Positions 1 through 64,000 of a DNA stretch of 64,000 nt are shown here, one piece after another (within the stretch, counting starts at the first letter, position 1; every line of letters begins with the position of its first letter). The notes under the pieces are model-generated. The model saw only the letters and a program-made list of their open reading frames with translations, searched no databases and was not told where the DNA came from. The stretch is taken from assembly GCF_017745095.1 (NCBI RefSeq), contig NZ_JAGHZZ010000001.1:372001-436000 (forward strand). The letters run 5' to 3'. The DNA comes from Sporocytophaga sp. GTDB taxonomy: Bacteria > Bacteroidota > Bacteroidia > Cytophagales > Cytophagaceae. The translations under genes were made by a program, and so were the position numbers.

Positions 1-119
1 AGTTATTGTGGAAATTTTCTACAAGTCAGTGATGGCGCAGGCTTTCCATTATGTTTGATTTTTCAAAGCAATAATTTTTTTGTAAATTCATTTCTTTATT
101 TCGATTTAAAGTTATTAGT

Positions 120-1838
120 ATGAATTACCGCACCATTTTTAAATTATTAAATTCAATAGTTTTGATTCTGATTTGTAATCTGAATAGTTATTCTCAAATA
201 AAAAATATAATAGTTCCAGAGGGTAAATACTTTATTGATAATTATAATAAAATTATCCTATGTACTGAAAAGATTTCATCTCTAGGTAACATAGATGAGG
301 CAGAAGAAATTAATATAGTATTTGATAAGAATTATAAAATTAAAGGTTCTCCAGATTTTTTCTCTTATTCTGAATCATATGATTTGGAGATTACAGATGA
401 GGGGCGTAGCCAATTTAAATTGTTCTTCACTCAGCTGCCTGTCTTCACTATTAATACGAAGGGTGAAGTAGTCGACGACCCAAAGGTTGGGGGCTATCTG
501 ACTTACTCAGATTCTACCGGGATTTTGCTTAAATCAGATATTGGAATTGAAATAAGAGGTAACTGGTCCCAGACTTTCCCAAAAAAGACATATGATCTTG
601 AATTTTGGGCAGATGAGACTGGTAAAGAAACGATAGACGCAAAATTCGGAAATCTGCGAAGTGATGATGACTGGGTTCTTGATGCATTATATAATGAGCC
701 TCTGAGAATTAATAGTTATACTGCACATAAACTTTGGTTGGATATTCATACGCTTTATTATGCAGGTAAAGCCCCCAAGGCTAAATCAGGAGCTGATGTT
801 TCATATGCAGAATTATTTCTAAATGGTAAATATCATGGTTTATACATGTTGTCTGAACAGATTGACAGAAAGCAATTGGATTTAAAGAAAACCATTGGTG
901 CCAAGGTGGAAGGAGAGTTAATTAAAGGAGATAACTGGGGTGATGCTGTTACTTTCATTAAGGCCAATCCTTTTGATAATAATTCTCAAACCTGGGATGG
1001 TTTTGAAATGAAATATCCTGATGAATTTATAAACTGGGAGAATATTCATGCATTCGTTGATTTTGTTGTAAACAGTAGGGATGAGGAATTCAAAAGCTCT
1101 ATTTTCAAGAGGTTTGCTATTGATAATGCCATAGACTATTTCATTTTTATAAATTTATTAGGGGCCTCTGATAACACAGGAAAGAATATTTTTATCTGTA
1201 AATATAAATCCGGTGAACCTTATTTTTATACTCCCTGGGACCTTGATGGTACTTATGGTACATTGTGGGATGGCTCCAGACAATATACAGCAACATTTGA
1301 ACTAACAAATGGATTGTACGAAAGGTTGTTCAAGCTCAATCCAAATCAATTTATTGAAAAATTAATTTCAAGATGGACTGAACTTCGTCTGTCTAAATTC
1401 AGCAATGTTTCATTAGCAGAGGGACTTGATAGGAGTTATAACTTATTGAAAGGCAATAATATTTACGAAAGAGAAGGGATTGTATGGAAGGAGTATAAGT
1501 TTTCAATAAACGATTCTACTTTTATGAAATCCTGGATCAATACCCGACTCCAATTCATGGATGGATATGTCTCTACATTAACAGGCGCTATTGAGACATC
1601 TATAAAAAATTCATCTGTTGTCAGTACCATTTATCCGATTCCAGCTTCTGACTTCATTACAATCGATTTTAATGGACTTGATGGTACAGAGTTTTTAATA
1701 GTTAATCTTCAAGGTGTTGTTCAAAAGAAGGGGCAATTGGATGCAGGAAAAAATCTTTTTAAAACAACCGATTTTGAAAATGGGATTTATTTTGTCGTAA
1801 TAGGCAATACCTTTCAAAAGATTTCCATAATTAAATAG
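120..1838 (+). CDS. Secreted CotH-like kinase with T9SS sorting domain
   Basis: A 572-residue protein. Residues 1-26 are a signal peptide ending near SYSQ. The central part (about 130-450) resembles the CotH kinase fold: a RGN/PKKTY-like segment near 147-157, a segment with DNTGKNIF, and then PWDLDGTYG, which fits the CotH metal-binding D-x-D motif. The last ~75 residues (from IYPIPASDF, ending KISIIK) form a type A T9SS C-terminal sorting domain, so the protein should reach the cell surface or medium. CotH proteins are atypical kinases that phosphorylate spore-coat proteins in Bacillus; the substrate here is unknown. The first ATG is used; there is no strong ribosome site, which is normal for Bacteroidota. 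The next gene follows on the same strand after about 100 bases. Confidence 0.8.
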   Translation: MNYRTIFKLLNSIVLILICNLNSYSQIKNIIVPEGKYFIDNYNKIILCTEKISSLGNIDEAEEINIVFDKNYKIKGSPDFFSYSESYDLEITDEGRSQFKLFFTQLPVFTINTKGEVVDDPKVGGYLTYSDSTGILLKSDIGIEIRGNWSQTFPKKTYDLEFWADETGKETIDAKFGNLRSDDDWVLDALYNEPLRINSYTAHKLWLDIHTLYYAGKAPKAKSGADVSYAELFLNGKYHGLYMLSEQIDRKQLDLKKTIGAKVEGELIKGDNWGDAVTFIKANPFDNNSQTWDGFEMKYPDEFINWENIHAFVDFVVNSRDEEFKSSIFKRFAIDNAIDYFIFINLLGASDNTGKNIFICKYKSGEPYFYTPWDLDGTYGTLWDGSRQYTATFELTNGLYERLFKLNPNQFIEKLISRWTELRLSKFSNVSLAEGLDRSYNLLKGNNIYEREGIVWKEYKFSINDSTFMKSWINTRLQFMDGYVSTLTGAIETSIKNSSVVSTIYPIPASDFITIDFNGLDGTEFLIVNLQGVVQKKGQLDAGKNLFKTTDFENGIYFVVIGNTFQKISIIK

Positions 1839-1935
1839 TAGGTTAAATTTAATATTTTAGAGGATAGACTGATAAGATTTGTTGCCATCTATCCTTTTTT
1901 ATTTTTTTGTTAAAATATTTTTTACTAATTGTTAT

Positions 1936-3330
1936 ATGAAATTTTTTACAACACTCTGCTTATTCATTTGCCTTTCATCAATTAAACTTGTTGCACAGGA
2001 TTATACCCCTTTGCGAAAAGGTTTAACCTATCAATACGCAACAGCAAATCGTGATACACTTATCACTCTTAGAGTTGATTCAGTTTATGCTCTTGGCTCA
2101 GATTCTATATTCGAGTTGGATAAGAAGTATTTTGGAATTAATAGTAGTATTAATGGACCATTGCAATGGGAAAATAAAACTACCAATATAGTTGGGAAAA
2201 GAATAATTAAATCTCCTAAGGGCGTTTATTCATTCATCACATCTAGTGATACCTTGTTGTTGATGACGACTTCGCCAATAAATACTTCCTGGTTTTTTTC
2301 CAAAAAGAGAAATCTTCAAGCAACTGTCCTTTCCAAAACTTATGAAAGTATACTTGGGGTTATGGACTCTATAGTTACTATTGGGCTAAGTAACGGAAAG
2401 GAAATAAAGATATCAAAGTCCTTAGGTCTTGTTAGTACAAACACCTCGTTTGAATATATATTGCCAGATCATATATATGAAGATGCATGCGTTAATTTCA
2501 CTTCATACAAATTGGATGCTATAAAAGAATTGAAATTGGGTTCTTATTTTGTCACCCTTGAAAATATATACAATTTCGAAGTTGGAGATAAATGGGGGCA
2601 GTTGGAAGAATCTGCATTATACCCTAGGCCATTATTCTTTCCAAGGAATAAGATTTATTATGAAGTTATCAGCAAGGAGTTAATCGAAGGGACTTCGTCG
2701 TATGATTTTAAAATCCGAAGGGTCATAAGTAATTACTACAAAGAAGTTTCTGTTGATACTTTATCTTTAGAACAATACAGGAGGGAGACATATGATTATA
2801 ATTCTGAAATATTAGACCGCCTTACTTATAATGTGGGGCTTGATGCGAAGCGAAATGATAATTTTATAACTTATATTGAGCATGACTCACTGAAAGTTCA
2901 ATCCATTATAAATTTTGAGAGCGCTTTTTACCATGTGTATTCTCCGGGCATTGGACTTATTTCATATTACGATGTAAATTGGGGTGGCGGGCCGAATGAA
3001 TATAAAATGACAACAGTCTGTTATACGAAGGGAGATAAAACTTTTGGAAATTGTGAAGAGTGGCTAGCTATTATTCTTGATACTAAACCAGCAATGATTG
3101 AGTCTAAAGTAGGGATATTGCCTAATCCAGCTTCAGAGTATATTAATATTGAATATGCTAAAGGTGCGGATTATGAGCTTATCGATTGTTATGGCTCAGC
3201 GGTCTTTAACGGAAGAATTAACAGTGATCAAGAAGTAATTTCAGTTAATAGCCTTGAAGAAGGCCTTTATTATTTGAAATTAGAAACAGTCGAGTCTTCA
3301 ATTGTCAGGAAAATAATTGTTCGTCATTAA
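1936..3330 (+). CDS. Secreted protein with T9SS type A sorting domain, function unknown
   Basis: The reading frame is open from a TTG at 1879, but the ATG at 1936 is preferred because it puts a clean signal peptide (MKFFTTLCLF..., cleavage near VAQD) at the N-terminus. The mature ~445 residues have no domain I recognise and look beta-rich. The last ~75 residues, from GILPNPASEYINI to the VRKIIV terminus, are a typical type A T9SS sorting domain, so surface display or secretion is expected. The stop codon overlaps the stop of the convergent regulator gene by four bases inside a palindromic TTAA. Confidence 0.75.
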   Translation: MKFFTTLCLFICLSSIKLVAQDYTPLRKGLTYQYATANRDTLITLRVDSVYALGSDSIFELDKKYFGINSSINGPLQWENKTTNIVGKRIIKSPKGVYSFITSSDTLLLMTTSPINTSWFFSKKRNLQATVLSKTYESILGVMDSIVTIGLSNGKEIKISKSLGLVSTNTSFEYILPDHIYEDACVNFTSYKLDAIKELKLGSYFVTLENIYNFEVGDKWGQLEESALYPRPLFFPRNKIYYEVISKELIEGTSSYDFKIRRVISNYYKEVSVDTLSLEQYRRETYDYNSEILDRLTYNVGLDAKRNDNFITYIEHDSLKVQSIINFESAFYHVYSPGIGLISYYDVNWGGGPNEYKMTTVCYTKGDKTFGNCEEWLAIILDTKPAMIESKVGILPNPASEYINIEYAKGADYELIDCYGSAVFNGRINSDQEVISVNSLEEGLYYLKLETVESSIVRKIIVRH

Positions 3331-4322
3331 TTTAATTCATTAAGATTCATAGAATATTCTTTATTGTATTTGGCTCTATACTGTATAGGTGACATACCTG
3401 TATACTTTTTAAATGTCATTCTGAATGCTTTAGGATCTGAATAACCTACGCCATACATAACCTCATTAACATTATTTGCAGTTGTTTCGAGGTTTTGTTT
3501 GGCGGCTTCTATTCTTACTCGTTGTACATATTCTATGATAGTATTGGATGTTGCTTTTTTAAATCTACGTTCAAGGTTTCTTCTGCCTATAGCAAATTTT
3601 AACGCAATCTGATCCACTGAATACTTCTCTCCTGGATTGCTTTCTATCAGTTCCTGAGCTTTTTTAACAATTAAATCTTCATGATCTTTTTGACCATTAA
3701 ATATTATAAATGGCGACTGGCTGCGACGTTCAATATCTATCTGAAATGCTCTTGCCATGAACAGCGCAATGTCTCTTCCTGCATATTTTTCAACTAGATA
3801 AAGTATGAGGTTTAAATATGAAAAGGCACCGCCACTTGAATATATACCATTTTCATCAGTAATAATTTTATCTTCTACAAGACGTACATCAGGAAACATC
3901 TTTTTGAATTCATTTGCTGAAAGCCAATGAGTGGCACAACTTTTACCTTTTAAAAGTCCTGTCGAAGCCAGCAAAAATGCGCCGACACAAAGGCTTGCGA
4001 CTTCTGCACCTTTATGATAATGCTCTGTTACCCAGTCATAATAATCCCTGTTCAATTCAATTATTGATTTTATATCTCCATCAATTGCGGGAATAATGAT
4101 AAGATCTGTTTTGCTTATCTCGCTAATCAGTTTGTCAGGATGAATTTTGTACAAATCATTTGTAATAGAGACTTCTTTTGTAAGGCCAGTAAGTTTTATT
4201 TCAAACATGGGCTCTTTCCCAAGACGTATAAGGTGTTTATTTACTTCAGAGAACACCTGACGTGGACCCTCGATGCTGCCTAAAACTGCGCCTATTGGTA
4301 CCAGAATAGAAATCTTTTTCAT
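3327..4322 (-). CDS. GlxA-family AraC-type transcriptional regulator
   Basis: About 331 residues from the ATG at 4322 (MKKISILVPIG); a longer frame to 4364 adds an unlikely 14-residue leader. The N-terminal ~200 residues are a DJ-1/PfpI (class I glutamine amidotransferase-like) domain, with the nucleophile-elbow region ASLCVGAFLLASTGLL. The C-terminal ~100 residues are an AraC double helix-turn-helix, with the signature GVGYSDPKAFRMTFKKYTGMSP. GlxA-type regulators sense small metabolites or stress and usually act on nearby genes. The divergent neighbour is a PhnB/VOC protein at 4542, a possible target; this is inference. Confidence 0.9.
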   Translation of the reverse strand: MKKISILVPIGAVLGSIEGPRQVFSEVNKHLIRLGKEPMFEIKLTGLTKEVSITNDLYKIHPDKLISEISKTDLIIIPAIDGDIKSIIELNRDYYDWVTEHYHKGAEVASLCVGAFLLASTGLLKGKSCATHWLSANEFKKMFPDVRLVEDKIITDENGIYSSGGAFSYLNLILYLVEKYAGRDIALFMARAFQIDIERRSQSPFIIFNGQKDHEDLIVKKAQELIESNPGEKYSVDQIALKFAIGRRNLERRFKKATSNTIIEYVQRVRIEAAKQNLETTANNVNEVMYGVGYSDPKAFRMTFKKYTGMSPIQYRAKYNKEYSMNLNELN

Positions 4323-4541
4323 TGTATAAAAGTAAACGATTTGATTGTCGCAATCTACCCCCAAAATAGTCGCATTTTCAGGGTATTAGACTGGTGTTGG
4401 AATCTTTAATTTTGTTTCCTAATAATAGTTGTCAGAAGAAGTTGACGAATGAAAACAAGTTGTCTGATTTCTTCTTTATAGTAGATATGATTTTTTAAAT
4501 GTGTTTGAATAAATATTTTCCAAACTAAATAATTAATAGAA

Positions 4542-5036
4542 ATGAGTGTAGTTAATAGAATCATTCCGTGTCTCTGGTTTGATGACCAGGCTGAAGAGGC
4601 TGCTAAGTTTTATACTTCAATATTTAAAAATTCTAGAATTACCAAAACCTCGTATTATGGTGAAGAAGGCTATGAGTTTCATAAGAAAAAGTCCGGTACT
4701 GTTATGGTTGTAACCTTTGAAATTGAAGGGCAACAATATAATGCCTTAAATGGTGGACCTCAGTTTAAATTTTCAGAAGCTGTTTCATTACAGGTGATGT
4801 GCGACAACCAGGCTGAAATAGATTATTATTGGGAAAAGCTGACTCAAGGTGGAGAAGAAGGGCCTTGTGGCTGGCTAAAGGATAAGTTCGGCTTCTCTTG
4901 GCAGGTTATACCTCTGATTTTGGAGGAAATGCTTTTAGATCCTGATATAAATAAAAGAGAAAGAGTTATGAAAGCTTATCTGCAGATGAAGAAGTATGAT
5001 ATAAGTTTGCTTAAGAAGGCGTTTGAGGGCAGATAA
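4542..5036 (+). CDS. PhnB-like VOC superfamily protein
   Basis: A 164-residue protein of the PhnB/3-demethylubiquinone-methyltransferase-like branch of the vicinal oxygen chelate fold. The N-terminal CLWFDDQAEEAAKFYTSIF, the central ALNGGPQFKFSEAVSLQV and GWLKDKFGFSWQVIP are the family's conserved blocks. Despite the database name these proteins are not demonstrated methyltransferases, and the substrate is unknown. It is divergent from the GlxA-type regulator with about 220 bases between them, so control by that regulator is plausible but untested. Confidence 0.85.
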   Translation: MSVVNRIIPCLWFDDQAEEAAKFYTSIFKNSRITKTSYYGEEGYEFHKKKSGTVMVVTFEIEGQQYNALNGGPQFKFSEAVSLQVMCDNQAEIDYYWEKLTQGGEEGPCGWLKDKFGFSWQVIPLILEEMLLDPDINKRERVMKAYLQMKKYDISLLKKAFEGR

Positions 5037-5267
5037 AAGACTAATTTTCATGATCAGAATCAGTTTGTTAACTTTTTTATAAAATTTTGATCATGGAGAT
5101 ACGTCCAATTTAACAAAAGCAGATTACTCAAATTTTATTATCTATTCTTTGAAAATGCAATCGAGGAACATCTGCATTTTTACTCCTATTTACTCGTGAT
5201 ATAAAATTTATATAGTATCTTCGGTAATAGCTAGTGGTATTAAATGAAGATACCACCATATGAATAA

Positions 5268-5639
5268 ATGAATATCCTGGAAAGAATTTCGCTGTTATCT
5301 GAAACAAAAAGGTGGTGGCTATCCATTGCATCTACATTGCTTGTTAATTGTGGATTATATGTCCTATTGATTTATTTTGGTCACCTTTTCGGAATCGCGG
5401 TCTTTGGTTTGGTGCCCTTAACCACTGGGTTAATGGCAACCTGGCTTTATGGTTTTTCAAGAGACATTTCTAGGCTTTCGTCTATAGGAATTTCTTTTAC
5501 TACTTTGATATTTTTGATTTGTCTACTAGTTTTCGCGGGAGCCTTAACAACACAATATTTGTTGTTTATGGTGTTGGTTTCTTTTAACCTTTGCTGGATT
5601 GGTAGTACTATCGGACGAATGATGATTAAAAAAATATAG
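5268..5639 (+). CDS. Small four-helix membrane protein, unknown function
   Basis: A 123-residue protein with four probable membrane helices at about residues 18-38, 43-63, 70-92 and 96-116, a short N-terminal cytoplasmic stretch and a basic C-terminus (RMMIKKI). I do not recognise a family. It starts at the ATG 5268 and stands alone between the VOC gene and the YceI lipoprotein gene. The composition is that of a real membrane protein rather than a shadow frame. Confidence 0.5.
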   Translation: MNILERISLLSETKRWWLSIASTLLVNCGLYVLLIYFGHLFGIAVFGLVPLTTGLMATWLYGFSRDISRLSSIGISFTTLIFLICLLVFAGALTTQYLLFMVLVSFNLCWIGSTIGRMMIKKI

Positions 5640-5711
5640 GTACGATTTCGGTTTTCATTCAAACATTTTCAGCACTTGGTAGTTGTGTTGTTCAACAAAA
5701 AAATGACACAA

Positions 5712-6380
5712 ATGATGAAACAAGCACATTTAAAACTACTTTTTATCTTTTCTCTTGTATTGCTCTTTGCCTGCGAAAATAAGAAACAAGAAGCTGGAAC
5801 GACCGATACTACTGCCGGGACTGCGTCCGGAGAACATGCTGCTACAGAAGGTGAAGCTGTTTATAAAGTTGATACTGCACAGAGTACTATAAAATGGACA
5901 GGTAAAAAAGTTACAGGAAAGCATAATGGTTCTATCAAAATTCAAAGTGGTGAATTAAAGGTCGTGAATAATGTTGTGACAGGTGGAACCATCACAATTG
6001 ATATGAAATCAATAGTGAATGAGGATTTGACTGATAAAGAAAGCAATCAGAAACTGATCGGACATTTGAAATCTCCAGATTTCTTTGATGTGGAAAAGCA
6101 CCCGACAGCTACTTTTGAAATAGTTAGATTAGATGCCGGTAAAGCTGAGAAAGAAGAGATTCTTACGGGAAAGCTTACTTTAAAAGGGAAGACAGATGAA
6201 ATCAGTGTGCCTGTTAAAATTACGCATCATGAAAATGAGTTAAAGGCAAAAGGAACTGCCGTAATTGACAGAACTAAATGGGATATTCGTTACGGTTCAG
6301 GCAAATTTTTTGAAAACCTTGGGGATAAGGCTATTTATGATGAGGTGGACATTGAGTTTGACTTAGTGGCAGCCAAATAG
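5712..6380 (+). CDS. YceI-family lipoprotein
   Basis: The frame opens at a TTG (5676), but the ATG pair at 5712/5715 gives a proper lipoprotein signal (MMKQAHLK... LLFAC, acylated Cys at residue 21) and is chosen; ATG 5703 is an alternative. After a Thr/Gly-rich linker the YceI lipocalin-like beta-barrel begins at VDTAQSTIKWTGKKVTGKH and runs to the end, with the usual ATFEI and GTAVIDRTKWDIRYGSG blocks. YceI proteins bind polyisoprenoid-type lipids in the periplasm or at the membrane. A terminator follows directly. Confidence 0.85.
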   Translation: MMKQAHLKLLFIFSLVLLFACENKKQEAGTTDTTAGTASGEHAATEGEAVYKVDTAQSTIKWTGKKVTGKHNGSIKIQSGELKVVNNVVTGGTITIDMKSIVNEDLTDKESNQKLIGHLKSPDFFDVEKHPTATFEIVRLDAGKAEKEEILTGKLTLKGKTDEISVPVKITHHENELKAKGTAVIDRTKWDIRYGSGKFFENLGDKAIYDEVDIEFDLVAAK

Positions 6381-6406
6381 TTTTCTGTTAAAATATTTAT
6401 TCTTAC

Positions 6407-6435
6407 AATCCCCAGATTTCCCTGGGGATTTTTCA
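6407..6435 (+). terminator. Rho-independent terminator after the YceI gene
   Basis: A 9-bp perfect stem (AATCCCCAG / CTGGGGATT) closes a 6-base loop and is followed by a T-rich run. It lies 27 bases after the YceI stop codon. Confidence 0.8.
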
Positions 6436-6531
6436 TTTATAGTCGCATCATCATTTTTAGGCCTCAAAACATAAGCCAATTTCACCAGTTACTTTTGCTT
6501 AATCAAATTTTAATCTTTAATAATTTAAGCT

Positions 6532-7587
6532 ATGAGAATGAATTTTACTCCGTTTAAAAAAGTGATTTTTGCATTTGCGGCCCTTCTGATTTCTGGAGGG
6601 AGTGTGTTTGCTCAATTGTCTACGGCATTGGTTCAAGTAATTCACAATGCTGCGGATCCTGAGCTTCTTACAGTTGATGTTTATGTTAATGATATACTCT
6701 GGGCTGACAATGTTCAGTTTAGGCAGGCAAGCGAATTTGAGACTGTACCGGCCGATATAGCCACTAAAATTGATGTAGCGCCTGCATCAAGCACAAGTTC
6801 CGCTGATGCGTTTTATACAACAACTGTTACGCTGGCAGGTGGAACCAAAAATATTATTATGGCTACTGGAGTAGTAGGAACCGGTTTTGCGCCAAATCCT
6901 GAAGGGGAAGACATTGCATTTAATCTAAAAACTTTTGATGCCGCCAAAGATGTCGCCAATGATCCATCAACGGTTGAAGTGAACTTCTGGCACGGCGCCA
7001 CGGATGCGCCTGTATTGAATGTAGTAGCAGATACTGAGGATACTTTAGTGAAAAATATTGGATATAATCTTTTTGCAAATTATGATGCGTTGACTCCTGC
7101 CATCCACAACCTTTATATAACAAACTCCTTCAATAAAGAGGATACATTAGGAGCCTTTACTGCAGATCTTACAGGTTATGCAGGACAGGGTATTCTGATA
7201 TTCGCTAGTGGCTTTCTGGATCCATCGCAAAACAATGATGGCCCAGCATTTGGTTTATTTGCAGCGTTACCTGACGGAGATGTAGTTGCTCTTGGTAATA
7301 TTCTTGCAAGTGTTAAAGCTTCAGGGACGCCTTTTCAAAAGCTGTTGGCTTATCCTGTGCCATCCACAGATCAACTCACAATTGAAATCGAAAATGATAC
7401 TCCTGGTATGGCTGAGATAGAGCTGGTGAATATGTATGGTAGTGTTGTACAGCCATCTTTTGTTTATCTGACTTCTGGCAAAAACATACTGAATGTGGAT
7501 TTAAGCAATGTTACTTCGGGTCAGTATCTAGTTAAGATAGTTGGCAAAACAAGAACAGGAACAGCGCGCTGTGCTGTAATTAAATAA
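6532..7587 (+). CDS. DUF4397 protein with T9SS sorting domain
   Basis: A 351-residue protein with a signal peptide (about 1-27, cleavage after VFAQ). Two DUF4397 units follow: the first begins LVQVIHNAADPELLTVDVYVN, the second has the related VNFWHGATDAPVLNVVAD. This beta-sandwich repeat is common in secreted bacterial proteins. The last ~80 residues, beginning LAYPVPSTDQLTIEI and ending ARCAVIK, match a type A T9SS sorting domain. It is probably surface-anchored or secreted; no activity can be assigned. Its own terminator follows. Confidence 0.85.
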   Translation: MRMNFTPFKKVIFAFAALLISGGSVFAQLSTALVQVIHNAADPELLTVDVYVNDILWADNVQFRQASEFETVPADIATKIDVAPASSTSSADAFYTTTVTLAGGTKNIIMATGVVGTGFAPNPEGEDIAFNLKTFDAAKDVANDPSTVEVNFWHGATDAPVLNVVADTEDTLVKNIGYNLFANYDALTPAIHNLYITNSFNKEDTLGAFTADLTGYAGQGILIFASGFLDPSQNNDGPAFGLFAALPDGDVVALGNILASVKASGTPFQKLLAYPVPSTDQLTIEIENDTPGMAEIELVNMYGSVVQPSFVYLTSGKNILNVDLSNVTSGQYLVKIVGKTRTGTARCAVIK

Positions 7588-7608
7588 TCAAGAAGTAATC
7601 TTTGTCAT

Positions 7609-7647
7609 AAGGAGACTGTGATTCGCAGCCTCCTTTTTTATTTTTTC
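7609..7647 (+). terminator. Rho-independent terminator after the DUF4397 gene
   Basis: An imperfect stem AAGGAG-A-CTG / CAG-C-CTCCTT with one mismatch is followed by a long T run (TTTTTTATTTTTT). Confidence 0.75.
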
Positions 7648-7713
7648 ATTCTGGAAATTCTGAAGCTAGCCATTACTTAAATTATTATTTTTATTTCAAT
7701 ATTATTGAAAGCG

Positions 7714-8757
7714 ATGATTCTTAAAATTTCTCTTTTGTTTGTTGCAACCATTATTGCCTTCTGGTTAAGTGCTATTTGTGGTGGAGGAGCTAGTCTCGTT
7801 CTGATTCCGATTTTAAACTTGCTTTTACCTACTTCTGTGGTTCCATTTTCACTTACAATCGGTACGTTCACAAGTTCTGCATCTCGATTAGCTGTATTTT
7901 GGAAAAAAATTAACTGGAAGATTTTTATTTGGTTTGTGCCATTTTCAATTCCGTCGGTCTGGCTGGGCGCTTATCTTATAAAATTCGCGAATCCTCTTTA
8001 TCTGCAACTTATTGTGGCTGTGTTATTAGTAGCAAACCTTCCTCAATTGTTTGTTTCCAAAGGAAAAATGAAGGAGGAGCAAAAGCCCTATCCTCCGTAT
8101 GTTCTGGCTATTGTAGGTTTTCTTGCTGGTTTTGTGTCAGGAATTACGGGGTCTATAGGTTTGTTGTTCAATAGATTTTATTTAAAGTATGGCTTGACAA
8201 AAGAAGAAATAGTAGCAACCAGAGCAGCGAATGAGATTTTTCTTCATATGATGAAATTGGTGATTTATATTCTGTTAGGCCTGTATTCGGAGTTAGCCTT
8301 ATATCTCGGCCTTACAATTGCAGCAGCCTCCATTGTTTCTTCCGTTTCAGTTAAATATATCCTGCCTTTTATAAGTGAATTTCTGTTCAGAAAGATAGGG
8401 TATGGTGTAATGGTCTTGTCAGGTGTTATACTGTTAATAGGAACATCAACTGATATCATCCAGACTGATAAATTAAATTTGACTTCCAATAAGAAGGGCA
8501 GGAAATATGAAACAGAGGTTAGCTGGAGAGATACTCAGTTTGTGTTGGAATATTCTTTTAACGGAAGTTTTGAAGTCGAGCGTCCTATTAAGTATGAAGA
8601 GCTGCCAATCCATTTAAAAAGAGAGTATGATTTATTAATTGAAAAATACGATTATATAAAATTGGAAAAAGTATTCAAGTTCAGGGAGGCTGCCAGTTAT
8701 GAATTTTATGCATTTAAAGATGGTGAATTGACCAAAATGGAATTTGATGAAATTTAA
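7714..8757 (+). CDS. TauE/SafE-family membrane permease with C-terminal soluble extension
   Basis: The ATG at 7714 is preferred to the TTG at 7705. The first ~255 residues have the hydrophobic pattern of a TauE/SafE (DUF81) sulfite/organic anion exporter: about eight membrane helices, the N-terminal AICGGGASLVLIPILN motif and the repeated half-motif GFLAGFVSGITGSIGLL. The last ~95 residues, from about SNKKGRKYETEVSW, are hydrophilic and resemble no part of typical family members, which usually end after the last helix at about 250-260 residues. The substrate cannot be told from sequence. It has no obvious operon partner. Confidence 0.8.
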   Translation: MILKISLLFVATIIAFWLSAICGGGASLVLIPILNLLLPTSVVPFSLTIGTFTSSASRLAVFWKKINWKIFIWFVPFSIPSVWLGAYLIKFANPLYLQLIVAVLLVANLPQLFVSKGKMKEEQKPYPPYVLAIVGFLAGFVSGITGSIGLLFNRFYLKYGLTKEEIVATRAANEIFLHMMKLVIYILLGLYSELALYLGLTIAAASIVSSVSVKYILPFISEFLFRKIGYGVMVLSGVILLIGTSTDIIQTDKLNLTSNKKGRKYETEVSWRDTQFVLEYSFNGSFEVERPIKYEELPIHLKREYDLLIEKYDYIKLEKVFKFREAASYEFYAFKDGELTKMEFDEI

Positions 8758-8831
8758 GGTTCGAGGTTTAATTAGTTTTAGTTTACTAAAAATTAAATTT
8801 GCAATGATGAGTTTAGAAGAAGTATAAAGTT

Positions 8832-9422
8832 ATGAAAGTGATAAATTGGATTATGAAGAATGCTGTATGTTTATTGTGTATCTCCTTTATGCTCGTTTTT
8901 AATGCTTGCAAGAATACTGAAGATTGTCAAGGGTATGATCCTAATAGTACTGGGAATATTTTTATTCCTGATTTAAAAGTCAAACAATATATTTATTATA
9001 CAACAGGCAATCTACCTGATACCTTGAAATATCAGGTCAATTCAAATGATAAAAGGAATGCCTGGAAAGAAAGCACAGGAATAGGGACTGGTGGTGGGTG
9101 CGATCCAAATTGGACAGTGGATTTATTTAATTTAAGTGATCCTAGGAGTTATCTCCCCCACTGCCCCATTATTTACCAAAGCTATTCTCATTGTTGTTAT
9201 GGGACCGATTTTGAGATCTGTGATGGATTTGATCAGTTTGATAGAAGCGGGAATTCCAGGTTTTATGAAACCATAACTTTGAATGGTAAGGAATATAAAG
9301 AAGTTACTACTTTCTGGAAAAATGATTCTTCCAATGTAGAGGTTAAAAGGATATATCTGCAAAAAAGTAAAGGCATTGTAGCTTTTGAAACCTCGGAAAA
9401 TATTTGGTCTCTTGTTGAATAG
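8832..9422 (+). CDS. Cysteine-rich lipoprotein, unknown function
   Basis: A 196-residue protein. The N-terminus has a hydrophobic stretch ending in VFNACKN, a lipobox with Cys26 as the likely lipidated residue. The mature part has several cysteines (for example HCPIIYQSYSHCCYG and FEICDGF), suggesting disulfides in the periplasm or at the surface. No family is recognised. It is followed by the long AT-rich gap before the urea operon. Confidence 0.6.
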   Translation: MKVINWIMKNAVCLLCISFMLVFNACKNTEDCQGYDPNSTGNIFIPDLKVKQYIYYTTGNLPDTLKYQVNSNDKRNAWKESTGIGTGGGCDPNWTVDLFNLSDPRSYLPHCPIIYQSYSHCCYGTDFEICDGFDQFDRSGNSRFYETITLNGKEYKEVTTFWKNDSSNVEVKRIYLQKSKGIVAFETSENIWSLVE

Positions 9423-9830
9423 TTTTTGGGAATTGCCTGGTTTTTAATTTTTGGCTTTATGGGTAAATGTTTTGTGGGGAGCTAGTTGAAAGTTTTTTAT
9501 GCTATCCACTTTATACTTAATTTCTAAACCAATTCATTAAGCCTACAATTAGAATCCTATTCCGCTTATCCTCATAAGAAGAATAGGGTCATAATTTTAA
9601 TATGACATTTTTTGAATTAAGCTTGGATAGTTCCGTTTCTTCTTTTTGAGTTTATACCTATGTTAATATTTTTAGGAATTCGAATTAATTTTTTTAAACC
9701 AACCTCATAATTATAGCAAAGAATCGCATTTTAATATCTTTATTTGATTTTACTATATAAATATTGAGCTATTTTGTCATAATTGTATTAGATATTTATT
9801 TTTTGATATTAAATTTTATCTTTTTTTATA

Positions 9831-9840
9831 AACGTAAGTA
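9831..9840 (+). promoter_or_regulatory. Distal copy of the TACGTAAGTA-like element
   Basis: AACGTAAGTA matches nine of ten bases of the two copies nearer the porin gene. It lies about 165 bases upstream of the middle copy. Confidence 0.35.
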
Positions 9841-9995
9841 GTTTGATTAATTTTTATTCTATATTTCATCCATCTGGTCATGTGAAGTTTCTATAATTTC
9901 AGTTTATATCTATTTGTCTATCAATTTTGATACTAATATTATTAAAATAGGTATAAATATGAATTATTATAGAATCTTTTAAAGTCATTTTGAAA

Positions 9996-10005
9996 TACGT
10001 AAGTA
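9996..10005 (+). promoter_or_regulatory. TACGTAAGTA element, middle copy
   Basis: Exact TACGTAAGTA, identical to the copy 31 bases downstream (about three helical turns, hence same DNA face). Its right half also forms the small palindrome AAGTACTT with the following bases. The reverse strand reads TACTTA, which fits the first six bases of the NarL heptamer TACYYMT. Confidence 0.45.
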
Positions 10006-10026
10006 CTTTAATATAATTGTTTCATA

Positions 10027-10036
10027 TACGTAAGTA
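10027..10036 (+). promoter_or_regulatory. TACGTAAGTA element, proximal copy
   Basis: Exact TACGTAAGTA ending 30 bases before the porin start codon. It differs by one base from the TACTTAAGTA core of the palindrome between ureD and the NarX-like kinase gene. Confidence 0.45.
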
Positions 10037-10066
10037 TTAGAGTTAAACAATTAAATAAGGACACAA

Positions 10067-11455
10067 ATGATGAAAACAATTAAACTTTTACCGACAGCTT
10101 TTTGCGTAGCTGCCCTGTCGCTGGGATTAAACACCGGCGCTTTTTCAAAAGGAGATGGTTCTGAAGAAAAAGAAAAAAATTCATCAGGAACGGATGTAAA
10201 TTCTACAGCCTCCGGTCCTTTCAGAAAAAAGACCGGAAGTCAGTCTAGGCAAAACTTTCAAAAGGCACCAGCAAATACTTTTATAATGAGAGAAATGCCT
10301 TCTCATTATTTTGGGACAGATAAAGAAGCAAAAGCAGACTCTGTACCATTTAAGCCATCCATCAGCGTAGGTTCTATTGTACACATGTTTGCATCATCAC
10401 AGCAGACAGGCTTTGGATCGAATACCAACTATGGTGAAGCCGGAAGTGACTGGAACAAAGGAATCACTTTATACAGAGCCAGGGTTCTTGTCGGCGGACA
10501 GTTATCAAAGAAAGGATCATTTTTTCTTGAAACAGATATTCCCTCTCCAATTGGTGTGAGACTTGACTCTAGTACCAAAAATGTTAAAGTGTCTCCCATA
10601 ATCCTTGATGCACAATATGAGCATGCTTTCAATCAGTATATAATGCTTGTGGCTGGTATGCAGCTTGTATCTCACAATAGAAACGGACTTCAGGGGGCTG
10701 CTTCTCTGATGGCAAATGACTTTACTTATTATCAATATCCATATAATCTCTTTGCAAATGATCCGCTTCAAGGAAACTTTGGCCGTGATCTTGGATTGAA
10801 TGCAAGAGGTTTTTTCTTAAAGAAAAAACTTGAGTATCGTTTCGGTATTTTTTCTGGAAGAAGATTTGACGACAAAGCTCCATTCAGAACAGTTGGTAGA
10901 GTTGTTTATAACTTCCTCGATCCTGAACAGGACTACTACTATGCAGGAACCAAACTTGGATCAGGTAAGACTGTAGCCCTTGGTGCAGGCTTCGATGCGC
11001 AGGCAACATATTACAATGTAGGAGCTGACTTGTTTGTTGATGTGCCGGTTTCCAAAGCTGGATCTGTGACTCTTAACTCAGCATTTACTTATATGTCCGG
11101 AGGTACCAAAACAGATACCAAATACAGCTTCGCTAAAATGATCCCTCAGCAAACTGTATCATTCCTTGAACTAGGCTATTACTTTAAAGATATCAAAGTA
11201 CAACCTTGGATCAGATTTGAGAATAAAGCTGTAAGTGCAACTAAAGAACAGGCAGAAGGAAATACTTCTACATTTAACAAATTGCAAGGCGGAACTGTAT
11301 TCGGTGGAGGTGTCAATTACTTTTTCAATGGATACGGTACAAACGTGAGACTGTCCTATACTACATTCACGAAAGGTGTACCACAGGATTCAGGAGAGAT
11401 CACCAACAAGACTTACGGACAGTTATGGTGCCAACTTCAGTTCTTCATCTTCTAG
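10067..11455 (+). CDS. Putative outer-membrane porin of the urea operon
   Basis: A 462-residue protein with a signal peptide (cleavage near GAFSKG), a low-complexity charged/Ser-Thr segment (about 28-75), then a long series of amphipathic beta strands typical of an outer-membrane barrel (ITLYRARVLVGGQLSKKGSFFLETDI, later RFGIFSGRRFDD), ending with aromatic residues (LWCQLQFFIF). It resembles porin O/P-like channels; members of such families occur beside short-chain amide and urea transport genes. As first gene of the operon it probably admits urea. The family-level call is by pattern only. A second in-frame ATG follows immediately at 10070. Confidence 0.7.
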   Translation: MMKTIKLLPTAFCVAALSLGLNTGAFSKGDGSEEKEKNSSGTDVNSTASGPFRKKTGSQSRQNFQKAPANTFIMREMPSHYFGTDKEAKADSVPFKPSISVGSIVHMFASSQQTGFGSNTNYGEAGSDWNKGITLYRARVLVGGQLSKKGSFFLETDIPSPIGVRLDSSTKNVKVSPIILDAQYEHAFNQYIMLVAGMQLVSHNRNGLQGAASLMANDFTYYQYPYNLFANDPLQGNFGRDLGLNARGFFLKKKLEYRFGIFSGRRFDDKAPFRTVGRVVYNFLDPEQDYYYAGTKLGSGKTVALGAGFDAQATYYNVGADLFVDVPVSKAGSVTLNSAFTYMSGGTKTDTKYSFAKMIPQQTVSFLELGYYFKDIKVQPWIRFENKAVSATKEQAEGNTSTFNKLQGGTVFGGGVNYFFNGYGTNVRLSYTTFTKGVPQDSGEITNKTYGQLWCQLQFFIF

Positions 11456-11530
11456 AAATTTAGAAATCCCGATAGTTAACAATTTCCTCAGAGGAATGAA
11501 TAAAGAGAAAGTAATCCAATTAGTTTTCAT

Positions 11531-12109
11531 ATGATAACACCTTTACTTATAGGCTTAAGCCATTCAATGGAAACAGATCATGTAGTGGCTGTTGGAAATC
11601 TTGTACGCATCAGACGAAGCTTCCGGGAAGAAGCAATATTAGGTGCAACATGGGGATTGGGTCATACATGCTCTGTTATGATCGGAGCTCTTTCTTTATC
11701 ATTTGTTAAAAATTTTATTGTCTTTCCCGAGGGATTTTCTTTTGAGCTATTGGTAGGAGTGATGATGGTAGTGATTGGTATTTATCGCTTATTCATTCTA
11801 ACAAGACGTGATGAAGAAAAGAGCTCATCAGGTAATAAGGTTTTATTCTTCAATGTTGGCGTTGTTCATGGCCTGGCTGGCAGTGGCTCCATTGCTGCCA
11901 TGCTCGCAGGCAGTGTTGAAAATCAACAGGAGCAAATACTTTTCCTTTTGCTATTCGGATTAGGCACTATAATAGGGATGGGCATTATCACTGCTGCAAT
12001 GACAAGACTTAGGTTTTTGCAGCCTCAGTATCTGACATGGTTTTCATGTCTCATTGCTGGATGCTCATTTATATATGGCATCAAAATAATCACAGAACAA
12101 CTTTACTAA
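11531..12109 (+). CDS. UreH/NiCoT-like nickel permease
   Basis: A 192-residue membrane protein with about six helices. The N-terminal helix carries HSMETDH (H11, D16, H17), which fits the HX4DH signature of nickel/cobalt permeases. The overall layout and GLAGSGSIAAML segment match the small UreH-type membrane proteins found in urease clusters (not the soluble UreD that is sometimes also called UreH). It should supply Ni2+ for the urease encoded downstream. It lies 75 bases after the porin gene and 25 bases before urtA. Confidence 0.75.
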   Translation: MITPLLIGLSHSMETDHVVAVGNLVRIRRSFREEAILGATWGLGHTCSVMIGALSLSFVKNFIVFPEGFSFELLVGVMMVVIGIYRLFILTRRDEEKSSSGNKVLFFNVGVVHGLAGSGSIAAMLAGSVENQQEQILFLLLFGLGTIIGMGIITAAMTRLRFLQPQYLTWFSCLIAGCSFIYGIKIITEQLY

Positions 12110-12134
12110 AATACTAACTCTAACAACGACTCGT

Positions 12135-13466
12135 ATGAAAACACCATTTAAATCAAAGACTTTGTTTAAGTTACTGTCGCTCATGCTGGCAGCAGGGCTC
12201 TTGTTTTCTTCATGTTCAGGCTCTAAAGACTCTGCATCGGAGCAAGAGAAAACAGCTGAAGCAAGTACAGAAGAAACAATCAAAATTGGGGTACTGCACT
12301 CTTTGAGTGGTACCATGGCTATCTCTGAGGTTTCTCTTAAAGATGTTATAGAAATGGCAGTGGAAGAGATCAATGCTTCCGGCGGTGTTCTTGGTAAAAA
12401 AGTAGAACCAGTTATTGTAGATCCTGCATCTGATTGGGATCTGTTTGCGGAGAAATCAAAAGAACTTATACTTGATAAAAAAGTTGCTGCTGTATTCGGC
12501 TGCTGGACTTCAGTTTCCAGAAAGTCTGTGTTACCTGTGTTTGAAGAGCATAACAGTCTTTTGTTTTACCCTGTACAGTACGAAGGCGAAGAATGTTCTG
12601 CAAACGTCATCTATTCAGGAGCTACCCCAAATCAGCAATTGATACCTGCTGCAGAATACCTTATGAGTGAGAAAGGCGGCGGGTATAAGAAGTTCTATTT
12701 ATTAGGAACAGATTACGTCTTCCCAAGAACAGCTAATAAAATCCTTAAAGCTTTCCTTCTTTCAAAAGGTGTTCCTAAAGAAAACATTATCGAAGAGTAT
12801 ACTCCATTTCATCATCAGGATTATCAAACTATTGTTTCAAAGGTGAAGAAGTTTGCTGCCGGTGGCAAGGCTTGTGTACTTAGTACTGTAAACGGTGACT
12901 CTAACGTACCATTCTATAAAGAATTTGCAAATCAAGGTTTGACTGCAGCGATGTGTCCTATCATGGCATTCTCGGTTGCTGAAGATGAGTTGCGTTCTAT
13001 GGATACAGAGTTTCTTGTAGGGCACCTGGCCGCATGGAATTATTACCAGTCTGTTGAATCACCTGAGAACAAACTTTTTGTTGAGAACTTCAAGAAGTTC
13101 TGTGAGAAGAAAGGCTTGCCAGGAGGTAAAGGGCGTGTAACTGATGACCCGATCTGCTGGGCTTATACTGATATCTATCTTTGGAAAAATGCTGTAGAAA
13201 AAGCAGGCTCCATTGAAATAGAAAAAATGCGTCCTGCATTGTATGGCTTAGAATTTAAATCTCCAGGTGGTCTTGTAAAAATGAGCGAGAAGAATCATCA
13301 CCTTGCTAAGCCCGTAATGATTGGTGAAATAAGAAGCGATGGCCAGTTTGATATTATCTGGAAAACAGAAGGTCTTGTTGAGCCTGAACCATGGTCTAAA
13401 CTAACGTCACCTGATAAGGATTGCGATCACGTAAGTCACGGTGGTACATATACCTTTAAAAATTAA
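12135..13466 (+). CDS. urtA: Urea ABC transporter, substrate-binding lipoprotein UrtA
   Basis: A 443-residue protein. A lipobox (LLFSSC, Cys27) shows it is a lipoprotein. After a Ser/Glu linker the amide/urea-type periplasmic binding domain begins at IKIGVLHSLSGTMAISE, with the UrtA-specific blocks AVFGCWTSVSRKSVLPVFE, LFYPVQYEGEE and LAAWNYYQSVE. It binds urea and delivers it to UrtBC. The order urtABCDE confirms the identity. A hairpin with a T run follows it, before urtB. Confidence 0.95.
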   Translation: MKTPFKSKTLFKLLSLMLAAGLLFSSCSGSKDSASEQEKTAEASTEETIKIGVLHSLSGTMAISEVSLKDVIEMAVEEINASGGVLGKKVEPVIVDPASDWDLFAEKSKELILDKKVAAVFGCWTSVSRKSVLPVFEEHNSLLFYPVQYEGEECSANVIYSGATPNQQLIPAAEYLMSEKGGGYKKFYLLGTDYVFPRTANKILKAFLLSKGVPKENIIEEYTPFHHQDYQTIVSKVKKFAAGGKACVLSTVNGDSNVPFYKEFANQGLTAAMCPIMAFSVAEDELRSMDTEFLVGHLAAWNYYQSVESPENKLFVENFKKFCEKKGLPGGKGRVTDDPICWAYTDIYLWKNAVEKAGSIEIEKMRPALYGLEFKSPGGLVKMSEKNHHLAKPVMIGEIRSDGQFDIIWKTEGLVEPEPWSKLTSPDKDCDHVSHGGTYTFKN

Positions 13467-13523
13467 TTGTTAGTTCAGTAAATAGTCATCAGTAACCCTG
13501 ATGACTTTGTAAAGGTAGATTTG

Positions 13524-13567
13524 CCGGCTGTATGAGGAACTCAAAGGCCAAGTACAGCCGGTTTTTT
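13524..13567 (+). terminator. Intra-operon terminator/attenuator between urtA and urtB
   Basis: A perfect 9-bp stem CCGGCTGTA / TACAGCCGG with a 20-base loop is followed by six Ts, 57 bases after the urtA stop and before the urtB start. The large loop may allow partial readthrough or serve to protect the 3' end of the urtA message. Confidence 0.7.
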
Positions 13568-13625
13568 AAAATTGAATTTCGAATACGATTGGTCTTTGGT
13601 TGTGTTTGTTTTAATAATTAACCGG

Positions 13626-15257
13626 ATGAAATATATATTCTATTTTCTGTTAGTATTTGCATGGCCATTGAGCTTGCTGGCAGACCGTGCAGTAAACAAT
13701 ACACAGATGCAAGTGAATACAGTCATTTCAGGATCTGATTCACTGAAGACTATTGCAATCAATAATCTTATCATATCTGAAAAAACGGAAGTGTATCCAT
13801 TGCTTTCTGCGATCAATGATAAGAAGCTGTTTATGCATAATAATATTTTGGTAACGTTAGGTGAAAAGAAGACTTCAGATGAGGGTCCTGAAAAATTTAA
13901 AATATTACAAGTTTATCCTGAGTTTAAAGAGCTGTTTTCAGCGGATGGAAATACTTTGTTACTCCCTTTATCAGAATTGAAAGAAATCGAGTTTAGTAGA
14001 AGTACCAGATTATTGCTTGCTCCGATAATTCCCTATCTGAATTTACTAAGTCCTGAAGTTGAAAAAAGAAAGCTTGCTTATTCTCAGTTTCAGGGTTTAA
14101 AAGATAAGGCAATTCTTCCAAAGCTTTATTCTGCGCTTGCTCAGGAGAAGAATAAAGAAATACAAAGGCTTGGAAAGGAAACAATTTTTTCAATTCAATT
14201 AAACTCAGCTCCTGAGGCTACTCATAAAATGTGGATAGACAGTCTGGCGCTAAACTGGGGACCCAATACTCAATCGATTCTTGAGCAGTACGCTTCAAGT
14301 CAGACAAATGGTGACTTAAGAGCCATGGCAGTATTAAAGGCTGAAGAGTTACAATCAAAGCATGAAAGATTGAGAATGTTTCAGAATTTATTCAGTGGGC
14401 TGAGCCTCGGAAGTATTTTGATCATGATAGCATTGGGACTTTCAATAGTCTATGGTCTAGCTGGTGTGATCAATATGGCGCATGGTGAATTCCTTATGAT
14501 AGGTGCCTATACCACTTACTGTATACAAAGTATCATGAGTCCGGCGTCGGATCTTTTTTTCTGGATATCTCTTCCTCTTTCTTTTATAGTAGCGGGCTTC
14601 TGGGGATTTGTAATAGAAAGATTAATTATAAGACATCTTTACTCACGACCTTTGGAAAGTATGCTGGCTACCTGGGGTGTCGGTTTAGTGCTTGTTCAGA
14701 TTGCAAGGTCATTGTTTGGAGATCTTACTGCAGTGAGAACGCCTGCTGTTCTTTCCGGTGGTTGGGAGGTTGTGCAGCACCTTGTACTTCCTTATAACAG
14801 ATTGTTCATCATTTTTCTCAGTACCTTTATGATTACTGTAACTTATCTTGTTTTGTACAGGTCAAGATTAGGATTGCAGATTAGAGCGGTTACGCAGAAC
14901 AGAAGAATGAGCTCTTGTCTTGGTATCGAAACCAATAAACTGGATGCTATGACTTTCTTTCTCGGCTCAGGTCTCGCAGGGCTTGCAGGTGCAGCAATGA
15001 CTTTAATAGGTAACGTAGTTCCTGATATGGGGCAGACTTATATAGTAGATTCTTTCCTTGTAGTAGTTACCGGAGGTGTTGGTAATATTGCCGGTTCAAT
15101 AGTTTCTGGCTTCGGAATTGGATTTCTATTTAAGATACTGGAATCATTCTTTCAGGCTGTATATGGGAAGGTACTCATATTGACACTGATCATTTTATTC
15201 CTTCAGTATAAACCCAAAGGCTTGTTTCCTGATAAAGGAAGAATAGGTGAAGATTAG
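13626..15257 (+). CDS. urtB: Urea ABC transporter permease UrtB
   Basis: The ATG at 13626 is chosen over the TTG at 13572 because it gives a proper signal sequence (MKYIFYFLLVFAWPL). The first ~240 residues after it form a helical periplasmic domain as in long UrtB proteins. The membrane part begins near LSLGSILIMIALGLSIVYGLAGVIN and carries the LivH/LivM-type loop HGEFLMIGAY and the coupling region RMSSCLGIETNKLDAMTF. At 543 residues it has the usual length of UrtB with this domain. It forms the transport channel with UrtC. Confidence 0.93.
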   Translation: MKYIFYFLLVFAWPLSLLADRAVNNTQMQVNTVISGSDSLKTIAINNLIISEKTEVYPLLSAINDKKLFMHNNILVTLGEKKTSDEGPEKFKILQVYPEFKELFSADGNTLLLPLSELKEIEFSRSTRLLLAPIIPYLNLLSPEVEKRKLAYSQFQGLKDKAILPKLYSALAQEKNKEIQRLGKETIFSIQLNSAPEATHKMWIDSLALNWGPNTQSILEQYASSQTNGDLRAMAVLKAEELQSKHERLRMFQNLFSGLSLGSILIMIALGLSIVYGLAGVINMAHGEFLMIGAYTTYCIQSIMSPASDLFFWISLPLSFIVAGFWGFVIERLIIRHLYSRPLESMLATWGVGLVLVQIARSLFGDLTAVRTPAVLSGGWEVVQHLVLPYNRLFIIFLSTFMITVTYLVLYRSRLGLQIRAVTQNRRMSSCLGIETNKLDAMTFFLGSGLAGLAGAAMTLIGNVVPDMGQTYIVDSFLVVVTGGVGNIAGSIVSGFGIGFLFKILESFFQAVYGKVLILTLIILFLQYKPKGLFPDKGRIGED

Positions 15258-15277
15258 TCATAAATAAACTTACTGGC

Positions 15278-16381
15278 ATGAAGAAATACTTAACATCAGA
15301 CTCATTATTCTATATCATATTAATAACAATATTTCTCATAGTGCTCCCATTGGGAAATATACTGGGATTTGTTTCTAACAACACAATTTCCCTTTGGGGG
15401 CGTTATTTCTGCTTTGCCATAGCAGCTCTAGGCATTGATCTGATCTGGGGATATACGGGAGTCTTATCAATGTGCCAGGCATTTTTTTTCTGTCTTGGCG
15501 GCTATTCAATAGCTATGCACATGTTGCTTAGCGCTAGTGGCAAAGGTGTTTATAGCGCGGCTATACCTGACTTTATGGTTTGGAATCAGGTGGATACGTT
15601 ACCATTTTTCTGGGAGCCTTTCCATTCATTTGGCCTTTCATTGTTGCTGGCATTGGCCTTGCCGGCCACTTTCGCCTTCTTGTTTGGGTTCTTTGTGTTC
15701 AGAAGCAGAATCAAAGGTGTTTATTTCGCTATTATCACACAAGCCCTCGCATTAGCTGTATGGTTGATATTTCTGAGAAATGAAACAATGCTGGGCGGAA
15801 CAAATGGTCTAACAGACTTTAAAAGTTTACTAGGTTTCGAGTTGTCAAGCCCAGGAACGAAATTAGGTCTTTACCTTATTGCTTTTCTTACACTTTGTGG
15901 TACATTTTTATTCTGCAGATGGCTTGTGAATTCTAAGTTTGGGAAAGTTCTGGTAGGAATTTTAGACAGTGAATCCAGGTTAAGTTTTACTGCTTATAAT
16001 GTTGTGAATTATAAGGTGGCAGTATTCGTCATTGCTGCAATTCTGGCAGCAATTGGCGGAGTGCTGTATGCTCCGCAGACGGGGATCATTACTCCGGGAA
16101 GGATGGATGTGAAGGCTTCCGTTGAAATGGTTATGTGGGTTGCGCTCGGTGGCAGAGGAAGATTGAAGGGTGCAATCATCGGAGCTTTGCTGGTAAATTA
16201 TCTTTACAGTGTTTGTACCAGCTTGTTTCCAGAGTCATGGTTATACATCCTTGGAATATTATTTATCCTTACTGTCCTTTTCTTTGAAAAAGGATTCTGG
16301 GGATTGATAGAAATGCTAGAGGCAAAGCTGACTGGATGGTCGTCAGCCAAAGGAAGTGAAAGTTTAAAAGCTAACATCTGA
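15278..16381 (+). CDS. urtC: Urea ABC transporter permease UrtC
   Basis: A 367-residue inner-membrane protein with about ten helices. FAIAALGIDLIWGYTGVLSMCQAFFF, RNETMLGGTNGLTDF and IGGVLYAPQTGIITPGRMD are conserved UrtC/LivM blocks. It starts 20 bases after urtB and ends four bases before urtD, so co-translation is likely. It forms the translocation pathway with UrtB. Confidence 0.94.
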   Translation: MKKYLTSDSLFYIILITIFLIVLPLGNILGFVSNNTISLWGRYFCFAIAALGIDLIWGYTGVLSMCQAFFFCLGGYSIAMHMLLSASGKGVYSAAIPDFMVWNQVDTLPFFWEPFHSFGLSLLLALALPATFAFLFGFFVFRSRIKGVYFAIITQALALAVWLIFLRNETMLGGTNGLTDFKSLLGFELSSPGTKLGLYLIAFLTLCGTFLFCRWLVNSKFGKVLVGILDSESRLSFTAYNVVNYKVAVFVIAAILAAIGGVLYAPQTGIITPGRMDVKASVEMVMWVALGGRGRLKGAIIGALLVNYLYSVCTSLFPESWLYILGILFILTVLFFEKGFWGLIEMLEAKLTGWSSAKGSESLKANI

Positions 16382-16385
16382 TAAA

Positions 16386-17132
16386 ATGCTGAATGTAAAA
16401 AATCTAAATGTAGCCTTTGGTGGTGTAAAGGCTCTTGATCTTCATGATTTTAGTGTGGATATGAATGAGCTTAGAGTTATAATTGGTCCCAATGGTGCGG
16501 GCAAATCAACCTTCCTGGACATCCTATGCGGAAAGACACAGGCGGATGATGGTGAAGTTATCTTTGATGGAAATCATATCCTTGGAAAGAAAGAAGTAGA
16601 TATCGCTAACCTGGGTATTGCAAGAAAATTTCAGAAACCCTCAATATTCGGAAGCCTTACTGTATACGATAATATGCTTCTCGCAGCCAGAATGCCTAAA
16701 GGAATTTTCAAATCTATGTTCTTTAAAATGTCATCTGAGATCAAAGACAGAATTTATCAGGTGGCGAGAATGGTAAGGCTAGACATTCATTTGAGTAAGC
16801 TTGCTGGTAATTTATCTCATGGGCAAAAGCAATGGCTTGAGATTGCAATTGTAATGCTACAGGATCCAAAGTTATTGCTCATTGACGAACCGGCTGCCGG
16901 TATGTCTGACGAAGAAACTTACAGAACAGGGGAATTGCTTACAGACCTTGCTAAGCATCATTGCGTAATTGTAATTGAACATGACATGAGCTTTGTAGAG
17001 CAGATTGCAAATCGTCTGGTAAGTGTACTTGTTAGAGGTAAATTATTGATGGAAGGGTCATTTGCTGAAGTGAGGAATGATCAGCGAGTGATAGATTGCT
17101 ATCTCGGAAGAACAAATACTCAATTGGAATAA
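16386..17132 (+). CDS. urtD: Urea ABC transporter ATPase UrtD
   Basis: A 248-residue ABC ATPase. Walker A is GPNGAGKST, the signature is LSHGQKQWLEIAI, Walker B is LLLIDEPAAGMSDEE and the switch His is in VIEHDMSFVEQ. The LSHGQ/QWLEI variant is typical of UrtD and LivG. It energises urea import together with UrtE. The start ATG follows urtC after four bases. Confidence 0.95.
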   Translation: MLNVKNLNVAFGGVKALDLHDFSVDMNELRVIIGPNGAGKSTFLDILCGKTQADDGEVIFDGNHILGKKEVDIANLGIARKFQKPSIFGSLTVYDNMLLAARMPKGIFKSMFFKMSSEIKDRIYQVARMVRLDIHLSKLAGNLSHGQKQWLEIAIVMLQDPKLLLIDEPAAGMSDEETYRTGELLTDLAKHHCVIVIEHDMSFVEQIANRLVSVLVRGKLLMEGSFAEVRNDQRVIDCYLGRTNTQLE

Positions 17133-17161
17133 CCCTTAGTATAATTCAAAACGGAAGCATT

Positions 17162-17869
17162 ATGGAGATCATACTTGAATCTAACAACCTGCAGGCAGCA
17201 TACGGACAAAGCACAATTCTGTGGGGAGTTAATTTTAAAGCTGTTAAAGGGAAGATCACAACGATCATGGGTAGGAATGGAGTAGGGAAAACTACTTTGC
17301 TGAAAAGTATTATGGGGTTGGTAAAAGTTTCTAATGGAAGCATAAAATTTCAGAACGAAGAAATAGGAGAGCTGCCGCCGCATAAGAAAGCCAGAATGGG
17401 TATAAGCTATGTCCCGCAAGGCAGAGAGATTATTCCAAAATTGACAGTTTATGAAAATCTCAAACTAGGAATGGAAGCATTAGGTAGCAAGAAAGGCAAA
17501 TTGCCTGAGGAGGAAATTTATGCTTTGTTTCCTATTCTTAAAGATTTTAGAAAGAGATTAGGAGGAAATCTGAGCGGCGGGCAGCAGCAGCAGTTGGCGC
17601 TGGCAAGAGCCATGGTCAGTAATCCATCTCTTATACTTCTTGATGAACCGACTGAAGGAATTCAACCATCTATCGCAATGGAAATTGCACAGGTATTGAA
17701 AAATCTGGCTAAGGAGAAAGATATTTCTGTTCTGTTGGTTGAGCAGAAAATAGATTTTGCCAAGCAGCTTACAGACTATTATTATTTTATGGACAGAGGT
17801 AAAATGGTGATGGAAGGTGGCAAGGAAGAGTTAGAACACCAGGAAATCAGAAAACATCTATCTGTATAA
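17162..17869 (+). CDS. urtE: Urea ABC transporter ATPase UrtE
   Basis: The ATG at 17162 (MEIILESNNL) is chosen; a longer frame from a TTG at 17096 would overlap urtD without a conserved leader. The 235-residue protein has Walker A GRNGVGKTT, the Q-loop region YVPQGREI, the signature LSGGQQQQLALARA, Walker B LILLDEPTEGIQP and a final VLLVEQKIDFA, all typical of UrtE/LivF. Only three bases separate its stop from the ureAB start. Confidence 0.95.
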   Translation: MEIILESNNLQAAYGQSTILWGVNFKAVKGKITTIMGRNGVGKTTLLKSIMGLVKVSNGSIKFQNEEIGELPPHKKARMGISYVPQGREIIPKLTVYENLKLGMEALGSKKGKLPEEEIYALFPILKDFRKRLGGNLSGGQQQQLALARAMVSNPSLILLDEPTEGIQPSIAMEIAQVLKNLAKEKDISVLLVEQKIDFAKQLTDYYYFMDRGKMVMEGGKEELEHQEIRKHLSV

Positions 17870-17872
17870 GCG

Positions 17873-18622
17873 ATGAAGTTATCTCCTAAAGATATTGAAA
17901 AACTGATGTTGCATAACGCCGGTTTTCTTGCACAAAAGCGCTATGCGAGAGGCATACTTCTTAATTATCCTGAGGCAATAGCTCTTATCTCTGCTCAGTT
18001 ACTTGAGTTTATAAGAGAAGGACATAGTGTCGCAGAGCTTATGGACAAAGGTAAGCAACTTCTGGGTATAGATGATGTGATGGAAGGTGTTGCAGAGATG
18101 GTCGATGAAGTACAGATAGAGGGCACCTTTCCTGATGGAACGAAATTGGTGACTGTCCATTATCCAATATGCAATAAAGGATTAAACAATGGTCTGGCCC
18201 TGTATGGGTCAGGACTGGTAGCAATAGGAAGGAAGCTTATTATAGACAATATCATAAACCCAAAGCCGGGAGCATTGGATGTCGCTGATGGTTATATCGA
18301 ACTAAACAAAGGAAGAAGCACTATTAATGTTGATGTAATAAATAAAGGAGACAGACCTATACAGGTGGGATCTCATTATATTTTTTCAGAAACTAACAGT
18401 GCTTTGGAGTTTGACAGAATAAAAGCCCTGGGCTATAGATTGGATATTCCTGCTGGCACTGCAGTTCGGTTTGAACCTGGTGAAAAGAAGACTGTGCCTC
18501 TGGTAGAGATTGCTGGACAAAAGCTCGTCTATGGCGGAAATAATCTCATTCAGGGGAATGTTGACAATGGCAGTATTGGTCTGATAAAGGAAAGAATGAA
18601 AGAAAAAGGTTTTATATCATAG
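17873..18622 (+). CDS. ureAB: Fused urease gamma/beta subunit
   Basis: A 249-residue fusion. Residues 1-100 are urease gamma ([17 protein letters not shown], then [14 protein letters not shown] at its end). Residues about 129-240 are urease beta ([31 protein letters not shown], and [16 protein letters not shown]). Fused gamma-beta subunits are known in Helicobacter (there called UreA), while most bacteria have two genes. A ~28-residue linker ([15 protein letters not shown]) joins the parts. It forms the urease structural complex with UreC; ureC follows after six bases. Confidence 0.96.
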
Positions 18623-18628
18623 ATTTTT

Positions 18629-20341
18629 ATGGCTTATAAATTTTCAAGAAAGAGTTATGCTGATATGTTTGGCATTACCACAGGAGATAAGTTAACACTT
18701 GGAGATACCGGCCTTGTCATTAGAGTAGAGAAAGACTTTACTGTATATGGTGAAGAGTGCAAGTTTGGTGGTGGTAAGGTTCTGCGCGATGGTATGGGAC
18801 AGGCTTCCGGTTATAAATCTTCAGAGGTACTTGATCTGATTATTACCAATGCCTTGATTATTGATTATACGGGGATTTATAAAGCCGATATCGGAATTAA
18901 AAATGGATATATAAAGGCGATAGGTAAGGGAGGTAATCCTCATATCATGGAGGGTGTAGATCCTGATATGATTGTCGGTGCTACTACTGAAGTGATAGCC
19001 GGAGAAGGAATGATCATAACCGCAGGGGGCATTGATAACCATATACATTATATATGTCCGCAACAGATGGAAGAAGCACTTGCCTCAGGTGTAACTACTT
19101 TCATAGGAGGAGGAACTGGTCCCGCTACAGGTACTAAAGCAACGACTTGTACTCCCGGAGCATTTTATCTGGAGATGATGTTAAAGGCCACAGACAATTT
19201 TCCCATGAATATTGGATTTCTGGGAAAGGGAAACACTTCTCATCCAGGTGAAATTGAAGAACAGATAAAAGCTGGAGCGATAGGTCTTAAGCTTCACGAA
19301 GACTGGGGTACAACGCCAGCCACAATAGATAACTGTCTTGCTGTTGCTGAAAATTATGATGTGCAGGTTTGTATACACACAGATACCCTTAATGAAAGCG
19401 GTTTTGTAGAGTCCAGTCGTGCGGCTTTCAAGGGTCGTACCATTCACACCTATCATACAGAAGGAGCAGGAGGGGGACATGCTCCTGATATAATAGTTCT
19501 TTGTGGAGATCCGAATGTTCTTCCTTCCTCAACGAATCCTACCAAACCATTTACAGTAAATACAATTGATGAGCATCTTGATATGCTGATGGTTTGTCAC
19601 CATCTTGATAAAAATATTCCGGAAGACATTGCCTTTGCTGAAAGCAGAATCAGGGGAGAAACAATTGCAGCGGAAGATATACTTCATGATATGGGAGCCT
19701 TATCCATGCTTTCTTCTGATTCTCAGGCTATGGGTAGAGTGGGGGAAGTGATATGCAGAACATGGCAGACAGCGCACAAGATGCGTGAGCAGAGAGGGCC
19801 TTTAAAAGAGGATTTAGATTCTGCTTCTGATAATTTCAGGGTAAAACGATATATAGCCAAATACACTATTAATCCTGCCATTGCTCATGGCTGTGGGCAT
19901 GTAATAGGTTCTGTGGAGGTTGGAAAATTAGCTGATCTTGTTTTGTGGCATCCTAAGTTCTTCGGAAGTAGGCCGGAGATAATTGTCAAAGGTGGAGTGA
20001 TCGTGCAGGCGCAGATGGGAGACCCGAATGCTTCTATTCCGACTCCTCAACCGTATTTCTCAAGACCAATGTTCGGTGCAAGGGGAGCTGCTATCGGCAG
20101 AACATCTCTTGCATTTGTTTCTCACGCGTCATTGTCAACCGTCAAATCTTATGGGCTAAATAAATCAATAACACCAGTGACTGGTTGCAGAGCAGTGAAG
20201 AAAAAAGATATGAAGCTCAATAATTATTTACCGGATATTAAAGTTGATGCTGAAACATACAAAGTCACAGTTGATGGAGAATGGATAACTTGTCTTCCGG
20301 CGACCAAGCTTCCTTTGGCTCAGTTGTATAACCTGTTTTAA
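18629..20341 (+). CDS. ureC: Urease alpha subunit
   Basis: A 570-residue protein, the standard length. All catalytic residues are visible: nickel ligands H138 and H140 ([11 protein letters not shown]), the carbamylated Lys K221 (GLKLHEDWG), H250, H276, D364 (SSDSQAMGR), and the mobile-flap Cys/His C323-H324 (MVCHHLDKN). It hydrolyses urea to ammonia and carbamate in the cytoplasm with two Ni2+ ions. Numbering is offset by +4 from the Klebsiella enzyme. It is clearly functional by sequence. Confidence 0.98.
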
Positions 20342-20376
20342 GTTTTTAATGAAATTATGAAATCAATATAATCGGA

Positions 20377-21078
20377 ATGTTATTTATGAGCTCAGATCAA
20401 GACCTCTTGCTTTTATTTCAGCTTGCTGACTCTGCCTTTCCTGTTGGCGGTTTTGCCTATTCCTATGGTCTTGAGTCTGCTGCGAAGCAAGGATTTATTA
20501 AGAGTGAAGAGGATCTGAGAAAGTATCTTATCACATTTTCTCAACAATTGATTTCATTTGATTTTCCATTTATCTCAGATGCTTTTGGTCTGAATCCTGA
20601 TAAAGATTCTCTACATTCTTTAAAGAGAATCCTGGGGGGGTATGATGCTATGCTGATGAATCCAATGATAAAGAAATCGAGTTGTGTGATAGGTCGAAAC
20701 TGGATTAGAATCAGTAAACAATTTTCCGATACAGTTAAATTAGAGGAGCTGGATTCAATATTTTATAATAAGAATCTTTCTTATGACTTTCCGATAGTTT
20801 TCGGTATGACTATAAAAATTTTAGATGTTTCTTTTCACAGAGCATTATACCTTTATTTTTATATGGCATTGAGGGATCAGATCAGTGCTTTGATACGACT
20901 TGGCTTAGCCGGTCCTTCAAGAGCTCATATAGAATTAAGATATATTCTTGATGCTTTCGCAGAGCAGATTAGTTCCTATATTCCTATTTCACATGAACAA
21001 GCTTATAAGTCTGCATATCTGCTGGAGATAGCTCAGCTTTCACATAACAAAGTTTATTCAAAATTATTTCAGAATTAA
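20377..21078 (+). CDS. ureF: Urease accessory protein UreF
   Basis: A 233-residue protein starting LFQLADSAFPVGGFAYSYGLE, the hallmark of UreF, and ending with a helical segment with QLSHNKVYSKLFQN. UreF acts as a checkpoint in the UreDFG nickel-insertion complex. Either ATG 20377 or 20386 could be the start. It follows ureC by 35 bases where many operons would have ureE; no ureE is present here. Confidence 0.92.
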   Translation: MLFMSSDQDLLLLFQLADSAFPVGGFAYSYGLESAAKQGFIKSEEDLRKYLITFSQQLISFDFPFISDAFGLNPDKDSLHSLKRILGGYDAMLMNPMIKKSSCVIGRNWIRISKQFSDTVKLEELDSIFYNKNLSYDFPIVFGMTIKILDVSFHRALYLYFYMALRDQISALIRLGLAGPSRAHIELRYILDAFAEQISSYIPISHEQAYKSAYLLEIAQLSHNKVYSKLFQN

Positions 21079-21093
21079 TAAAATCCTTTAGCT

Positions 21094-21828
21094 ATGAAAA
21101 TTTTAAACATGCACAGACATATGGGGCATTATGACTCACCGGGCCATTTTCATCATCGCGAGCTAACTAATGAGCGCAGGAATTACAAGAAGCGCGCTTT
21201 TACAGTGGGCATAGGTGGTCCTGTGGGTACAGGTAAAACCGCATGGACTTTACAGCTTTGCAAAGCATTAAGAGATAAGATGAATATAGCTGTGGTTACC
21301 AATGATATTTTTACGAAAGAAGATGCTGAATTTCTTACAAGAAATGAAGCCCTTACGGCTGACAGAATTATCGGTGTGGAAACAGGAGGTTGTCCTCATG
21401 CTGCAATTCGTGAAGATGTTTCACAGAATATGTATGCTCTTGAAGAGCTCATGAAGAGATTTCCGGATATTGAATTGCTATTTGTAGAAAGCGGAGGAGA
21501 TAACCTTGCTGCGCATTTCAGCAAAGAGTTAGTAGATTTTTCAATTTATGTAATTGACGTCTCTGGTGGTGATAAAATTCCAAGAAAGGGAGGACCTGGT
21601 ATTACTCAATCTGATTTGCTTGTGATTAATAAGATAGATCTTGCACCTTTGGTAAATGCGGATCTGTCAGTAATGGATCGTGATGCAAAGAAGATGAGGG
21701 GAGAAGGTCCTTTTGTGTTTGCAAGAGCTAAAGATTGTTTTGGCATGGAAACTATTATCGAACACATTCTGAAAGCAAGAGCTGCAGCGCTTGAAAAATC
21801 AACTAAGTTCTCTCTTCGGGTAGAGTAA
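21094..21828 (+). CDS. ureG: Urease accessory GTPase UreG with His-rich N-terminus
   Basis: A 244-residue SIMIBI GTPase. The P-loop is GPVGTGKT (residues 43-49 region), the metal-binding Cys-Pro-His motif is C100-P-H102 ([11 protein letters not shown]), and NKIDLAPL is the guanine-specificity motif. It delivers nickel to urease with UreD and UreF. Before the P-loop there is a His-rich stretch with H7, H9, H12, H18, H20 and H21; such extensions bind nickel in some UreG and UreE proteins. The gene starts 15 bases after ureF and ends the operon with a terminator. Confidence 0.95.
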
Positions 21829-21880
21829 ATAACAAAATTTAACAAATTGACATTGGTATTGATCGGCTTTAGTTTTTAAG

Positions 21881-21907
21881 GCCTGCATAGAGTGCAGGCT
21901 TTTTTTA
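21881..21907 (+). terminator. Rho-independent terminator of the urea operon
   Basis: A 7-bp stem GCCTGCA / TGCAGGC with a 5-base loop and eight Ts follows ureG by about 50 bases. Confidence 0.85.
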
Positions 21908-22044
21908 TTTTATCATTAACTTTTTTAGTTCGATGTCCCTTTATTTATATCCTATTAATTGGTGCTGACAAAATAGCTTTTTTTAAAACATTTTGATTCT
22001 TAATTGGTTTTGCCGTGATGTTTCAACTTAAAACCTTTTAACAC

Positions 22045-23667
22045 ATGAAAAAAATAAGTTTAATAGGACTGCTTCTTATATTAGTCCTGTTCCCATTTGG
22101 AGGATATTCTCAACCGATTTTTATTGAGAATGTTCCTACTAACAGTACTAATTTTATCAGCGCTAACGGAAAGCTTTATTTCACCTCCGGAACAGATCTT
22201 TATCGCTCTGATGGTACAGCTTCGGGAACAACTTTTGTTAAAAGTATCGGAGAACCGATTCTAGAGTTTACCAGTCTTACTGTAGGAAGCTTCTTTTATT
22301 TTACGACTCTGGAGGCTAGTGGAAAAACTGCTTTGTGGAAGAGTAACGGTTTTGCTAATAACACATTCAAGATTAAATCTGCCAATGTCATTAATCCATT
22401 AATTACTTTTAACGGTTCTTTGTATTTAGGGCTAAACGACGGTGTTCATGGATATGAGCTATGGAGAGTTACATCTGCTAACTCTTTCAGTCTGGTTAAA
22501 GATGTATATCCTGGACCTGGATCTGGACTCGGAGAGGAAATATTGATTTTTGATAATGCTCTTTACTTTAAAGGATTCCAGCCTGCTACAGGATCCAATA
22601 TCTGGAAAACAAATGGAACTTCAACTACTAACTTGGCTGTTGATCTTCCGTTTAGTGGTTCTTATATTGACTTAACAGCTGTGGGGTCCACTCTATATTT
22701 TGCGAGAAACTATGTCGTGGCCGATAGCTCTTATGCGGAGTTATGGAAAACCAATGGAACAACAGCCGGTACTTCTCTGGTAAAAAGGTTTGCCGAACTT
22801 GATCTCCATATCGGTATCGAACAACTTACTTATTTTAATAGCACCTTATATTTTAAATTTTTCTTGGATTTCGGAGTTAAATTTGAAAATTTATATGTTA
22901 GTAATGGAACAGAAGCTGGAACTGTCTTCGTTGAAACACTTAATATAGATGGTAGCATGTCTGATTTTCTTAAGGTGAATAATCGTTTGGTTTATACAGG
23001 AGAAAGTCAGGGTTGGCCTGGTTCATTAATAGTTACAGATGCCAGCGGATCTGGAAGGTACTTTCTGCATCCATTCAATACTTACGAAGTCAGGAGGTAT
23101 GTTGCTGTAGGAGACTTGCTTTTCTTTGTCGATCACACTGAACAAACTTATGGTGGCTTACCTCAGGATTCCGCTAATTATTTTCAGATATTCCAAAGTG
23201 GACTGCTTGCAAGCAATACGGCAACATTGCAAAGTATCTTCGGTCCATCATACATTGGTTCTAATAATCTGACTGAGGTAAATGGGAAATTGTTCTTTAC
23301 GACTTATAATGATTATCCATGTTTGGGCTGTCCTGCAAAGCCTATGAAGTTGTTTATATATAATCCTTCATCGGCTACTCTCAGAGCTGCATTATCTGAA
23401 AATGTTAATGTTGAATTTAACGCATTTCCAAACCCTTCTGATGAGCAATTTAATTTTAGTTTAGTAAGCAATGCAAATGGAAATGCTACTGCTGAAATCT
23501 ATAGAGTTGACGGAACATTGGTTTCGAAGGTCTTCGAAGGTACAACAGTTGAAGGTGAAAATATTGAATTTAGCTGGAACGCGGAGGGGCTGCCAAACGG
23601 TGTTTATTTCTGCAAATACACTTCTGGCACTAAATCAGTTATTAAAAAATTAGTACTAAATAATTAA
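22045..23667 (+). CDS. Secreted ELWxxDGT-repeat protein with T9SS sorting domain
   Basis: A 540-residue protein with a signal peptide (cleavage near GYSQ). It has repeated beta-propeller-like units with the patterns DLYRSDGTASGTTFVK, ELWKTNGTTAGTSLV and LYVSNGTEAGTVFV, a version of the ELWxxDGT repeat found in large secreted proteins. The last ~80 residues (FNAFPNPSDEQFNF to VIKKLVLN) are a type A T9SS sorting domain. It sits between ureG and ureD but has its own terminator-bounded unit and no link to urea metabolism is visible. Confidence 0.82.
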   Translation: MKKISLIGLLLILVLFPFGGYSQPIFIENVPTNSTNFISANGKLYFTSGTDLYRSDGTASGTTFVKSIGEPILEFTSLTVGSFFYFTTLEASGKTALWKSNGFANNTFKIKSANVINPLITFNGSLYLGLNDGVHGYELWRVTSANSFSLVKDVYPGPGSGLGEEILIFDNALYFKGFQPATGSNIWKTNGTSTTNLAVDLPFSGSYIDLTAVGSTLYFARNYVVADSSYAELWKTNGTTAGTSLVKRFAELDLHIGIEQLTYFNSTLYFKFFLDFGVKFENLYVSNGTEAGTVFVETLNIDGSMSDFLKVNNRLVYTGESQGWPGSLIVTDASGSGRYFLHPFNTYEVRRYVAVGDLLFFVDHTEQTYGGLPQDSANYFQIFQSGLLASNTATLQSIFGPSYIGSNNLTEVNGKLFFTTYNDYPCLGCPAKPMKLFIYNPSSATLRAALSENVNVEFNAFPNPSDEQFNFSLVSNANGNATAEIYRVDGTLVSKVFEGTTVEGENIEFSWNAEGLPNGVYFCKYTSGTKSVIKKLVLNN

Positions 23668-23690
23668 GCATTTGATAATAATGTAATAGC

Positions 23691-23728
23691 AGACAGGCCT
23701 CCTCTATTTAATTAGATGAGGTCTGTCT
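23691..23728. terminator. Bidirectional hairpin between the T9SS cargo gene and ureD
   Basis: A 16-bp inverted repeat (14 of 16 paired, AGACAG...TCTA / TAGA...CTGTCT) with a 6-base loop lies between two convergent genes and probably terminates the plus-strand gene. Confidence 0.6.
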
Positions 23729-23828
23729 GTTTATGGATATTTTACCAGGAAGGTAAGATTGAAAGCTGTTCATCCTAATCATTATTTGAATTTCAGTTTT
23801 TGCTATCAAATGTATGAGATTTCATATA

Positions 23829-24686
23829 CTATACTCTTCCTTCCATTGGATTGAATCCCAGCAGTTCCTTATCAGAGAGTAATTGTGCAAGCTCTTTGAC
23901 AATAGGCTGTAAGGCATGATTATTTTTGGCCGAACATCTGATCATAAAAACATTCTCATTTACTTTACATGCACTACCTAGTATCTCACATTTACTGACC
24001 TCTTGACCTTTATCATCAAAAAAATATTTTCTGGATATAAAGTGTAAATGATTTTCAATAAGCTTTACTTTTTCAAGGTTTTCATTTCCGGCAAGAAATA
24101 TATTGAGATAACTTGAATGATTGAGAAAAGCTCCAGGCGAGTTCATGTTGTTTTGCTCTGGATCCATTTTAAAGCGGTCCCAGATTACTATAGTATCTGC
24201 TATATTGATTTTGAGATCAGTAAAAAATGACTTAAAGGCAAACCGTTCTCCGTTAAGGATCCTGCCTGCTTCAAACCAGTCTAGAAATAACAATGTGGAG
24301 CCTTCCGCCAGATCCCATCTGATCTTTTGTTCAAAGATGCTATTCTGATGTGGTACTATTGGATCCCCCATAAATACTGCCAGCCCATCTTTATCTACCT
24401 TTCCAATAGTTTCCTGCAAACTTGATTTGTCATGCTCTGATCTGTATATTCTTGTATTGGCCTGAGTTGAAAAGGCAGTGGTGGTGCCAGCTTTACAAAG
24501 AATATCCAGATATATTTGATCTCCTTCAACAAATCCGCCTCCATAGTTTGAAAATACTATCTGGCAGGATCGGCCTTTTTGAAGTGAAAAAATCTTTAAA
24601 GGACGAAAGATCTTTGAACCTGTCAAAATGGATTTATTATCTATGTTGGATATTTCTATCGCCGATCTGGTCATGTCCTTAATCAT
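23829..24686 (-). CDS. ureD: Urease accessory protein UreD
   Basis: A 285-residue protein with UreD blocks GGFVEGDQIYLDILCKAGTTTAFSTQANTRIYRS, FMGDPIVPHQNSIFEQKI and LFLDWFEAGRILNGERF. UreD binds apo-urease and, with UreF and UreG, lets nickel reach the active site. It is on the opposite strand from the other urease genes, 2 kb beyond ureG, and is divergent from the NarX-like kinase. ATG 24686 or 24674 could be the start. A perfect palindrome lies 26 bases upstream of the start codon. Confidence 0.92.
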   Translation of the reverse strand: MIKDMTRSAIEISNIDNKSILTGSKIFRPLKIFSLQKGRSCQIVFSNYGGGFVEGDQIYLDILCKAGTTTAFSTQANTRIYRSEHDKSSLQETIGKVDKDGLAVFMGDPIVPHQNSIFEQKIRWDLAEGSTLLFLDWFEAGRILNGERFAFKSFFTDLKINIADTIVIWDRFKMDPEQNNMNSPGAFLNHSSYLNIFLAGNENLEKVKLIENHLHFISRKYFFDDKGQEVSKCEILGSACKVNENVFMIRCSAKNNHALQPIVKELAQLLSDKELLGFNPMEGRV

Positions 24687-24711
24687 ATCCGTGTTCGTAA
24701 AAACTTTGAGA

Positions 24712-24725
24712 ATTACTTAAGTAAT
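24712..24725. promoter_or_regulatory. Perfect 14-bp palindrome between ureD and the NarX-like gene
   Basis: ATTACTTAAGTAAT is identical to its reverse complement. Its core TACTTAAGTA differs by one base from the TACGTAAGTA elements before the urea operon. It lies 26 bases before the ureD start and 90 bases before the kinase start, so one dimeric regulator could control both directions. Confidence 0.5.
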
Positions 24726-24814
24726 AATACTAAAAATTATATGAATTGTTGCCATGTTCTGGTTTCTTTTAATTATTTTAAATTAAATTTCTTCTCCACA
24801 TTTAAGAGCTTTCA

Positions 24815-26638
24815 ATGGGTCTTTTCAGGAACAAAATCAATACTTTAGGTCAGGAACAGAGGCTGTTTAAATATTCAGCTGTCATGTATGCTATTGCACT
24901 TTCCTTAATTGCGGTCATTTCTGTTTTAAGCCAGGTTTTAATTCAGCAATACTTAAGTAGCCAAATGCATGACTCTCACATTATTAATATCGCGGCAAGA
25001 CAAAGAACTTATAGTCAGACGCTGAGTAAAAACGCCTTGCTCATTGAGTCTGGTCGAGATATAGAAACCAATCGTAAAGCTTTTGTAAATACTTTGCGAC
25101 AGTGGCAAAGATCTCATGAAGCATTGCAGTCGGGAAGTGATTTTTTAAACCTGCCTGCAAATGACAGAGAGGAATTAGGGCAGATGTTTAAAATCATTGA
25201 GGCACCATATGAAGAGATTTTAACTGCTTCAAATGGAATGATTAAAGAACTGTATAGCGCTAAACCTTTGGATTCTCTTAACTTAAAACCATACATAACA
25301 ACCATTTTTGAGAATGAGAAAATTTATCTGATAGGGATGGAGCTTATTGTTTTTGACTATGACAGGTTTTCGAGAAATGGCGTTAATAAATTGAAAGAGA
25401 TTGAATATATACTTTTATTTATAGTTTTACTAAGTCTTGTTCTTGAGGCCGTATTTATTTTTTATCCTCTGGCTTTACGTGTGCGCCAGAACATTAGAGA
25501 TCTTGTAGATTCAGAAACAAACGCTAAAAATCTGGCAAGTCAGCTCAAGGAAACCAATGATACACTTGAGCAATCTCATAAGGACTTACGAGAAGTGAAT
25601 TTTGCTTTGGAAAAGGCAACCTATCTGGTGAAGACAGATCAAGATGGGCGTATTATATATGCCAATGATAAGTATTGTCATGTAACTAAATATACAATGG
25701 GAGAGCTGCTTGGGAAGCCTTTGTTTTATAATAACATGGGAGGGAAAGAAAGTATTATCTATGAGCATGTGAGAAACCCAATAAGAAGGAAGGAGGTGTG
25801 GCAGGGAGAAATTTTTGATCATGCTTCGGATGGCACAGGCTTTTGGCTGGATGTAACGCTTATGCCTATTGTAGACTACAAAGGGAGCCTTTACCAATAT
25901 CTTGTTATTTGTACTGATATAACTAAGCGCAAGAATACAGAGCGAGAGCTTATCCTTCTTACTGAGGAAAAAATAAGAAGACAGGATGTTGAGCAGAAGA
26001 TCATTTCATATTCCATCCTAAATGGTCAGGAGAAGGAAAGGAAACGCATTGCAGCTGAAATCCATGATGGAATAGGTCAGATGATGACAAGTATGCGGAT
26101 GAAACTTGAAATGATTGAACATAAGAATGAAGGCTTATCCGAAGATCTTCCCCAAATCAATCATTTGCTGCAATCTATTATTAATGAAACAAAGAAAATC
26201 TGTTCTGATTTGTTGCCAAGCGTCCTTGACGATTTCGGATTAAGTGCTGCTGTCAGGGAGCTTCAAAAGCTTTGTGAAAGTTCTTCCAATATGGAGTTTG
26301 AGATTGAAGATCGGTTGGAGAAAAGCAAATTGCCACGTGAAGTGGAAATTGGTGTATTCAGAATTTTGCAGGAAGCATTGAATAACGCCATTAAACACTC
26401 TTCAGGATCTAAAATATTTGTCCATGTAAGTAGTGACGTTCATTGTGTTCATTTGATGGTTCAGGATGATGGGAAAGGTTTTTATTTTGATGAGAGGAGG
26501 ATTTTAAGCAGAGAGTTTGTCACCAAGTCTAATGGTCTACGTAATATGAAAGAAAGGGCAGAATTGCTGGGTGGAAATTTTAACGTAACTTCGGAGCCGG
26601 GAAAGGGAACAATCGTGCAGTTGGAAATACCACTTTAA
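24815..26638 (+). CDS. NarX/PilJ-type sensor histidine kinase with PAS domain
   Basis: A 607-residue kinase. Helices at about 23-43 and 197-220 flank a periplasmic all-helical sensor region that contains NIAARQRTYSQ (58-68), the P-box-like motif of NarX/NarQ and PilJ-type sensors. A coiled linker and a PAS domain (about 262-378, YLVKTDQDGRIIYAN) follow. The HisKA_3 box has H417 (AAEIHDGIGQ), then an HATPase domain with DDGKGF and NGLRNMKERAELLGG. It should phosphorylate the adjacent LuxR-type regulator. The ligand is unknown; the P-box similarity does not prove nitrate sensing. Confidence 0.88.
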   Translation: MGLFRNKINTLGQEQRLFKYSAVMYAIALSLIAVISVLSQVLIQQYLSSQMHDSHIINIAARQRTYSQTLSKNALLIESGRDIETNRKAFVNTLRQWQRSHEALQSGSDFLNLPANDREELGQMFKIIEAPYEEILTASNGMIKELYSAKPLDSLNLKPYITTIFENEKIYLIGMELIVFDYDRFSRNGVNKLKEIEYILLFIVLLSLVLEAVFIFYPLALRVRQNIRDLVDSETNAKNLASQLKETNDTLEQSHKDLREVNFALEKATYLVKTDQDGRIIYANDKYCHVTKYTMGELLGKPLFYNNMGGKESIIYEHVRNPIRRKEVWQGEIFDHASDGTGFWLDVTLMPIVDYKGSLYQYLVICTDITKRKNTERELILLTEEKIRRQDVEQKIISYSILNGQEKERKRIAAEIHDGIGQMMTSMRMKLEMIEHKNEGLSEDLPQINHLLQSIINETKKICSDLLPSVLDDFGLSAAVRELQKLCESSSNMEFEIEDRLEKSKLPREVEIGVFRILQEALNNAIKHSSGSKIFVHVSSDVHCVHLMVQDDGKGFYFDERRILSREFVTKSNGLRNMKERAELLGGNFNVTSEPGKGTIVQLEIPL

Positions 26639-26668
26639 ATCAGACTTATCCTGAATATTTTAAAAACA

Positions 26669-27337
26669 ATGGGGAAAAAGATAAAAGTTTTTCTGGTCGA
26701 TGATCATGAAATTTTTCGTGATGGTGTAAAACAGCTAATTACCAATGAATCTGATATGGAGGTTACAGGTACTGCCTCAGATGGAGAAGAGGCGATAGCT
26801 GCAATACAGGAAGCGAAACCTGATGTGGTGATTATGGATATCAGAATGCCTGGACTAAATGGACTTGAAACAAGTCAGAATATAATTAAGTCAGGGAGTA
26901 ATGTGAATATCATTTTCTTTAGTCTTTATGATAGGGAAGATTATGTTATCTCTGCCCTTGAAATGGGTGCACACGGTTATATCTTAAAGGATACAAGCAA
27001 CAAGATATTCTTGAACGGCATAAGAGCTGTGGCAAATGGCCAATTTTTTTTTACAGGAGAAGTGTCTGATATTCTTGTAAAAAAGTACAGAGAACTAAAA
27101 CAGGAAAAGGGAATACCGGACGTTCATCAGTCGTTTAGTCTTCCCAGTCTTTCAAAAAGGGAGCTTGAGATTCTTAATATGATCCGCATAGGAAAGACAA
27201 ATAAGGAGATTGCAGAGGCCTTTGGGTTGAGTGTTCGAACCATAGAGACTCACAGGTTGAATATGTTAAGGAAGTTTAAAACCAGCAACCTTGATGAGAT
27301 TTTAAAAGTTACCGAAAAATACAATGATGAAGATTAA
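26669..27337 (+). CDS. NarL/LuxR-family response regulator
   Basis: A 222-residue regulator. The receiver domain has D10/D11 (VDDHE), the phosphoacceptor D57 (VVIMDIRMPG), and K107. A linker leads to the LuxR-type helix-turn-helix (about 155-215) with LSKRELEILNMIRIGKTNKEIA and the recognition helix SVRTIETHR. It starts 30 bases after the NarX-like kinase, so the two are co-transcribed. Its position beside ureD and the matching palindromes make the urea genes candidate targets. Confidence 0.93.
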   Translation: MGKKIKVFLVDDHEIFRDGVKQLITNESDMEVTGTASDGEEAIAAIQEAKPDVVIMDIRMPGLNGLETSQNIIKSGSNVNIIFFSLYDREDYVISALEMGAHGYILKDTSNKIFLNGIRAVANGQFFFTGEVSDILVKKYRELKQEKGIPDVHQSFSLPSLSKRELEILNMIRIGKTNKEIAEAFGLSVRTIETHRLNMLRKFKTSNLDEILKVTEKYNDED

Positions 27338-27385
27338 AAACGTTGTTAAAAAGAACACTATCTATAGAATCATAATATAATCACC

Positions 27386-27856
27386 ATGTTAAGAATGAAA
27401 AATTTTTATTGTGCGGGATATTTTTTAATTGCAGTATCATTATCCTCATGTTCTACAACTGATGTAAAAGAAGGAATTAAGAAAGGTATTAACAAAACTG
27501 GAGATGTTACAGGTCAGGCAATTGGAGAGTTTACTACAGGAGTTTCTTCCGGTGTAGTAAAGACCTTTGAACCTAATGTAGAACTTTCAGAATCCCTAAA
27601 GTCAAAAGGTCTAAAGTTTGGTAAGAAAACGGTTTCCAATGATAGTGCAGGCACCGATAATTTACTGGTAGTCTATGTGATCTTCGATAAGGAATATAAA
27701 GGTGATCTTATGGCAAAGGCATTTGATGTTAAAGGGGAGGAGATGGGAAGGGTAAAGCTTGCTGTAGATGGTAAAACAGATGATGCAAAATACCTTGAAT
27801 TTCATTTTGACAAGCGTACAAATATTGATTTTGATAGCAAGCTGGTAATAGAGTAA
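27386..27856 (+). CDS. Small lipoprotein, unknown function
   Basis: A 156-residue protein with a lipoprotein signal ending LSSC (Cys22). The mature part begins with a Gly/Thr-rich segment containing GIKKGINKTGDVTGQAIGEF, which may form an amphipathic helix, followed by a beta-rich domain with DNLLVVYVIFDKEYKGDLMAKAFD. No family is recognised. It is separated from the response regulator by 48 bases and ends in a strong terminator. Confidence 0.6.
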   Translation: MLRMKNFYCAGYFLIAVSLSSCSTTDVKEGIKKGINKTGDVTGQAIGEFTTGVSSGVVKTFEPNVELSESLKSKGLKFGKKTVSNDSAGTDNLLVVYVIFDKEYKGDLMAKAFDVKGEEMGRVKLAVDGKTDDAKYLEFHFDKRTNIDFDSKLVIE

Positions 27857-27881
27857 ATTATATTTCTTTGCGATAAAAATG

Positions 27882-27916
27882 AAAGGGGGATAGGATTTAG
27901 TCCTATCCCCCTTTTT
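27882..27916 (+). terminator. Strong rho-independent terminator
   Basis: A 14-bp perfect stem (AAAGGGGGATAGGA / TCCTATCCCCCTTT) with a 5-base loop and T run after the small lipoprotein gene. Confidence 0.9.
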
Positions 27917-28006
27917 AATTTTAATCTTTTAAAGAAGCAGTTCAAAGGTTCCTCTTTGCTATTAAATGAGAGGACTATTGAGTTTAATGTTCTCATTTAC
28001 TTGACC

Positions 28007-28043
28007 AATAAAATAGCCTGGTTTACAACCAGGCTATTTTATT
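28007..28043 (-). terminator. Strong terminator of the OmpA-like gene
   Basis: A 17-bp perfect stem (AATAAAATAGCCTGGTT and its complement) with a 3-base loop lies just after the stop of the minus-strand OmpA-like gene. The A/T ends allow it to act in both directions. Confidence 0.88.
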
Positions 28044-28061
28044 ATGTCTAATAGGAAATTC

Positions 28062-30125
28062 TTACTTAGCTTTTTCCAGAAGGAATTCTGTTCTTCTATT
28101 GATCGCACGACCAATAGCATTGTCTGTTCCATCATTGTTTTGATTAGGAGCAATTGGTTTTGTTTCTCCATAACCTTTGGCGGAAATTCTAGATGCTTCA
28201 ATACCTTTTGAAATTAAGTATTTAACCACATTGTCCGCTCTTTTCTGAGAAAGATTAATGTTATACTTATGAGCGCCTTGATCATCTGTATGAGAGCCAA
28301 TCTTAATTCTATCTTTAGGATGAAGTTTTAAAAACGGAATCAACATTGAGTCAAGAGCTGCTTTTGCATCTTCATTAAGAGTGAATTCATCAGAACCATA
28401 TGTAACATCCTTTAAAACAAAAGGCTTGTCCTCAATAGGCTTTTCTGCGATGATTTCAACCTCGACAGGTCTGAGTGAAAGTTCTCTTTTGATAATATCA
28501 GAGGATGCCATATCTCTCGTTTCAACCACAAGACTATCTTTTTGGTATCCATTCTGATCTATTTTGAATGTATATTGATGATTCTTCGTTAGCGGAAGAA
28601 CAAATTTATTATCCTTAAGTCTGATAGTGTCTTTCTTCTCTTGTTTTGTCTTCATATCAATTGAAGTGACTCTTAAAAGCCTTGATTTATTGCGAGCAGT
28701 GTCAGGATCTGCAATTGCTAATTCAAGAGTACAGTTAAATGGTTTTGCTTCATTAATATGAAATGTGAAAATGTCGTCGCAACAAGTTTCATGGAAGAAA
28801 GGTGTTCCTCCTGGTCTGTTAGAGACTACAACTCCATTCTTACCGGATTTCTCAAGCATAAAATGAAGGTCGTCCTGAGGTGAATTAATCGGGAAAGATA
28901 AGTTTTGAGGCTTCACATAGCGACCTTCTTTATCTCTAAAAGTTTTGTAAACGTCAAGTCCACCTGCAGATCCATGTCCGTCCGAACTGAAGTAAAATGT
29001 TTGAGTTGGGATATGATAAAACGGAGTACATTCAGTCTCTGTAGTATTCATTATACCACCGTTTTTAGGATCTGTCCACTCCTGTTTCTTTGCGTTATAC
29101 GAAGTATACCAAATGTCCAATCCTCCTTTTCCTTCTGCTCTGTCTGATACGAAGTATAGTAATTCTCTTTTAGTTAAAGTATCATACATGACAGTTGGCT
29201 GTGTCGAAGTATATCCATCCATGTTTACAGGAGAAGGAAGCTCTACTGCATCTTTCCATGGGCCTTTAGCTTTTTCTCTTTCTTTAAGATATAGTTTGCA
29301 TGTTACTTTACCTTTCTCGTCTTTAAAGCACTTTGAAAAATAATATTTGTCAGTGTATGGAGAGTACACAAAATTCCCCATATCTACATTAGGGTCATTA
29401 AGAATATCAAATAATCCCTTGTCTTTCCATTGTCCGTTAACTTTTTCTGCTTTATGAATCTGACGCATTGGTTGCTTATCAGGATGTTCAGATTCAACAT
29501 CATAATATCTAAGAGAGTCTTCTCTTAATGATCCGAATAGCATGTTCATGCTATCGAGAAGGAAAGGAGAGAATTCTGTATGAGGTTGATTGACAGATTT
29601 ACCAGCATTTTGGAGATCTGTATTTTCAGGGAAGTCACGATATACCATCCCACTATCACAACCTGCAATTTCTTTGTTTATGAGCTTACTTAGATTTTTA
29701 TCATTAAGATCTTTTAAAACCTTTCTGAATTCAACCAAGCATTTTTTTGCATCTTCATATTTTCCCTGCATTTTAAGCATCAGGCCTTTGTAATAGAGAG
29801 CTGTCGGGTAGGAAGTTCCGGCTTGGTCGCAAACCATGGCATAAGATTCGGCTGCCATCTTGTAGTTTCTTGCAAGTCTGTAAGCTTCAGCCAGCTTAAA
29901 TCTGGATTCAATATCTTTAGGGTCCTGTTTAGTGATATCTTCGTAGTAAAACAGTGCTGTATAAACATCACCTGTTTCCATTGCATATTTTGCACGGTCT
30001 TTTTTCTTTTTCTGACTGAGGTCCTTATCCACCTGAGCGAAAATGGAAAGGTGAAAAAATGCACAAAGCATAAATGATAAAAATATTTTGCTTATGCCGG
30101 GTCTGAAAGTATTAAAGGCAACCAT
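28062..30125 (-). CDS. TPR-PD40-OmpA protein of a T9SS/gliding locus
   Basis: A 687-residue envelope protein. It has a signal peptide (cleavage near IFAQ), TPR-like helical repeats (about 45-145, YKMAAESYAMVC), PD40/WD40-like beta-propeller repeats (about 180-430, FVSDRAEGKGGLDIWYTS and FYFSSDGHGSAGGLDVYK), a carboxypeptidase-regulatory-like stretch (about 470-555), and a C-terminal OmpA peptidoglycan-binding domain (IKIGSHTDDQGAHKYNINLSQKRADNV). This domain order matches PorE-type proteins of Bacteroidota T9SS. It follows PorP/SprF in the same transcription unit and probably ties the surface complex to peptidoglycan. Confidence 0.85.
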   Translation of the reverse strand: MVAFNTFRPGISKIFLSFMLCAFFHLSIFAQVDKDLSQKKKKDRAKYAMETGDVYTALFYYEDITKQDPKDIESRFKLAEAYRLARNYKMAAESYAMVCDQAGTSYPTALYYKGLMLKMQGKYEDAKKCLVEFRKVLKDLNDKNLSKLINKEIAGCDSGMVYRDFPENTDLQNAGKSVNQPHTEFSPFLLDSMNMLFGSLREDSLRYYDVESEHPDKQPMRQIHKAEKVNGQWKDKGLFDILNDPNVDMGNFVYSPYTDKYYFSKCFKDEKGKVTCKLYLKEREKAKGPWKDAVELPSPVNMDGYTSTQPTVMYDTLTKRELLYFVSDRAEGKGGLDIWYTSYNAKKQEWTDPKNGGIMNTTETECTPFYHIPTQTFYFSSDGHGSAGGLDVYKTFRDKEGRYVKPQNLSFPINSPQDDLHFMLEKSGKNGVVVSNRPGGTPFFHETCCDDIFTFHINEAKPFNCTLELAIADPDTARNKSRLLRVTSIDMKTKQEKKDTIRLKDNKFVLPLTKNHQYTFKIDQNGYQKDSLVVETRDMASSDIIKRELSLRPVEVEIIAEKPIEDKPFVLKDVTYGSDEFTLNEDAKAALDSMLIPFLKLHPKDRIKIGSHTDDQGAHKYNINLSQKRADNVVKYLISKGIEASRISAKGYGETKPIAPNQNNDGTDNAIGRAINRRTEFLLEKAK

Positions 30126-30150
30126 TGAAGGGTAACTTAGTTTTTAATAA

Positions 30151-31140
30151 TTAATATCTATCGCAAGGAATGGTCGCTTTACTTCCAAATCTTGACGGTG
30201 TTGTATAGGTCAGAGAAAATTCGAATGCATTTTTGTTTTTAGCTTCTTTACTCAGCTCAGAAACATTAAAGTCTGTGCTGAAACCAAACTCAAACCTCTT
30301 GTACTGAAGACCTAGAATCGCAAGGAAGGCATCACTGTTTGTTGAGCCTCTGTATCCGGCACCCAACATTAATATTAAATCATTGTTAATTTTTTTGTAA
30401 GCATTTGTTGCGACAATAAAATCCGTAGCTTTTGCAGATCTCATATAAAGAATATTTGGTACTAATGAGTATCCATTTTTCATGTAAAAAGTTAACGCTG
30501 CATTTCCAACGTGACGCATGGCAAGTTTTTCATCGTTATTGATAAAGCCATACTTAGGTCGGTTGATATGGAAAGCACCATAACCTGCACTGATTTTTTT
30601 GTTACCGAACTTTCTGATGTAAGCAACACCAGCATTTACATCAGCAAATGCTTTTGAATTGTTGGTGTTTGGTTCGCCTGATTCTATTGATTTGTCAAAA
30701 TTTCCGGAGTTATAGTCCCACTGATCTGGAAAGGTCTGGTCGCTATAGTTGATGCTTCTGTAAAGTCCACCAGCTTGAAGTCCCACTCTTACAATATTCT
30801 TTTTGATTTCGGTTGTGTAACTTCCGGACAGATAAAATCTGTTGGTATTAAGGTGGTAAGAAGAAACATAGTCTTTGTTAACTATTATGCCTGCCGCAAA
30901 TCCTTTGTTAAATTTTGTGAGGTTTTTTTCAATTGAAAATACAGAAGTTTTGATGGCAGAATTTACCTGTGCCCACTGGCTTCTGTAATTGATTATGGCT
31001 CTGTAATCTCCGGTATAGTTTCCGGTATAAGCCGGATTCAATAACTGATTGTTGGTGTAATATTGTGTCAGGTGAATATCCTGTGCTAAGCTTATTTTAG
31101 CGGTTGCGACTAGGATAACTAATAAAGATAAAAATCTCAT
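30151..31140 (-). CDS. PorP/SprF family T9SS outer-membrane protein
   Basis: A 329-residue protein. After a signal peptide (cleavage near SLAQD) it begins with IHLTQYYTNNQLLNPAYTGNY, the signature of PorP/SprF. The rest is a beta-barrel with the family blocks YRSQWAQVNSAIKTSVFSIE and RPKYGFIN. PorP/SprF proteins are usually encoded next to a large T9SS-exported adhesin with a type B signal and are needed for its export or anchoring. The divergent 1481-residue PKD protein is the probable client. Confidence 0.92.
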   Translation of the reverse strand: MRFLSLLVILVATAKISLAQDIHLTQYYTNNQLLNPAYTGNYTGDYRAIINYRSQWAQVNSAIKTSVFSIEKNLTKFNKGFAAGIIVNKDYVSSYHLNTNRFYLSGSYTTEIKKNIVRVGLQAGGLYRSINYSDQTFPDQWDYNSGNFDKSIESGEPNTNNSKAFADVNAGVAYIRKFGNKKISAGYGAFHINRPKYGFINNDEKLAMRHVGNAALTFYMKNGYSLVPNILYMRSAKATDFIVATNAYKKINNDLILMLGAGYRGSTNSDAFLAILGLQYKRFEFGFSTDFNVSELSKEAKNKNAFEFSLTYTTPSRFGSKATIPCDRY

Positions 31141-31166
31141 TATTGAAAAGTTCTTAAAATGTGTAC

Positions 31167-32027
31167 TTACCAGGCGACTGATTCACCTGGATGAAATTCA
31201 ATATAATTTGTATAAAAGTCAGCCATTTTTTTCAACTGTCCATTGGTAAATTTAGGGCACCTGCAGCTACCATAGTAACTCATAGGGTTTGAAAGGTCTG
31301 GGTCATAATATTGGCCGTCTTGATCTTTGCCTTCGTAAATAAATTCGCAGGTTTGTTCAATGCAATATCCGGGAACGTTTTCAACATAAGGGTCAGCGGG
31401 TGTATCGCAAACGAGGTCCCCTGTTTCAAGACAGTTTTTCCTGCTGACTCTTTCTATGCCATTGTCTTTATCAAAAGTATGAAGCAGACTAAAGAAATGG
31501 CCAAATTCATGAATAAGTGTTATTGCAGTATTACATCCTTTTTTAATAACAATACCTCTTTCATCTGCATTAGATATAATACCTCCTAATGTAGCGAATC
31601 CACAATAAGGTTCATATGTCTTCAGAAATTCTGACATGTAATATAGGTTGATTCTCTTTTTAAGATTATATTGAACATATACTTCCTTCATATAATCTAT
31701 TTCAAGATCTCGTACAGAGATACCTTCACCATAAAGCTTATTATATTGAAAATTATAGATACTATCAACTTGGCATAGCCTGAAGGTAACGCCAATAGGT
31801 GCAAATGCCCTGTTTACTTCCGCAAGTGCCTGTATGATTTGAATTTGGGTAATGTCGGCAGAGGAGTCCTTGCCAAGTACAATATGAGCAACTACTAGAA
31901 ATTCCTTGTTGACCTGTGGAAGTGATTTAATAGTATCGCCGGTTATTGACCTGGAAAATGAATGACTAATGAATGATTCATTGAATCCGGCCAATAAAAA
32001 TGCCAGCAGAAGAAATAGTTTTTTCAC
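31167..32027 (-). CDS. Secreted M43 (pappalysin-like) zinc metalloprotease
   Basis: A 286-residue protein with a signal peptide. The zinc motif is HEFGHFFSLLH (H173, E174, H177, H183), fitting HExxHxxxxxH, and the downstream NPMSYYG contains the Met-turn of metzincins. Paired cysteines lie between these (for example CLETGDLVCDTPADPY, CIEQTCEF, CRC), typical of family M43. There is no T9SS sorting domain, so it is likely periplasmic or membrane-associated. It is the first gene of the minus-strand unit with PorP/SprF and the OmpA-like gene. Its target may be the adhesin or the export machinery; this is inference. Confidence 0.85.
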   Translation of the reverse strand: MKKLFLLLAFLLAGFNESFISHSFSRSITGDTIKSLPQVNKEFLVVAHIVLGKDSSADITQIQIIQALAEVNRAFAPIGVTFRLCQVDSIYNFQYNKLYGEGISVRDLEIDYMKEVYVQYNLKKRINLYYMSEFLKTYEPYCGFATLGGIISNADERGIVIKKGCNTAITLIHEFGHFFSLLHTFDKDNGIERVSRKNCLETGDLVCDTPADPYVENVPGYCIEQTCEFIYEGKDQDGQYYDPDLSNPMSYYGSCRCPKFTNGQLKKMADFYTNYIEFHPGESVAW

Positions 32028-32141
32028 TTTGTTAAAAGAATTTAATTACAATATAATAAAAAAATTTACCTCAAAGTTAATTATTTTTTTACTAACTTTA
32101 CAATTCGGTACAAAGTATTTTATGTTTATCTTTTTTATAAA

Positions 32142-35100
32142 ATGAGAGTTTTATTTTTCTTATTACTCGCTTCAGCTCTTTCATTGAATGTATTAGCACA
32201 GAAAGCAACAAGTCCAACTGAAGCGTGTGCGCCATATACTGTTAGTTTCGAAGCGCCGGCAACCAGTACTACTTATTATTGGGATATGGGTGATGGTTCT
32301 ATTTCTGAATTAGAGAAACCTACAAACCAATATACTAACCCAGGGAGATATACTGTTACATTTAGAGAGACGAAGAACGGACCTGTATTGGGTAGCATTG
32401 ATGTTAAGATTTATGAAAGACCAAAGCCCTCTTACACTTCGGAAACCCCAATAGGATGTGTTTATGGAGATTTAAAGATTAAGAATACAACAGTAAAGGA
32501 TCCTGCTATTAAGATTTTAGAATATACTTGGTTATTTGGTGATGGTTATAAGGCTACTGGAGACAGCGTTGTTCATGCCTATTCAGATGCAGGAGAGTAT
32601 AAAATCTCCCTTGGATTCACAACCAATCTTCCTAACTGCGAGAATAGTGATATCTTTGATGCGATAAAAATTTACAACAGACCACAAGCAGGATTCACTA
32701 CAGATCCCGGTTCTACTTTTACCTGTGAGAATAATCTGAAGGTGGCATTTACAAATGTTTCTGTCGGTGAACCTCCCCTTGTATATAGTTGGGATTTTGG
32801 AAATGGTGCTAAATCTGTAGAAAAGGATCCGCTTCCGCAGAATTACATTAAAGGTCAATATATATCAAAATTGAACGTTGCCTTTAAGGATGCTCCAGCC
32901 TGTTCTTCTCAGGTTGGTAAAGCAATAGCAGTGGGTAAGCCAGTGGCTAAAATTGAAGCAGTCAGAGATACTGTTTGTATTATAAGTCAGACACTTTTTA
33001 AAAGTTCGTCTGTAGGTAAGAAGAAATGGGAAATTACTCCTGGAGGTTATTTATTTTTTGACTTTGGTGATAGTATTGGTATTCATTTTCAAGATTCGGG
33101 ATGGTTTAAGGTGAAGTTAACGGTAACTTCTGCAGATGACAGGTGCTATGATACTTCGGTGGTAAATGTTTATGCTCAGAAGATTTCTGCAGAAATTCAG
33201 TCTACTCCGCAGTTTGGATGTTCAAGTCCTATGGAGATTAATTATAAGGCCGTTACCAAAGACAAGAATTTACTCTATTCCTGGAATTTTGCAAATGATC
33301 CGAAAACCTACACTTCTCAGTCCGTCACAAAAGTATTTAAAAGCGATACAGATTCAGTGTACTATGGAGTAAATAGCCTGGAATTAATCCCTGTTTCACT
33401 TCAGGTTTATTCAAAGACTACCGGCTGCAGAAATGAAGTTAATAAGGCAGATACTTTATTTGTTCCCAATGCCCGTTTTATGCCGGACAAAACTAAAGGC
33501 TGTGGACCAATGACTGTTACATTTTCTGATTCAAGTTCAACCTATGGAGGAAACCCTATTGTAAGCTGGAAGTGGCTTTTTGGTGACAAAGACAATAACT
33601 TTTTAATCAGAAATGATTCAAATAATGTTTCTTTTACATACAAAACACCGGGAGAGTATTTAGCAAGGCTGGTAGTAACAACAAAAAAGGGCTGTGTTGA
33701 TACTTCTTTTGCAGTTAAAATAGAGGTTGGAGAAGATTTATCTTCACAACTTACTTTTACTGCATTGCCACAATCTGTCTGTCCTGGAGATCCTGTTACG
33801 TTTAAAGTAACATCGAATCATCCTTTTATAGATGCCTATCATTTTCAAACGGAGGATAACAGATCTTTTCATTGTTCTAGTTCAAAAGAAGCTTCATGGA
33901 GTTATAAAAATGTTGTAGGGTCGCAGGATGTTTATCTTACTGCTGACTATAATGGTTGTATATTTACAGCAACTAATCCGGTAAAGGTAATGGTTAAAGG
34001 GGCTATTCCTAAGATTGATTATGTCGCGCTTTGCAAGGATCCTTTAAAGTATACATTTACTTCAAAGACACTTGGCTCAGGTACATTAGCTTGGGATTTT
34101 GGGGACGGAAAGTCAGGAATATCTGATGTTGAAGTACATAATTTTGATACACCTGGAAATTTTCAAGTTCAATTAAAGGTTACTCCTTCTGACAAGTCAT
34201 GTAAGGCCCAGACTGAAGTGGTAACTGTCACTCCAAGAATTCCAAAAGCTGTTATCTCTCTTGAAAAGCCGGGAGATTCTTTATTCTGCATGTCTTCAAC
34301 TCATACATTGGATGCCTCGTTGTCTTCAGATGTTTATCCGGATTGTCACAAGGGGTATACCTGGCAATTTCCCACGACTCAATACATGCGTCCGCGTACG
34401 TCAAGTAGTCCTGCCACTGCATTTGTATTTTCTGAACCCGGAGAGCATACTGTGCGACTTATTGTGCAGGATATTAACGGATGTAAGGATACTACCACTA
34501 CAAGAATTAAAATCTATGATATGACTGTTAATGCCAAGGCGAACAAGTCTAGTATTTGTTTGCCCAGTGATGTCTCAATTGCAGATTTATCTGTAGCAGA
34601 TACAACTATCGTTAATTGGCGCTGGACATTTGTGGGTGATACTCTCATTGATTATTCAACTTTCAGAGATTCAGTGAGACATACTTATAAAACAGGAAAG
34701 AATCCAAATGACCTGTATTATTTTTTGACAGTCACGGATAAAATAGGTTGCAAGGAAACTTTTAATGGTCAGTTTGCATATTATGAGCCGTCTACAGTCG
34801 TGCATCTGGATGATAAAGTATGTGTAGGGGAAACCGTAGAGATTTCAGCAGATGATTTTACCGCAGCTGGTTCTTCTCTTGATTTTCTTTGGAATGTGGG
34901 TGTTGGACCGGATCTTACAGGCAAGACAAATAAGGTTGTTTACGATAAATCTGGAAGTTATCCTGTAACTCTTAAATTCGTTGAAAAGAGTTCTGCTTGC
35001 GCAGGTGAAAGGACGGCCACTATTAGTGTTCAGTCTAAGCCTAAAGCAAGGTTTTCTTCGCTCACCTTAGATACTGTTGCTGTTATTTGTGCTATTGTAA

Positions 35101-36587
35101 GACCTGAATTGAAAGATTCCTCAAGTGAGGGTGATGCATATTCTCCGATTGTGTCGAGATATTGGAAGAATTCAGATTTGGCTACTTGGGATAACACCAG
35201 AAATCCGCCAACCCCTTCCTGGGCTTTTGATAAAGGGAAGCATTTTATTAGTTTAAAAGTAGAGACAGCAAACGGTTGCTTTTCGGATACTACAGGCGTA
35301 TTCCAGGTGGAGAGCCCCATGGGTAACTTTACTATGGACAAACCATCTATTTGCCTTGATGATGAAATTACTTTTGTACTTAAGGATACAAATGATGTAA
35401 GATACTGGCAGTGGAATTTTGAAGGAGAAACAAGAGATAGTATTAATCCCGTGTCCCATAAATTTACTGTTCACCCTAATAACAATATTACGAAGGCCAA
35501 GCTTATGCTTACTGGCTGGAAGGGCGGATGTAAAAGGGCATTTGAGCAGGATATCTATATCTACCCGGTAATTGCAGCCTTCGAACGCGAATCTGAACCT
35601 TTGGATACAAACATCTGCTTCAACGATGGACCTTTCCATCTCAAAAATACCTCTCTTAATGGAGATAAGTTCAAATGGAACTTCGGAGATGGTACGCCAG
35701 AAGATTCTATAACTAACGAGCCAGCTCACAAATATGCGACGCCAGGGCAGTATCCCGTATTGCTAACTATAAAGAACAATACTCATGGCTGTGTTGATAC
35801 TTTGGAAAAAATCGCCGTGGTCTATCCAAATCCTAAAGTTAATGCATCTAGTGATACTATGTGTTTTGGGTCAACTACCAAAGTGATCCATCTGAATGTT
35901 AAAAGTCCAGTAACAACCAGCAGATATCACTGGTCTCCTTCCGACGGTGTGGCTAATGTTAATGCTGACAGTACAACTGCGGTACCGGAGCAGACGACTT
36001 TATACAAAGTTGTGGAAACCGATACTGCTACGGGTTGTACAGACTTTACTGAGGTCACTGGACTTGTTGTGAAAAGAATAGACACGCGGGATTGGGATAC
36101 AACTATTGTCATTGGCGACTTTGCTACACTACCACTTTATGGCGACCCTGTTTATAAGTTTAAATGGACTCCAGAAGCAGGTTTAAGTTGTACCGATTGC
36201 TTTTATCCCAAAGCACAACCGTTAGAGGATATTATTTATAATCTTGTTGTATCAGACATTTACAGCTGTTGGAATGATCCATACAGGTTTGAAATCACAG
36301 TTAAACCTGAAACCTTTGTAAAGCTTCCGTCAGCCTTTACTCCTAATGGAGATACTAAGAATGACAAAGTATATGTTAAAGGTTGGGGTATAAAGAAATT
36401 GGTTGAGTACAAAGTGTTTAACAGATGGGGGCAAGAGATCTTCTCAACAGATGACATTAATGAAGGTTGGGATGGGACATTTAAAGGTCAAAAACAGAAT
36501 AGTGATCTCTATGTCTACAAAGTGAAAGTAATCACTTGGAAAGAGGAAGAGAAATATGTCGAGGGGTACATTAACCTTCTTTATTAG
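32142..36587 (+). CDS. Giant PKD-repeat surface protein with T9SS type B sorting domain
   Basis: A 1481-residue protein. A signal peptide (about 1-19, cleavage near LAQK) is followed by at least ten PKD-like immunoglobulin folds, each with a pattern such as YYWDMGDGS, TWLFGDGYKATGDSVVHAYSDAG, WDFGDGKSG or FKWNFGDGTPED and regularly spaced cysteines. The last ~90 residues (LPSAFTPNGDTKNDKVYV to GYINLLY) are a type B T9SS sorting domain with the characteristic FNRWGQEIF. Such SprB-like proteins act as adhesins on gliding cells. It is divergent from the PorP/SprF unit and ends in a strong terminator. Confidence 0.93.
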   Translation: MRVLFFLLLASALSLNVLAQKATSPTEACAPYTVSFEAPATSTTYYWDMGDGSISELEKPTNQYTNPGRYTVTFRETKNGPVLGSIDVKIYERPKPSYTSETPIGCVYGDLKIKNTTVKDPAIKILEYTWLFGDGYKATGDSVVHAYSDAGEYKISLGFTTNLPNCENSDIFDAIKIYNRPQAGFTTDPGSTFTCENNLKVAFTNVSVGEPPLVYSWDFGNGAKSVEKDPLPQNYIKGQYISKLNVAFKDAPACSSQVGKAIAVGKPVAKIEAVRDTVCIISQTLFKSSSVGKKKWEITPGGYLFFDFGDSIGIHFQDSGWFKVKLTVTSADDRCYDTSVVNVYAQKISAEIQSTPQFGCSSPMEINYKAVTKDKNLLYSWNFANDPKTYTSQSVTKVFKSDTDSVYYGVNSLELIPVSLQVYSKTTGCRNEVNKADTLFVPNARFMPDKTKGCGPMTVTFSDSSSTYGGNPIVSWKWLFGDKDNNFLIRNDSNNVSFTYKTPGEYLARLVVTTKKGCVDTSFAVKIEVGEDLSSQLTFTALPQSVCPGDPVTFKVTSNHPFIDAYHFQTEDNRSFHCSSSKEASWSYKNVVGSQDVYLTADYNGCIFTATNPVKVMVKGAIPKIDYVALCKDPLKYTFTSKTLGSGTLAWDFGDGKSGISDVEVHNFDTPGNFQVQLKVTPSDKSCKAQTEVVTVTPRIPKAVISLEKPGDSLFCMSSTHTLDASLSSDVYPDCHKGYTWQFPTTQYMRPRTSSSPATAFVFSEPGEHTVRLIVQDINGCKDTTTTRIKIYDMTVNAKANKSSICLPSDVSIADLSVADTTIVNWRWTFVGDTLIDYSTFRDSVRHTYKTGKNPNDLYYFLTVTDKIGCKETFNGQFAYYEPSTVVHLDDKVCVGETVEISADDFTAAGSSLDFLWNVGVGPDLTGKTNKVVYDKSGSYPVTLKFVEKSSACAGERTATISVQSKPKARFSSLTLDTVAVICAIVRPELKDSSSEGDAYSPIVSRYWKNSDLATWDNTRNPPTPSWAFDKGKHFISLKVETANGCFSDTTGVFQVESPMGNFTMDKPSICLDDEITFVLKDTNDVRYWQWNFEGETRDSINPVSHKFTVHPNNNITKAKLMLTGWKGGCKRAFEQDIYIYPVIAAFERESEPLDTNICFNDGPFHLKNTSLNGDKFKWNFGDGTPEDSITNEPAHKYATPGQYPVLLTIKNNTHGCVDTLEKIAVVYPNPKVNASSDTMCFGSTTKVIHLNVKSPVTTSRYHWSPSDGVANVNADSTTAVPEQTTLYKVVETDTATGCTDFTEVTGLVVKRIDTRDWDTTIVIGDFATLPLYGDPVYKFKWTPEAGLSCTDCFYPKAQPLEDIIYNLVVSDIYSCWNDPYRFEITVKPETFVKLPSAFTPNGDTKNDKVYVKGWGIKKLVEYKVFNRWGQEIFSTDDINEGWDGTFKGQKQNSDLYVYKVKVITWKEEEKYVEGYINLLY

Positions 36588-36604
36588 ATATTAGATTTTT
36601 TAAT

Positions 36605-36643
36605 AAAAAAGGCTGTCCTGAATTTTGGACAGCCTTTTTTATT
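36605..36643 (+). terminator. Terminator after the PKD protein gene
   Basis: A 14-bp stem (A-run plus GGCTGTCC / GGACAGCC plus T-run) with an 8-base loop lies 18 bases after the stop codon. Confidence 0.92.
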
Positions 36644-36742
36644 TTTACTTATTCCTTCAAGTCTTCCCAAAATCCATAATTTTATTATTAAATTGATACC
36701 GAATAATTATTTTTATAAATTTGATTTTATAAAATTTAAAAA

Positions 36743-37693
36743 ATGGGCTTGAAAAGATCCTTTATTGCACTGTTAGCATTTCTACTGATTTCTTTCTCTT
36801 CTGAAGCACAACGCAGAAGAACTATTGAATACTCGGGATTTTTTGACTCCTATTATTTCCGTGGTCCTTTGAATATTAGTATAGGTGCGGGAATTGCCGG
36901 ATATAACGGAGATCTGTGCAAGATATTTGATTGTGGTAAAATAGCTCCAGCCTTTAGTGTTGGAGCAAATTATAAACTTTGGCCAAGAGTAATGTTTGGA
37001 GCAGATTTCACTTACTTTAAAATGAAAGGTCAGGACAATATTTACCCAAACAGAAATTTGTCATTCAGTTTCACTGGTTATGAATTTGATGTTTATGGAA
37101 GACTTTATTTCATAGATGATGTCATCCGTGTAGCAAGAGACAGAACAAGAAAGCCTAAAGTTTTCAAAGCCTTTATTTCTGCTGGTATGGGAGGACTTGG
37201 ATTTACGTCTCATGCAGCGCAGAATAATCCGTATACGGATACAATATTTAGAATCAGAAGAGTTTATCCTCAATATACTGTTGTATTTCCGGTAGGATTG
37301 GGATTATCCTTTACAATTAGCCCACGTGTAACCATCATTACAGATTTTGTCTATAGAATCACCTTCACAGATTATATTGATGATTTCATGATAGGTAAAA
37401 ATGATGGATATGGTATGGCAATGATAAAGCTTCAATATAGCCCGACTATGCCAAGAAGGCATAAATCAAGGAAGGGACTTCCACCTCCTGAACAATACGA
37501 GGGGCCTAAAGGAACTGAAACCTGGAAAAATAAGAAGCCGGAAGAGAAGCCAAACAATAATAATGATACGTATGAGCTTCCTCCTGAAAATCAGGAACAA
37601 AACCCGGATCAACAGAATCAGGAAGAAAACCAGGAACAAAATCAAGAACAAAACCAGGAAAATAAAGAAGATAATTCTGGCTGGGGTAATTAA
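36743..37693 (+). CDS. Outer-membrane beta-barrel protein with Q/N/E-rich tail
   Basis: A 316-residue protein. It has a signal peptide (cleavage near SEAQ), then about 210 residues of beta-barrel character: ISIGAGIAGYNGDL, FSVGANYKLWPRVMFGADFTYF, VGLGLSFTISPRVTIITDFVYR and the closing TFTDYIDDF. The pattern resembles PorG-like/DUF6089 T9SS barrel proteins, though I cannot confirm the family. From about residue 235 the chain becomes basic, then runs into a Gln/Asn/Glu-rich tandem-repeat tail ending in SGWGN, which is not barrel-like and probably lies in the periplasm or outside. It is downstream of the PKD adhesin on the same strand. Confidence 0.7.
   Translation: MGLKRSFIALLAFLLISFSSEAQRRRTIEYSGFFDSYYFRGPLNISIGAGIAGYNGDLCKIFDCGKIAPAFSVGANYKLWPRVMFGADFTYFKMKGQDNIYPNRNLSFSFTGYEFDVYGRLYFIDDVIRVARDRTRKPKVFKAFISAGMGGLGFTSHAAQNNPYTDTIFRIRRVYPQYTVVFPVGLGLSFTISPRVTIITDFVYRITFTDYIDDFMIGKNDGYGMAMIKLQYSPTMPRRHKSRKGLPPPEQYEGPKGTETWKNKKPEEKPNNNNDTYELPPENQEQNPDQQNQEENQEQNQEQNQENKEDNSGWGN
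37589..37671 (+). repeat. Short tandem repeat encoding a Gln/Asn/Glu tail
   Basis: Degenerate repeats of about 12 bases (CAGGAACAAAAY and variants) encode repeated N-Q-E-Q/E units at the end of the barrel protein gene. In-frame expansion or loss by slippage would change tail length without a frameshift. Confidence 0.75.
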
Positions 37694-37699
37694 TAAAGA

Positions 37700-37730
37700 G
37701 GCTGTCTATCAAAGGACAGCCTTTATTTTT
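37700..37730 (+). terminator. Terminator after the barrel protein gene
   Basis: A 7-bp stem GGCTGTC / GACAGCC with an 8-base loop and a T run; the stem sequence repeats that of the terminator at 36605. Confidence 0.82.
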
Positions 37731-37926
37731 TCTCTCAATGGAAAGTTTACAAATGGGATGATTTGTAATTTATTTTTGTTTCAATCTGGAAATCAATAAT
37801 TGTATTTCAGCATAAAAAATGATTTTTAATCGTTTTTATAATAACTAAGGAATAATTTTTGTCAGGTTTGTAACCCGTTTGGTTCATTCCGGGTATTGGC
37901 AATTTTGATATTATAACTTGTAAGAG

Positions 37927-38709
37927 ATGAAAAGTGATATTAGCGAGCAAAATAATAAAGTGAATGTAATTCCAGTAAAACAGGAAAAACTTAATGATCA
38001 AAACGAAGAAAAAATATTTTTGGAAGGTCCGCATTCAAGAAAATGGGAGTTCTTTTTTACTCTTAAAATACTGATGGAGTTCATTAAAGGATTTCGTACA
38101 CTGCATTTTGTTGGCCCTTGTGTTACCGTATTTGGATCAGCAAGGTTTAAAGAAGATCACCCATTTTACGAGCAGGCAAGAACTATTGGAGGTTGTTTGG
38201 CCAAAATGGGATTTACAGTGATGACGGGGGGAGGTCCAGGTATTATGGAGGCCGCTAATCGTGGTGCTAAGGAAGCCGGGGGAGAATCTATTGGTTGCAA
38301 TATTATTCTTCCTATGGAGCAGCATCCTAATCCTTATCTGGATAAATGGGTAGACTTTGATTACTTTTTTGTGCGCAAAGTGCTTCTCACTAAGTACTCA
38401 TACGCCTTTGTTGTGATGCCAGGCGGTCTAGGTACAATGGATGAGTTCTTTGAAGCATTGACGCTGATACAAACCCATAAAGTGAAAAAGTTCCCTGTCG
38501 TGCTTATCGGAACAGAATATCATAAACATCTGATAGCTCACTTTGAATATATGGCCAAAGCAGGAACAATTCATCCTGAAGATTTAAAACTCTTTCTTTT
38601 CACTGATTCTATTGATGAGGCAATTGCCCACTTGGAGAAATATGCAGTTGAAGGATTTGGACTAAAAAGGAGAAAAAGGCTCAAATCCTGGTCTATTCTT
38701 GGAGAATAG
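37927..38709 (+). CDS. LOG-family (TIGR00730) nucleotide phosphoribohydrolase-like protein
   Basis: A 260-residue protein. The first ~55 residues are a charged leader. The Rossmann-like core has VTVFGSARF, the nucleotide-binding GGGPGIMEAANRGA and the catalytic motif MPGGLGTMDEFFEALTLIQT, which fits the PGGxGTxxE signature of LOG proteins. Members hydrolyse cytokinin-type nucleotide 5'-monophosphates or related nucleotides; the natural bacterial substrate is often unknown. The gene is bounded by a clear terminator. Confidence 0.9.
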   Translation: MKSDISEQNNKVNVIPVKQEKLNDQNEEKIFLEGPHSRKWEFFFTLKILMEFIKGFRTLHFVGPCVTVFGSARFKEDHPFYEQARTIGGCLAKMGFTVMTGGGPGIMEAANRGAKEAGGESIGCNIILPMEQHPNPYLDKWVDFDYFFVRKVLLTKYSYAFVVMPGGLGTMDEFFEALTLIQTHKVKKFPVVLIGTEYHKHLIAHFEYMAKAGTIHPEDLKLFLFTDSIDEAIAHLEKYAVEGFGLKRRKRLKSWSILGE

Positions 38710-38744
38710 ATTTCTTTCAGGTTTTCATTATTGCAACTATTTAA

Positions 38745-38781
38745 ACAAAAAAGACTGCTTTACAGAGCAGTCTTTTTTGTT
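38745..38781. terminator. Strong hairpin terminator after the LOG gene
   Basis: A 15-bp stem ACAAAAAAGACTGCT / AGCAGTCTTTTTTGT with a 6-base loop. The A/T arms make it able to act in both directions. Confidence 0.9.
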
Positions 38782-38935
38782 TAAAATACTATTATACTTT
38801 TAATAAATAACTTTGGGATATCCCTTACTTTTTGAATAAGAAAAGAACATATTGGGGATTTCTATATGTTTTAGAGTAATAAGGATAAGTAATAAAAAAA
38901 TAGGGGTTTGTATAACTAGAGAGGGAAATTGTGGA

Positions 38936-41836
38936 ATGGCATTTAAAAAAATAAAATTGTCTTGCCTCGCGGATTATGCCCGGTTTATATATGAGAACTT
39001 TTTGGACTCCTTCACGGAAGCAGAAATGAAAGCTTCCCATGATAATGAATTACCCCTTTTGAAGTTTTTCGAAGATCATTCTCAAGAAGAAAAATTTAAT
39101 ATTACTAAAAGATATATTGTAGAATACCTTCAGAACTTCATTTATGGAACTGCTGTAGAAGGTATCATTACTTCACTTGAGGAATGGAAGGACGATAAAT
39201 TAGTTTTGCCAAGAACTGGAGTAAGCCCTTTAGACATGGCATTACTTGAAAAGGGTAGAAAAAGTATTTTATTAGAGTTCCTTCCTTTATACACTAAAAA
39301 TTTAAAGAAAGCACTTGAGATTGTTAATGAAATTGAAAGTTTCTATTCATTTCAATCTGTAAAGTCGATAGAATACTTTTCTGATATCCAAAATGAGGAA
39401 ATTCTTAAGAAAAATCAGGAATTGACGCATGCCTATGAACAGTTAAAGGAAAGCAATGAGGAACTGAGACGTACTGAGGAATTGCTTAAAGAAAGTAATG
39501 ATAATCTTGAAGATATTGTAAAGGCGAGAACAGCGCAGATTGTCGAAAGTGAAGAAAGATATAAGGCTTTTATAAACCAAAGCTCTGAGGGGATCTGGAG
39601 GCTTGAACTAAATGGTATTGATGGGATACCAGTTGATCTGCCAGTTGCTAAACAAATTGAACTCTTGTATTCTTTCGGATATTTTGCCGAATGCAATGCG
39701 CGTATGGCAAAAATGCACGGCTATAAAGATGTCTCTGCGGTGTTAGATAAAAAACTACAGGACATAATGTCCTTTGCTAATTTTTCGCCTTACGGATATT
39801 TTAATTCATTTATAGAGTCGGGGTACAATTTAAAAGATGCTGAGTCTTTGGAAATTGATAATGAGGGACACATAGTATATATCCTGAACAATATTCAGGG
39901 GATTGTTGAAAATGGGATGCTGGTAAGAGCATGGGGAACACAAAGAGATATAACTGATGAAAAGAATACAGAGGAACGATTAAGGTATGTTGTAAATAAC
40001 GCTCCTATTATCATTTGGTCTTTGGATAAAACTGGCAATGTGGTACTGGCCGAAGGTAAAACTCTGATGCCTGATGTGAGAGACAATGATAATGAAGACG
40101 GGAAAATTTCTCTTAAAGAGTTGAAATATTTACCTGAACTATCTGCTAGTGCTATGCGGGCATTAGAAGGTGAAGCGTTTGCCAGAATAATTAAAATAGG
40201 AGATAAATCTTTTGAGGCCCATTTTAGTCCTCTAAAAGATTATATGGGAAAGGTTACCGGAGCAGTAAATGTTGCTATAGATATTACAGATCGTGTAACT
40301 ATAGAGAAAAAACTTTTGGAAAGTGAAGATAGGTTGAGAATGTCAATAGAAGCAGCTGATCTTGGTACCTGGGACATTGCTGATTTATCAGGGGAGTATG
40401 TCTGGGATGAAAGAAGCAAGCGTTTCTTCGGTTTAAACAAAAACGCAAAAATTAATTATGAAGTGTTTTTTAACGCCATTCATATTAATGACAGACAACA
40501 TGTAAAGGATGCTATTGAGGCAGCCTTGAGAGAAGATAAAGAAAATGATTTAGATGTAGAATTCAGAACAATAGGTTATGAGGATAAGAAGCTTAGATGG
40601 GTTAGAATTAGGGGCAAGGCTTATTTCAGAAAGAGTGGTGAACCTTTTAGATTTATTGGTACGAGTCAAGACATAACAGATAAAAAGGAGCAGGAGAATG
40701 AGCTAATAACACTTGCCGGTAAACTCAGTGAGAGCCAGTATCGATTAAATCTCATTACCAATGCCATTCCAGCATTTATCTCTTATATCACTCCTGATAA
40801 GAAATATATTTTTGCAAACAATTATTACAAGAAGCTTTTCCATTCTCGGGAGGTTGTTATAGGTAGAACGATCTCTGAGCTGGTTGGTTTGGAGAATGCA
40901 TCTTTGTTCCATGGCCAATTTGAAAAGGCTGTAAGAGAAAAACGAAATGTTACTTTCGATTATGTACTCAATAAAGAAGATGTGGGAATCTTTAATTCAA
41001 ACATTAGAGTGACTTACATTCCTGATATAGATGATGATGGCTTGGTGAGAGGAGTTGTAGCCATGGGTGTAGATATTACTGAGAGTATAAGGTATGAAAG
41101 GGATCTTGAGAAAAAAAATAAAGAGTTATCAAAAATTAATAATGATCTTGATAACTTTATTTATACAGCATCTCATGATTTAAAAGCTCCTGTTACAAAT
41201 ATTGAAGGCCTTGTTTCATCATTGGTTGAAACGCTGGAGGAAAGCAATTGCAGTTTGAGTGATGAAACAAAGTTGGTGGTTTCACTCATTAAAGATTCTG
41301 TAGGAAGGTTTCAAGTAACTATCAAAGACCTATCTGAGATCGGCAAAATTCAGAAAAACTTTGTTGAAGATGTTTCATACATTAATGTGAAAGAGATCAT
41401 TGAAGAGACAGAATTAAGCATAGAAAACAAGATACAGGAAGCCAATGCTCAAATTGATTTAGAAGTTCATGATTGTCCGGCGATCAGTTTTTCCAGATCA
41501 AATTTCAGAAGTGTCGTATATAACCTTTTGACAAATGCTCTTAAATACAGGAGTCCTGAAAGAAAACCTCACATTACTATAAAATGTATGGCTGATAAAG
41601 ATTATAGTATATTGGAGTTTAAAGATAATGGTCTTGGGATGAAGGAACATTTAAAATCTAAAATTTTCCAAATGTTTAAAAGGCTGCATGACCATGTAGA
41701 AGGTACTGGTGTCGGCTTATACCTTGTAAAGAGAATTATTGATAATTCAGGAGGAAGAATAGAGGTTGATACAAAAGAGGGAGAAGGTAGCGTATTCAGA
41801 ATATTTTTCAGGCGTTCTCCTCACTTATCAGCATAG
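38936..41836 (+). CDS. Soluble multi-PAS sensor histidine kinase
   Basis: The ATG at 38936 (MAFKKIKLSCL) follows a purine-rich GAGGGAAA and is preferred over a TTG at 38852. The 966-residue protein has no membrane segment. An N-terminal helical domain (about 1-150) leads into a coiled coil with repeated KESNEELRRTEELLKESND, then four PAS/PAC units (roughly 195-340, 345-460, 465-585, 605-715), and the HisKA box with H747 (TASHDLKAPVTNIEGL), followed by HATPase motifs DNGLGM and GTGVGLYLVKRI. It is an orphan kinase with no regulator beside it; the signal is likely cytoplasmic. Confidence 0.9.
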   Translation: MAFKKIKLSCLADYARFIYENFLDSFTEAEMKASHDNELPLLKFFEDHSQEEKFNITKRYIVEYLQNFIYGTAVEGIITSLEEWKDDKLVLPRTGVSPLDMALLEKGRKSILLEFLPLYTKNLKKALEIVNEIESFYSFQSVKSIEYFSDIQNEEILKKNQELTHAYEQLKESNEELRRTEELLKESNDNLEDIVKARTAQIVESEERYKAFINQSSEGIWRLELNGIDGIPVDLPVAKQIELLYSFGYFAECNARMAKMHGYKDVSAVLDKKLQDIMSFANFSPYGYFNSFIESGYNLKDAESLEIDNEGHIVYILNNIQGIVENGMLVRAWGTQRDITDEKNTEERLRYVVNNAPIIIWSLDKTGNVVLAEGKTLMPDVRDNDNEDGKISLKELKYLPELSASAMRALEGEAFARIIKIGDKSFEAHFSPLKDYMGKVTGAVNVAIDITDRVTIEKKLLESEDRLRMSIEAADLGTWDIADLSGEYVWDERSKRFFGLNKNAKINYEVFFNAIHINDRQHVKDAIEAALREDKENDLDVEFRTIGYEDKKLRWVRIRGKAYFRKSGEPFRFIGTSQDITDKKEQENELITLAGKLSESQYRLNLITNAIPAFISYITPDKKYIFANNYYKKLFHSREVVIGRTISELVGLENASLFHGQFEKAVREKRNVTFDYVLNKEDVGIFNSNIRVTYIPDIDDDGLVRGVVAMGVDITESIRYERDLEKKNKELSKINNDLDNFIYTASHDLKAPVTNIEGLVSSLVETLEESNCSLSDETKLVVSLIKDSVGRFQVTIKDLSEIGKIQKNFVEDVSYINVKEIIEETELSIENKIQEANAQIDLEVHDCPAISFSRSNFRSVVYNLLTNALKYRSPERKPHITIKCMADKDYSILEFKDNGLGMKEHLKSKIFQMFKRLHDHVEGTGVGLYLVKRIIDNSGGRIEVDTKEGEGSVFRIFFRRSPHLSA

Positions 41837-41896
41837 ATTGAGATTTAAAAATCAAATCGGGAGTTAAGAAGTTATATTAATAGTTGATGTCGGGAT

Positions 41897-42316
41897 ATGA
41901 AAATAAGTCATCTTGATCATTTTGTTTTAACAGTTAAAGATCTAGATGTTTCATCTGATTTTTACAGGGAGGTGTTAGGAATGGAGAAAGTTACTTTTTC
42001 CGGAGGAAGAATTGCGTTGAAATTCGGAAATCAAAAAATTAATCTTCACCTTTCCGGAAAAGAGTTTGAACCCAAAGCTCTTAAGCCATTGTCTGGCTCT
42101 GCAGATTTTTGTTTTATTACCCCAACACCAATTGAGCAAGTCGTTGAAGAACTGCAGGAGAAGAATGTTCCTGTTATAACAGGTGTTGTAGAACGCACTG
42201 GCGCTTTGGGAAGAATCAAGTCCATTTATTTCAGAGATCCTGATGGAAACTTAATAGAGGTTTCTAATTACCTGAATCCTGTAATCCCTGAAGTAATTGT
42301 TGAAACTAATCAATAA
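41897..42316 (+). CDS. VOC/glyoxalase-family protein
   Basis: A 139-residue protein with the vicinal oxygen chelate fold. The opening SHLDHFVLTVKDLDVSSDFYREVLGM and the closing YFRDPDGNLIEVSNY carry the usual metal-binding His (HLDHF) and Glu (LIEVSN). It is like uncharacterised glyoxalase/bleomycin-resistance-type VOC proteins. The substrate is not inferable. It ends one base before the convergent malectin gene. Confidence 0.88.
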   Translation: MKISHLDHFVLTVKDLDVSSDFYREVLGMEKVTFSGGRIALKFGNQKINLHLSGKEFEPKALKPLSGSADFCFITPTPIEQVVEELQEKNVPVITGVVERTGALGRIKSIYFRDPDGNLIEVSNYLNPVIPEVIVETNQ

Positions 42317-42317
42317 T

Positions 42318-44099
42318 TTATTGCCCTATAAATTTATATGTTCTTCCGTCAACTTTAACCAGGAATAAGCCACTGGTAGGTTTTGCAGACATCGACTGGT
42401 ATGGAATTTCAATAATGCCAGTCTTCGCAAAAACTTCTTGTTTATAAAAGGTCTTACCTGTATAATCGTATATTTCTACCGGAACGAATCCTTCATCATT
42501 GTTTTTGGTGTTAATATAAAGGGATTCATTCATGATATAGACGTATCCTGCTTTTCCTTCAGATGACTGACTTGAGGGGTTATCAACCGAAGACAGGACA
42601 GAGCCATCAAAGTTAAGAGTAGCAATTTCAATTCCATTGATTTGAGGATTTCCAACTTTACGTTTGAATTTTAGTTCAAGCATAGAAGATTCAACATACA
42701 GCAACACGCTTTGCTTATTCGCATTAAGTCCGCTTGTGGCAAATATATCGAAGTCTTCAAGTACGGTCTGATCTCCTATCTGAACATCAAAAACCCGAGC
42801 ACCTACCGCATGTCCAGAGTCTTCTGGCTTTTCTGCAAAATATAAGTTTACTCTATACAATCCCGGAGTTATGGGGAAGTCATATTCAAGTCTGGTGCCC
42901 CAGCTAATTAAATATCTTTGAGGGCCGAACACATCTTTCGGTGCATCCGTATTATTTTCCCTATTCCATTGATAAAACGTACCTGTTGTGTGATTGGCGG
43001 TGGTATAATAAAAGTATGGGCAAGGTTTGTCCTGTGTGTCCTCCTGCCAGTTGATTGGCGAAGCCTGTAGTTCTGGTCCTCCGCAATTAATTCTGTATAG
43101 AATTCCAGGGCCTCTCGATTGGTTTATTCTAGCGCTGAAAGGATGAGAGCTTAGTATTTCATCGCCACCGGTATTAAACGGTCCAAGTACATTTCCTCCA
43201 AATACTCCTGAAATGTTCTCTTCCATTACAAATTTTCCATTAATGAAAACATTGTTGGAGTCATCGGTGCAAATTTGGCCTATTTCACTCGTACTAAAAT
43301 CGGCTCCTGCTATTGATACCCATTTCAATAAACCTGATGAATTATATTTTGCAAGAAAGTATGACCTTCCTTTACCATTGGTTATTGGAAATATTTTCTG
43401 TCCCTCCAAATCAGTTGTGGTGCTGTATGCAGCATAAAGGTAGACATTCTGATATTTGTCAATGTGGTATGCAGAAAGGGTTGTAGAGTATCCTTTATAG
43501 TCACTTTGTGGAATCTTACCCCACTTAAAATTTCCATCAGAATCAATTTTTAAGATGAATACATTCTCCTGTTCTATCCCGCCTGTTTTGGTTTTTATAG
43601 AAAGTGTTTCTCCGAATATAAACCCTCCGGAAATGCTTCCTCTTACATATAGATTACCAATACTATCAGTCTTTAACTGGAGTAAGGAAATAAAACCGGG
43701 ATAGTCTTTCATGGCTTTCCCATATTTCTTCCAGACAAGAATTCCGTCTTTGTTGTATTTTGAAAAGAATGGAGTGAGATAGAAATCCTCAGTGGCGGCT
43801 AAATATGAACTTCCGTCCTTCCCTACAGCTAGTTGCCAAGTGTTATGTGCGGTGGTTCTGACCTTCCATGCTGTGTCTCCGGTAGGTCGGATTTTTAAAA
43901 GATAGATGCTATCAATAATATCAGACTCTTTATCCAGCTTTACAATTTTGTAAAAATTGCCTTCGCCATCTTTATTGAAGTTAAATTCTTGTGAACATTG
44001 CAATGCATCGTTTTCTCCAACCTGATCAAAGATTTGCCCTCTTAGCTCGGAAAGAAATAGTAGAAATACAATAACAAGCCCTAGTGCCCTTTTATTCAT
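42318..44099 (-). CDS. Secreted malectin-domain protein with T9SS sorting domain
   Basis: A 593-residue protein with a signal peptide (cleavage near LRGQ). Residues about 40-320 look like SBBP-type beta-propeller repeats (GDTAWKVRTTAHNTWQLAVG, NLYVRGSISGGF). Residues about 330-490 match a malectin/di-glucose-binding fold (RINCGGPELQASPINWQ, PGLYRVNLYFAE, GARVFDVQIGD, PQINGIEI). The C-terminal ~80 residues (YVYIMNESLYIN to YKFIGQ) look like a divergent type A sorting domain. It is a plausible surface glycan-binding protein. Confidence 0.82.
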   Translation of the reverse strand: MNKRALGLVIVFLLFLSELRGQIFDQVGENDALQCSQEFNFNKDGEGNFYKIVKLDKESDIIDSIYLLKIRPTGDTAWKVRTTAHNTWQLAVGKDGSSYLAATEDFYLTPFFSKYNKDGILVWKKYGKAMKDYPGFISLLQLKTDSIGNLYVRGSISGGFIFGETLSIKTKTGGIEQENVFILKIDSDGNFKWGKIPQSDYKGYSTTLSAYHIDKYQNVYLYAAYSTTTDLEGQKIFPITNGKGRSYFLAKYNSSGLLKWVSIAGADFSTSEIGQICTDDSNNVFINGKFVMEENISGVFGGNVLGPFNTGGDEILSSHPFSARINQSRGPGILYRINCGGPELQASPINWQEDTQDKPCPYFYYTTANHTTGTFYQWNRENNTDAPKDVFGPQRYLISWGTRLEYDFPITPGLYRVNLYFAEKPEDSGHAVGARVFDVQIGDQTVLEDFDIFATSGLNANKQSVLLYVESSMLELKFKRKVGNPQINGIEIATLNFDGSVLSSVDNPSSQSSEGKAGYVYIMNESLYINTKNNDEGFVPVEIYDYTGKTFYKQEVFAKTGIIEIPYQSMSAKPTSGLFLVKVDGRTYKFIGQ

Positions 44100-44594
44100 A
44101 GGTTTATTAAGTATTAATATTTATATATTTTCAGTTTTTGAAATCGGGTTTAATGATCCAATGAACTCTCAGAATGAGAGAAAAACACTGTTATTAAATT
44201 TTGGAAAAATATCGGACCGTCCCCTGTCCTTGTATACTTTGAAGTATATACGTGAATTTACTCCAATTTGGTTGAATTATAACCTGTTTGTTGGATTTTT
44301 CGATGAAGTTGTAATATTTAAGGGCTGGCTTTAATGTGGAAAAGTTGATTAAAAACTGGTGGAAGTCCTGGTAGGATGGCGAGGCGGTCCGCAATTCTCT
44401 CAAGTTCCAACCAGTTTAATTCAATGAGTCGCCCATTTTATTTTTTCTGATTGAGGAAGGTTATATAAATTAGATATCCGGATTAATATTCAAATACTTT
44501 TAAGGTAAAATCTGAAAATTAATACAATACAAGATAATTGTTTATTGTCTCAAATAAAAGCTTGATATTAATTTATTCTCTTAACTCTAATAAA
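44100..44594. other. Gene-poor gap with a possible decayed coding fragment
   Basis: A 495-base gap between the malectin gene and the GNAT gene. On the minus strand a 38-codon open stretch (44434 down to 44318) reads like protein (ELNWLELERIADRLAILPGL) but has no start codon and a stop just upstream. No family is recognised. Otherwise the gap shows only AT-rich sequence. Confidence 0.3.
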
Positions 44595-45089
44595 CTATTC
44601 GGTTAATTTTTTATCAAGAAAAAGAGCCTTGCCCATTACAGGATCAAGTTCATATGAGGCAAATCCGAAAGAGTTGTATAGATGTCGAGCTCTTTTGTTA
44701 CCTTCAAGGACTTCAAGTGTAAGTTTGCAATAGTTCTTTTCTCTTGAATATTTTTCAATTTGATCAAGCATTGCACGCGCTATTCCCTTACTTCTGAAAT
44801 TCTCTCTAACTACAAAGTCATGAATATTGAGAAGCGGTGCAGCATTAAAAGTTGAAAAACTTACAAAGCAGTTGGCAAGGCCAACAGGTTGACCGTCCAT
44901 ATAAGCAATAAGAACATAGGAATCTTTAATATTTGGAAGTTGCATCCTAAGTTGTTCTTTCCTTTCTATTGGCAATGATGCTCCTCCTCCCATTATATCT
45001 TTGGCATATTCATTCAAAAGCATCCAGAAATCTTCAAATTGATTGCTGTCAGAAAGATTTGCATGTAAGAGATGTAAATTATCTATCAT
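44595..45089 (-). CDS. GNAT-family N-acetyltransferase
   Basis: A 164-residue protein. The acetyl-CoA-binding motif A is ENFRSKGIARAMLDQIEKY, and motif B is CKLTLEVLEGNKRARHLYNSFGF, both typical of GNAT enzymes. The acyl acceptor is unknown. It lies 55 bases downstream of msrA on the same strand and may be co-transcribed with msrA and the TonB receptor. Confidence 0.9.
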   Translation of the reverse strand: MIDNLHLLHANLSDSNQFEDFWMLLNEYAKDIMGGGASLPIERKEQLRMQLPNIKDSYVLIAYMDGQPVGLANCFVSFSTFNAAPLLNIHDFVVRENFRSKGIARAMLDQIEKYSREKNYCKLTLEVLEGNKRARHLYNSFGFASYELDPVMGKALFLDKKLTE

Positions 45090-45144
45090 AGATTTGCACG
45101 GTAATTATTAACAAATCTATTGGTTGCCGCGCTAATCTCAAAGA

Positions 45145-45768
45145 TTATTTCAGGTCGTCGCTAAAGTCTTTTTTTACTTTATTGATTTTGGGTAAAGAAA
45201 CATTCTTTATATAGGCTTCGTCAGGATGATGCTGCACATAATTCTGATGGTAAGGTTCAGCTTTATAGAACTTAATCAATGGGGCAATTTGTGTGACAAT
45301 TTTTTGATGATATTTTGTCTTATTAAGGTATTTGATTTTCTCTTCTGCCTGTTTTTTCTGTGAAAGATTTGAATAAAAAATTTCAGAACGGTACTGAGGC
45401 CCAATGTCAGGTCCCTGATGGTTAAGCTCTGTGGGGTCATGGGCAGTAAAAAAGATATTGAGCAATTTGTCGTAAGAGATTATTGCAGGATCATAATAAA
45501 CTTGTACAGATTCAGCATGTCCTGTTTTTCCGGTTTCGATTTTTTCATAAGTGGCATCGGACTTATTACCTCCACAATATCCTGAAACTACATCTTGTAC
45601 ACCATTGATCTGTTCGAATGCCGCTTCCGTTGCCCAAAAGCAGCCTCCAGCAAAAGTAGCGGTATCCGTTTTTGCTTCATCTATATGTTTAGTATAGTTT
45701 AAATTGCTGTATCTGGCGAAGTTTAATAAGGTTATGATTGTAATAGATGTATATATCGTTGTTTTCAT
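45145..45768 (-). CDS. msrA: Exported peptide methionine sulfoxide reductase A
   Basis: A 207-residue protein. FAGGCFWATEAAFE has the catalytic Cys43, and GHAESVQVYYDP, HDPTELNHQGPDIGPQYRSEIFY are MsrA hallmarks. The N-terminus (about 1-22) is hydrophobic, unlike cytoplasmic MsrA, suggesting export and repair of oxidised methionine in the envelope. It lies 37 bases downstream of the TonB receptor gene on the same strand. Confidence 0.93.
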   Translation of the reverse strand: MKTTIYTSITIITLLNFARYSNLNYTKHIDEAKTDTATFAGGCFWATEAAFEQINGVQDVVSGYCGGNKSDATYEKIETGKTGHAESVQVYYDPAIISYDKLLNIFFTAHDPTELNHQGPDIGPQYRSEIFYSNLSQKKQAEEKIKYLNKTKYHQKIVTQIAPLIKFYKAEPYHQNYVQHHPDEAYIKNVSLPKINKVKKDFSDDLK

Positions 45769-45805
45769 TTTAAATATGGGAAAAGACTGATTTGATCAGT
45801 CGGTT

Positions 45806-48463
45806 TTATAAACCAAACTTATAATCTAATCTGAATGAAAAGAAGGAGTAATCCACACTATAAAGGTCTGTTTGCTCTTTGATGTCTGCACTTTGTTGCC
45901 AGCGCAGGGTTTGTAGTTTGTTGACCCAGGCAAGGAGATCATAACCATAGAATGCTATGAGTATATTTTTCCCAGGACGAATATTTAGCCCTACATCCCA
46001 TTTAACCATCAGATGGTTTTCAATTCCCAGAAAGGGAAATTTATTGTTGAATGCATAATTCTTTGCATAGTCATTCAGATTTGGATTGTTGACTTTAGTC
46101 GTATCATATTGATGGATGTCTTTCCTTCCTGTAAGCCCCCAGAATAATCTGAAATCGGTATGAATGCTTATCCAAGAAGCTGGTTTATAATTCAGGTAAA
46201 GCTTAGTAATATTAGTGTTCAGATTAAGAAAATTTTTCCCATCTACTGTTATTTGGTCTCTAACAGCATTAATAGCGTTTGACATTACTGAATCAGTTCC
46301 CGGATGTGCTTTGCTTTCTATTGGTTTGGGAAAGTATTGATATGATTTTCCATCTGTTGTGACAGAGTCAAAACCGTTGAATACTGCTAAATCAAAATAT
46401 TTATACTGATCCATTACATCGGTTCTGACAACCCTGGAATAAACATGGTTGGCTCCTATTGAAATCGTATTTGTTTTAAATGCAAAGTCCAGCTCAAGAT
46501 TAACAAAATGATAATATCCTGCATTTACAATCCTGAATAATTTTTGATTCCAGAGAAGAAGGTCCTTGACAGTATTATAAGATATTGAAGGTTTAATATT
46601 GATTTTGTCATCTCCTATTGTATTCATGGAAGTTATTTCAAAGGAACTGGAACGTTCTGGTTTTAGCTTATGCAGTTCTTTTAAAGTTACGGGAGGTATG
46701 ACCGATGTACCAGGCCCCGGACGCATAAAAGGCGTCTCATAATGATATGTTGTATAAGGCTCACCGTTATCGTTGAAGCTGTTCCTGTCAAACTCGTAAT
46801 TATCCGCACTTCCGTTATTAGCGGAAGTCTGATAAATAACTTTTATTACATTTTGTTCATCAGGTTTTAAAATAATGGCAGCTTTGGGTGTCAATACGCC
46901 TCCAATAAAAGCGGTTCTCGTATGGATGTCGTACCTCAGACCTGCAAGTACATCGACCTTTTCAGTAAGGTTATATTTAGCTTCTGAAAAAACTGCATTG
47001 TTAACGTAAACAACATTTGACACAACAGGATGACTTTTTATTTCGTAACGACTGTTTCTGCCAGACATGTCCCTTCCTATATCAAATAATCGAAACTCAT
47101 ATCCGCTAGCCCATTGTAACCGGGGAACATTTTTCATGAGATAAAGCCCTCCGAGGCTGTACCTTCTCTCGCCAAAAGTCTCAAGAATTGATACGTGTCT
47201 TTCTGAAGGCGAAAGTGTTGTATATCCTTTGAGTTCTTCCAGTTGTATTCTGTCCGTATTTAGGTCAAGGCCCCCATAGAGTGTAACTATATTGTCATGT
47301 TTCGTTGGGATAGTGTATGTAAGCTGGTTAGTTATGTTGTTTACTACGTATTGTCTCCTGTTTACATTTCCAGGCTCAATATTCCCATACCAACCATTTA
47401 TATTTTCAAATTTTCCATCAACAATTCTATCAGGAGCAAGTGAGTCCATTCCTGTAAAATCAGCCCATGGATCAACGATAAAGAAGCCGGAAGCATTCGT
47501 AACCTGATGTGTATAGCGGCTGTATAGTCGAAATCTTTTATAGTTAAAATCAACACTGAACCTTGCGTTACCTGGCGTAGACCAAGGGCTTCCGGAAACT
47601 GGTACTCCATCAGGAGGAGGGTTGTCCAGGAATTGAGGATAGGGGAAACTGGGCCTTCCGTATAGTCGTGCTCTTTCTTGTCCGACTCCATCACTCACTC
47701 TGTATCCTCCGGAGAGCACTATTGATGCATCCTTTTTGCCTAATAAAGATTTTCCTAACCAAGCCTCGTATTGATGAAAATAAGTATCGCCGCTCCATGT
47801 CCCCTGAGTTGTGGACGCAATAAATTCATCCCTCTTGTATTTTTTGGTTACCATATTTATGATCCCGGATATTGCCCCTGAACCATAAATAAGACCTGAA
47901 GGTCCTCTGATCACTTCCACACGTTCAACATCGCCAAGCAGGCCTAAATCTGTTTCCATATTGGCGCCATCTCTCGCTTCTGTATTCATTTTTCTTCCAT
48001 TTATAAGGAATATGAATTTTGAATTTCTGTCTGCTGCCACACCTCTCATCCCCCATATTATTCCGTACCATTTACTATACATATACTGAAAGCCCGGAAC
48101 ATATATTTCGAGTAATTCACTAAGATGTCTGGCTCCTGAAAGTTCTATTTCCTCCCTGGATATTATGGAAAGACTAAATGCAGAATTTCTCATATCAAGT
48201 TCAAGAAAGGAGCCTGATGCTACCTTTGTATCCATCAATTCGTCAAGTGAGAGATTCCATAGATTTTTATTTTTATTGTTGGTATCAGCATTAAATACCG
48301 GGTCGCGTTTTTTTGAATTTAGGTTTTGGTCTGCGGATTCCTTTTCTGTCGAAGACTGCAAAGTGTCTTTTGATGAAGGTTTCTGAGCAATTAAATCTGA
48401 TGTCGGAGTAAAAAGCAGTATTAAGACAAATTTTATAAGACAAAACAGATTCTTTGTTGCCAT
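45806..48463 (-). CDS. TonB-dependent outer-membrane receptor
   Basis: An 885-residue protein. A signal peptide (cleavage near LIAQ) precedes a charged linker and a segment LSLDELMDTKVASGS, common in this receptor group. The plug domain follows (LSIISREEIELSGARHLSELL, VERVEVIRGPSGLIYGSGAISGIINM), then a long 22-strand-type barrel ending in an aromatic-rich terminus (YSFFSFRLDYKFGL). There is no N-terminal carboxypeptidase-like repeat as in SusC. The ligand is unknown. It is divergent from the YfiR/CHASE8 kinase pair, with about 208 bases between. Confidence 0.93.
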   Translation of the reverse strand: MATKNLFCLIKFVLILLFTPTSDLIAQKPSSKDTLQSSTEKESADQNLNSKKRDPVFNADTNNKNKNLWNLSLDELMDTKVASGSFLELDMRNSAFSLSIISREEIELSGARHLSELLEIYVPGFQYMYSKWYGIIWGMRGVAADRNSKFIFLINGRKMNTEARDGANMETDLGLLGDVERVEVIRGPSGLIYGSGAISGIINMVTKKYKRDEFIASTTQGTWSGDTYFHQYEAWLGKSLLGKKDASIVLSGGYRVSDGVGQERARLYGRPSFPYPQFLDNPPPDGVPVSGSPWSTPGNARFSVDFNYKRFRLYSRYTHQVTNASGFFIVDPWADFTGMDSLAPDRIVDGKFENINGWYGNIEPGNVNRRQYVVNNITNQLTYTIPTKHDNIVTLYGGLDLNTDRIQLEELKGYTTLSPSERHVSILETFGERRYSLGGLYLMKNVPRLQWASGYEFRLFDIGRDMSGRNSRYEIKSHPVVSNVVYVNNAVFSEAKYNLTEKVDVLAGLRYDIHTRTAFIGGVLTPKAAIILKPDEQNVIKVIYQTSANNGSADNYEFDRNSFNDNGEPYTTYHYETPFMRPGPGTSVIPPVTLKELHKLKPERSSSFEITSMNTIGDDKINIKPSISYNTVKDLLLWNQKLFRIVNAGYYHFVNLELDFAFKTNTISIGANHVYSRVVRTDVMDQYKYFDLAVFNGFDSVTTDGKSYQYFPKPIESKAHPGTDSVMSNAINAVRDQITVDGKNFLNLNTNITKLYLNYKPASWISIHTDFRLFWGLTGRKDIHQYDTTKVNNPNLNDYAKNYAFNNKFPFLGIENHLMVKWDVGLNIRPGKNILIAFYGYDLLAWVNKLQTLRWQQSADIKEQTDLYSVDYSFFSFRLDYKFGL

Positions 48464-48671
48464 TGAAGGTCAAATTATAATGGAGCTTAACTCAGTTGAT
48501 ATGAATTTGTTATGTCTTGGAAAGTGATAGTTAAGTGCAAAGTAAGGAATGATAAAGTAATGCAAAACATTAACATTGAAAGCCTGTTTAACCCTGAAGT
48601 TCAGATAGGTGAGTTTGTATATTATGGTATATATACATGACGGAAAGTTTTTAACCGGGAATCAATATTAA

Positions 48672-49304
48672 ATGATAAACGACCAATCATCTCATAGTTG
48701 TGAAATGCCAGCAGATGAAAAAGGGACTTCGAGATTTTTAATGATTCAGTTGGTGCTGGTGGTGTTCTGTTGCTCGGGGTTTATTATAGATGTTCACCAT
48801 GAAAGATTGATGAAAAGTTGTAGTGAAGTTTATGATATAGTTCAAGAAGGTGAGTACTCTTTAAAGGCGGCATTTATATATCGTTTTACTGAGTATGTAG
48901 ACTGGGAGGGAATGCCAAAGGAAGAGGAATTTAAAATAGCAATTCTGGGAGATACTCCTTTAACCAGGAATCTTATTAATATAGCTGAAAATGCGGAAGT
49001 AGGTAATAGAAAGATTAATGTAGAAGAGTATGACAACCTGAATGAAATAGATGAGTGTCAGATATTGTTTGTCTCGAGGGAGAGTTCAGTTCCCTTGCAA
49101 GCAATATTACATAAATTCGAAGGAAAGGAAACTCTTATTGTTACGGAAAAGGAAGGTTATGGAGAAAAGGGATCATGTATAAATTTTTTTCTTTCGGAAA
49201 GTAAAATCAAGTTTGAAGTAAATCTTGAGGCGGTTGAAAAAGCGGGACTAGCAGTAAGTTCACAATTATTACAGCATGCTGTTGTGATAGGTAAGCAAAG
49301 GTAA
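48672..49304 (+). CDS. YfiR-family periplasmic protein
   Basis: A 210-residue protein. A membrane/signal helix at about 25-42 precedes the YfiR (DUF4154) domain, which begins EYSLKAAFIYRFTEYVDW and includes FKIAILGDTPL, ECQILFVSRESS, and the final LAVSSQLLQHAVVIG. In Pseudomonas, YfiR is a periplasmic repressor of the CHASE8 diguanylate cyclase YfiN. Here it lies six bases before a CHASE8 hybrid kinase, its likely partner. The first ~50 residues (with DEKGTSRF before the helix) are longer than in the usual signal peptide; a later start cannot be excluded. Confidence 0.88.
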   Translation: MINDQSSHSCEMPADEKGTSRFLMIQLVLVVFCCSGFIIDVHHERLMKSCSEVYDIVQEGEYSLKAAFIYRFTEYVDWEGMPKEEEFKIAILGDTPLTRNLINIAENAEVGNRKINVEEYDNLNEIDECQILFVSRESSVPLQAILHKFEGKETLIVTEKEGYGEKGSCINFFLSESKIKFEVNLEAVEKAGLAVSSQLLQHAVVIGKQR

Positions 49305-49310
49305 AAAGAT

Positions 49311-52300
49311 ATGGCTTTTCATTTGCCAAAAATTAGAGATTTATCCATAAGAAACAAGCTGATTTTTCTTCAGTTTTTTACTTGTCTTATTGTACTTGCT
49401 CTTTGCTGCGCAGCTTTTGTTTTTGTTGATGTCAGAGAGTATAAAGAAAATAAAGTAAATAGCCTCACCTCAATGGCACAGTTAATAGCTTCAAGCAGCA
49501 TTTCTGCCCTTGAGTTTATTGACAATGAAGCAGCCAATTCTATTCTTTCAGATTTAATAGTAGTTGATGATGTGTCAAATGCACAGATCCTTGATAAAGA
49601 CAATCAGGTGTTCGCCTCATATTCCAAAAGAGGTGTGAAGAATTATAACTTTACTCCTGTAGATAAGTCATCTGTAGAATTTGAAAGAGGGTATCTGTAT
49701 ATCTATCATGAAATTATTAATAATAATGGAGAGAGGGTAGGGATGGTATTTATCAGAGCTGAATTAAATCAGCTAAATTCAGTAATAAATAGGAAAATTC
49801 AGATTGCAGCATTTTTAATGGGAATCGGAATGTTGCTGGCATATCTTATAGCTTTATTTTTACAAAAGTATATTTCGTCTCCACTTCTAAGATTAGTTTC
49901 AGTGATGGATAAAGTAAGTAAGGAAGGGAGCTATGGTAACCATGCCCAGGTTGAAGGTAAAGATGAAATAGGTACTTTGTCCCTTGTTTTTAACGAAATG
50001 CTCATCCAGATTGAGAAGAGGGATAAGGAGCTTTTGGAGAATAATTACCTTTTAAATTCAATCCTTAATAGCATGGGAGATGGGGTATTGGTAGTAGACA
50101 ATGACCTTAACTTTATGCTATGGAATCCAGCATTTGAAAAAAAGCATGGAGGACTACTAGTGGCTCATCCTAGAGTAGCTCTTGGTAAAAATTATAATAT
50201 GTTCTTGCCTGGTGAAACCATACCTCTTGATTATGAGAATTCTCCATTTTATAAAGCAGTGCAGGGTGAAGAGTTTAATAACCAGGAATTGCTGTTAAAG
50301 ACTGATGATAATTTAATAACATATATCAGTATAACAGGAAGACCTTTAAAAGACAGAAGTAATGTAGTCATTGGTGCAGTTGCAGTTGTTAGAGATATTA
50401 CACAGCGTAAGCAAATACAGCTTGATCTAGATACAGCACGGCAGCAGTTGCAGGATATGATGGATTATTCTTCCGCTTGTATTTTCGCCAAAGATTTAAA
50501 AGGTAGATATATATTCGTCAATAAGAACTTTGAACAGGTATATAAGGTCGAAAGGGAAAAGGTAATAGGAAATACAGATTTTGAATTTCTTTCCAGAGAA
50601 GAGGCATTGCCCCTGTATGAGCATGACCAGGAAGTTTATAGGGTGGGGCACGATGTCTCTTTTGAAGAAGTACTTTTAAGGGAAGGAAACCTTCAAACTT
50701 TTATATCTGTAAAGTATCCGCTAAAAGATAATGATGGAAAAATTTACGGACTATGCGGGATAGCTACAGACATTACGGAACGGAAGGCTATAGAGGAGGC
50801 AGATAAAATGCGGGTGACACAGATGATAAAGTTTCAAGAGACGCTCTTGAATCTTACGAGCATGGAAATAGACCTTCCTTTAGATGAAAAGCTTAAAGCC
50901 ATCCTTGTTAAATGCGCTGAAGTTATAGATGTTGAAAGGTGCGGTATATGGTTTTTTACTAAAGATAAAAAAGAGATTTTTCCAAAGATTATTTATCGTA
51001 AAAGTGAGAATGATACTGTAAGTGGAAAGCCAATTAAAAAATCTCCAAATTCTATTTATTTCAAAGCTTTAGAGAATTTTCACACTATAGATGCTCATGA
51101 CGCCCTTTCTGATCCCAGAACTGCTGAACTTGCAGAGATATATTTTAAGCCGTTGGGTATTGCCTCTACCCTTGATGTTGCCATAAGACTGGGAGGTAAG
51201 ATATCAGGAATGTTATGTTTTGAACATATAGGTGATAAAAGAAATTGGTCTTATGAGGTTCAGGTCTTTTCTTCTTCAATAGCCGGAATTGTAGCCTTAG
51301 CTCTAGAAAACTTTGAAAGGCTAAAAGCGGAAAAAGAACTGCATGAACTGAACGATGAATTAGCTCAGGCAAAAAATGCTGCAGAGCAATCTAATGCGGC
51401 TAAGGATGTTTTTCTTGCTAGTATGAGCCACGAAATCAGAACTCCTTTAAATGCAATAATTGGTTTTCAGCAATTGCTCAAAGAAACGGACCTTAGTGAT
51501 GAGCAAAAGGAAATAGTAACCTCTATAGATTTTGCCGGCCGTAACCTATTGGTAATTATTAATGATATTCTTGATCTTTCAAAAATAGAAGCAGGAAAAG
51601 TTGAGTTTATTGAAAGTGAAATCAATGTTGCTTCAATTATCCAATCTGTAATTGAATTGTTTGAACAGAAAGTAAAGGAGAAAAATCTTAAGATAACGTT
51701 TTATCATGACCCTACAATTCCCTCCGGATTACTAGGAGACGGAGCTCGCTTAAGTCAGATTTTACTTAACCTGATTGGCAATGCAGTAAAGTTTACAGAA
51801 AGGGGAGAGATAAAGATTATAACGCATTTATTGGATGTAAAAGAAGATTATTTCAATTGTTTGTTTGAAGTGGAAGATAGTGGAATTGGGATTCCAAAAG
51901 AAAAGCTTGCCAGGATATTTGAACGCTTTACTCAGGCAGAAGCCGATACAACAAGGAGATATGGCGGAACAGGGCTCGGCCTAACTATTTCTCGTCACCT
52001 GATAGAGCTTCAAGGAGGATCTCTTATGGTAAAAAGTGAACCTGGAAAAGGCTCTGTGTTTTCTTTCAAATTGAAATTCAAAAAATCTGCTGATTCCAAT
52101 GGCGTCAGTATCGCAACTCCGGAAGGTGGAATGAAGAATATGCCTAAGGAAGCAAAACCCCTGAAAATATTACTGGCTGAAGATACAGTTTTAAATCAAA
52201 ATTTAATCTTAAAGGTTTTCCAGAAAACCAAACATTCCGTGGATATTGCCAATAATGGGGTTGAAGCTGTTGAGAAAGTAAAGCGTAATAGTTATGATAT

Positions 52301-52925
52301 CATTTTGATGGATGTTCAAATGCCATTAATGGACGGCTGTCAGGCTACTGAAGAAATAAGAAGGCTAAAAGATAGGGTTAAGAGGAAAGTTCCTATTGTA
52401 GCGCTTACAGCTTTTGTTTCTAAATCTGAAGAGGAAAGGTATCGGAGAAAAGGTATGGATGCATATATTACTAAGCCATTTGATAAAGAAGATTTATTGC
52501 AAACGATTTACAGGCTTACTGATTCTGATAATATTGATATAAATTCAAAATCATTTATGGATACAGGTTCAAATTTATTCAGTTTAAGCTTTCTGGAAGA
52601 AACCTCAGAAGGAGATACAGAATTTATCATTAAAATGGTAAACCTCATACTTGAAGAAGCGCCCGATAGACTCAGAAGTCTAAAAGAAGCTATCCAGGCC
52701 AAAGATTATGCAGCTATTAAAACTAATGCCCATAAGCTAAAGAACATAATTATTCCTGTTCAGATGGAAAGAGCTAAAGAGTTAGCAACTGCTATAGAGG
52801 AAAATAGTCGCAATGCCGGTAATATGCAGATTATCGTATCTCATTTTGCTGAGTTGAGTGAAATAATAAATAGTGTTTTAGAGCCTCTGCGTAACCAGGT
52901 AGAGGTGTTGAAGCATAATTCATGA
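49311..52925 (+). CDS. CHASE8-HAMP-PAS-GAF hybrid histidine kinase with receiver and HPt
   Basis: A 1204-residue phosphorelay protein. Two helices (about 18-38 and 163-185) flank a CHASE8 periplasmic domain (MAQLIASSSISALEFIDNEAA). HAMP (about 186-240), two PAS units (about 245-365 and 375-495), and a GAF domain (about 525-675) follow. The HisKA box has H707 (ASMSHEIRTPLNAIIGF), then HATPase (GIGIPKEKL, GGTGLGLTISRHL), a receiver with D1001 (IILMDVQMPLMDG) and an HPt domain with H1141 (NAHKLKNI). All relay residues are present. It is the probable target of the adjacent YfiR protein; no output protein is encoded nearby. Confidence 0.92.
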   Translation: MAFHLPKIRDLSIRNKLIFLQFFTCLIVLALCCAAFVFVDVREYKENKVNSLTSMAQLIASSSISALEFIDNEAANSILSDLIVVDDVSNAQILDKDNQVFASYSKRGVKNYNFTPVDKSSVEFERGYLYIYHEIINNNGERVGMVFIRAELNQLNSVINRKIQIAAFLMGIGMLLAYLIALFLQKYISSPLLRLVSVMDKVSKEGSYGNHAQVEGKDEIGTLSLVFNEMLIQIEKRDKELLENNYLLNSILNSMGDGVLVVDNDLNFMLWNPAFEKKHGGLLVAHPRVALGKNYNMFLPGETIPLDYENSPFYKAVQGEEFNNQELLLKTDDNLITYISITGRPLKDRSNVVIGAVAVVRDITQRKQIQLDLDTARQQLQDMMDYSSACIFAKDLKGRYIFVNKNFEQVYKVEREKVIGNTDFEFLSREEALPLYEHDQEVYRVGHDVSFEEVLLREGNLQTFISVKYPLKDNDGKIYGLCGIATDITERKAIEEADKMRVTQMIKFQETLLNLTSMEIDLPLDEKLKAILVKCAEVIDVERCGIWFFTKDKKEIFPKIIYRKSENDTVSGKPIKKSPNSIYFKALENFHTIDAHDALSDPRTAELAEIYFKPLGIASTLDVAIRLGGKISGMLCFEHIGDKRNWSYEVQVFSSSIAGIVALALENFERLKAEKELHELNDELAQAKNAAEQSNAAKDVFLASMSHEIRTPLNAIIGFQQLLKETDLSDEQKEIVTSIDFAGRNLLVIINDILDLSKIEAGKVEFIESEINVASIIQSVIELFEQKVKEKNLKITFYHDPTIPSGLLGDGARLSQILLNLIGNAVKFTERGEIKIITHLLDVKEDYFNCLFEVEDSGIGIPKEKLARIFERFTQAEADTTRRYGGTGLGLTISRHLIELQGGSLMVKSEPGKGSVFSFKLKFKKSADSNGVSIATPEGGMKNMPKEAKPLKILLAEDTVLNQNLILKVFQKTKHSVDIANNGVEAVEKVKRNSYDIILMDVQMPLMDGCQATEEIRRLKDRVKRKVPIVALTAFVSKSEEERYRRKGMDAYITKPFDKEDLLQTIYRLTDSDNIDINSKSFMDTGSNLFSLSFLEETSEGDTEFIIKMVNLILEEAPDRLRSLKEAIQAKDYAAIKTNAHKLKNIIIPVQMERAKELATAIEENSRNAGNMQIIVSHFAELSEIINSVLEPLRNQVEVLKHNS

Positions 52926-53019
52926 CACTTTGTAAAACTATGATTAGGATCTAAATTAGATAATTTTGGACTTTAATAATTTTTTTCTATTTTGATGCCT
53001 TGTCATAAAATTTACAGGC

Positions 53020-53397
53020 ATGTCACAGTTTAAAAGGAAACTAAACAATTTTGCAGTATTCTCACTTGCTATTCTTTTTGCGGAACTCATTCAGGCAGTT
53101 GCGCATAATTATATTGACCATTGGAAAGATGGTCATGGCAAATATGTTTCTGTACTTCTTTCAATGATTCTTGCAATAGCGGTATTTTATCCCGTATTTC
53201 ATTTTCTGGATAAATATATCCAGTCGGCATCCAAAAACTATATCAAGAGTTCGAAGAAAGTAAGTGGTGGAGGAACTTCAGGGCTATTGCTTGGTTATTC
53301 TCTGGCAATGTTTTTTATGTTTATAGCATTTGCCCAACTTTGGTATCATAAAGATGTCATTGCAGATTTGGGTCATTGGCTTAAAGGGTTTATTTAA
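53020..53397 (+). CDS. Small membrane protein with three helices, unknown function
   Basis: A 125-residue protein with membrane helices at about 12-30, 42-62 and 90-112 and a basic loop with IKSSKKVSGGG between the second and third. No family is recognised. It lies nine bases before the DUF6941-like gene, so the two are probably co-transcribed. Confidence 0.6.
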   Translation: MSQFKRKLNNFAVFSLAILFAELIQAVAHNYIDHWKDGHGKYVSVLLSMILAIAVFYPVFHFLDKYIQSASKNYIKSSKKVSGGGTSGLLLGYSLAMFFMFIAFAQLWYHKDVIADLGHWLKGFI

Positions 53398-53406
53398 AAG
53401 AATATT

Positions 53407-53793
53407 ATGGAAATAGAAATTTTTACCCTTTGCGATCACGCACAGGATTTTAATGGTAAGTTAGTAATAGTTGGAACCTTTGATAGTATAAGTTCTGCTA
53501 CATATCCATTTACGCACGCTGCTTGTTCTTTGGCCGGGAGGTTAAGGTTTAGTGAAAAAGAATCCGGTGTTCATGACTTTAAAATAAAACTGATCGATGA
53601 TGAAGGGTTTGAATTATATCCTGCTATTGAAGGGAATATTGATGTATCTAAAAGCGTAGCGAATTATTCAACAATAAACTTTGCTATAAATCTTGGAAAT
53701 CTGGAATTTAAAAAAGCAGGGAGGTATGCTATTGAGCTATACATTGATAACGAATGGCAGAAAGGTCTTCCGATAAATGTCATCAAGCAGTAG
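53407..53793 (+). CDS. DUF6941-like protein
   Basis: A 128-residue beta-rich protein starting IFTLCDHAQDFNGKLVIVGTFDSI, with FTHAACSLAGRLRF and a closing GRYAIELYIDNEWQKGLPINV. This layout matches the small DUF6941 family of unknown function. No signal peptide. It follows the small membrane protein gene by nine bases and faces the convergent hisN gene across a hairpin. Confidence 0.7.
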   Translation: MEIEIFTLCDHAQDFNGKLVIVGTFDSISSATYPFTHAACSLAGRLRFSEKESGVHDFKIKLIDDEGFELYPAIEGNIDVSKSVANYSTINFAINLGNLEFKKAGRYAIELYIDNEWQKGLPINVIKQ

Positions 53794-53808
53794 ATAAATC
53801 TAAGTAAA

Positions 53809-53867
53809 ATAAATCACCACGGTTGGATATCTCAGATGAAATGATGTTTCCAAACATGGTGATTTAT
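53809..53867. terminator. Convergent-gene hairpin
   Basis: An 11-bp perfect outer stem ATAAATCACCA / TGGTGATTTAT with a partly paired interior lies between convergent genes; a T run follows at 53872. Confidence 0.65.
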
Positions 53868-53886
53868 ATCGATTTTTTGTCCTTGT

Positions 53887-54648
53887 TTAGGATTTTAAAT
53901 AATTTAAAATGTCGTTATGAATTGCAGGATTGGAGACCACAATGCTATCTCCTTTGACCGGATCTCCACCATAGTAATCAGTAATTGTTCCGCCAGCCCC
54001 TTTGATTACAGGAATCAATGCCATGATATCCCACTTAGACATTTTTGGGTCTATCATAATATCTGCAAATCCTGTAGCGACAAGAAAATAGCCATATGCA
54101 TCTCCCCATGTTCTGTATAGCTTACATGCTTTGGCTAAATTGTCAAATCCTTTAGGCTCTCTGTATTTTTCAGGTCCAAGAGGATCGGTGGTAAGCAATG
54201 TAGCCTCACTTAGAGAAGTGCAAGGTCTCAGGCTTACTTTTGTTCCATTATGATAGGCTGAGGTTCCGTCTCCTAGCACAAGATCATCCAGAATGGGATT
54301 GTGAATGGCTCCGAAAACAGGCTCATCATCTTTCATTAATGCGATTAAGGTGCAAAACAATGGAGCTCCATGAATAAAGCTTTTGGTACCATCTATCGGA
54401 TCGATTACCCAGTAATATGGAGAAGTACCTTTTATTTCGCCAAATTCTTCTCCGAACACCCCATGCCCAGGAAATTTTCTTAAAACTTCATTTCTGAAAA
54501 GTTCTTCAATTTCCCTGTCTGCGATTGTAACAGGAGACATGTCCTCCTTGCTCAACACATCCAGTCGGGTGCGAAAATATTTCCTCGCAATCATTCTGCT
54601 TTGCCCGGTAAATCTTATTACAAAGTCCCTGAAAGTAGGAAAGTCCAT
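53887..54648 (-). CDS. hisN: Histidinol-phosphatase, inositol-monophosphatase family
   Basis: A 253-residue protein. The metal and active-site motifs are GEEFGE, DPIDGTKSFIHGAPLF and KWDIMALIPVIKGAGG, typical of the inositol monophosphatase fold. The block RTWGDAYGYFLVATGFADIMIDPKMSKWD is characteristic of the HisN subgroup, which acts in histidine synthesis by removing phosphate from histidinol phosphate. The gene is alone, away from other his genes, so the function rests on the subgroup motif. Confidence 0.85.
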   Translation of the reverse strand: MDFPTFRDFVIRFTGQSRMIARKYFRTRLDVLSKEDMSPVTIADREIEELFRNEVLRKFPGHGVFGEEFGEIKGTSPYYWVIDPIDGTKSFIHGAPLFCTLIALMKDDEPVFGAIHNPILDDLVLGDGTSAYHNGTKVSLRPCTSLSEATLLTTDPLGPEKYREPKGFDNLAKACKLYRTWGDAYGYFLVATGFADIMIDPKMSKWDIMALIPVIKGAGGTITDYYGGDPVKGDSIVVSNPAIHNDILNYLKS

Positions 54649-54955
54649 AGTTTTTTCAATTTAATTGTTCATTTAATCCAATTAATCATTTGCCGTTAAG
54701 AAATATTGTTCTTCATTATAATCAATTGTTTTGCTATCAACTCCGATGTTTTGATTTAGATCGACAAATTTTTATGATTAATCCCCGTTAAAGGTAAATA
54801 CAAATTCATTTTCACCAAATAAAATCTTTGAAGTCTTTATTAAATAAAGGATAAACTCAGACTTTTTTATTTTGTCTTTTTTTTCTGGTTATAAAATGGT
54901 TGCTAAAACAATTTTGTGAACTTTTGATTTTTAGGTGAATAGACACTCAACAAAT
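54649..54955. other. Gap between divergent hisN and aldo/keto reductase genes
   Basis: About 307 AT-rich bases. It must hold both divergent promoters, but no repeat, hairpin or operator stands out. Confidence 0.4.
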
Positions 54956-55960
54956 ATGGAAAGCACTTATCTGCCTGTTATAAATAAAACTGTCTCACGT
55001 ATTGGATTAGGCACTTGGGCTATTGGAGGATGGATGTGGGGTGGCTCAAATGAACAAGAATCTATAGATACTATAGTTAATGCAGTGGATTTAGGGGTAA
55101 ACCTCATCGATACAGCTCCTGTATATGGGTTTGGCCTTTCGGAAGAGGTGGTTGGTAAGGCGCTTAAGAAAATTAACAACAGAAGTGAAATTGTCATTTC
55201 TACCAAATGCGGCCTTGAATGGAAAGAAGGAAAGGTTTTTAGAAATGCATCCAGAGAAAGAATAAACAAGGAAGTTGGAGATTCATTGAAGCGACTTCGT
55301 ACAGACTACATAGACATTTATTATGTTCACTGGCCAGACGCTTTGGTATCTCTGGAAGAAACAGGGGAGGCTATGTATGATCTTTTTAAGAGCGGAAAAA
55401 TTCTATCTGTTGGAGTAAGTAATTTTAACACTGACCAAATGCTGGAGTTTGGCAGTCATTCACCAATTCATTTTTCACAGCCACCATATAATATTTTTGA
55501 AAGAGAAATAGAAAAAGAAGAGCTGCCTTATTGTCTTGAAAACAATATTTTCCTTATGACCTATGGAGCTATTTGCAGAGGCCTTCTTTCAGGAAAGTTA
55601 AATATTAAGTCTACATTTAAGGGTGATGATCTTAGAAAGTCAGATCCAAAATTCAGAGAACCCAGGTTCAGTCAGTATTTGGATGCAGTAACTAAATTGA
55701 ACCAATTTGCAAAAGACTGCTACGGAAAGAGTGTAGCGGAACTGGCTATAAAATGGATCCTTCAAAGTGGGGTTTCAATAGCGCTTCTCGGAGCAAGGAA
55801 TCCGGATCAGTTGAATATTTGCAAAAATCTCAGCGGGTGGAAGATTGTCAGTGAAGATTTAAAGAGGATAGATAGAATCATTAAAGAAAATGTAAAGGAT
55901 CCAGTTGGCCCGGAATTTATGGCTCCACCTATTAGAAAGGAGAAAGCTGTGAGGAAATAA
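54956..55960 (+). CDS. Aldo/keto reductase
   Basis: The ATG at 54956 (MESTYLPVINKTVS) is preferred over a GTG at 54935. The 334-residue TIM-barrel enzyme has the catalytic tetrad D52, Y57 (IDTAPVYGFG), K84 (ISTKCGLEW) and H125 (YYVHWPD), and the NADPH-binding region LLGARNPDQLNICKNL. It probably reduces aldehydes or ketones with NADPH; the substrate is unknown. It belongs to the YajO/general-stress-protein-like branch by appearance. Confidence 0.88.
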   Translation: MESTYLPVINKTVSRIGLGTWAIGGWMWGGSNEQESIDTIVNAVDLGVNLIDTAPVYGFGLSEEVVGKALKKINNRSEIVISTKCGLEWKEGKVFRNASRERINKEVGDSLKRLRTDYIDIYYVHWPDALVSLEETGEAMYDLFKSGKILSVGVSNFNTDQMLEFGSHSPIHFSQPPYNIFEREIEKEELPYCLENNIFLMTYGAICRGLLSGKLNIKSTFKGDDLRKSDPKFREPRFSQYLDAVTKLNQFAKDCYGKSVAELAIKWILQSGVSIALLGARNPDQLNICKNLSGWKIVSEDLKRIDRIIKENVKDPVGPEFMAPPIRKEKAVRK

Positions 55961-56124
55961 TGTGTATAAGTTTTTTTATCGTAAATATACAACATGTTTA
56001 AATTAAATAAGTGTAAATCATTGTTTATGAATTGATTTTTTCCAATTTTACATGCACCTAAGTTGCAGTGCTATAAAACAAAGTATTTTTTATCCGGGTT
56101 AAATTATAAAAAACCACCAGCCTT

Positions 56125-56349
56125 ATGTTAGACTTTAAAAAATTAACAGAGGAGCTATTTGAAAAGGATGTTTTGTTGTGTATCAGAACAAACTCTCCAA
56201 CTTTCAGAATGTACGGAAAGCAAATCCGTGGCAAACTTGAATCTATTTACACTGGGACTAAAAAAGTGCTTACGATTCTTTCAAACTCTCTGACAAGAGA
56301 AGTTCCGATTGATGACATAGATTTTATTTCGGAAGATAAATATGTTTAG
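56125..56349 (+). CDS. Small conserved-looking protein, unknown function
   Basis: A 74-residue protein, charged and with an RTNSPTFRMYGKQIRGKLESI central block that suggests a small beta domain. No membrane helix or signal peptide. A strong terminator follows 29 bases later, supporting it as a transcribed gene. Confidence 0.6.
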   Translation: MLDFKKLTEELFEKDVLLCIRTNSPTFRMYGKQIRGKLESIYTGTKKVLTILSNSLTREVPIDDIDFISEDKYV

Positions 56350-56377
56350 ATAAAGAAATAGCTACTTTAAATATCGG

Positions 56378-56406
56378 AATCCTGCTCCTTTAGCAGGATT
56401 TTTTTT
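56378..56406 (+). terminator. Terminator after the 74-residue protein gene
   Basis: A 9-bp perfect stem AATCCTGCT / AGCAGGATT with a 5-base loop and a T run. Confidence 0.9.
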
Positions 56407-56486
56407 GATGTTTGCGTAAAAAAATAAACCATTCAAAACTCTTCTGGCTAGAAATAGTAAAAGAAGTATTATCAATCTCAAGTACT

Positions 56487-56942
56487 ATGAAAATTCTATT
56501 AACTATAGGCTGCTTGTTTTTCAGTTTGTTAAGTTTTGCAGCACAATTACCTGAGTGGGCAAGAAAAGATTTTGAAAAAAAAGGCTTAAAAGATAAATTT
56601 GAACTTGCTGATTACCTGAAACCTTCTTACCTGGAAGTAGATCTCAATGGGGATATGACAGTTGATATTGCAGTCCTGGTAGTCGAAAAACAAACCGGGA
56701 AAAAAGGTATTATTATCCTCCATCAGAATGATCCGAATGTTTATATTTTGGGCGCTGGTAATGCTTTTGGAGATGGAGGGAGTGATTTTGTGAAAATGGA
56801 ATCATGGAAAATTGTAAATGATGTTACTATTCGCAGGAATGATAGAATCAGGACTGGTATAGAAGTAAACTTTACAGAAAAGAGTCCGGCGGTAATCATC
56901 TTTGACGGAAAAGAATACAACTGGCAGGTTCAGGAAGGGTGA
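56487..56942 (+). CDS. Secreted protein of unknown function
   Basis: The ATG at 56487 gives a clean signal peptide (MKILLTIGCLFFSLLSFAAQ); a longer frame from a TTG at 56412 overlaps the upstream terminator region and is not favoured. The mature ~130 residues open with LPEWARKDFEKKGL and have DLNGDMTVDIAVLVVEK, which resembles a calcium-binding or FG-GAP-like DxNxD loop. No family is assigned. It probably lies in the periplasm. Confidence 0.6.
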   Translation: MKILLTIGCLFFSLLSFAAQLPEWARKDFEKKGLKDKFELADYLKPSYLEVDLNGDMTVDIAVLVVEKQTGKKGIIILHQNDPNVYILGAGNAFGDGGSDFVKMESWKIVNDVTIRRNDRIRTGIEVNFTEKSPAVIIFDGKEYNWQVQEG

Positions 56943-57080
56943 GTGAATTTAAGATTCTGAAGTATAAACTAAGCTTCCTTCAATTTAGAGGGAAGCTTTT
57001 TTTTATTAGTAAAATAATAGCGAATATTGTATAAGAAGAATTAGTTTTTAAAGATTCAGAAATAATTAAAGAACAAAATA

Positions 57081-57716
57081 ATGAATAATAACCTGGTTAA
57101 AATTTCTCTTATCCTTAATGGTTTATTGGTTGTGGCGGTTGCTATACTTTTTTACCTTCATTTTAAACAGCCAGCTGCATTATCTGCAACTTCTGAGGGA
57201 AAAACAGAAGATACAGTGAGTGTAGCTAATATTGAAATGCCAAAAGTGCCGAGCGCAAGAAAGATCGTTTTCTTTAACTATGATTCTCTTACTGCGAAAT
57301 ATGAGTTCTTCAAAAAGATTCAGAGAGAAATGGAAGCAAAAGCCAGAGGCATTGAAAATGAGTTGATGAGAAAAGAACAAAAGCTTCAGGAAGATTTCGA
57401 GTTTTATCAGAAGAATGCTGGTGCAATGACAGAGCAGCATAGAGAAGCTAAAGAAAGAGAATTGACAACTGCACAGCAGGAGTTAATGGCGCTGAAAGAA
57501 AACAGATCTGAACAATTTGCCAATCAACAGCAGGAGTTGAATAAACAATTAATGGATAAGCTTTACGGTTATTTCAATAAGCTATCAAAAGAAAACAACT
57601 TTGATTATATCCTTACTTATCAGAAAGGTTTGCCAGGTGTAGTATATGGTACAGATAGCCTTGACATTACTAAGGAACTTATTGAAGGTTTGAACAGAGA
57701 ATATAAAAAGAAATAA
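57081..57716 (+). CDS. OmpH/Skp-like periplasmic chaperone family protein
   Basis: A 211-residue protein anchored by an N-terminal helix (about 8-27). After a short linker the OmpH/Skp domain begins at KIVFFNYDSLTAKYEFFKKI, with a long coiled-coil pair of helices rich in Glu, Lys and Gln (about 85-160) and the closing beta part NFDYILTYQKGLPGVVYGTDSLDIT. The family holds unfolded outer-membrane proteins; the uncleaved-looking N-terminal anchor is common in Bacteroidota members. Confidence 0.85.
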   Translation: MNNNLVKISLILNGLLVVAVAILFYLHFKQPAALSATSEGKTEDTVSVANIEMPKVPSARKIVFFNYDSLTAKYEFFKKIQREMEAKARGIENELMRKEQKLQEDFEFYQKNAGAMTEQHREAKERELTTAQQELMALKENRSEQFANQQQELNKQLMDKLYGYFNKLSKENNFDYILTYQKGLPGVVYGTDSLDITKELIEGLNREYKKK

Positions 57717-57720
57717 GCTG

Positions 57721-57745
57721 AAAGCTTAAAGCACAAAGCTTAAAG
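57721..57745 (+). repeat. Direct repeat AAAGCTTAAAG
   Basis: Two exact copies of AAAGCTTAAAG start 14 bases apart, just after the OmpH-like stop codon, at the edge of a repeat-rich gap. Confidence 0.6.
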
Positions 57746-57753
57746 TATATTCA

Positions 57754-57804
57754 AAAGGCCTCATCCTAACTTTCCTCAAAAGGGAGATTTAGGGTGAGGC
57801 CTTT
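57754..57804. repeat. Long imperfect hairpin with CCTCACCCTAA motif
   Basis: A 16-bp inverted repeat (15 of 16 identical; AAAGGCCTCATCCTAA and TTAGGGTGAGGCCTTT) surrounds a 19-base loop. It lacks a clean T run. The CCTCACCCTAA motif resembles intergenic repeats I have seen described as common in bacterial genomes. Confidence 0.65.
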
Positions 57805-57811
57805 CAATTGT

Positions 57812-57959
57812 AGAGACGCCATGCATGGCGTCTCTCTTTCACCTGGCTCGGTCTCTTTAATTTAGCAGGACACAATAAACAGACATTATTGTTGTCTGCA
57901 AATTCGCCCATTGTCGTTCATTATCACAGTTTATGAGACGCCATGCATGGCGTCTCTAC
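57812..57959. repeat. Possible miniature element with palindromic ends
   Basis: Two copies of a near-identical perfect palindrome (GAGACGCCATGCATGGCGTCTC, positions 57813-57834 and 57935-57956) lie 122 bases apart. The left copy is extended on its outer side by GTA and the right copy by TAC, so the pair forms terminal inverted repeats of about 25 bases around a 100-base centre. There is no open frame inside. This looks like a MITE-like or repeat-associated element. Confidence 0.65.
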
Positions 57960-58027
57960 GTGTTATCTTGATTCTTAAAACCATGTCCTTGAGGATGGTT
58001 AATGAAGGGCCTTTCTTAAAACCTCAT

Positions 58028-58066
58028 AAAAAAAGCTTCTCAAAATTAGAGAAGCTTTTTTTATTT
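58028..58066. terminator. Bidirectional terminator before the peroxiredoxin gene end
   Basis: A 14-bp perfect stem (A-run GCTTCTC / GAGAAGC T-run) with a 7-base loop. It can stop minus-strand transcription from the peroxiredoxin gene and plus-strand readthrough from the left. Confidence 0.9.
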
Positions 58067-58081
58067 ATGATTGGTTAAACC

Positions 58082-58717
58082 TTATTTGTTAGGCTGAGGA
58101 GTGTATCGCAAGTAAGGCTTTATTCTTGTTACTCCTTTAGGGAATTTAGCAGGAATGTCTTCATCTTTTACAGCTGGAACAATGATGCAGTCTTGTCCGT
58201 CTCTCCAGTTTGCAGGAGTTGCTACGCTATAGTTAGCTGTTAATTGAAGTGAATCAAGAACACGGATGATCTCGTCAAAATTTCTTCCTGTGCTAGCTGG
58301 GTAAGTAAGGATCAGTTTCACTTTTTTGTCTGGTCCAATGATAAATACAGAACGAACTGTTACATTTTCGCTTGCATTTGGGTGGATCATATCATAAAGA
58401 ACTGCAACCTTTCTATCTGGGTCAGCAATTAATGGAAAATTAACATTGGTGTTCTGAGTTTCATTGATATCGTTGATCCAGCCATTGTGATCAGAAAGCG
58501 GGTCTACGCTTACCGCGATTACCTTTGTATTTCTCTTATCGAATTCACCTTTGATTTTCGCAACGGCTCCAAGCTCTGTGGTACAAACAGGGGTATAATC
58601 TTTTGGGTGAGAAAATAAAATAGTCCAGCTATTTCCCATCCACTCATGAAAGTTAACGGTTCCTTGAGTTGTTTCCGCTGTAAAATCCGGTGCGATGTCT
58701 CCTAAACGTAATGACAT
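58082..58717 (-). CDS. Prx6-type peroxiredoxin
   Basis: The ATG at 58717 (MSLRLGDIAPDFTAET) gives 211 residues, the usual length of 1-Cys/Prx6 proteins; a longer frame to 58783 is not favoured. The peroxidatic Cys45 is in HPKDYTPVCTTELG. WINDINETQNTNVNFPLIADPDR and the C-terminal GVTRIKPYLRYTPQP are further Prx6 marks. It reduces hydrogen peroxide and alkyl hydroperoxides in the cytoplasm. It is divergent from an OsmC-type gene, so the two may share a peroxide-responsive control region. Confidence 0.93.
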   Translation of the reverse strand: MSLRLGDIAPDFTAETTQGTVNFHEWMGNSWTILFSHPKDYTPVCTTELGAVAKIKGEFDKRNTKVIAVSVDPLSDHNGWINDINETQNTNVNFPLIADPDRKVAVLYDMIHPNASENVTVRSVFIIGPDKKVKLILTYPASTGRNFDEIIRVLDSLQLTANYSVATPANWRDGQDCIIVPAVKDEDIPAKFPKGVTRIKPYLRYTPQPNK

Positions 58718-58871
58718 ATATTTTGTAGGTTTATTTATTTTTGTTAATTGCGATGAATTTATAAAAGAATTCTGATCTGACAAACCAAATAAAATTATTC
58801 AGGTTAGAATTTTAGTTGTATAATTTCCACAATCAGTCTTAAAACAAATTTTTAACCCAAAAAATCCAATT

Positions 58872-59312
58872 ATGATTCGTACTGCCAATGCTGCCTGGAA
58901 AGGCGATTTGAAATCAGGAACTGGTTCCATCAATACAGAAAGTGGCCTGGTTAAAGATGCTACATACAACTTTGCTCGTCGTTTTGAAAATGAGAAAGGT
59001 ACCAATCCTGAAGAGCTCCTTGGAGCTGCTCATGCTTCCTGCTTTGCAATGGCCCTTAGCCATGGTCTGGCTTCTGCAGGGTTTACTCCGGTAAAAGTTA
59101 GTGTGGAAGATAAGGTAAAACTTGAAAAAGTTGGAGATGGTTTCAGTATCACCACTATCGAGATTAACTGCGTTGCTGATGTTCCCGGAATCTCTGAAAG
59201 TGAATTTCTAAAATTTGCTGAAGATACTAAGAAAGGTTGTCCTGTTTCCAAAGCACTTACAGGTGTTACTTTCATCTTGAATGCAAAACTGAAGTCAGGA
59301 GTTTCAGCTTAA
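58872..59312 (+). CDS. OsmC/Ohr-family peroxidase
   Basis: A 146-residue protein. The two catalytic cysteines are C57 (LLGAAHASCFAMALS) and C123 (KKGCPVSKALTGV), as in OsmC. The opening RTANAAWKGDLKSGTG and EKGTNPEELLGAA are family blocks. It reduces organic hydroperoxides with lipoyl or thiol donors. It is divergent from the Prx6 gene with about 154 bases between. Confidence 0.93.
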   Translation: MIRTANAAWKGDLKSGTGSINTESGLVKDATYNFARRFENEKGTNPEELLGAAHASCFAMALSHGLASAGFTPVKVSVEDKVKLEKVGDGFSITTIEINCVADVPGISESEFLKFAEDTKKGCPVSKALTGVTFILNAKLKSGVSA

Positions 59313-59324
59313 TTGACTAAATGA

Positions 59325-59361
59325 AAAGAGAGGACAATTGTCTTAATTTGATCCTCTCTTT
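59325..59361. terminator. Hairpin between convergent osmC-type and flavoprotein genes
   Basis: A 10-bp perfect stem AAAGAGAGGA / TCCTCTCTTT with a 17-base loop; serves the plus-strand OsmC-type gene. Confidence 0.7.
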
Positions 59362-59391
59362 CTTTAAAGTAATATTATTTTTTTATTAAGA

Positions 59392-60885
59392 TTATCTCTG
59401 TTGTGCCAGTTCGAAATATTCACCTTTCTCATTACACCCCCTGCATTTAAGCATATCTTTGAAAATCTCAGGTTTCAATACTGATTTACCCTTAAGCATT
59501 CTCACGCATTCTTGTATCCCTTCAATGATAGAGGGATGTGGATGTATTAATTCTGCAAGTTCTTCAATCCCTTTGTCCATGGATATTAATAGGGCCACCG
59601 CCTGAATGGCACTGGATGCATGGACACCCACAGCTCGCATTCCGAGAATTTTCATCTCGTCATCATTGGTTACAAGTATTTTAAAGAAGCCGTTTGTGTT
59701 TCTCATAGCTATGGCCCTTGGAATTAAGCTATAGTCTATACTAACAACTCTATAAGGTATTCCTTTGCTTCTCGCATCCTGTTCATTCATTCCTACGCCA
59801 GCAGTTTCTGGGTTCAGGAACATGATAGTTGAAATATTTTTATAAGTCAAAGGCTTAGGACTCAACCCGAACATTTTTTCTACTGCGTGTCTGCCCTCCA
59901 ACTCACCTACATTGGCAAGTGCAAAGTCTGAAGTCAAATCTCCCACTGCATATATATTAGCAACGGTGGTTCTTGTATCTTCATTGACAACGGTGCAGTT
60001 GTCGTTGATCACAACTCCGACTTCTTTAGCTCCAAGGGTTTCTGTGTTAGGTACTCTACCCACAGATACCAGTGCTTTCTCTACATTATGGATTTCGGAG
60101 TGACCGTCTTTATACTTTAATTCATATTCAACTCTGCCATCTTTAATCTCCATTCTGACCAACTGAGAATTTTTATGGATAGTGACTCCATTGTCTTCAA
60201 GATTGGTTTGAGTAGTCAGCGAGATGTCTTCATCTTCAAAAGGGAGGATACGGTCAGCTTTGTCTATCAAGTTTACTTTGGTTCTTCCGAAGTTTGAAAA
60301 TATAGTAGCCCATTCGCAGCCTATTACTCCAGCGCCGAGGATTACCATACTTTCTGGAAAGTCGGTAAAGCATTCGATACCATCGCTGGTCACTATTATT
60401 TTTTCATCTATAGGTATATGAGCAAGTTTTCTTGGCCTGCTTCCAGTGGCGAGTACAATATTATCTGCAGATATAATTTCCTCATCGCCATTACTTTTTT
60501 TGAGGAGTACATCATTTGCAGAAACAAGTCTCGCTTCAGCCTTGATATAACTAAAGAGGTCTTTTTTCTTTCTTTGAAGTAAAAGGATATGTGTTTCAAG
60601 CTGTACCTTTCTCAGAAAGATGGCTTCTTTAACATCATTAAGGATTTCCTTAAAATCTACTTTTATTTCTGTACAGGCATATTTTTGAAGTCTCTTTCTT
60701 GCAAGAGACACATCTCTGGAGAGTTCCCAGAATGTTTTGGAGGATAGTGCACCGTTGTAAACTCCAGCTCCTCCGATTTTACCTTTTTCTACTAGAAGTA
60801 CTCTTTTGTTGAGGTCCAAGGCCCTCATGGCAGCAGCGTATCCGGCAGGACCGCCTCCAATCACGCAAATATCAAATCGATTCAT
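59392..60885 (-). CDS. Dihydrolipoamide-dehydrogenase-like flavoprotein lacking the redox disulfide
   Basis: The ATG at 60885 (MNRFDICVIGGGPAG) is chosen; the 20-residue longer frame lacks support. The 497-residue protein has the FAD site VIGGGPAGYAAAM, the NAD(P) site ILGAGVIGCEWATIFS, the second FAD motif NIYAVGDLT, and the C-terminal dimer-interface motif HPHPSIIEG with the His-Glu pair. Yet where Lpd, SthA and mercuric reductases have GGTCxxxGCxPSK, this protein has GGAGVYNGALSSK (residues 38-50): both redox cysteines are replaced (G41, A46). The C-terminus carries CRGC (C481, C484). It may act as a transhydrogenase or quinone reductase, or use the C-terminal cysteines; the function is not known. 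Confidence 0.85.
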   Translation of the reverse strand: MNRFDICVIGGGPAGYAAAMRALDLNKRVLLVEKGKIGGAGVYNGALSSKTFWELSRDVSLARKRLQKYACTEIKVDFKEILNDVKEAIFLRKVQLETHILLLQRKKKDLFSYIKAEARLVSANDVLLKKSNGDEEIISADNIVLATGSRPRKLAHIPIDEKIIVTSDGIECFTDFPESMVILGAGVIGCEWATIFSNFGRTKVNLIDKADRILPFEDEDISLTTQTNLEDNGVTIHKNSQLVRMEIKDGRVEYELKYKDGHSEIHNVEKALVSVGRVPNTETLGAKEVGVVINDNCTVVNEDTRTTVANIYAVGDLTSDFALANVGELEGRHAVEKMFGLSPKPLTYKNISTIMFLNPETAGVGMNEQDARSKGIPYRVVSIDYSLIPRAIAMRNTNGFFKILVTNDDEMKILGMRAVGVHASSAIQAVALLISMDKGIEELAELIHPHPSIIEGIQECVRMLKGKSVLKPEIFKDMLKCRGCNEKGEYFELAQQR

Positions 60886-61249
60886 AAAAATATTTTCTTC
60901 AAAGGAGACTTCTGCATGCGCCTGAAACCTTACCTTTAAAATCATGTCCTAATTAAATTGTTTCTTCTAACGATTAAAACTTTATTTGGATTTTTTTCAA
61001 GATTATTTCCACTTCGTTTTGTTCAAACATATTTACATTTTAAGAATTTTATTTAATGTAATTAATACTCTGAATGAAATCCTGACTCTCTATCTATAAT
61101 TTATGAGTAATATAATTATTTATAAATCAGAAGAAAGTTAATGGTTTGATGAGAGTTTAAATTTTATTATTAATAAATATTCATTAGTTTTCTCCATCAA
61201 ATCATTAAAAGGGGCGATAAAAGTTTGTTTTATTTAGGTAAAAACTGTT
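60886..61249. other. AT-rich gap between divergent genes
   Basis: A 364-base gap between the flavoprotein and coiled-coil genes. It must hold two divergent promoters. I see no repeat, hairpin or small gene that I can support. Confidence 0.4.
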
Positions 61250-62185
61250 ATGGAAAATACTGGCAATACTGGTGGTCAGCGCCCGAAAAAGGATAATTCG
61301 AAAACTATACTTGTCCTTGTTATTGTAGCTTTAATTGGGGTAATCTGCTGGTTGATTTATTCAAACATGCAGCTAAATGATGAGCTCGAAATCCGAAGTC
61401 AGCAAATGGAAGCTGATAGTACAAGCCTTTCTTTAAAGACCCAGGAGCTTGACGAGCTTGCGCTGGCATATGAGAGAATCAGAATGGAGCGTGAGGAGCT
61501 TGGTCTGGTTAAGGATTCTCTTAATAAGAAAATTGAGTCCTTGAATCTCTTTATTGCGGAAGTCCGGAAAGGCAATGGTAAAGCAATCGGTCACATGAAA
61601 GAAATGATTGTCAGGCTTAAGACCGAGCTCGCCAAAGAAGATAACCAGATAACTGCGCTTAAACGTGAACGTGATTCTCTAAAGATCAATGTGAAGACTT
61701 TAACAAAGAGAACCCTCCAGATGAAAGATTCCCTTAATTATCTTCATGTAACCAGGGAGGAACTGGAAGAAAAAGTGGCAGCAGCTTCAGTACTAAAAGC
61801 TGAAAATATAAAAGTAGCTATCATAAATGCTAAAGGCAAAGAGTTTTATAAGGATCAATACAAGGCAAAAAACATTGATAAACTAAAAGTTACTTTTGTT
61901 CTAGCTGATAACATCGTTGCAAGGAAAGAAAAAAAGAATTTGACCATGCGCCTTATAGAACCAAGTGGAGCCGTGCTTTTTGATCTTTCTACCGGTGGTG
62001 GGTTTTTTAAGGCAGAAGGTAAAGATCTGGCTTTCACAGAAAATCAAACGATTCATTTCGATAATACTAATCAGACGGTGACTTTTTATTATCTGAAAGG
62101 AAGTACCTATAAGGTTGGCAACTATACTATTGAGCTATATTCCGATGGACATAAAATAGGGGAAACAGATCTTCAGATAAAATAA
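61250..62185 (+). CDS. Membrane-anchored coiled-coil protein
   Basis: A 311-residue protein. A single helix (about 19-38) anchors it; the first 18 residues are cytoplasmic. A long coiled coil (about 42-185) with heptads such as LSLKTQELDELALAYERIRME follows. The last ~120 residues form a beta-rich domain with LKVTFVLADNIVARKEKKNLTMRLIEPSGAVLFD and a final GNYTIELYSDGHKIGETDLQI, which looks like an immunoglobulin-type sandwich. I do not recognise a named family. It probably projects into the periplasm. Confidence 0.7.
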   Translation: MENTGNTGGQRPKKDNSKTILVLVIVALIGVICWLIYSNMQLNDELEIRSQQMEADSTSLSLKTQELDELALAYERIRMEREELGLVKDSLNKKIESLNLFIAEVRKGNGKAIGHMKEMIVRLKTELAKEDNQITALKRERDSLKINVKTLTKRTLQMKDSLNYLHVTREELEEKVAAASVLKAENIKVAIINAKGKEFYKDQYKAKNIDKLKVTFVLADNIVARKEKKNLTMRLIEPSGAVLFDLSTGGGFFKAEGKDLAFTENQTIHFDNTNQTVTFYYLKGSTYKVGNYTIELYSDGHKIGETDLQIK

Positions 62186-62509
62186 CTTCTTTCCGATCTA
62201 TAATTAAAGGGACTCTACAGTGGTATGGTCCTTTTTTTATGGAAACCCATTAAATCGTTTTCCTGATAATGAAGGTGAGTTAGCAATAGGTGGAGGACAT
62301 ATACACATAGTTTTTGTTCTGACCTAATAATTTTTTCTCTGTGTCTTCTCTGTGTATCTCTGTGAAATAATTTTATTTGCATATTAGAAGAGTCTCCTAA
62401 TTAAAAATTCTCACGTTGCTGATCTCGTTAATCATCACTATTTTATGCCTTGATTAATATTAAAGTATTACATGTATTTTTAATCTTTAATCTCTTAGTT
62501 TAGGGAACT
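62186..62509. other. Gap with weak hairpin and CTCTGTGT repeats
   Basis: A 324-base gap before the APC permease gene. It has a poor hairpin with a T run near 62205-62240 and a short direct-repeat tract listed separately. No gene is visible. Confidence 0.4.
62336..62368 (+). repeat. CTCTGTGT direct repeats
   Basis: Three close copies of a TCTCTGTG motif (at about 62336, 62347 and 62357) form a 33-base tract in the gap before the APC permease gene. Confidence 0.5.
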
Positions 62510-63850
62510 ATGGAAGAAAGAGTCAATAAAGGGAAAAATAAAATAGGTCTTATTAGCGCCACCTGTGTCGTTGTTGCGAGCATGATTGGGACGGGAGTAT
62601 TTACCGGTCTGGGCTTCCAGGCAGCAGGTGTGAAATCCGTTTCTGCGTTGCTTTTACTTTGGCTGATTAGCGGTGTGGTAACTATTTTCGGAGCACTCAC
62701 ATATGCTGAACTTGCCACACATATGCCAAGGTCAGGAGGGGAGTACCACTATCTATCAAAAGTTTACCATCCAGTCATTGGGTTTATGAGTGGATGGATT
62801 TCACTGACTGTTGGATTTGCTGCTCCAATTGCAGTTTCCGCTATGGCCTTTGGTTTTTATGTTTCCAAAGTTTATCAAATGGATAAAGAGGTTTTAGCCA
62901 CAGTACTTATAGTTATGCTTACTATTCTTAATCTTTTTGGGCTAAAGACAGGAAGTCGATTCCATAACTTTGCTACTATTTTTAATGTAGCTCTTATCGT
63001 CATATTTATCTTTGTCGGATATTTTTTTGTTGAATCACATCATTTTCAAGTATCTTTCATCAAGCAGGATTTCAGTGCCGTTATGGATCCTGCTTTTGCT
63101 GTTTCACTAATCTATGCATCGTTTGCCTATTCCGGATGGAATTCCGCAGCTTATATTGCAGGTGAAGTTGCAGAGCCGACTAGAAATCTTCCCAAAGCTC
63201 TGTTCTTCGGAACTTTGATTGTGCTTGTATTATATGTGTCGCTGAATTTTGTTTTTCTCTATAATGTACCTGTTGAGGAATTGGCAGGAAAGGTGGAGAT
63301 AGGTTTCATTGCAGGAATGAAGGTCTTTGGCCTCGCCGGAGGAAAAATGATTGCTCTGCTGATTTCATTTGGTTTGGTAGCCTCTGTAAATGCCTTGATA
63401 ATCACAGGCCCTAGGGTGTCTCAGACAATGGGTGAAGATTATCCGGCGCTCCAGAAAATTTCAATAAACAATGGATTTAAATCTCCATGGGTTGCTATCC
63501 TGCTACAGTCATTTTTAGCACTTGTACTTATATATACATCCACTTTTGAGTCTGTAATTACATATATTGGTTTTACTATTAATTTATTTACAACACTCAC
63601 TGTTGCCGGTGTTTTTATCTTCAGATTAAGAATGAAAAATAAAACTGGAGAAAAAAGGGAGTACAAGACATGGGGATATCCTTTAGTGCCAATTATTTTT
63701 ATAGTTCAGCAGTGCTGGATGTTATTTTATCTTGGAAAAGAAAAAAGTGAAGCATCTTTGGCGGGACTCATTACAGTTGCAATTGGTATTTTACTTTACT
63801 TTATTGTCAGAAGAAAAAATTATCAGAAAGAGGTTATTAATACTCTTTAA
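62510..63850 (+). CDS. APC-family amino acid permease
   Basis: A 446-residue inner-membrane protein with about twelve helices. The first helix has the family motif SMIGTGVFTGLGFQ, helix 3 region has HMPRSGGEYHYLSKVY, helix 6 has YASFAYSGWNSAAYIAGEV, and helix 8 has ASVNALIITGPRVSQTMGED. These fit the APC superfamily of amino acid/polyamine transporters. The substrate is unknown. The next gene (a lipoprotein) starts 26 bases after its stop, so they may form an operon. Confidence 0.92.
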   Translation: MEERVNKGKNKIGLISATCVVVASMIGTGVFTGLGFQAAGVKSVSALLLLWLISGVVTIFGALTYAELATHMPRSGGEYHYLSKVYHPVIGFMSGWISLTVGFAAPIAVSAMAFGFYVSKVYQMDKEVLATVLIVMLTILNLFGLKTGSRFHNFATIFNVALIVIFIFVGYFFVESHHFQVSFIKQDFSAVMDPAFAVSLIYASFAYSGWNSAAYIAGEVAEPTRNLPKALFFGTLIVLVLYVSLNFVFLYNVPVEELAGKVEIGFIAGMKVFGLAGGKMIALLISFGLVASVNALIITGPRVSQTMGEDYPALQKISINNGFKSPWVAILLQSFLALVLIYTSTFESVITYIGFTINLFTTLTVAGVFIFRLRMKNKTGEKREYKTWGYPLVPIIFIVQQCWMLFYLGKEKSEASLAGLITVAIGILLYFIVRRKNYQKEVINTL

Positions 63851-63876
63851 TTTATATACCATTTTTAAAATAAGTT

Positions 63877-64000
63877 ATGTGGAAAGCAAATACAATCTCT
63901 TATTATCTATCAGCCTTCATTATCTTTTTCAGCAGTTGTTCGAGTGATACTCAAAAGGAAAAACCTAACAAGGACAGCCTTGAGCAGAAGAAGATACAAG
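63877..64000 (+). CDS. Start of a lipoprotein gene, cut by the window end
   Basis: An ATG at 63877 opens a frame to the window end without a stop: a lipoprotein signal with lipobox FSSC (Cys at about residue 21) followed by a charged linker (QKEKPNKDSLEQKK). It lies 26 bases after the APC permease gene. The fragment is too short to name further. Confidence 0.6.
   Translation, partial: MWKANTISYYLSAFIIFFSSCSSDTQKEKPNKDSLEQKKIQ

Follow-up and report, generated by a model that had tools for sequence, protein, structure and literature searches.

A TonB-dependent receptor, a YfiR-like protein and a CHASE8 hybrid kinase in Sporocytophaga as parts of a putative trans-envelope sensor

YfiB of the YfiBNR system is an OmpA/Pal-like outer-membrane lipoprotein encoded in the operon, and YfiR of that system binds and represses its partner, a GGDEF diguanylate cyclase. 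FecA-type transducing TonB receptors have an N-terminal STN signalling domain and a FecR/sigma partner. In Pseudomonas, YfiR works through protein-protein contact, and YfiR F162 and the YfiN phenylalanine that corresponds to F69 of the kinase described below are part of the genetically mapped YfiR-YfiN interface (PMC3375315); YfiR contacts YfiN and its partner in the outer membrane through one shared surface (PMC4655355). HmsC and YfiR sense redox, in HmsC via a Cys71-Cys110 disulphide (PMC5550408). Kinase and hybrid-kinase outputs for YfiR-YfiN, or HPT, have been described, e.g. in Thauera MZ1T, in a paper whose main text mentions neither TonB nor Bacteroid* (Malone 2012). NCBIfam models three components, NF053590 (TOL_0244), NF053591 (TOL_0243) and NF053592, of the same kinds as the trio studied here. 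TOL_0244 itself rises sevenfold on the long-chain n-C28 alkane, which it was proposed to detect and import, in a study without mention of YfiR (PMC6304351). Our search of open-access papers recovered neither a TonB-YfiR system nor an experiment on a TonB-receptor-linked YfiR.

Organization of the Sporocytophaga locus

The window is a 64,000-nucleotide stretch of a Sporocytophaga sp. contig, and positions below refer to it. On checking the coordinates, every reading frame of the block was found open.

45145 to 45768, minus strand: MsrA (peptide methionine-S-sulfoxide reductase); PMSR 9e-60, TIGR00401 177 bits, cut-off 108
45806 to 48463, minus strand: TonB-dependent receptor, 885 aa; Pfam Plug 5e-15
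47861 to 48193, minus strand: plug domain of the receptor, residues 91-201; Pfam Plug
48464 to 48671, no strand: divergent receptor/YfiR intergenic region, 208 bp; alignment
48672 to 49304, plus strand: YfiR-like periplasmic protein, 210 aa; DUF4154 3e-39
49311 to 52925, plus strand: hybrid histidine kinase, 1204 aa; Pfam domains, NF053592 165.6 bits
49449 to 49754, plus strand: CHASE8 periplasmic sensor domain, kinase residues 47-148; Pfam 1.6e-12
51402 to 51596, plus strand: HisKA with phospho-acceptor H707 (codon 51429-51431); Pfam and motif
52167 to 52508, plus strand: receiver domain with D1001 (codon 52311-52313); Pfam and motif
52635 to 52871, plus strand: HPt domain with H1141 (codon 52731-52733); Hpt 1.4e-6 and motif

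The first-pass annotation had placed a YfiR six bases ahead of a CHASE8 protein, with a TonB receptor and MsrA opposite the pair. Reading frames, Pfam domains and the six-base spacing (49305-49310) all agree with the former placement, and the latter is likewise borne out by reading frames and Pfam. The receptor and YfiR genes are transcribed away from each other across the 208-bp gap, where alignment of four Sporocytophaga-group genomes revealed conserved blocks; the MsrA gene lies 37 bp behind that of the receptor.

The YfiR-like protein scored 134.8 bits against DUF4154 (cut-off 24.9) and 123.3 bits against NF053591, the TOL_0243 YfiR-like model, a near miss of the cut-off of 125. A profile search matched it to the PDB YfiR (1e-9), and Foldseek comparison of its predicted model with 4yn7/4xjy gave TMt values of 0.68-0.78, which identifies the YfiR fold. 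In the residue map, Pseudomonas F162 is kept as F181, a position where every linked YfiR has either Phe or Leu, while the YfiR L183 position is His.

The kinase is ordered TM1, CHASE8, TM2, HAMP, PAS, PAS_4, GAF, HisKA, HATPase_c, REC (Response_reg) and HPt in Pfam, with H707, D1001 and H1141 as the His, Asp and His of the expected motifs SHEIRTP, MDVQMP and AHKLKN. Its sensor region matched NF053592 (HK_near_YfiR_like) at 165.6 bits against a cut-off of 194, and the CHASE8 domain has a predicted PAS-like fold (Foldseek, CitA TMt about 0.65-0.74). That a phosphorelay output replaces the diguanylate cyclase, as had been claimed, holds: the HisKA-HATPase-REC-HPt series is present, no GGDEF match was found anywhere in the host genome at E <= 1e-5, which leaves it without a recognisable enzyme for making cyclic-di-GMP. 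Kinase F69 (codon 49515-49517) corresponds to the phenylalanine by which YfiN is proposed to bind YfiR, and is present in all 51 YfiR-linked sensors. Since it also occurs in 17 of 20 CHASE8 proteins that had initially been counted as unlinked to YfiR, F69 is largely a CHASE8 feature and proved a weak marker of linkage. YfiR and the sensor were also joined as an in-frame read-through pair, purely as a modelling device; in the AF2 prediction the domains were confident, but with a pTM of 0.52 no docked or otherwise confident mutual arrangement was obtained.

The receptor bears a short N-terminal motif, LSLDELMDTKVASGS, shortly ahead of its plug domain, and a similar motif, judged by eye, stands at the N-terminus of many receptors of the module. 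The Pfam scan gave Plug only, with no STN signalling domain; no FecR-like gene was found among the neighbour proteins scanned with Pfam, and the nine proteins scanned from the block and its flanks included nothing OmpA-like (YfiB). The best NCBIfam match of the receptor, to the TOL_0244 family, reached 77 bits, far under the cut-off of 645; it is confined to the plug region, the barrel being far from the model.

Conservation, MsrA and the redox question

Lack of conservation of the neighbourhood had been set beforehand as a refuting result. The block is kept in three other Sporocytophaga-group genomes (L039-L041), and substitution rates within the genus (dN 0.045-0.13, dS 0.5-1.3) show purifying selection on its four core genes. 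A survey of YfiR, CHASE8 and TonB co-occurrence, also proposed in the first-pass annotation, showed that YfiR and CHASE8 co-occur by genome and that the receptor association reaches far beyond the genus. The 296 genomes surveyed in the phylum gave 36 CHASE8 matches, 19 of which lie 137-211 bp downstream of a same-strand DUF4154 match; the two families occur in 27 and 32 genomes and share 21 (Fisher p = 4e-19). The adjacency of YfiR and CHASE8 is more than chance. A TonB receptor is encoded at most two genes upstream of 35 of 51 YfiR-CHASE8 pairs, compared with 18 of 466 control genes (p = 9e-29); it is not obligatory, since 16 of the 51 have no recognised plug-type receptor nearby. That the genes are chance neighbours without common function is hardly credible in view of these statistics, the fusions described below, the purifying selection and the conserved order.

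The YfiR-CHASE8 pair spans about ten phyla, and its receptor link was traced in six: Bacteroidota, Pseudomonadota, Acidobacteriota, Calditrichota, Thermodesulfobacteriota and Verrucomicrobiota. In most other lineages the three genes are colinear, also at loci with GGDEF-EAL output, and at many loci the end of the YfiR gene shares 4 bp with the sensor gene. Sphingobium and Pseudoalteromonas have compact operon versions of the trio. The Sporocytophaga block belongs to a three-part sensing device of receptor, YfiR and inner-membrane sensor that is widespread.

MsrA adjoins the receptor in each of the four genomes of the genus, but outside the genus Msr adjacency was met as isolated cases, rare among the loci examined. 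It was consequently rejected as a general feature of the module, and MsrA is a genus-level companion of the block, not part of its core. Because its N-terminus is weakly hydrophobic (best 19-residue Kyte-Doolittle mean 0.85), export of MsrA, by a possible signal peptide, is plausible only. In Kapaibacterium (L016), an MsrA-MsrB gene is divergent to YfiR-kinase.

It had been suggested that the block senses envelope redox state, in which case YfiR disulphides would be the sensor and MsrA a repair arm. The known redox sensing by HmsC/YfiR, the MsrA gene beside the receptor throughout the genus and the Kapaibacterium arrangement speak for this idea, whereas cysteine mapping of the window YfiR speaks against it: C110 is kept as C129, but A90 stands in place of C71 and G164 and N171 in place of C145 and C152, so that both known disulphides are missing, and the retained C129 and C169 are not a known pair. 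About half of the linked YfiRs have the C71-C110 pair and almost none has C145-C152, and the disulphides are therefore subfamily traits. A mechanism via the known disulphides was rejected on this basis, and with Msr adjacency otherwise rare we regard redox sensing as very improbable.

Exchangeable outputs and a proposed route across the envelope

The gene immediately after YfiR encodes a sensor-like protein in 44 cases, and 43 of these proteins have CHASE8; the outputs comprise HisKA (31), GGDEF (10), a class III cyclase (1) and MCP (1). Two Gallionellales loci represent a natural output swap: between L122 and L126 the receptors are 82% and the YfiRs 80% identical, yet the outputs are GGDEF-EAL and kinase, respectively. 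Elsewhere YfiR is fused to kinases or SpoIIE phosphatases via a stalk of 125-222 residues, and 5 of 10 such fusions directly follow a receptor gene. AF2 predicts for such a fusion a single helix that starts at residue 175 and continues through the stalk and the TM; the helical stalk is about periplasm length, roughly 20 nm.

We propose a trans-envelope sensor resembling YfiB-YfiR-YfiN, with a TonB receptor for YfiB and a phosphorelay for the diguanylate cyclase, a model that we consider about evenly poised between right and wrong. Periplasmic YfiR would dock on CHASE8 and so hold the inner-membrane kinase in one state; the state of the receptor (ligand bound, TonB engaged) would alter the availability or shape of YfiR, the CHASE8-HAMP unit would then switch the kinase, and phosphate would pass from H707 via D1001 to H1141, and from there to a response regulator. 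The model builds on the observed genes and domains, their conservation and co-occurrence, the conserved interface residues and the lack of a GGDEF match; from these we infer the receptor-YfiR contact, the YfiR-CHASE8 contact in Sporocytophaga, a ligand, a downstream regulator and the direction of control, from receptor through YfiR to kinase. The 4-bp gene overlaps, the Gallionellales swap and the stalked fusions also speak for the model; against it count the AF2 pair with its pTM of 0.52, F69 as a general CHASE8 feature, His at the YfiR L183 position, the STN-less receptor with a barrel far from the TOL_0244 model, and the YfiR-CHASE8 pairs that have no receptor nearby.

Two other arrangements of the same parts were weighed. 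The receptor might import a compound that YfiR binds and presents to CHASE8, thereby supplying ligand only. This would agree with the operon structure and translational coupling, with the alkane-induced putative importer TOL_0244 (PMC6304351) and with a match of the predicted YfiR model to a Rhodothermus 'substrate-binding protein' (TMt about 0.5). We nevertheless find it unlikely, as Pseudomonas YfiR acts by protein contact and a stalk of periplasm length would be of more use for reaching a protein in the outer membrane than for capturing a ligand. Alternatively, receptor and MsrA could be regulated targets of the kinase, adjacency reflecting co-regulation; in the genus the receptor is indeed divergent and shares its own unit with MsrA, and some YfiR-CHASE8 pairs have no receptor. 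The colinearity of the three genes in most other lineages, GGDEF-EAL loci included, and the Gallionellales loci, in which receptor and YfiR remain together although the output differs, make this account rather less likely still.

Extending the proposed sensor beyond Sporocytophaga, TonB receptor-YfiR may be a general outer-membrane-to-inner-membrane cassette with at least five outputs (histidine kinase, GGDEF/EAL, class III cyclase, chemoreceptor and SpoIIE phosphatase), its fused form spanning the periplasm on the roughly 20-nm stalk. We advance this tentatively, as falling somewhat short of an even chance; it would amount to a second, STN-independent way of TonB-receptor signalling across the envelope. 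If the receptor is the input, STN-less TonB receptors would gain a widespread, so far uncharacterised route to the cytoplasm with interchangeable outputs, and the presence of YfiR in a bacterium without recognisable cyclic-di-GMP synthesis would be accounted for. Compact operons such as those of Sphingobium and Pseudoalteromonas make the question testable.

Comparison with described systems

The locus shares with YfiBNR (P. aeruginosa), HmsCDE (Yersinia) and YfiR-DgcN-YfiB (E. coli) the YfiR fold, the CHASE8-HAMP partner and the interface Phe residues, and as in YfiBNR this inner-membrane partner is encoded next to YfiR. It differs from them by its TonB receptor, its phosphorelay output, a genome without GGDEF and the lack of redox disulphides. 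Unlike FecA-type receptors, the window receptor has neither STN nor a FecR-like neighbour. As in the variants of Malone 2012, the output is replaced by a (hybrid) sensor kinase. With respect to the NCBIfam trio, receptor, YfiR-like and CHASE8 kinase genes are neighbours in the window and in L039-L041, but all three window proteins score below the cut-offs (77/645, 123.3/125 and 165.6/194), whereas a Bacteroidota relative (L011) exceeds all three; the NCBIfam trio is colinear while the window receptor gene is divergent, and the window kinase adds PAS, GAF, REC and HPt. Alcanivorax OmpS and Thalassolituus TOL_0244 are alkane-linked TonB receptors of the module family, whose likeness to the window receptor does not extend into the barrel beyond the plug region.

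The trio, modelled by NCBIfam, and the kinase outputs of YfiR-YfiN (Malone 2012) were thus already known, and the Sporocytophaga block is a divergent representative of this modular kind. As far as we found, new are the receptor link across six phyla, the spread of YfiR-CHASE8 pairs over about ten, a host genome in which GGDEF domains are absent, the natural output swap in Gallionellales, the nucleotide-cyclase and chemoreceptor outputs, and the stalked fusions of YfiR to kinases or SpoIIE phosphatases.

Composition and conservation of the block

The first-pass annotation had described a TonB receptor/MsrA/YfiR/CHASE8 kinase block, which was borne out by open reading frames (ORFs) and domains:

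45145-45768, minus strand: MsrA ORF with a PMSR domain, 37 bp behind the TonB receptor
45806-48463, minus strand: TonB-dependent receptor ORF with a Plug domain
48672-49304, plus strand: YfiR ORF with a DUF4154 domain
49311-52925, plus strand: hybrid kinase of 1204 aa, CHASE8-HAMP-PAS-PAS_4-GAF-HisKA-HATPase-REC-HPt
53020-53793, 3' of the kinase: 125-aa membrane protein and DUF6941 protein

The residues proposed for the phosphorelay (H707, D1001 and H1141) are each the expected one within their own motif. Three other genomes of the genus keep the entire block in this order, from MsrA through to both small genes following the kinase, and comparison with these genomes indicated purifying selection on the block genes. 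The two small products are 92–98% identical across the genus, above the conservation of the module itself. In one Sporocytophaga MAG (L040/L105) the kinase is broken near codon 303, possibly by a frameshift or an assembly error.

Association of YfiR-CHASE8 pairs with TonB receptors

Among 296 genomes of the phylum, a YfiR match was found 137–211 bp upstream, on the same strand, for 19 of the 36 CHASE8 matches, and genomes with one of these families tend to have the other as well (p = 4e-19). In a sample of 136 YfiR neighbourhoods, picked by YfiR alone, the next gene encodes a CHASE8-type sensor in 51. A TonB receptor gene lies at most two genes upstream of 35 of these 51 pairs versus 18 of the 466 genes used as controls (p = 9e-29, only approximate because the sample holds some near-identical pairs: L012/L038, L126/L128 and three genus members). 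Four loci beyond the 35 (L012-L014 and L038) carry a different large gene at the receptor spot; the only one scanned, from L012, encodes a barrel of the TonB type whose N-domain is carboxypeptidase-like.

Receptor, YfiR and CHASE8 sensor are neighbours on plasmids of Sphingobium, Pseudoalteromonas and Caballeronia, as well as in Acidobacteriota, Calditrichota, Thermodesulfobacteriota, Verrucomicrobiota and several Pseudomonadota. The pair, with no receptor detected, also occurs in Planctomycetota, Nitrospirota, Myxococcota and Ignavibacteriota.

In Kapaibacterium, an MsrA-MsrB fusion gene (L016:10392-11339) is divergent from a YfiR-kinase pair with no TonB receptor between them; this isolated case recalls the position of MsrA in the window. 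The nearest YfiR outside the genus (51% identity) is that of Flavobacterium gawalongense (L106), where the ORF of the adjoining CHASE8 protein stops after the PAS domains, which suggests that the kinase is truncated or that there was transfer from one family to another.

Exchange of outputs and stalked fusions

CHASE8 was present in 43 of 44 scanned YfiR-linked sensors, whose outputs were HisKA (31), GGDEF (10), EAL (9), class III cyclase (1) and MCP (1). The last two are terminal domains, a nucleotide cyclase in an Ignavibacteria protein (L114:6497-7960) and a chemoreceptor signalling domain in L131:6456-8492. REC proteins with GGDEF or EAL are encoded within three genes after the kinase in Gallionella, Marinobacter, a methylococcacean and an acidobacterium; kinase versions can therefore still end in cyclic-di-GMP. 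The version in the window apparently cannot, since its host genome (99.97% complete) gave no GGDEF match.

Between two Gallionellales loci, L122 and L126, the receptors are 82% and the YfiRs 80% identical versus 41% for the sensor regions, and the outputs differ (GGDEF-EAL and histidine kinase, respectively). On the YfiR tree, GGDEF output requires about six changes, and strong branch support makes at least two of these unavoidable. Receptor and YfiR therefore remain together while the output changes.

The host genome has a second YfiR (L026, G000:C18:61653-62069), followed by a 551-aa 4HB_MCP-HAMP-GAF protein, in which no output domain was recognised, and a TonB receptor. L078 and L096 share this gene order.

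At ten loci (L032, L034, L035, L037, L077, L079, L080, L081, L082 and L083) YfiR is fused to a helical segment of 125–222 residues poor in Pro/Gly, a transmembrane helix and an output domain. The output is HisKA/HATPase in six and a SpoIIE phosphatase in L080 and L083, the two scanned of the remaining four; a TonB receptor gene is directly upstream in five of the ten. For most fusions the stalk would measure 19–25 nm as a single helix, and the AF2 prediction for L037 gave an unbroken helix from residue 175 through the membrane segment. The periplasm is about 20–25 nm wide, and YfiR in these fusions would sit close to the outer membrane.

Interface residues and relation to known systems

The YfiR-YfiN contact was mapped to YfiN AAVVF (F70) and, on the YfiR side, to F162 and the residues around it (Malone 2012, PMC3375315), and the same YfiR surface serves YfiN and YfiB (PMC4655355). 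F69 of the window kinase is common to all 51 YfiR-linked sensors and to 17 of 20 initially scored as not YfiR-linked, four of which adjoin a divergent YfiR; the window YfiR carries F181 at the interface position. Redox sensing by HmsC depends on C87-C126, equivalent to YfiR C71-C110; in the window YfiR these two positions are A90 and C129, and those of C145/C152 are G164/N171.

NCBIfam already models all three components, named for TOL_0244, TOL_0243 and a "YfiR-like protein-associated" kinase. A Bacteroidota relative (L011) scores above all three cut-offs, as do the Sphingobium receptor and YfiR above theirs. TOL_0244 increases sevenfold during growth on n-C28 and is similar to OmpS, which the same paper calls an alkane-detecting receptor (PMC6304351). 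YfiR-YfiN was already termed modular, its outputs being GGDEF-EAL, HPT and sensor kinases, in a main text that leaves TonB unmentioned (Malone 2012, PMC3375315). No description of a TonB receptor-YfiR link was found in the open literature, although subscription papers could hold one. The step from receptor to YfiR, the ligand and the direction in which control runs are what we infer. Of the new points, the strongest are the receptor association across phyla, the fusions on stalks and the evidence for output swaps. The window block is a real, conserved and divergent member of an already known modular signalling type.
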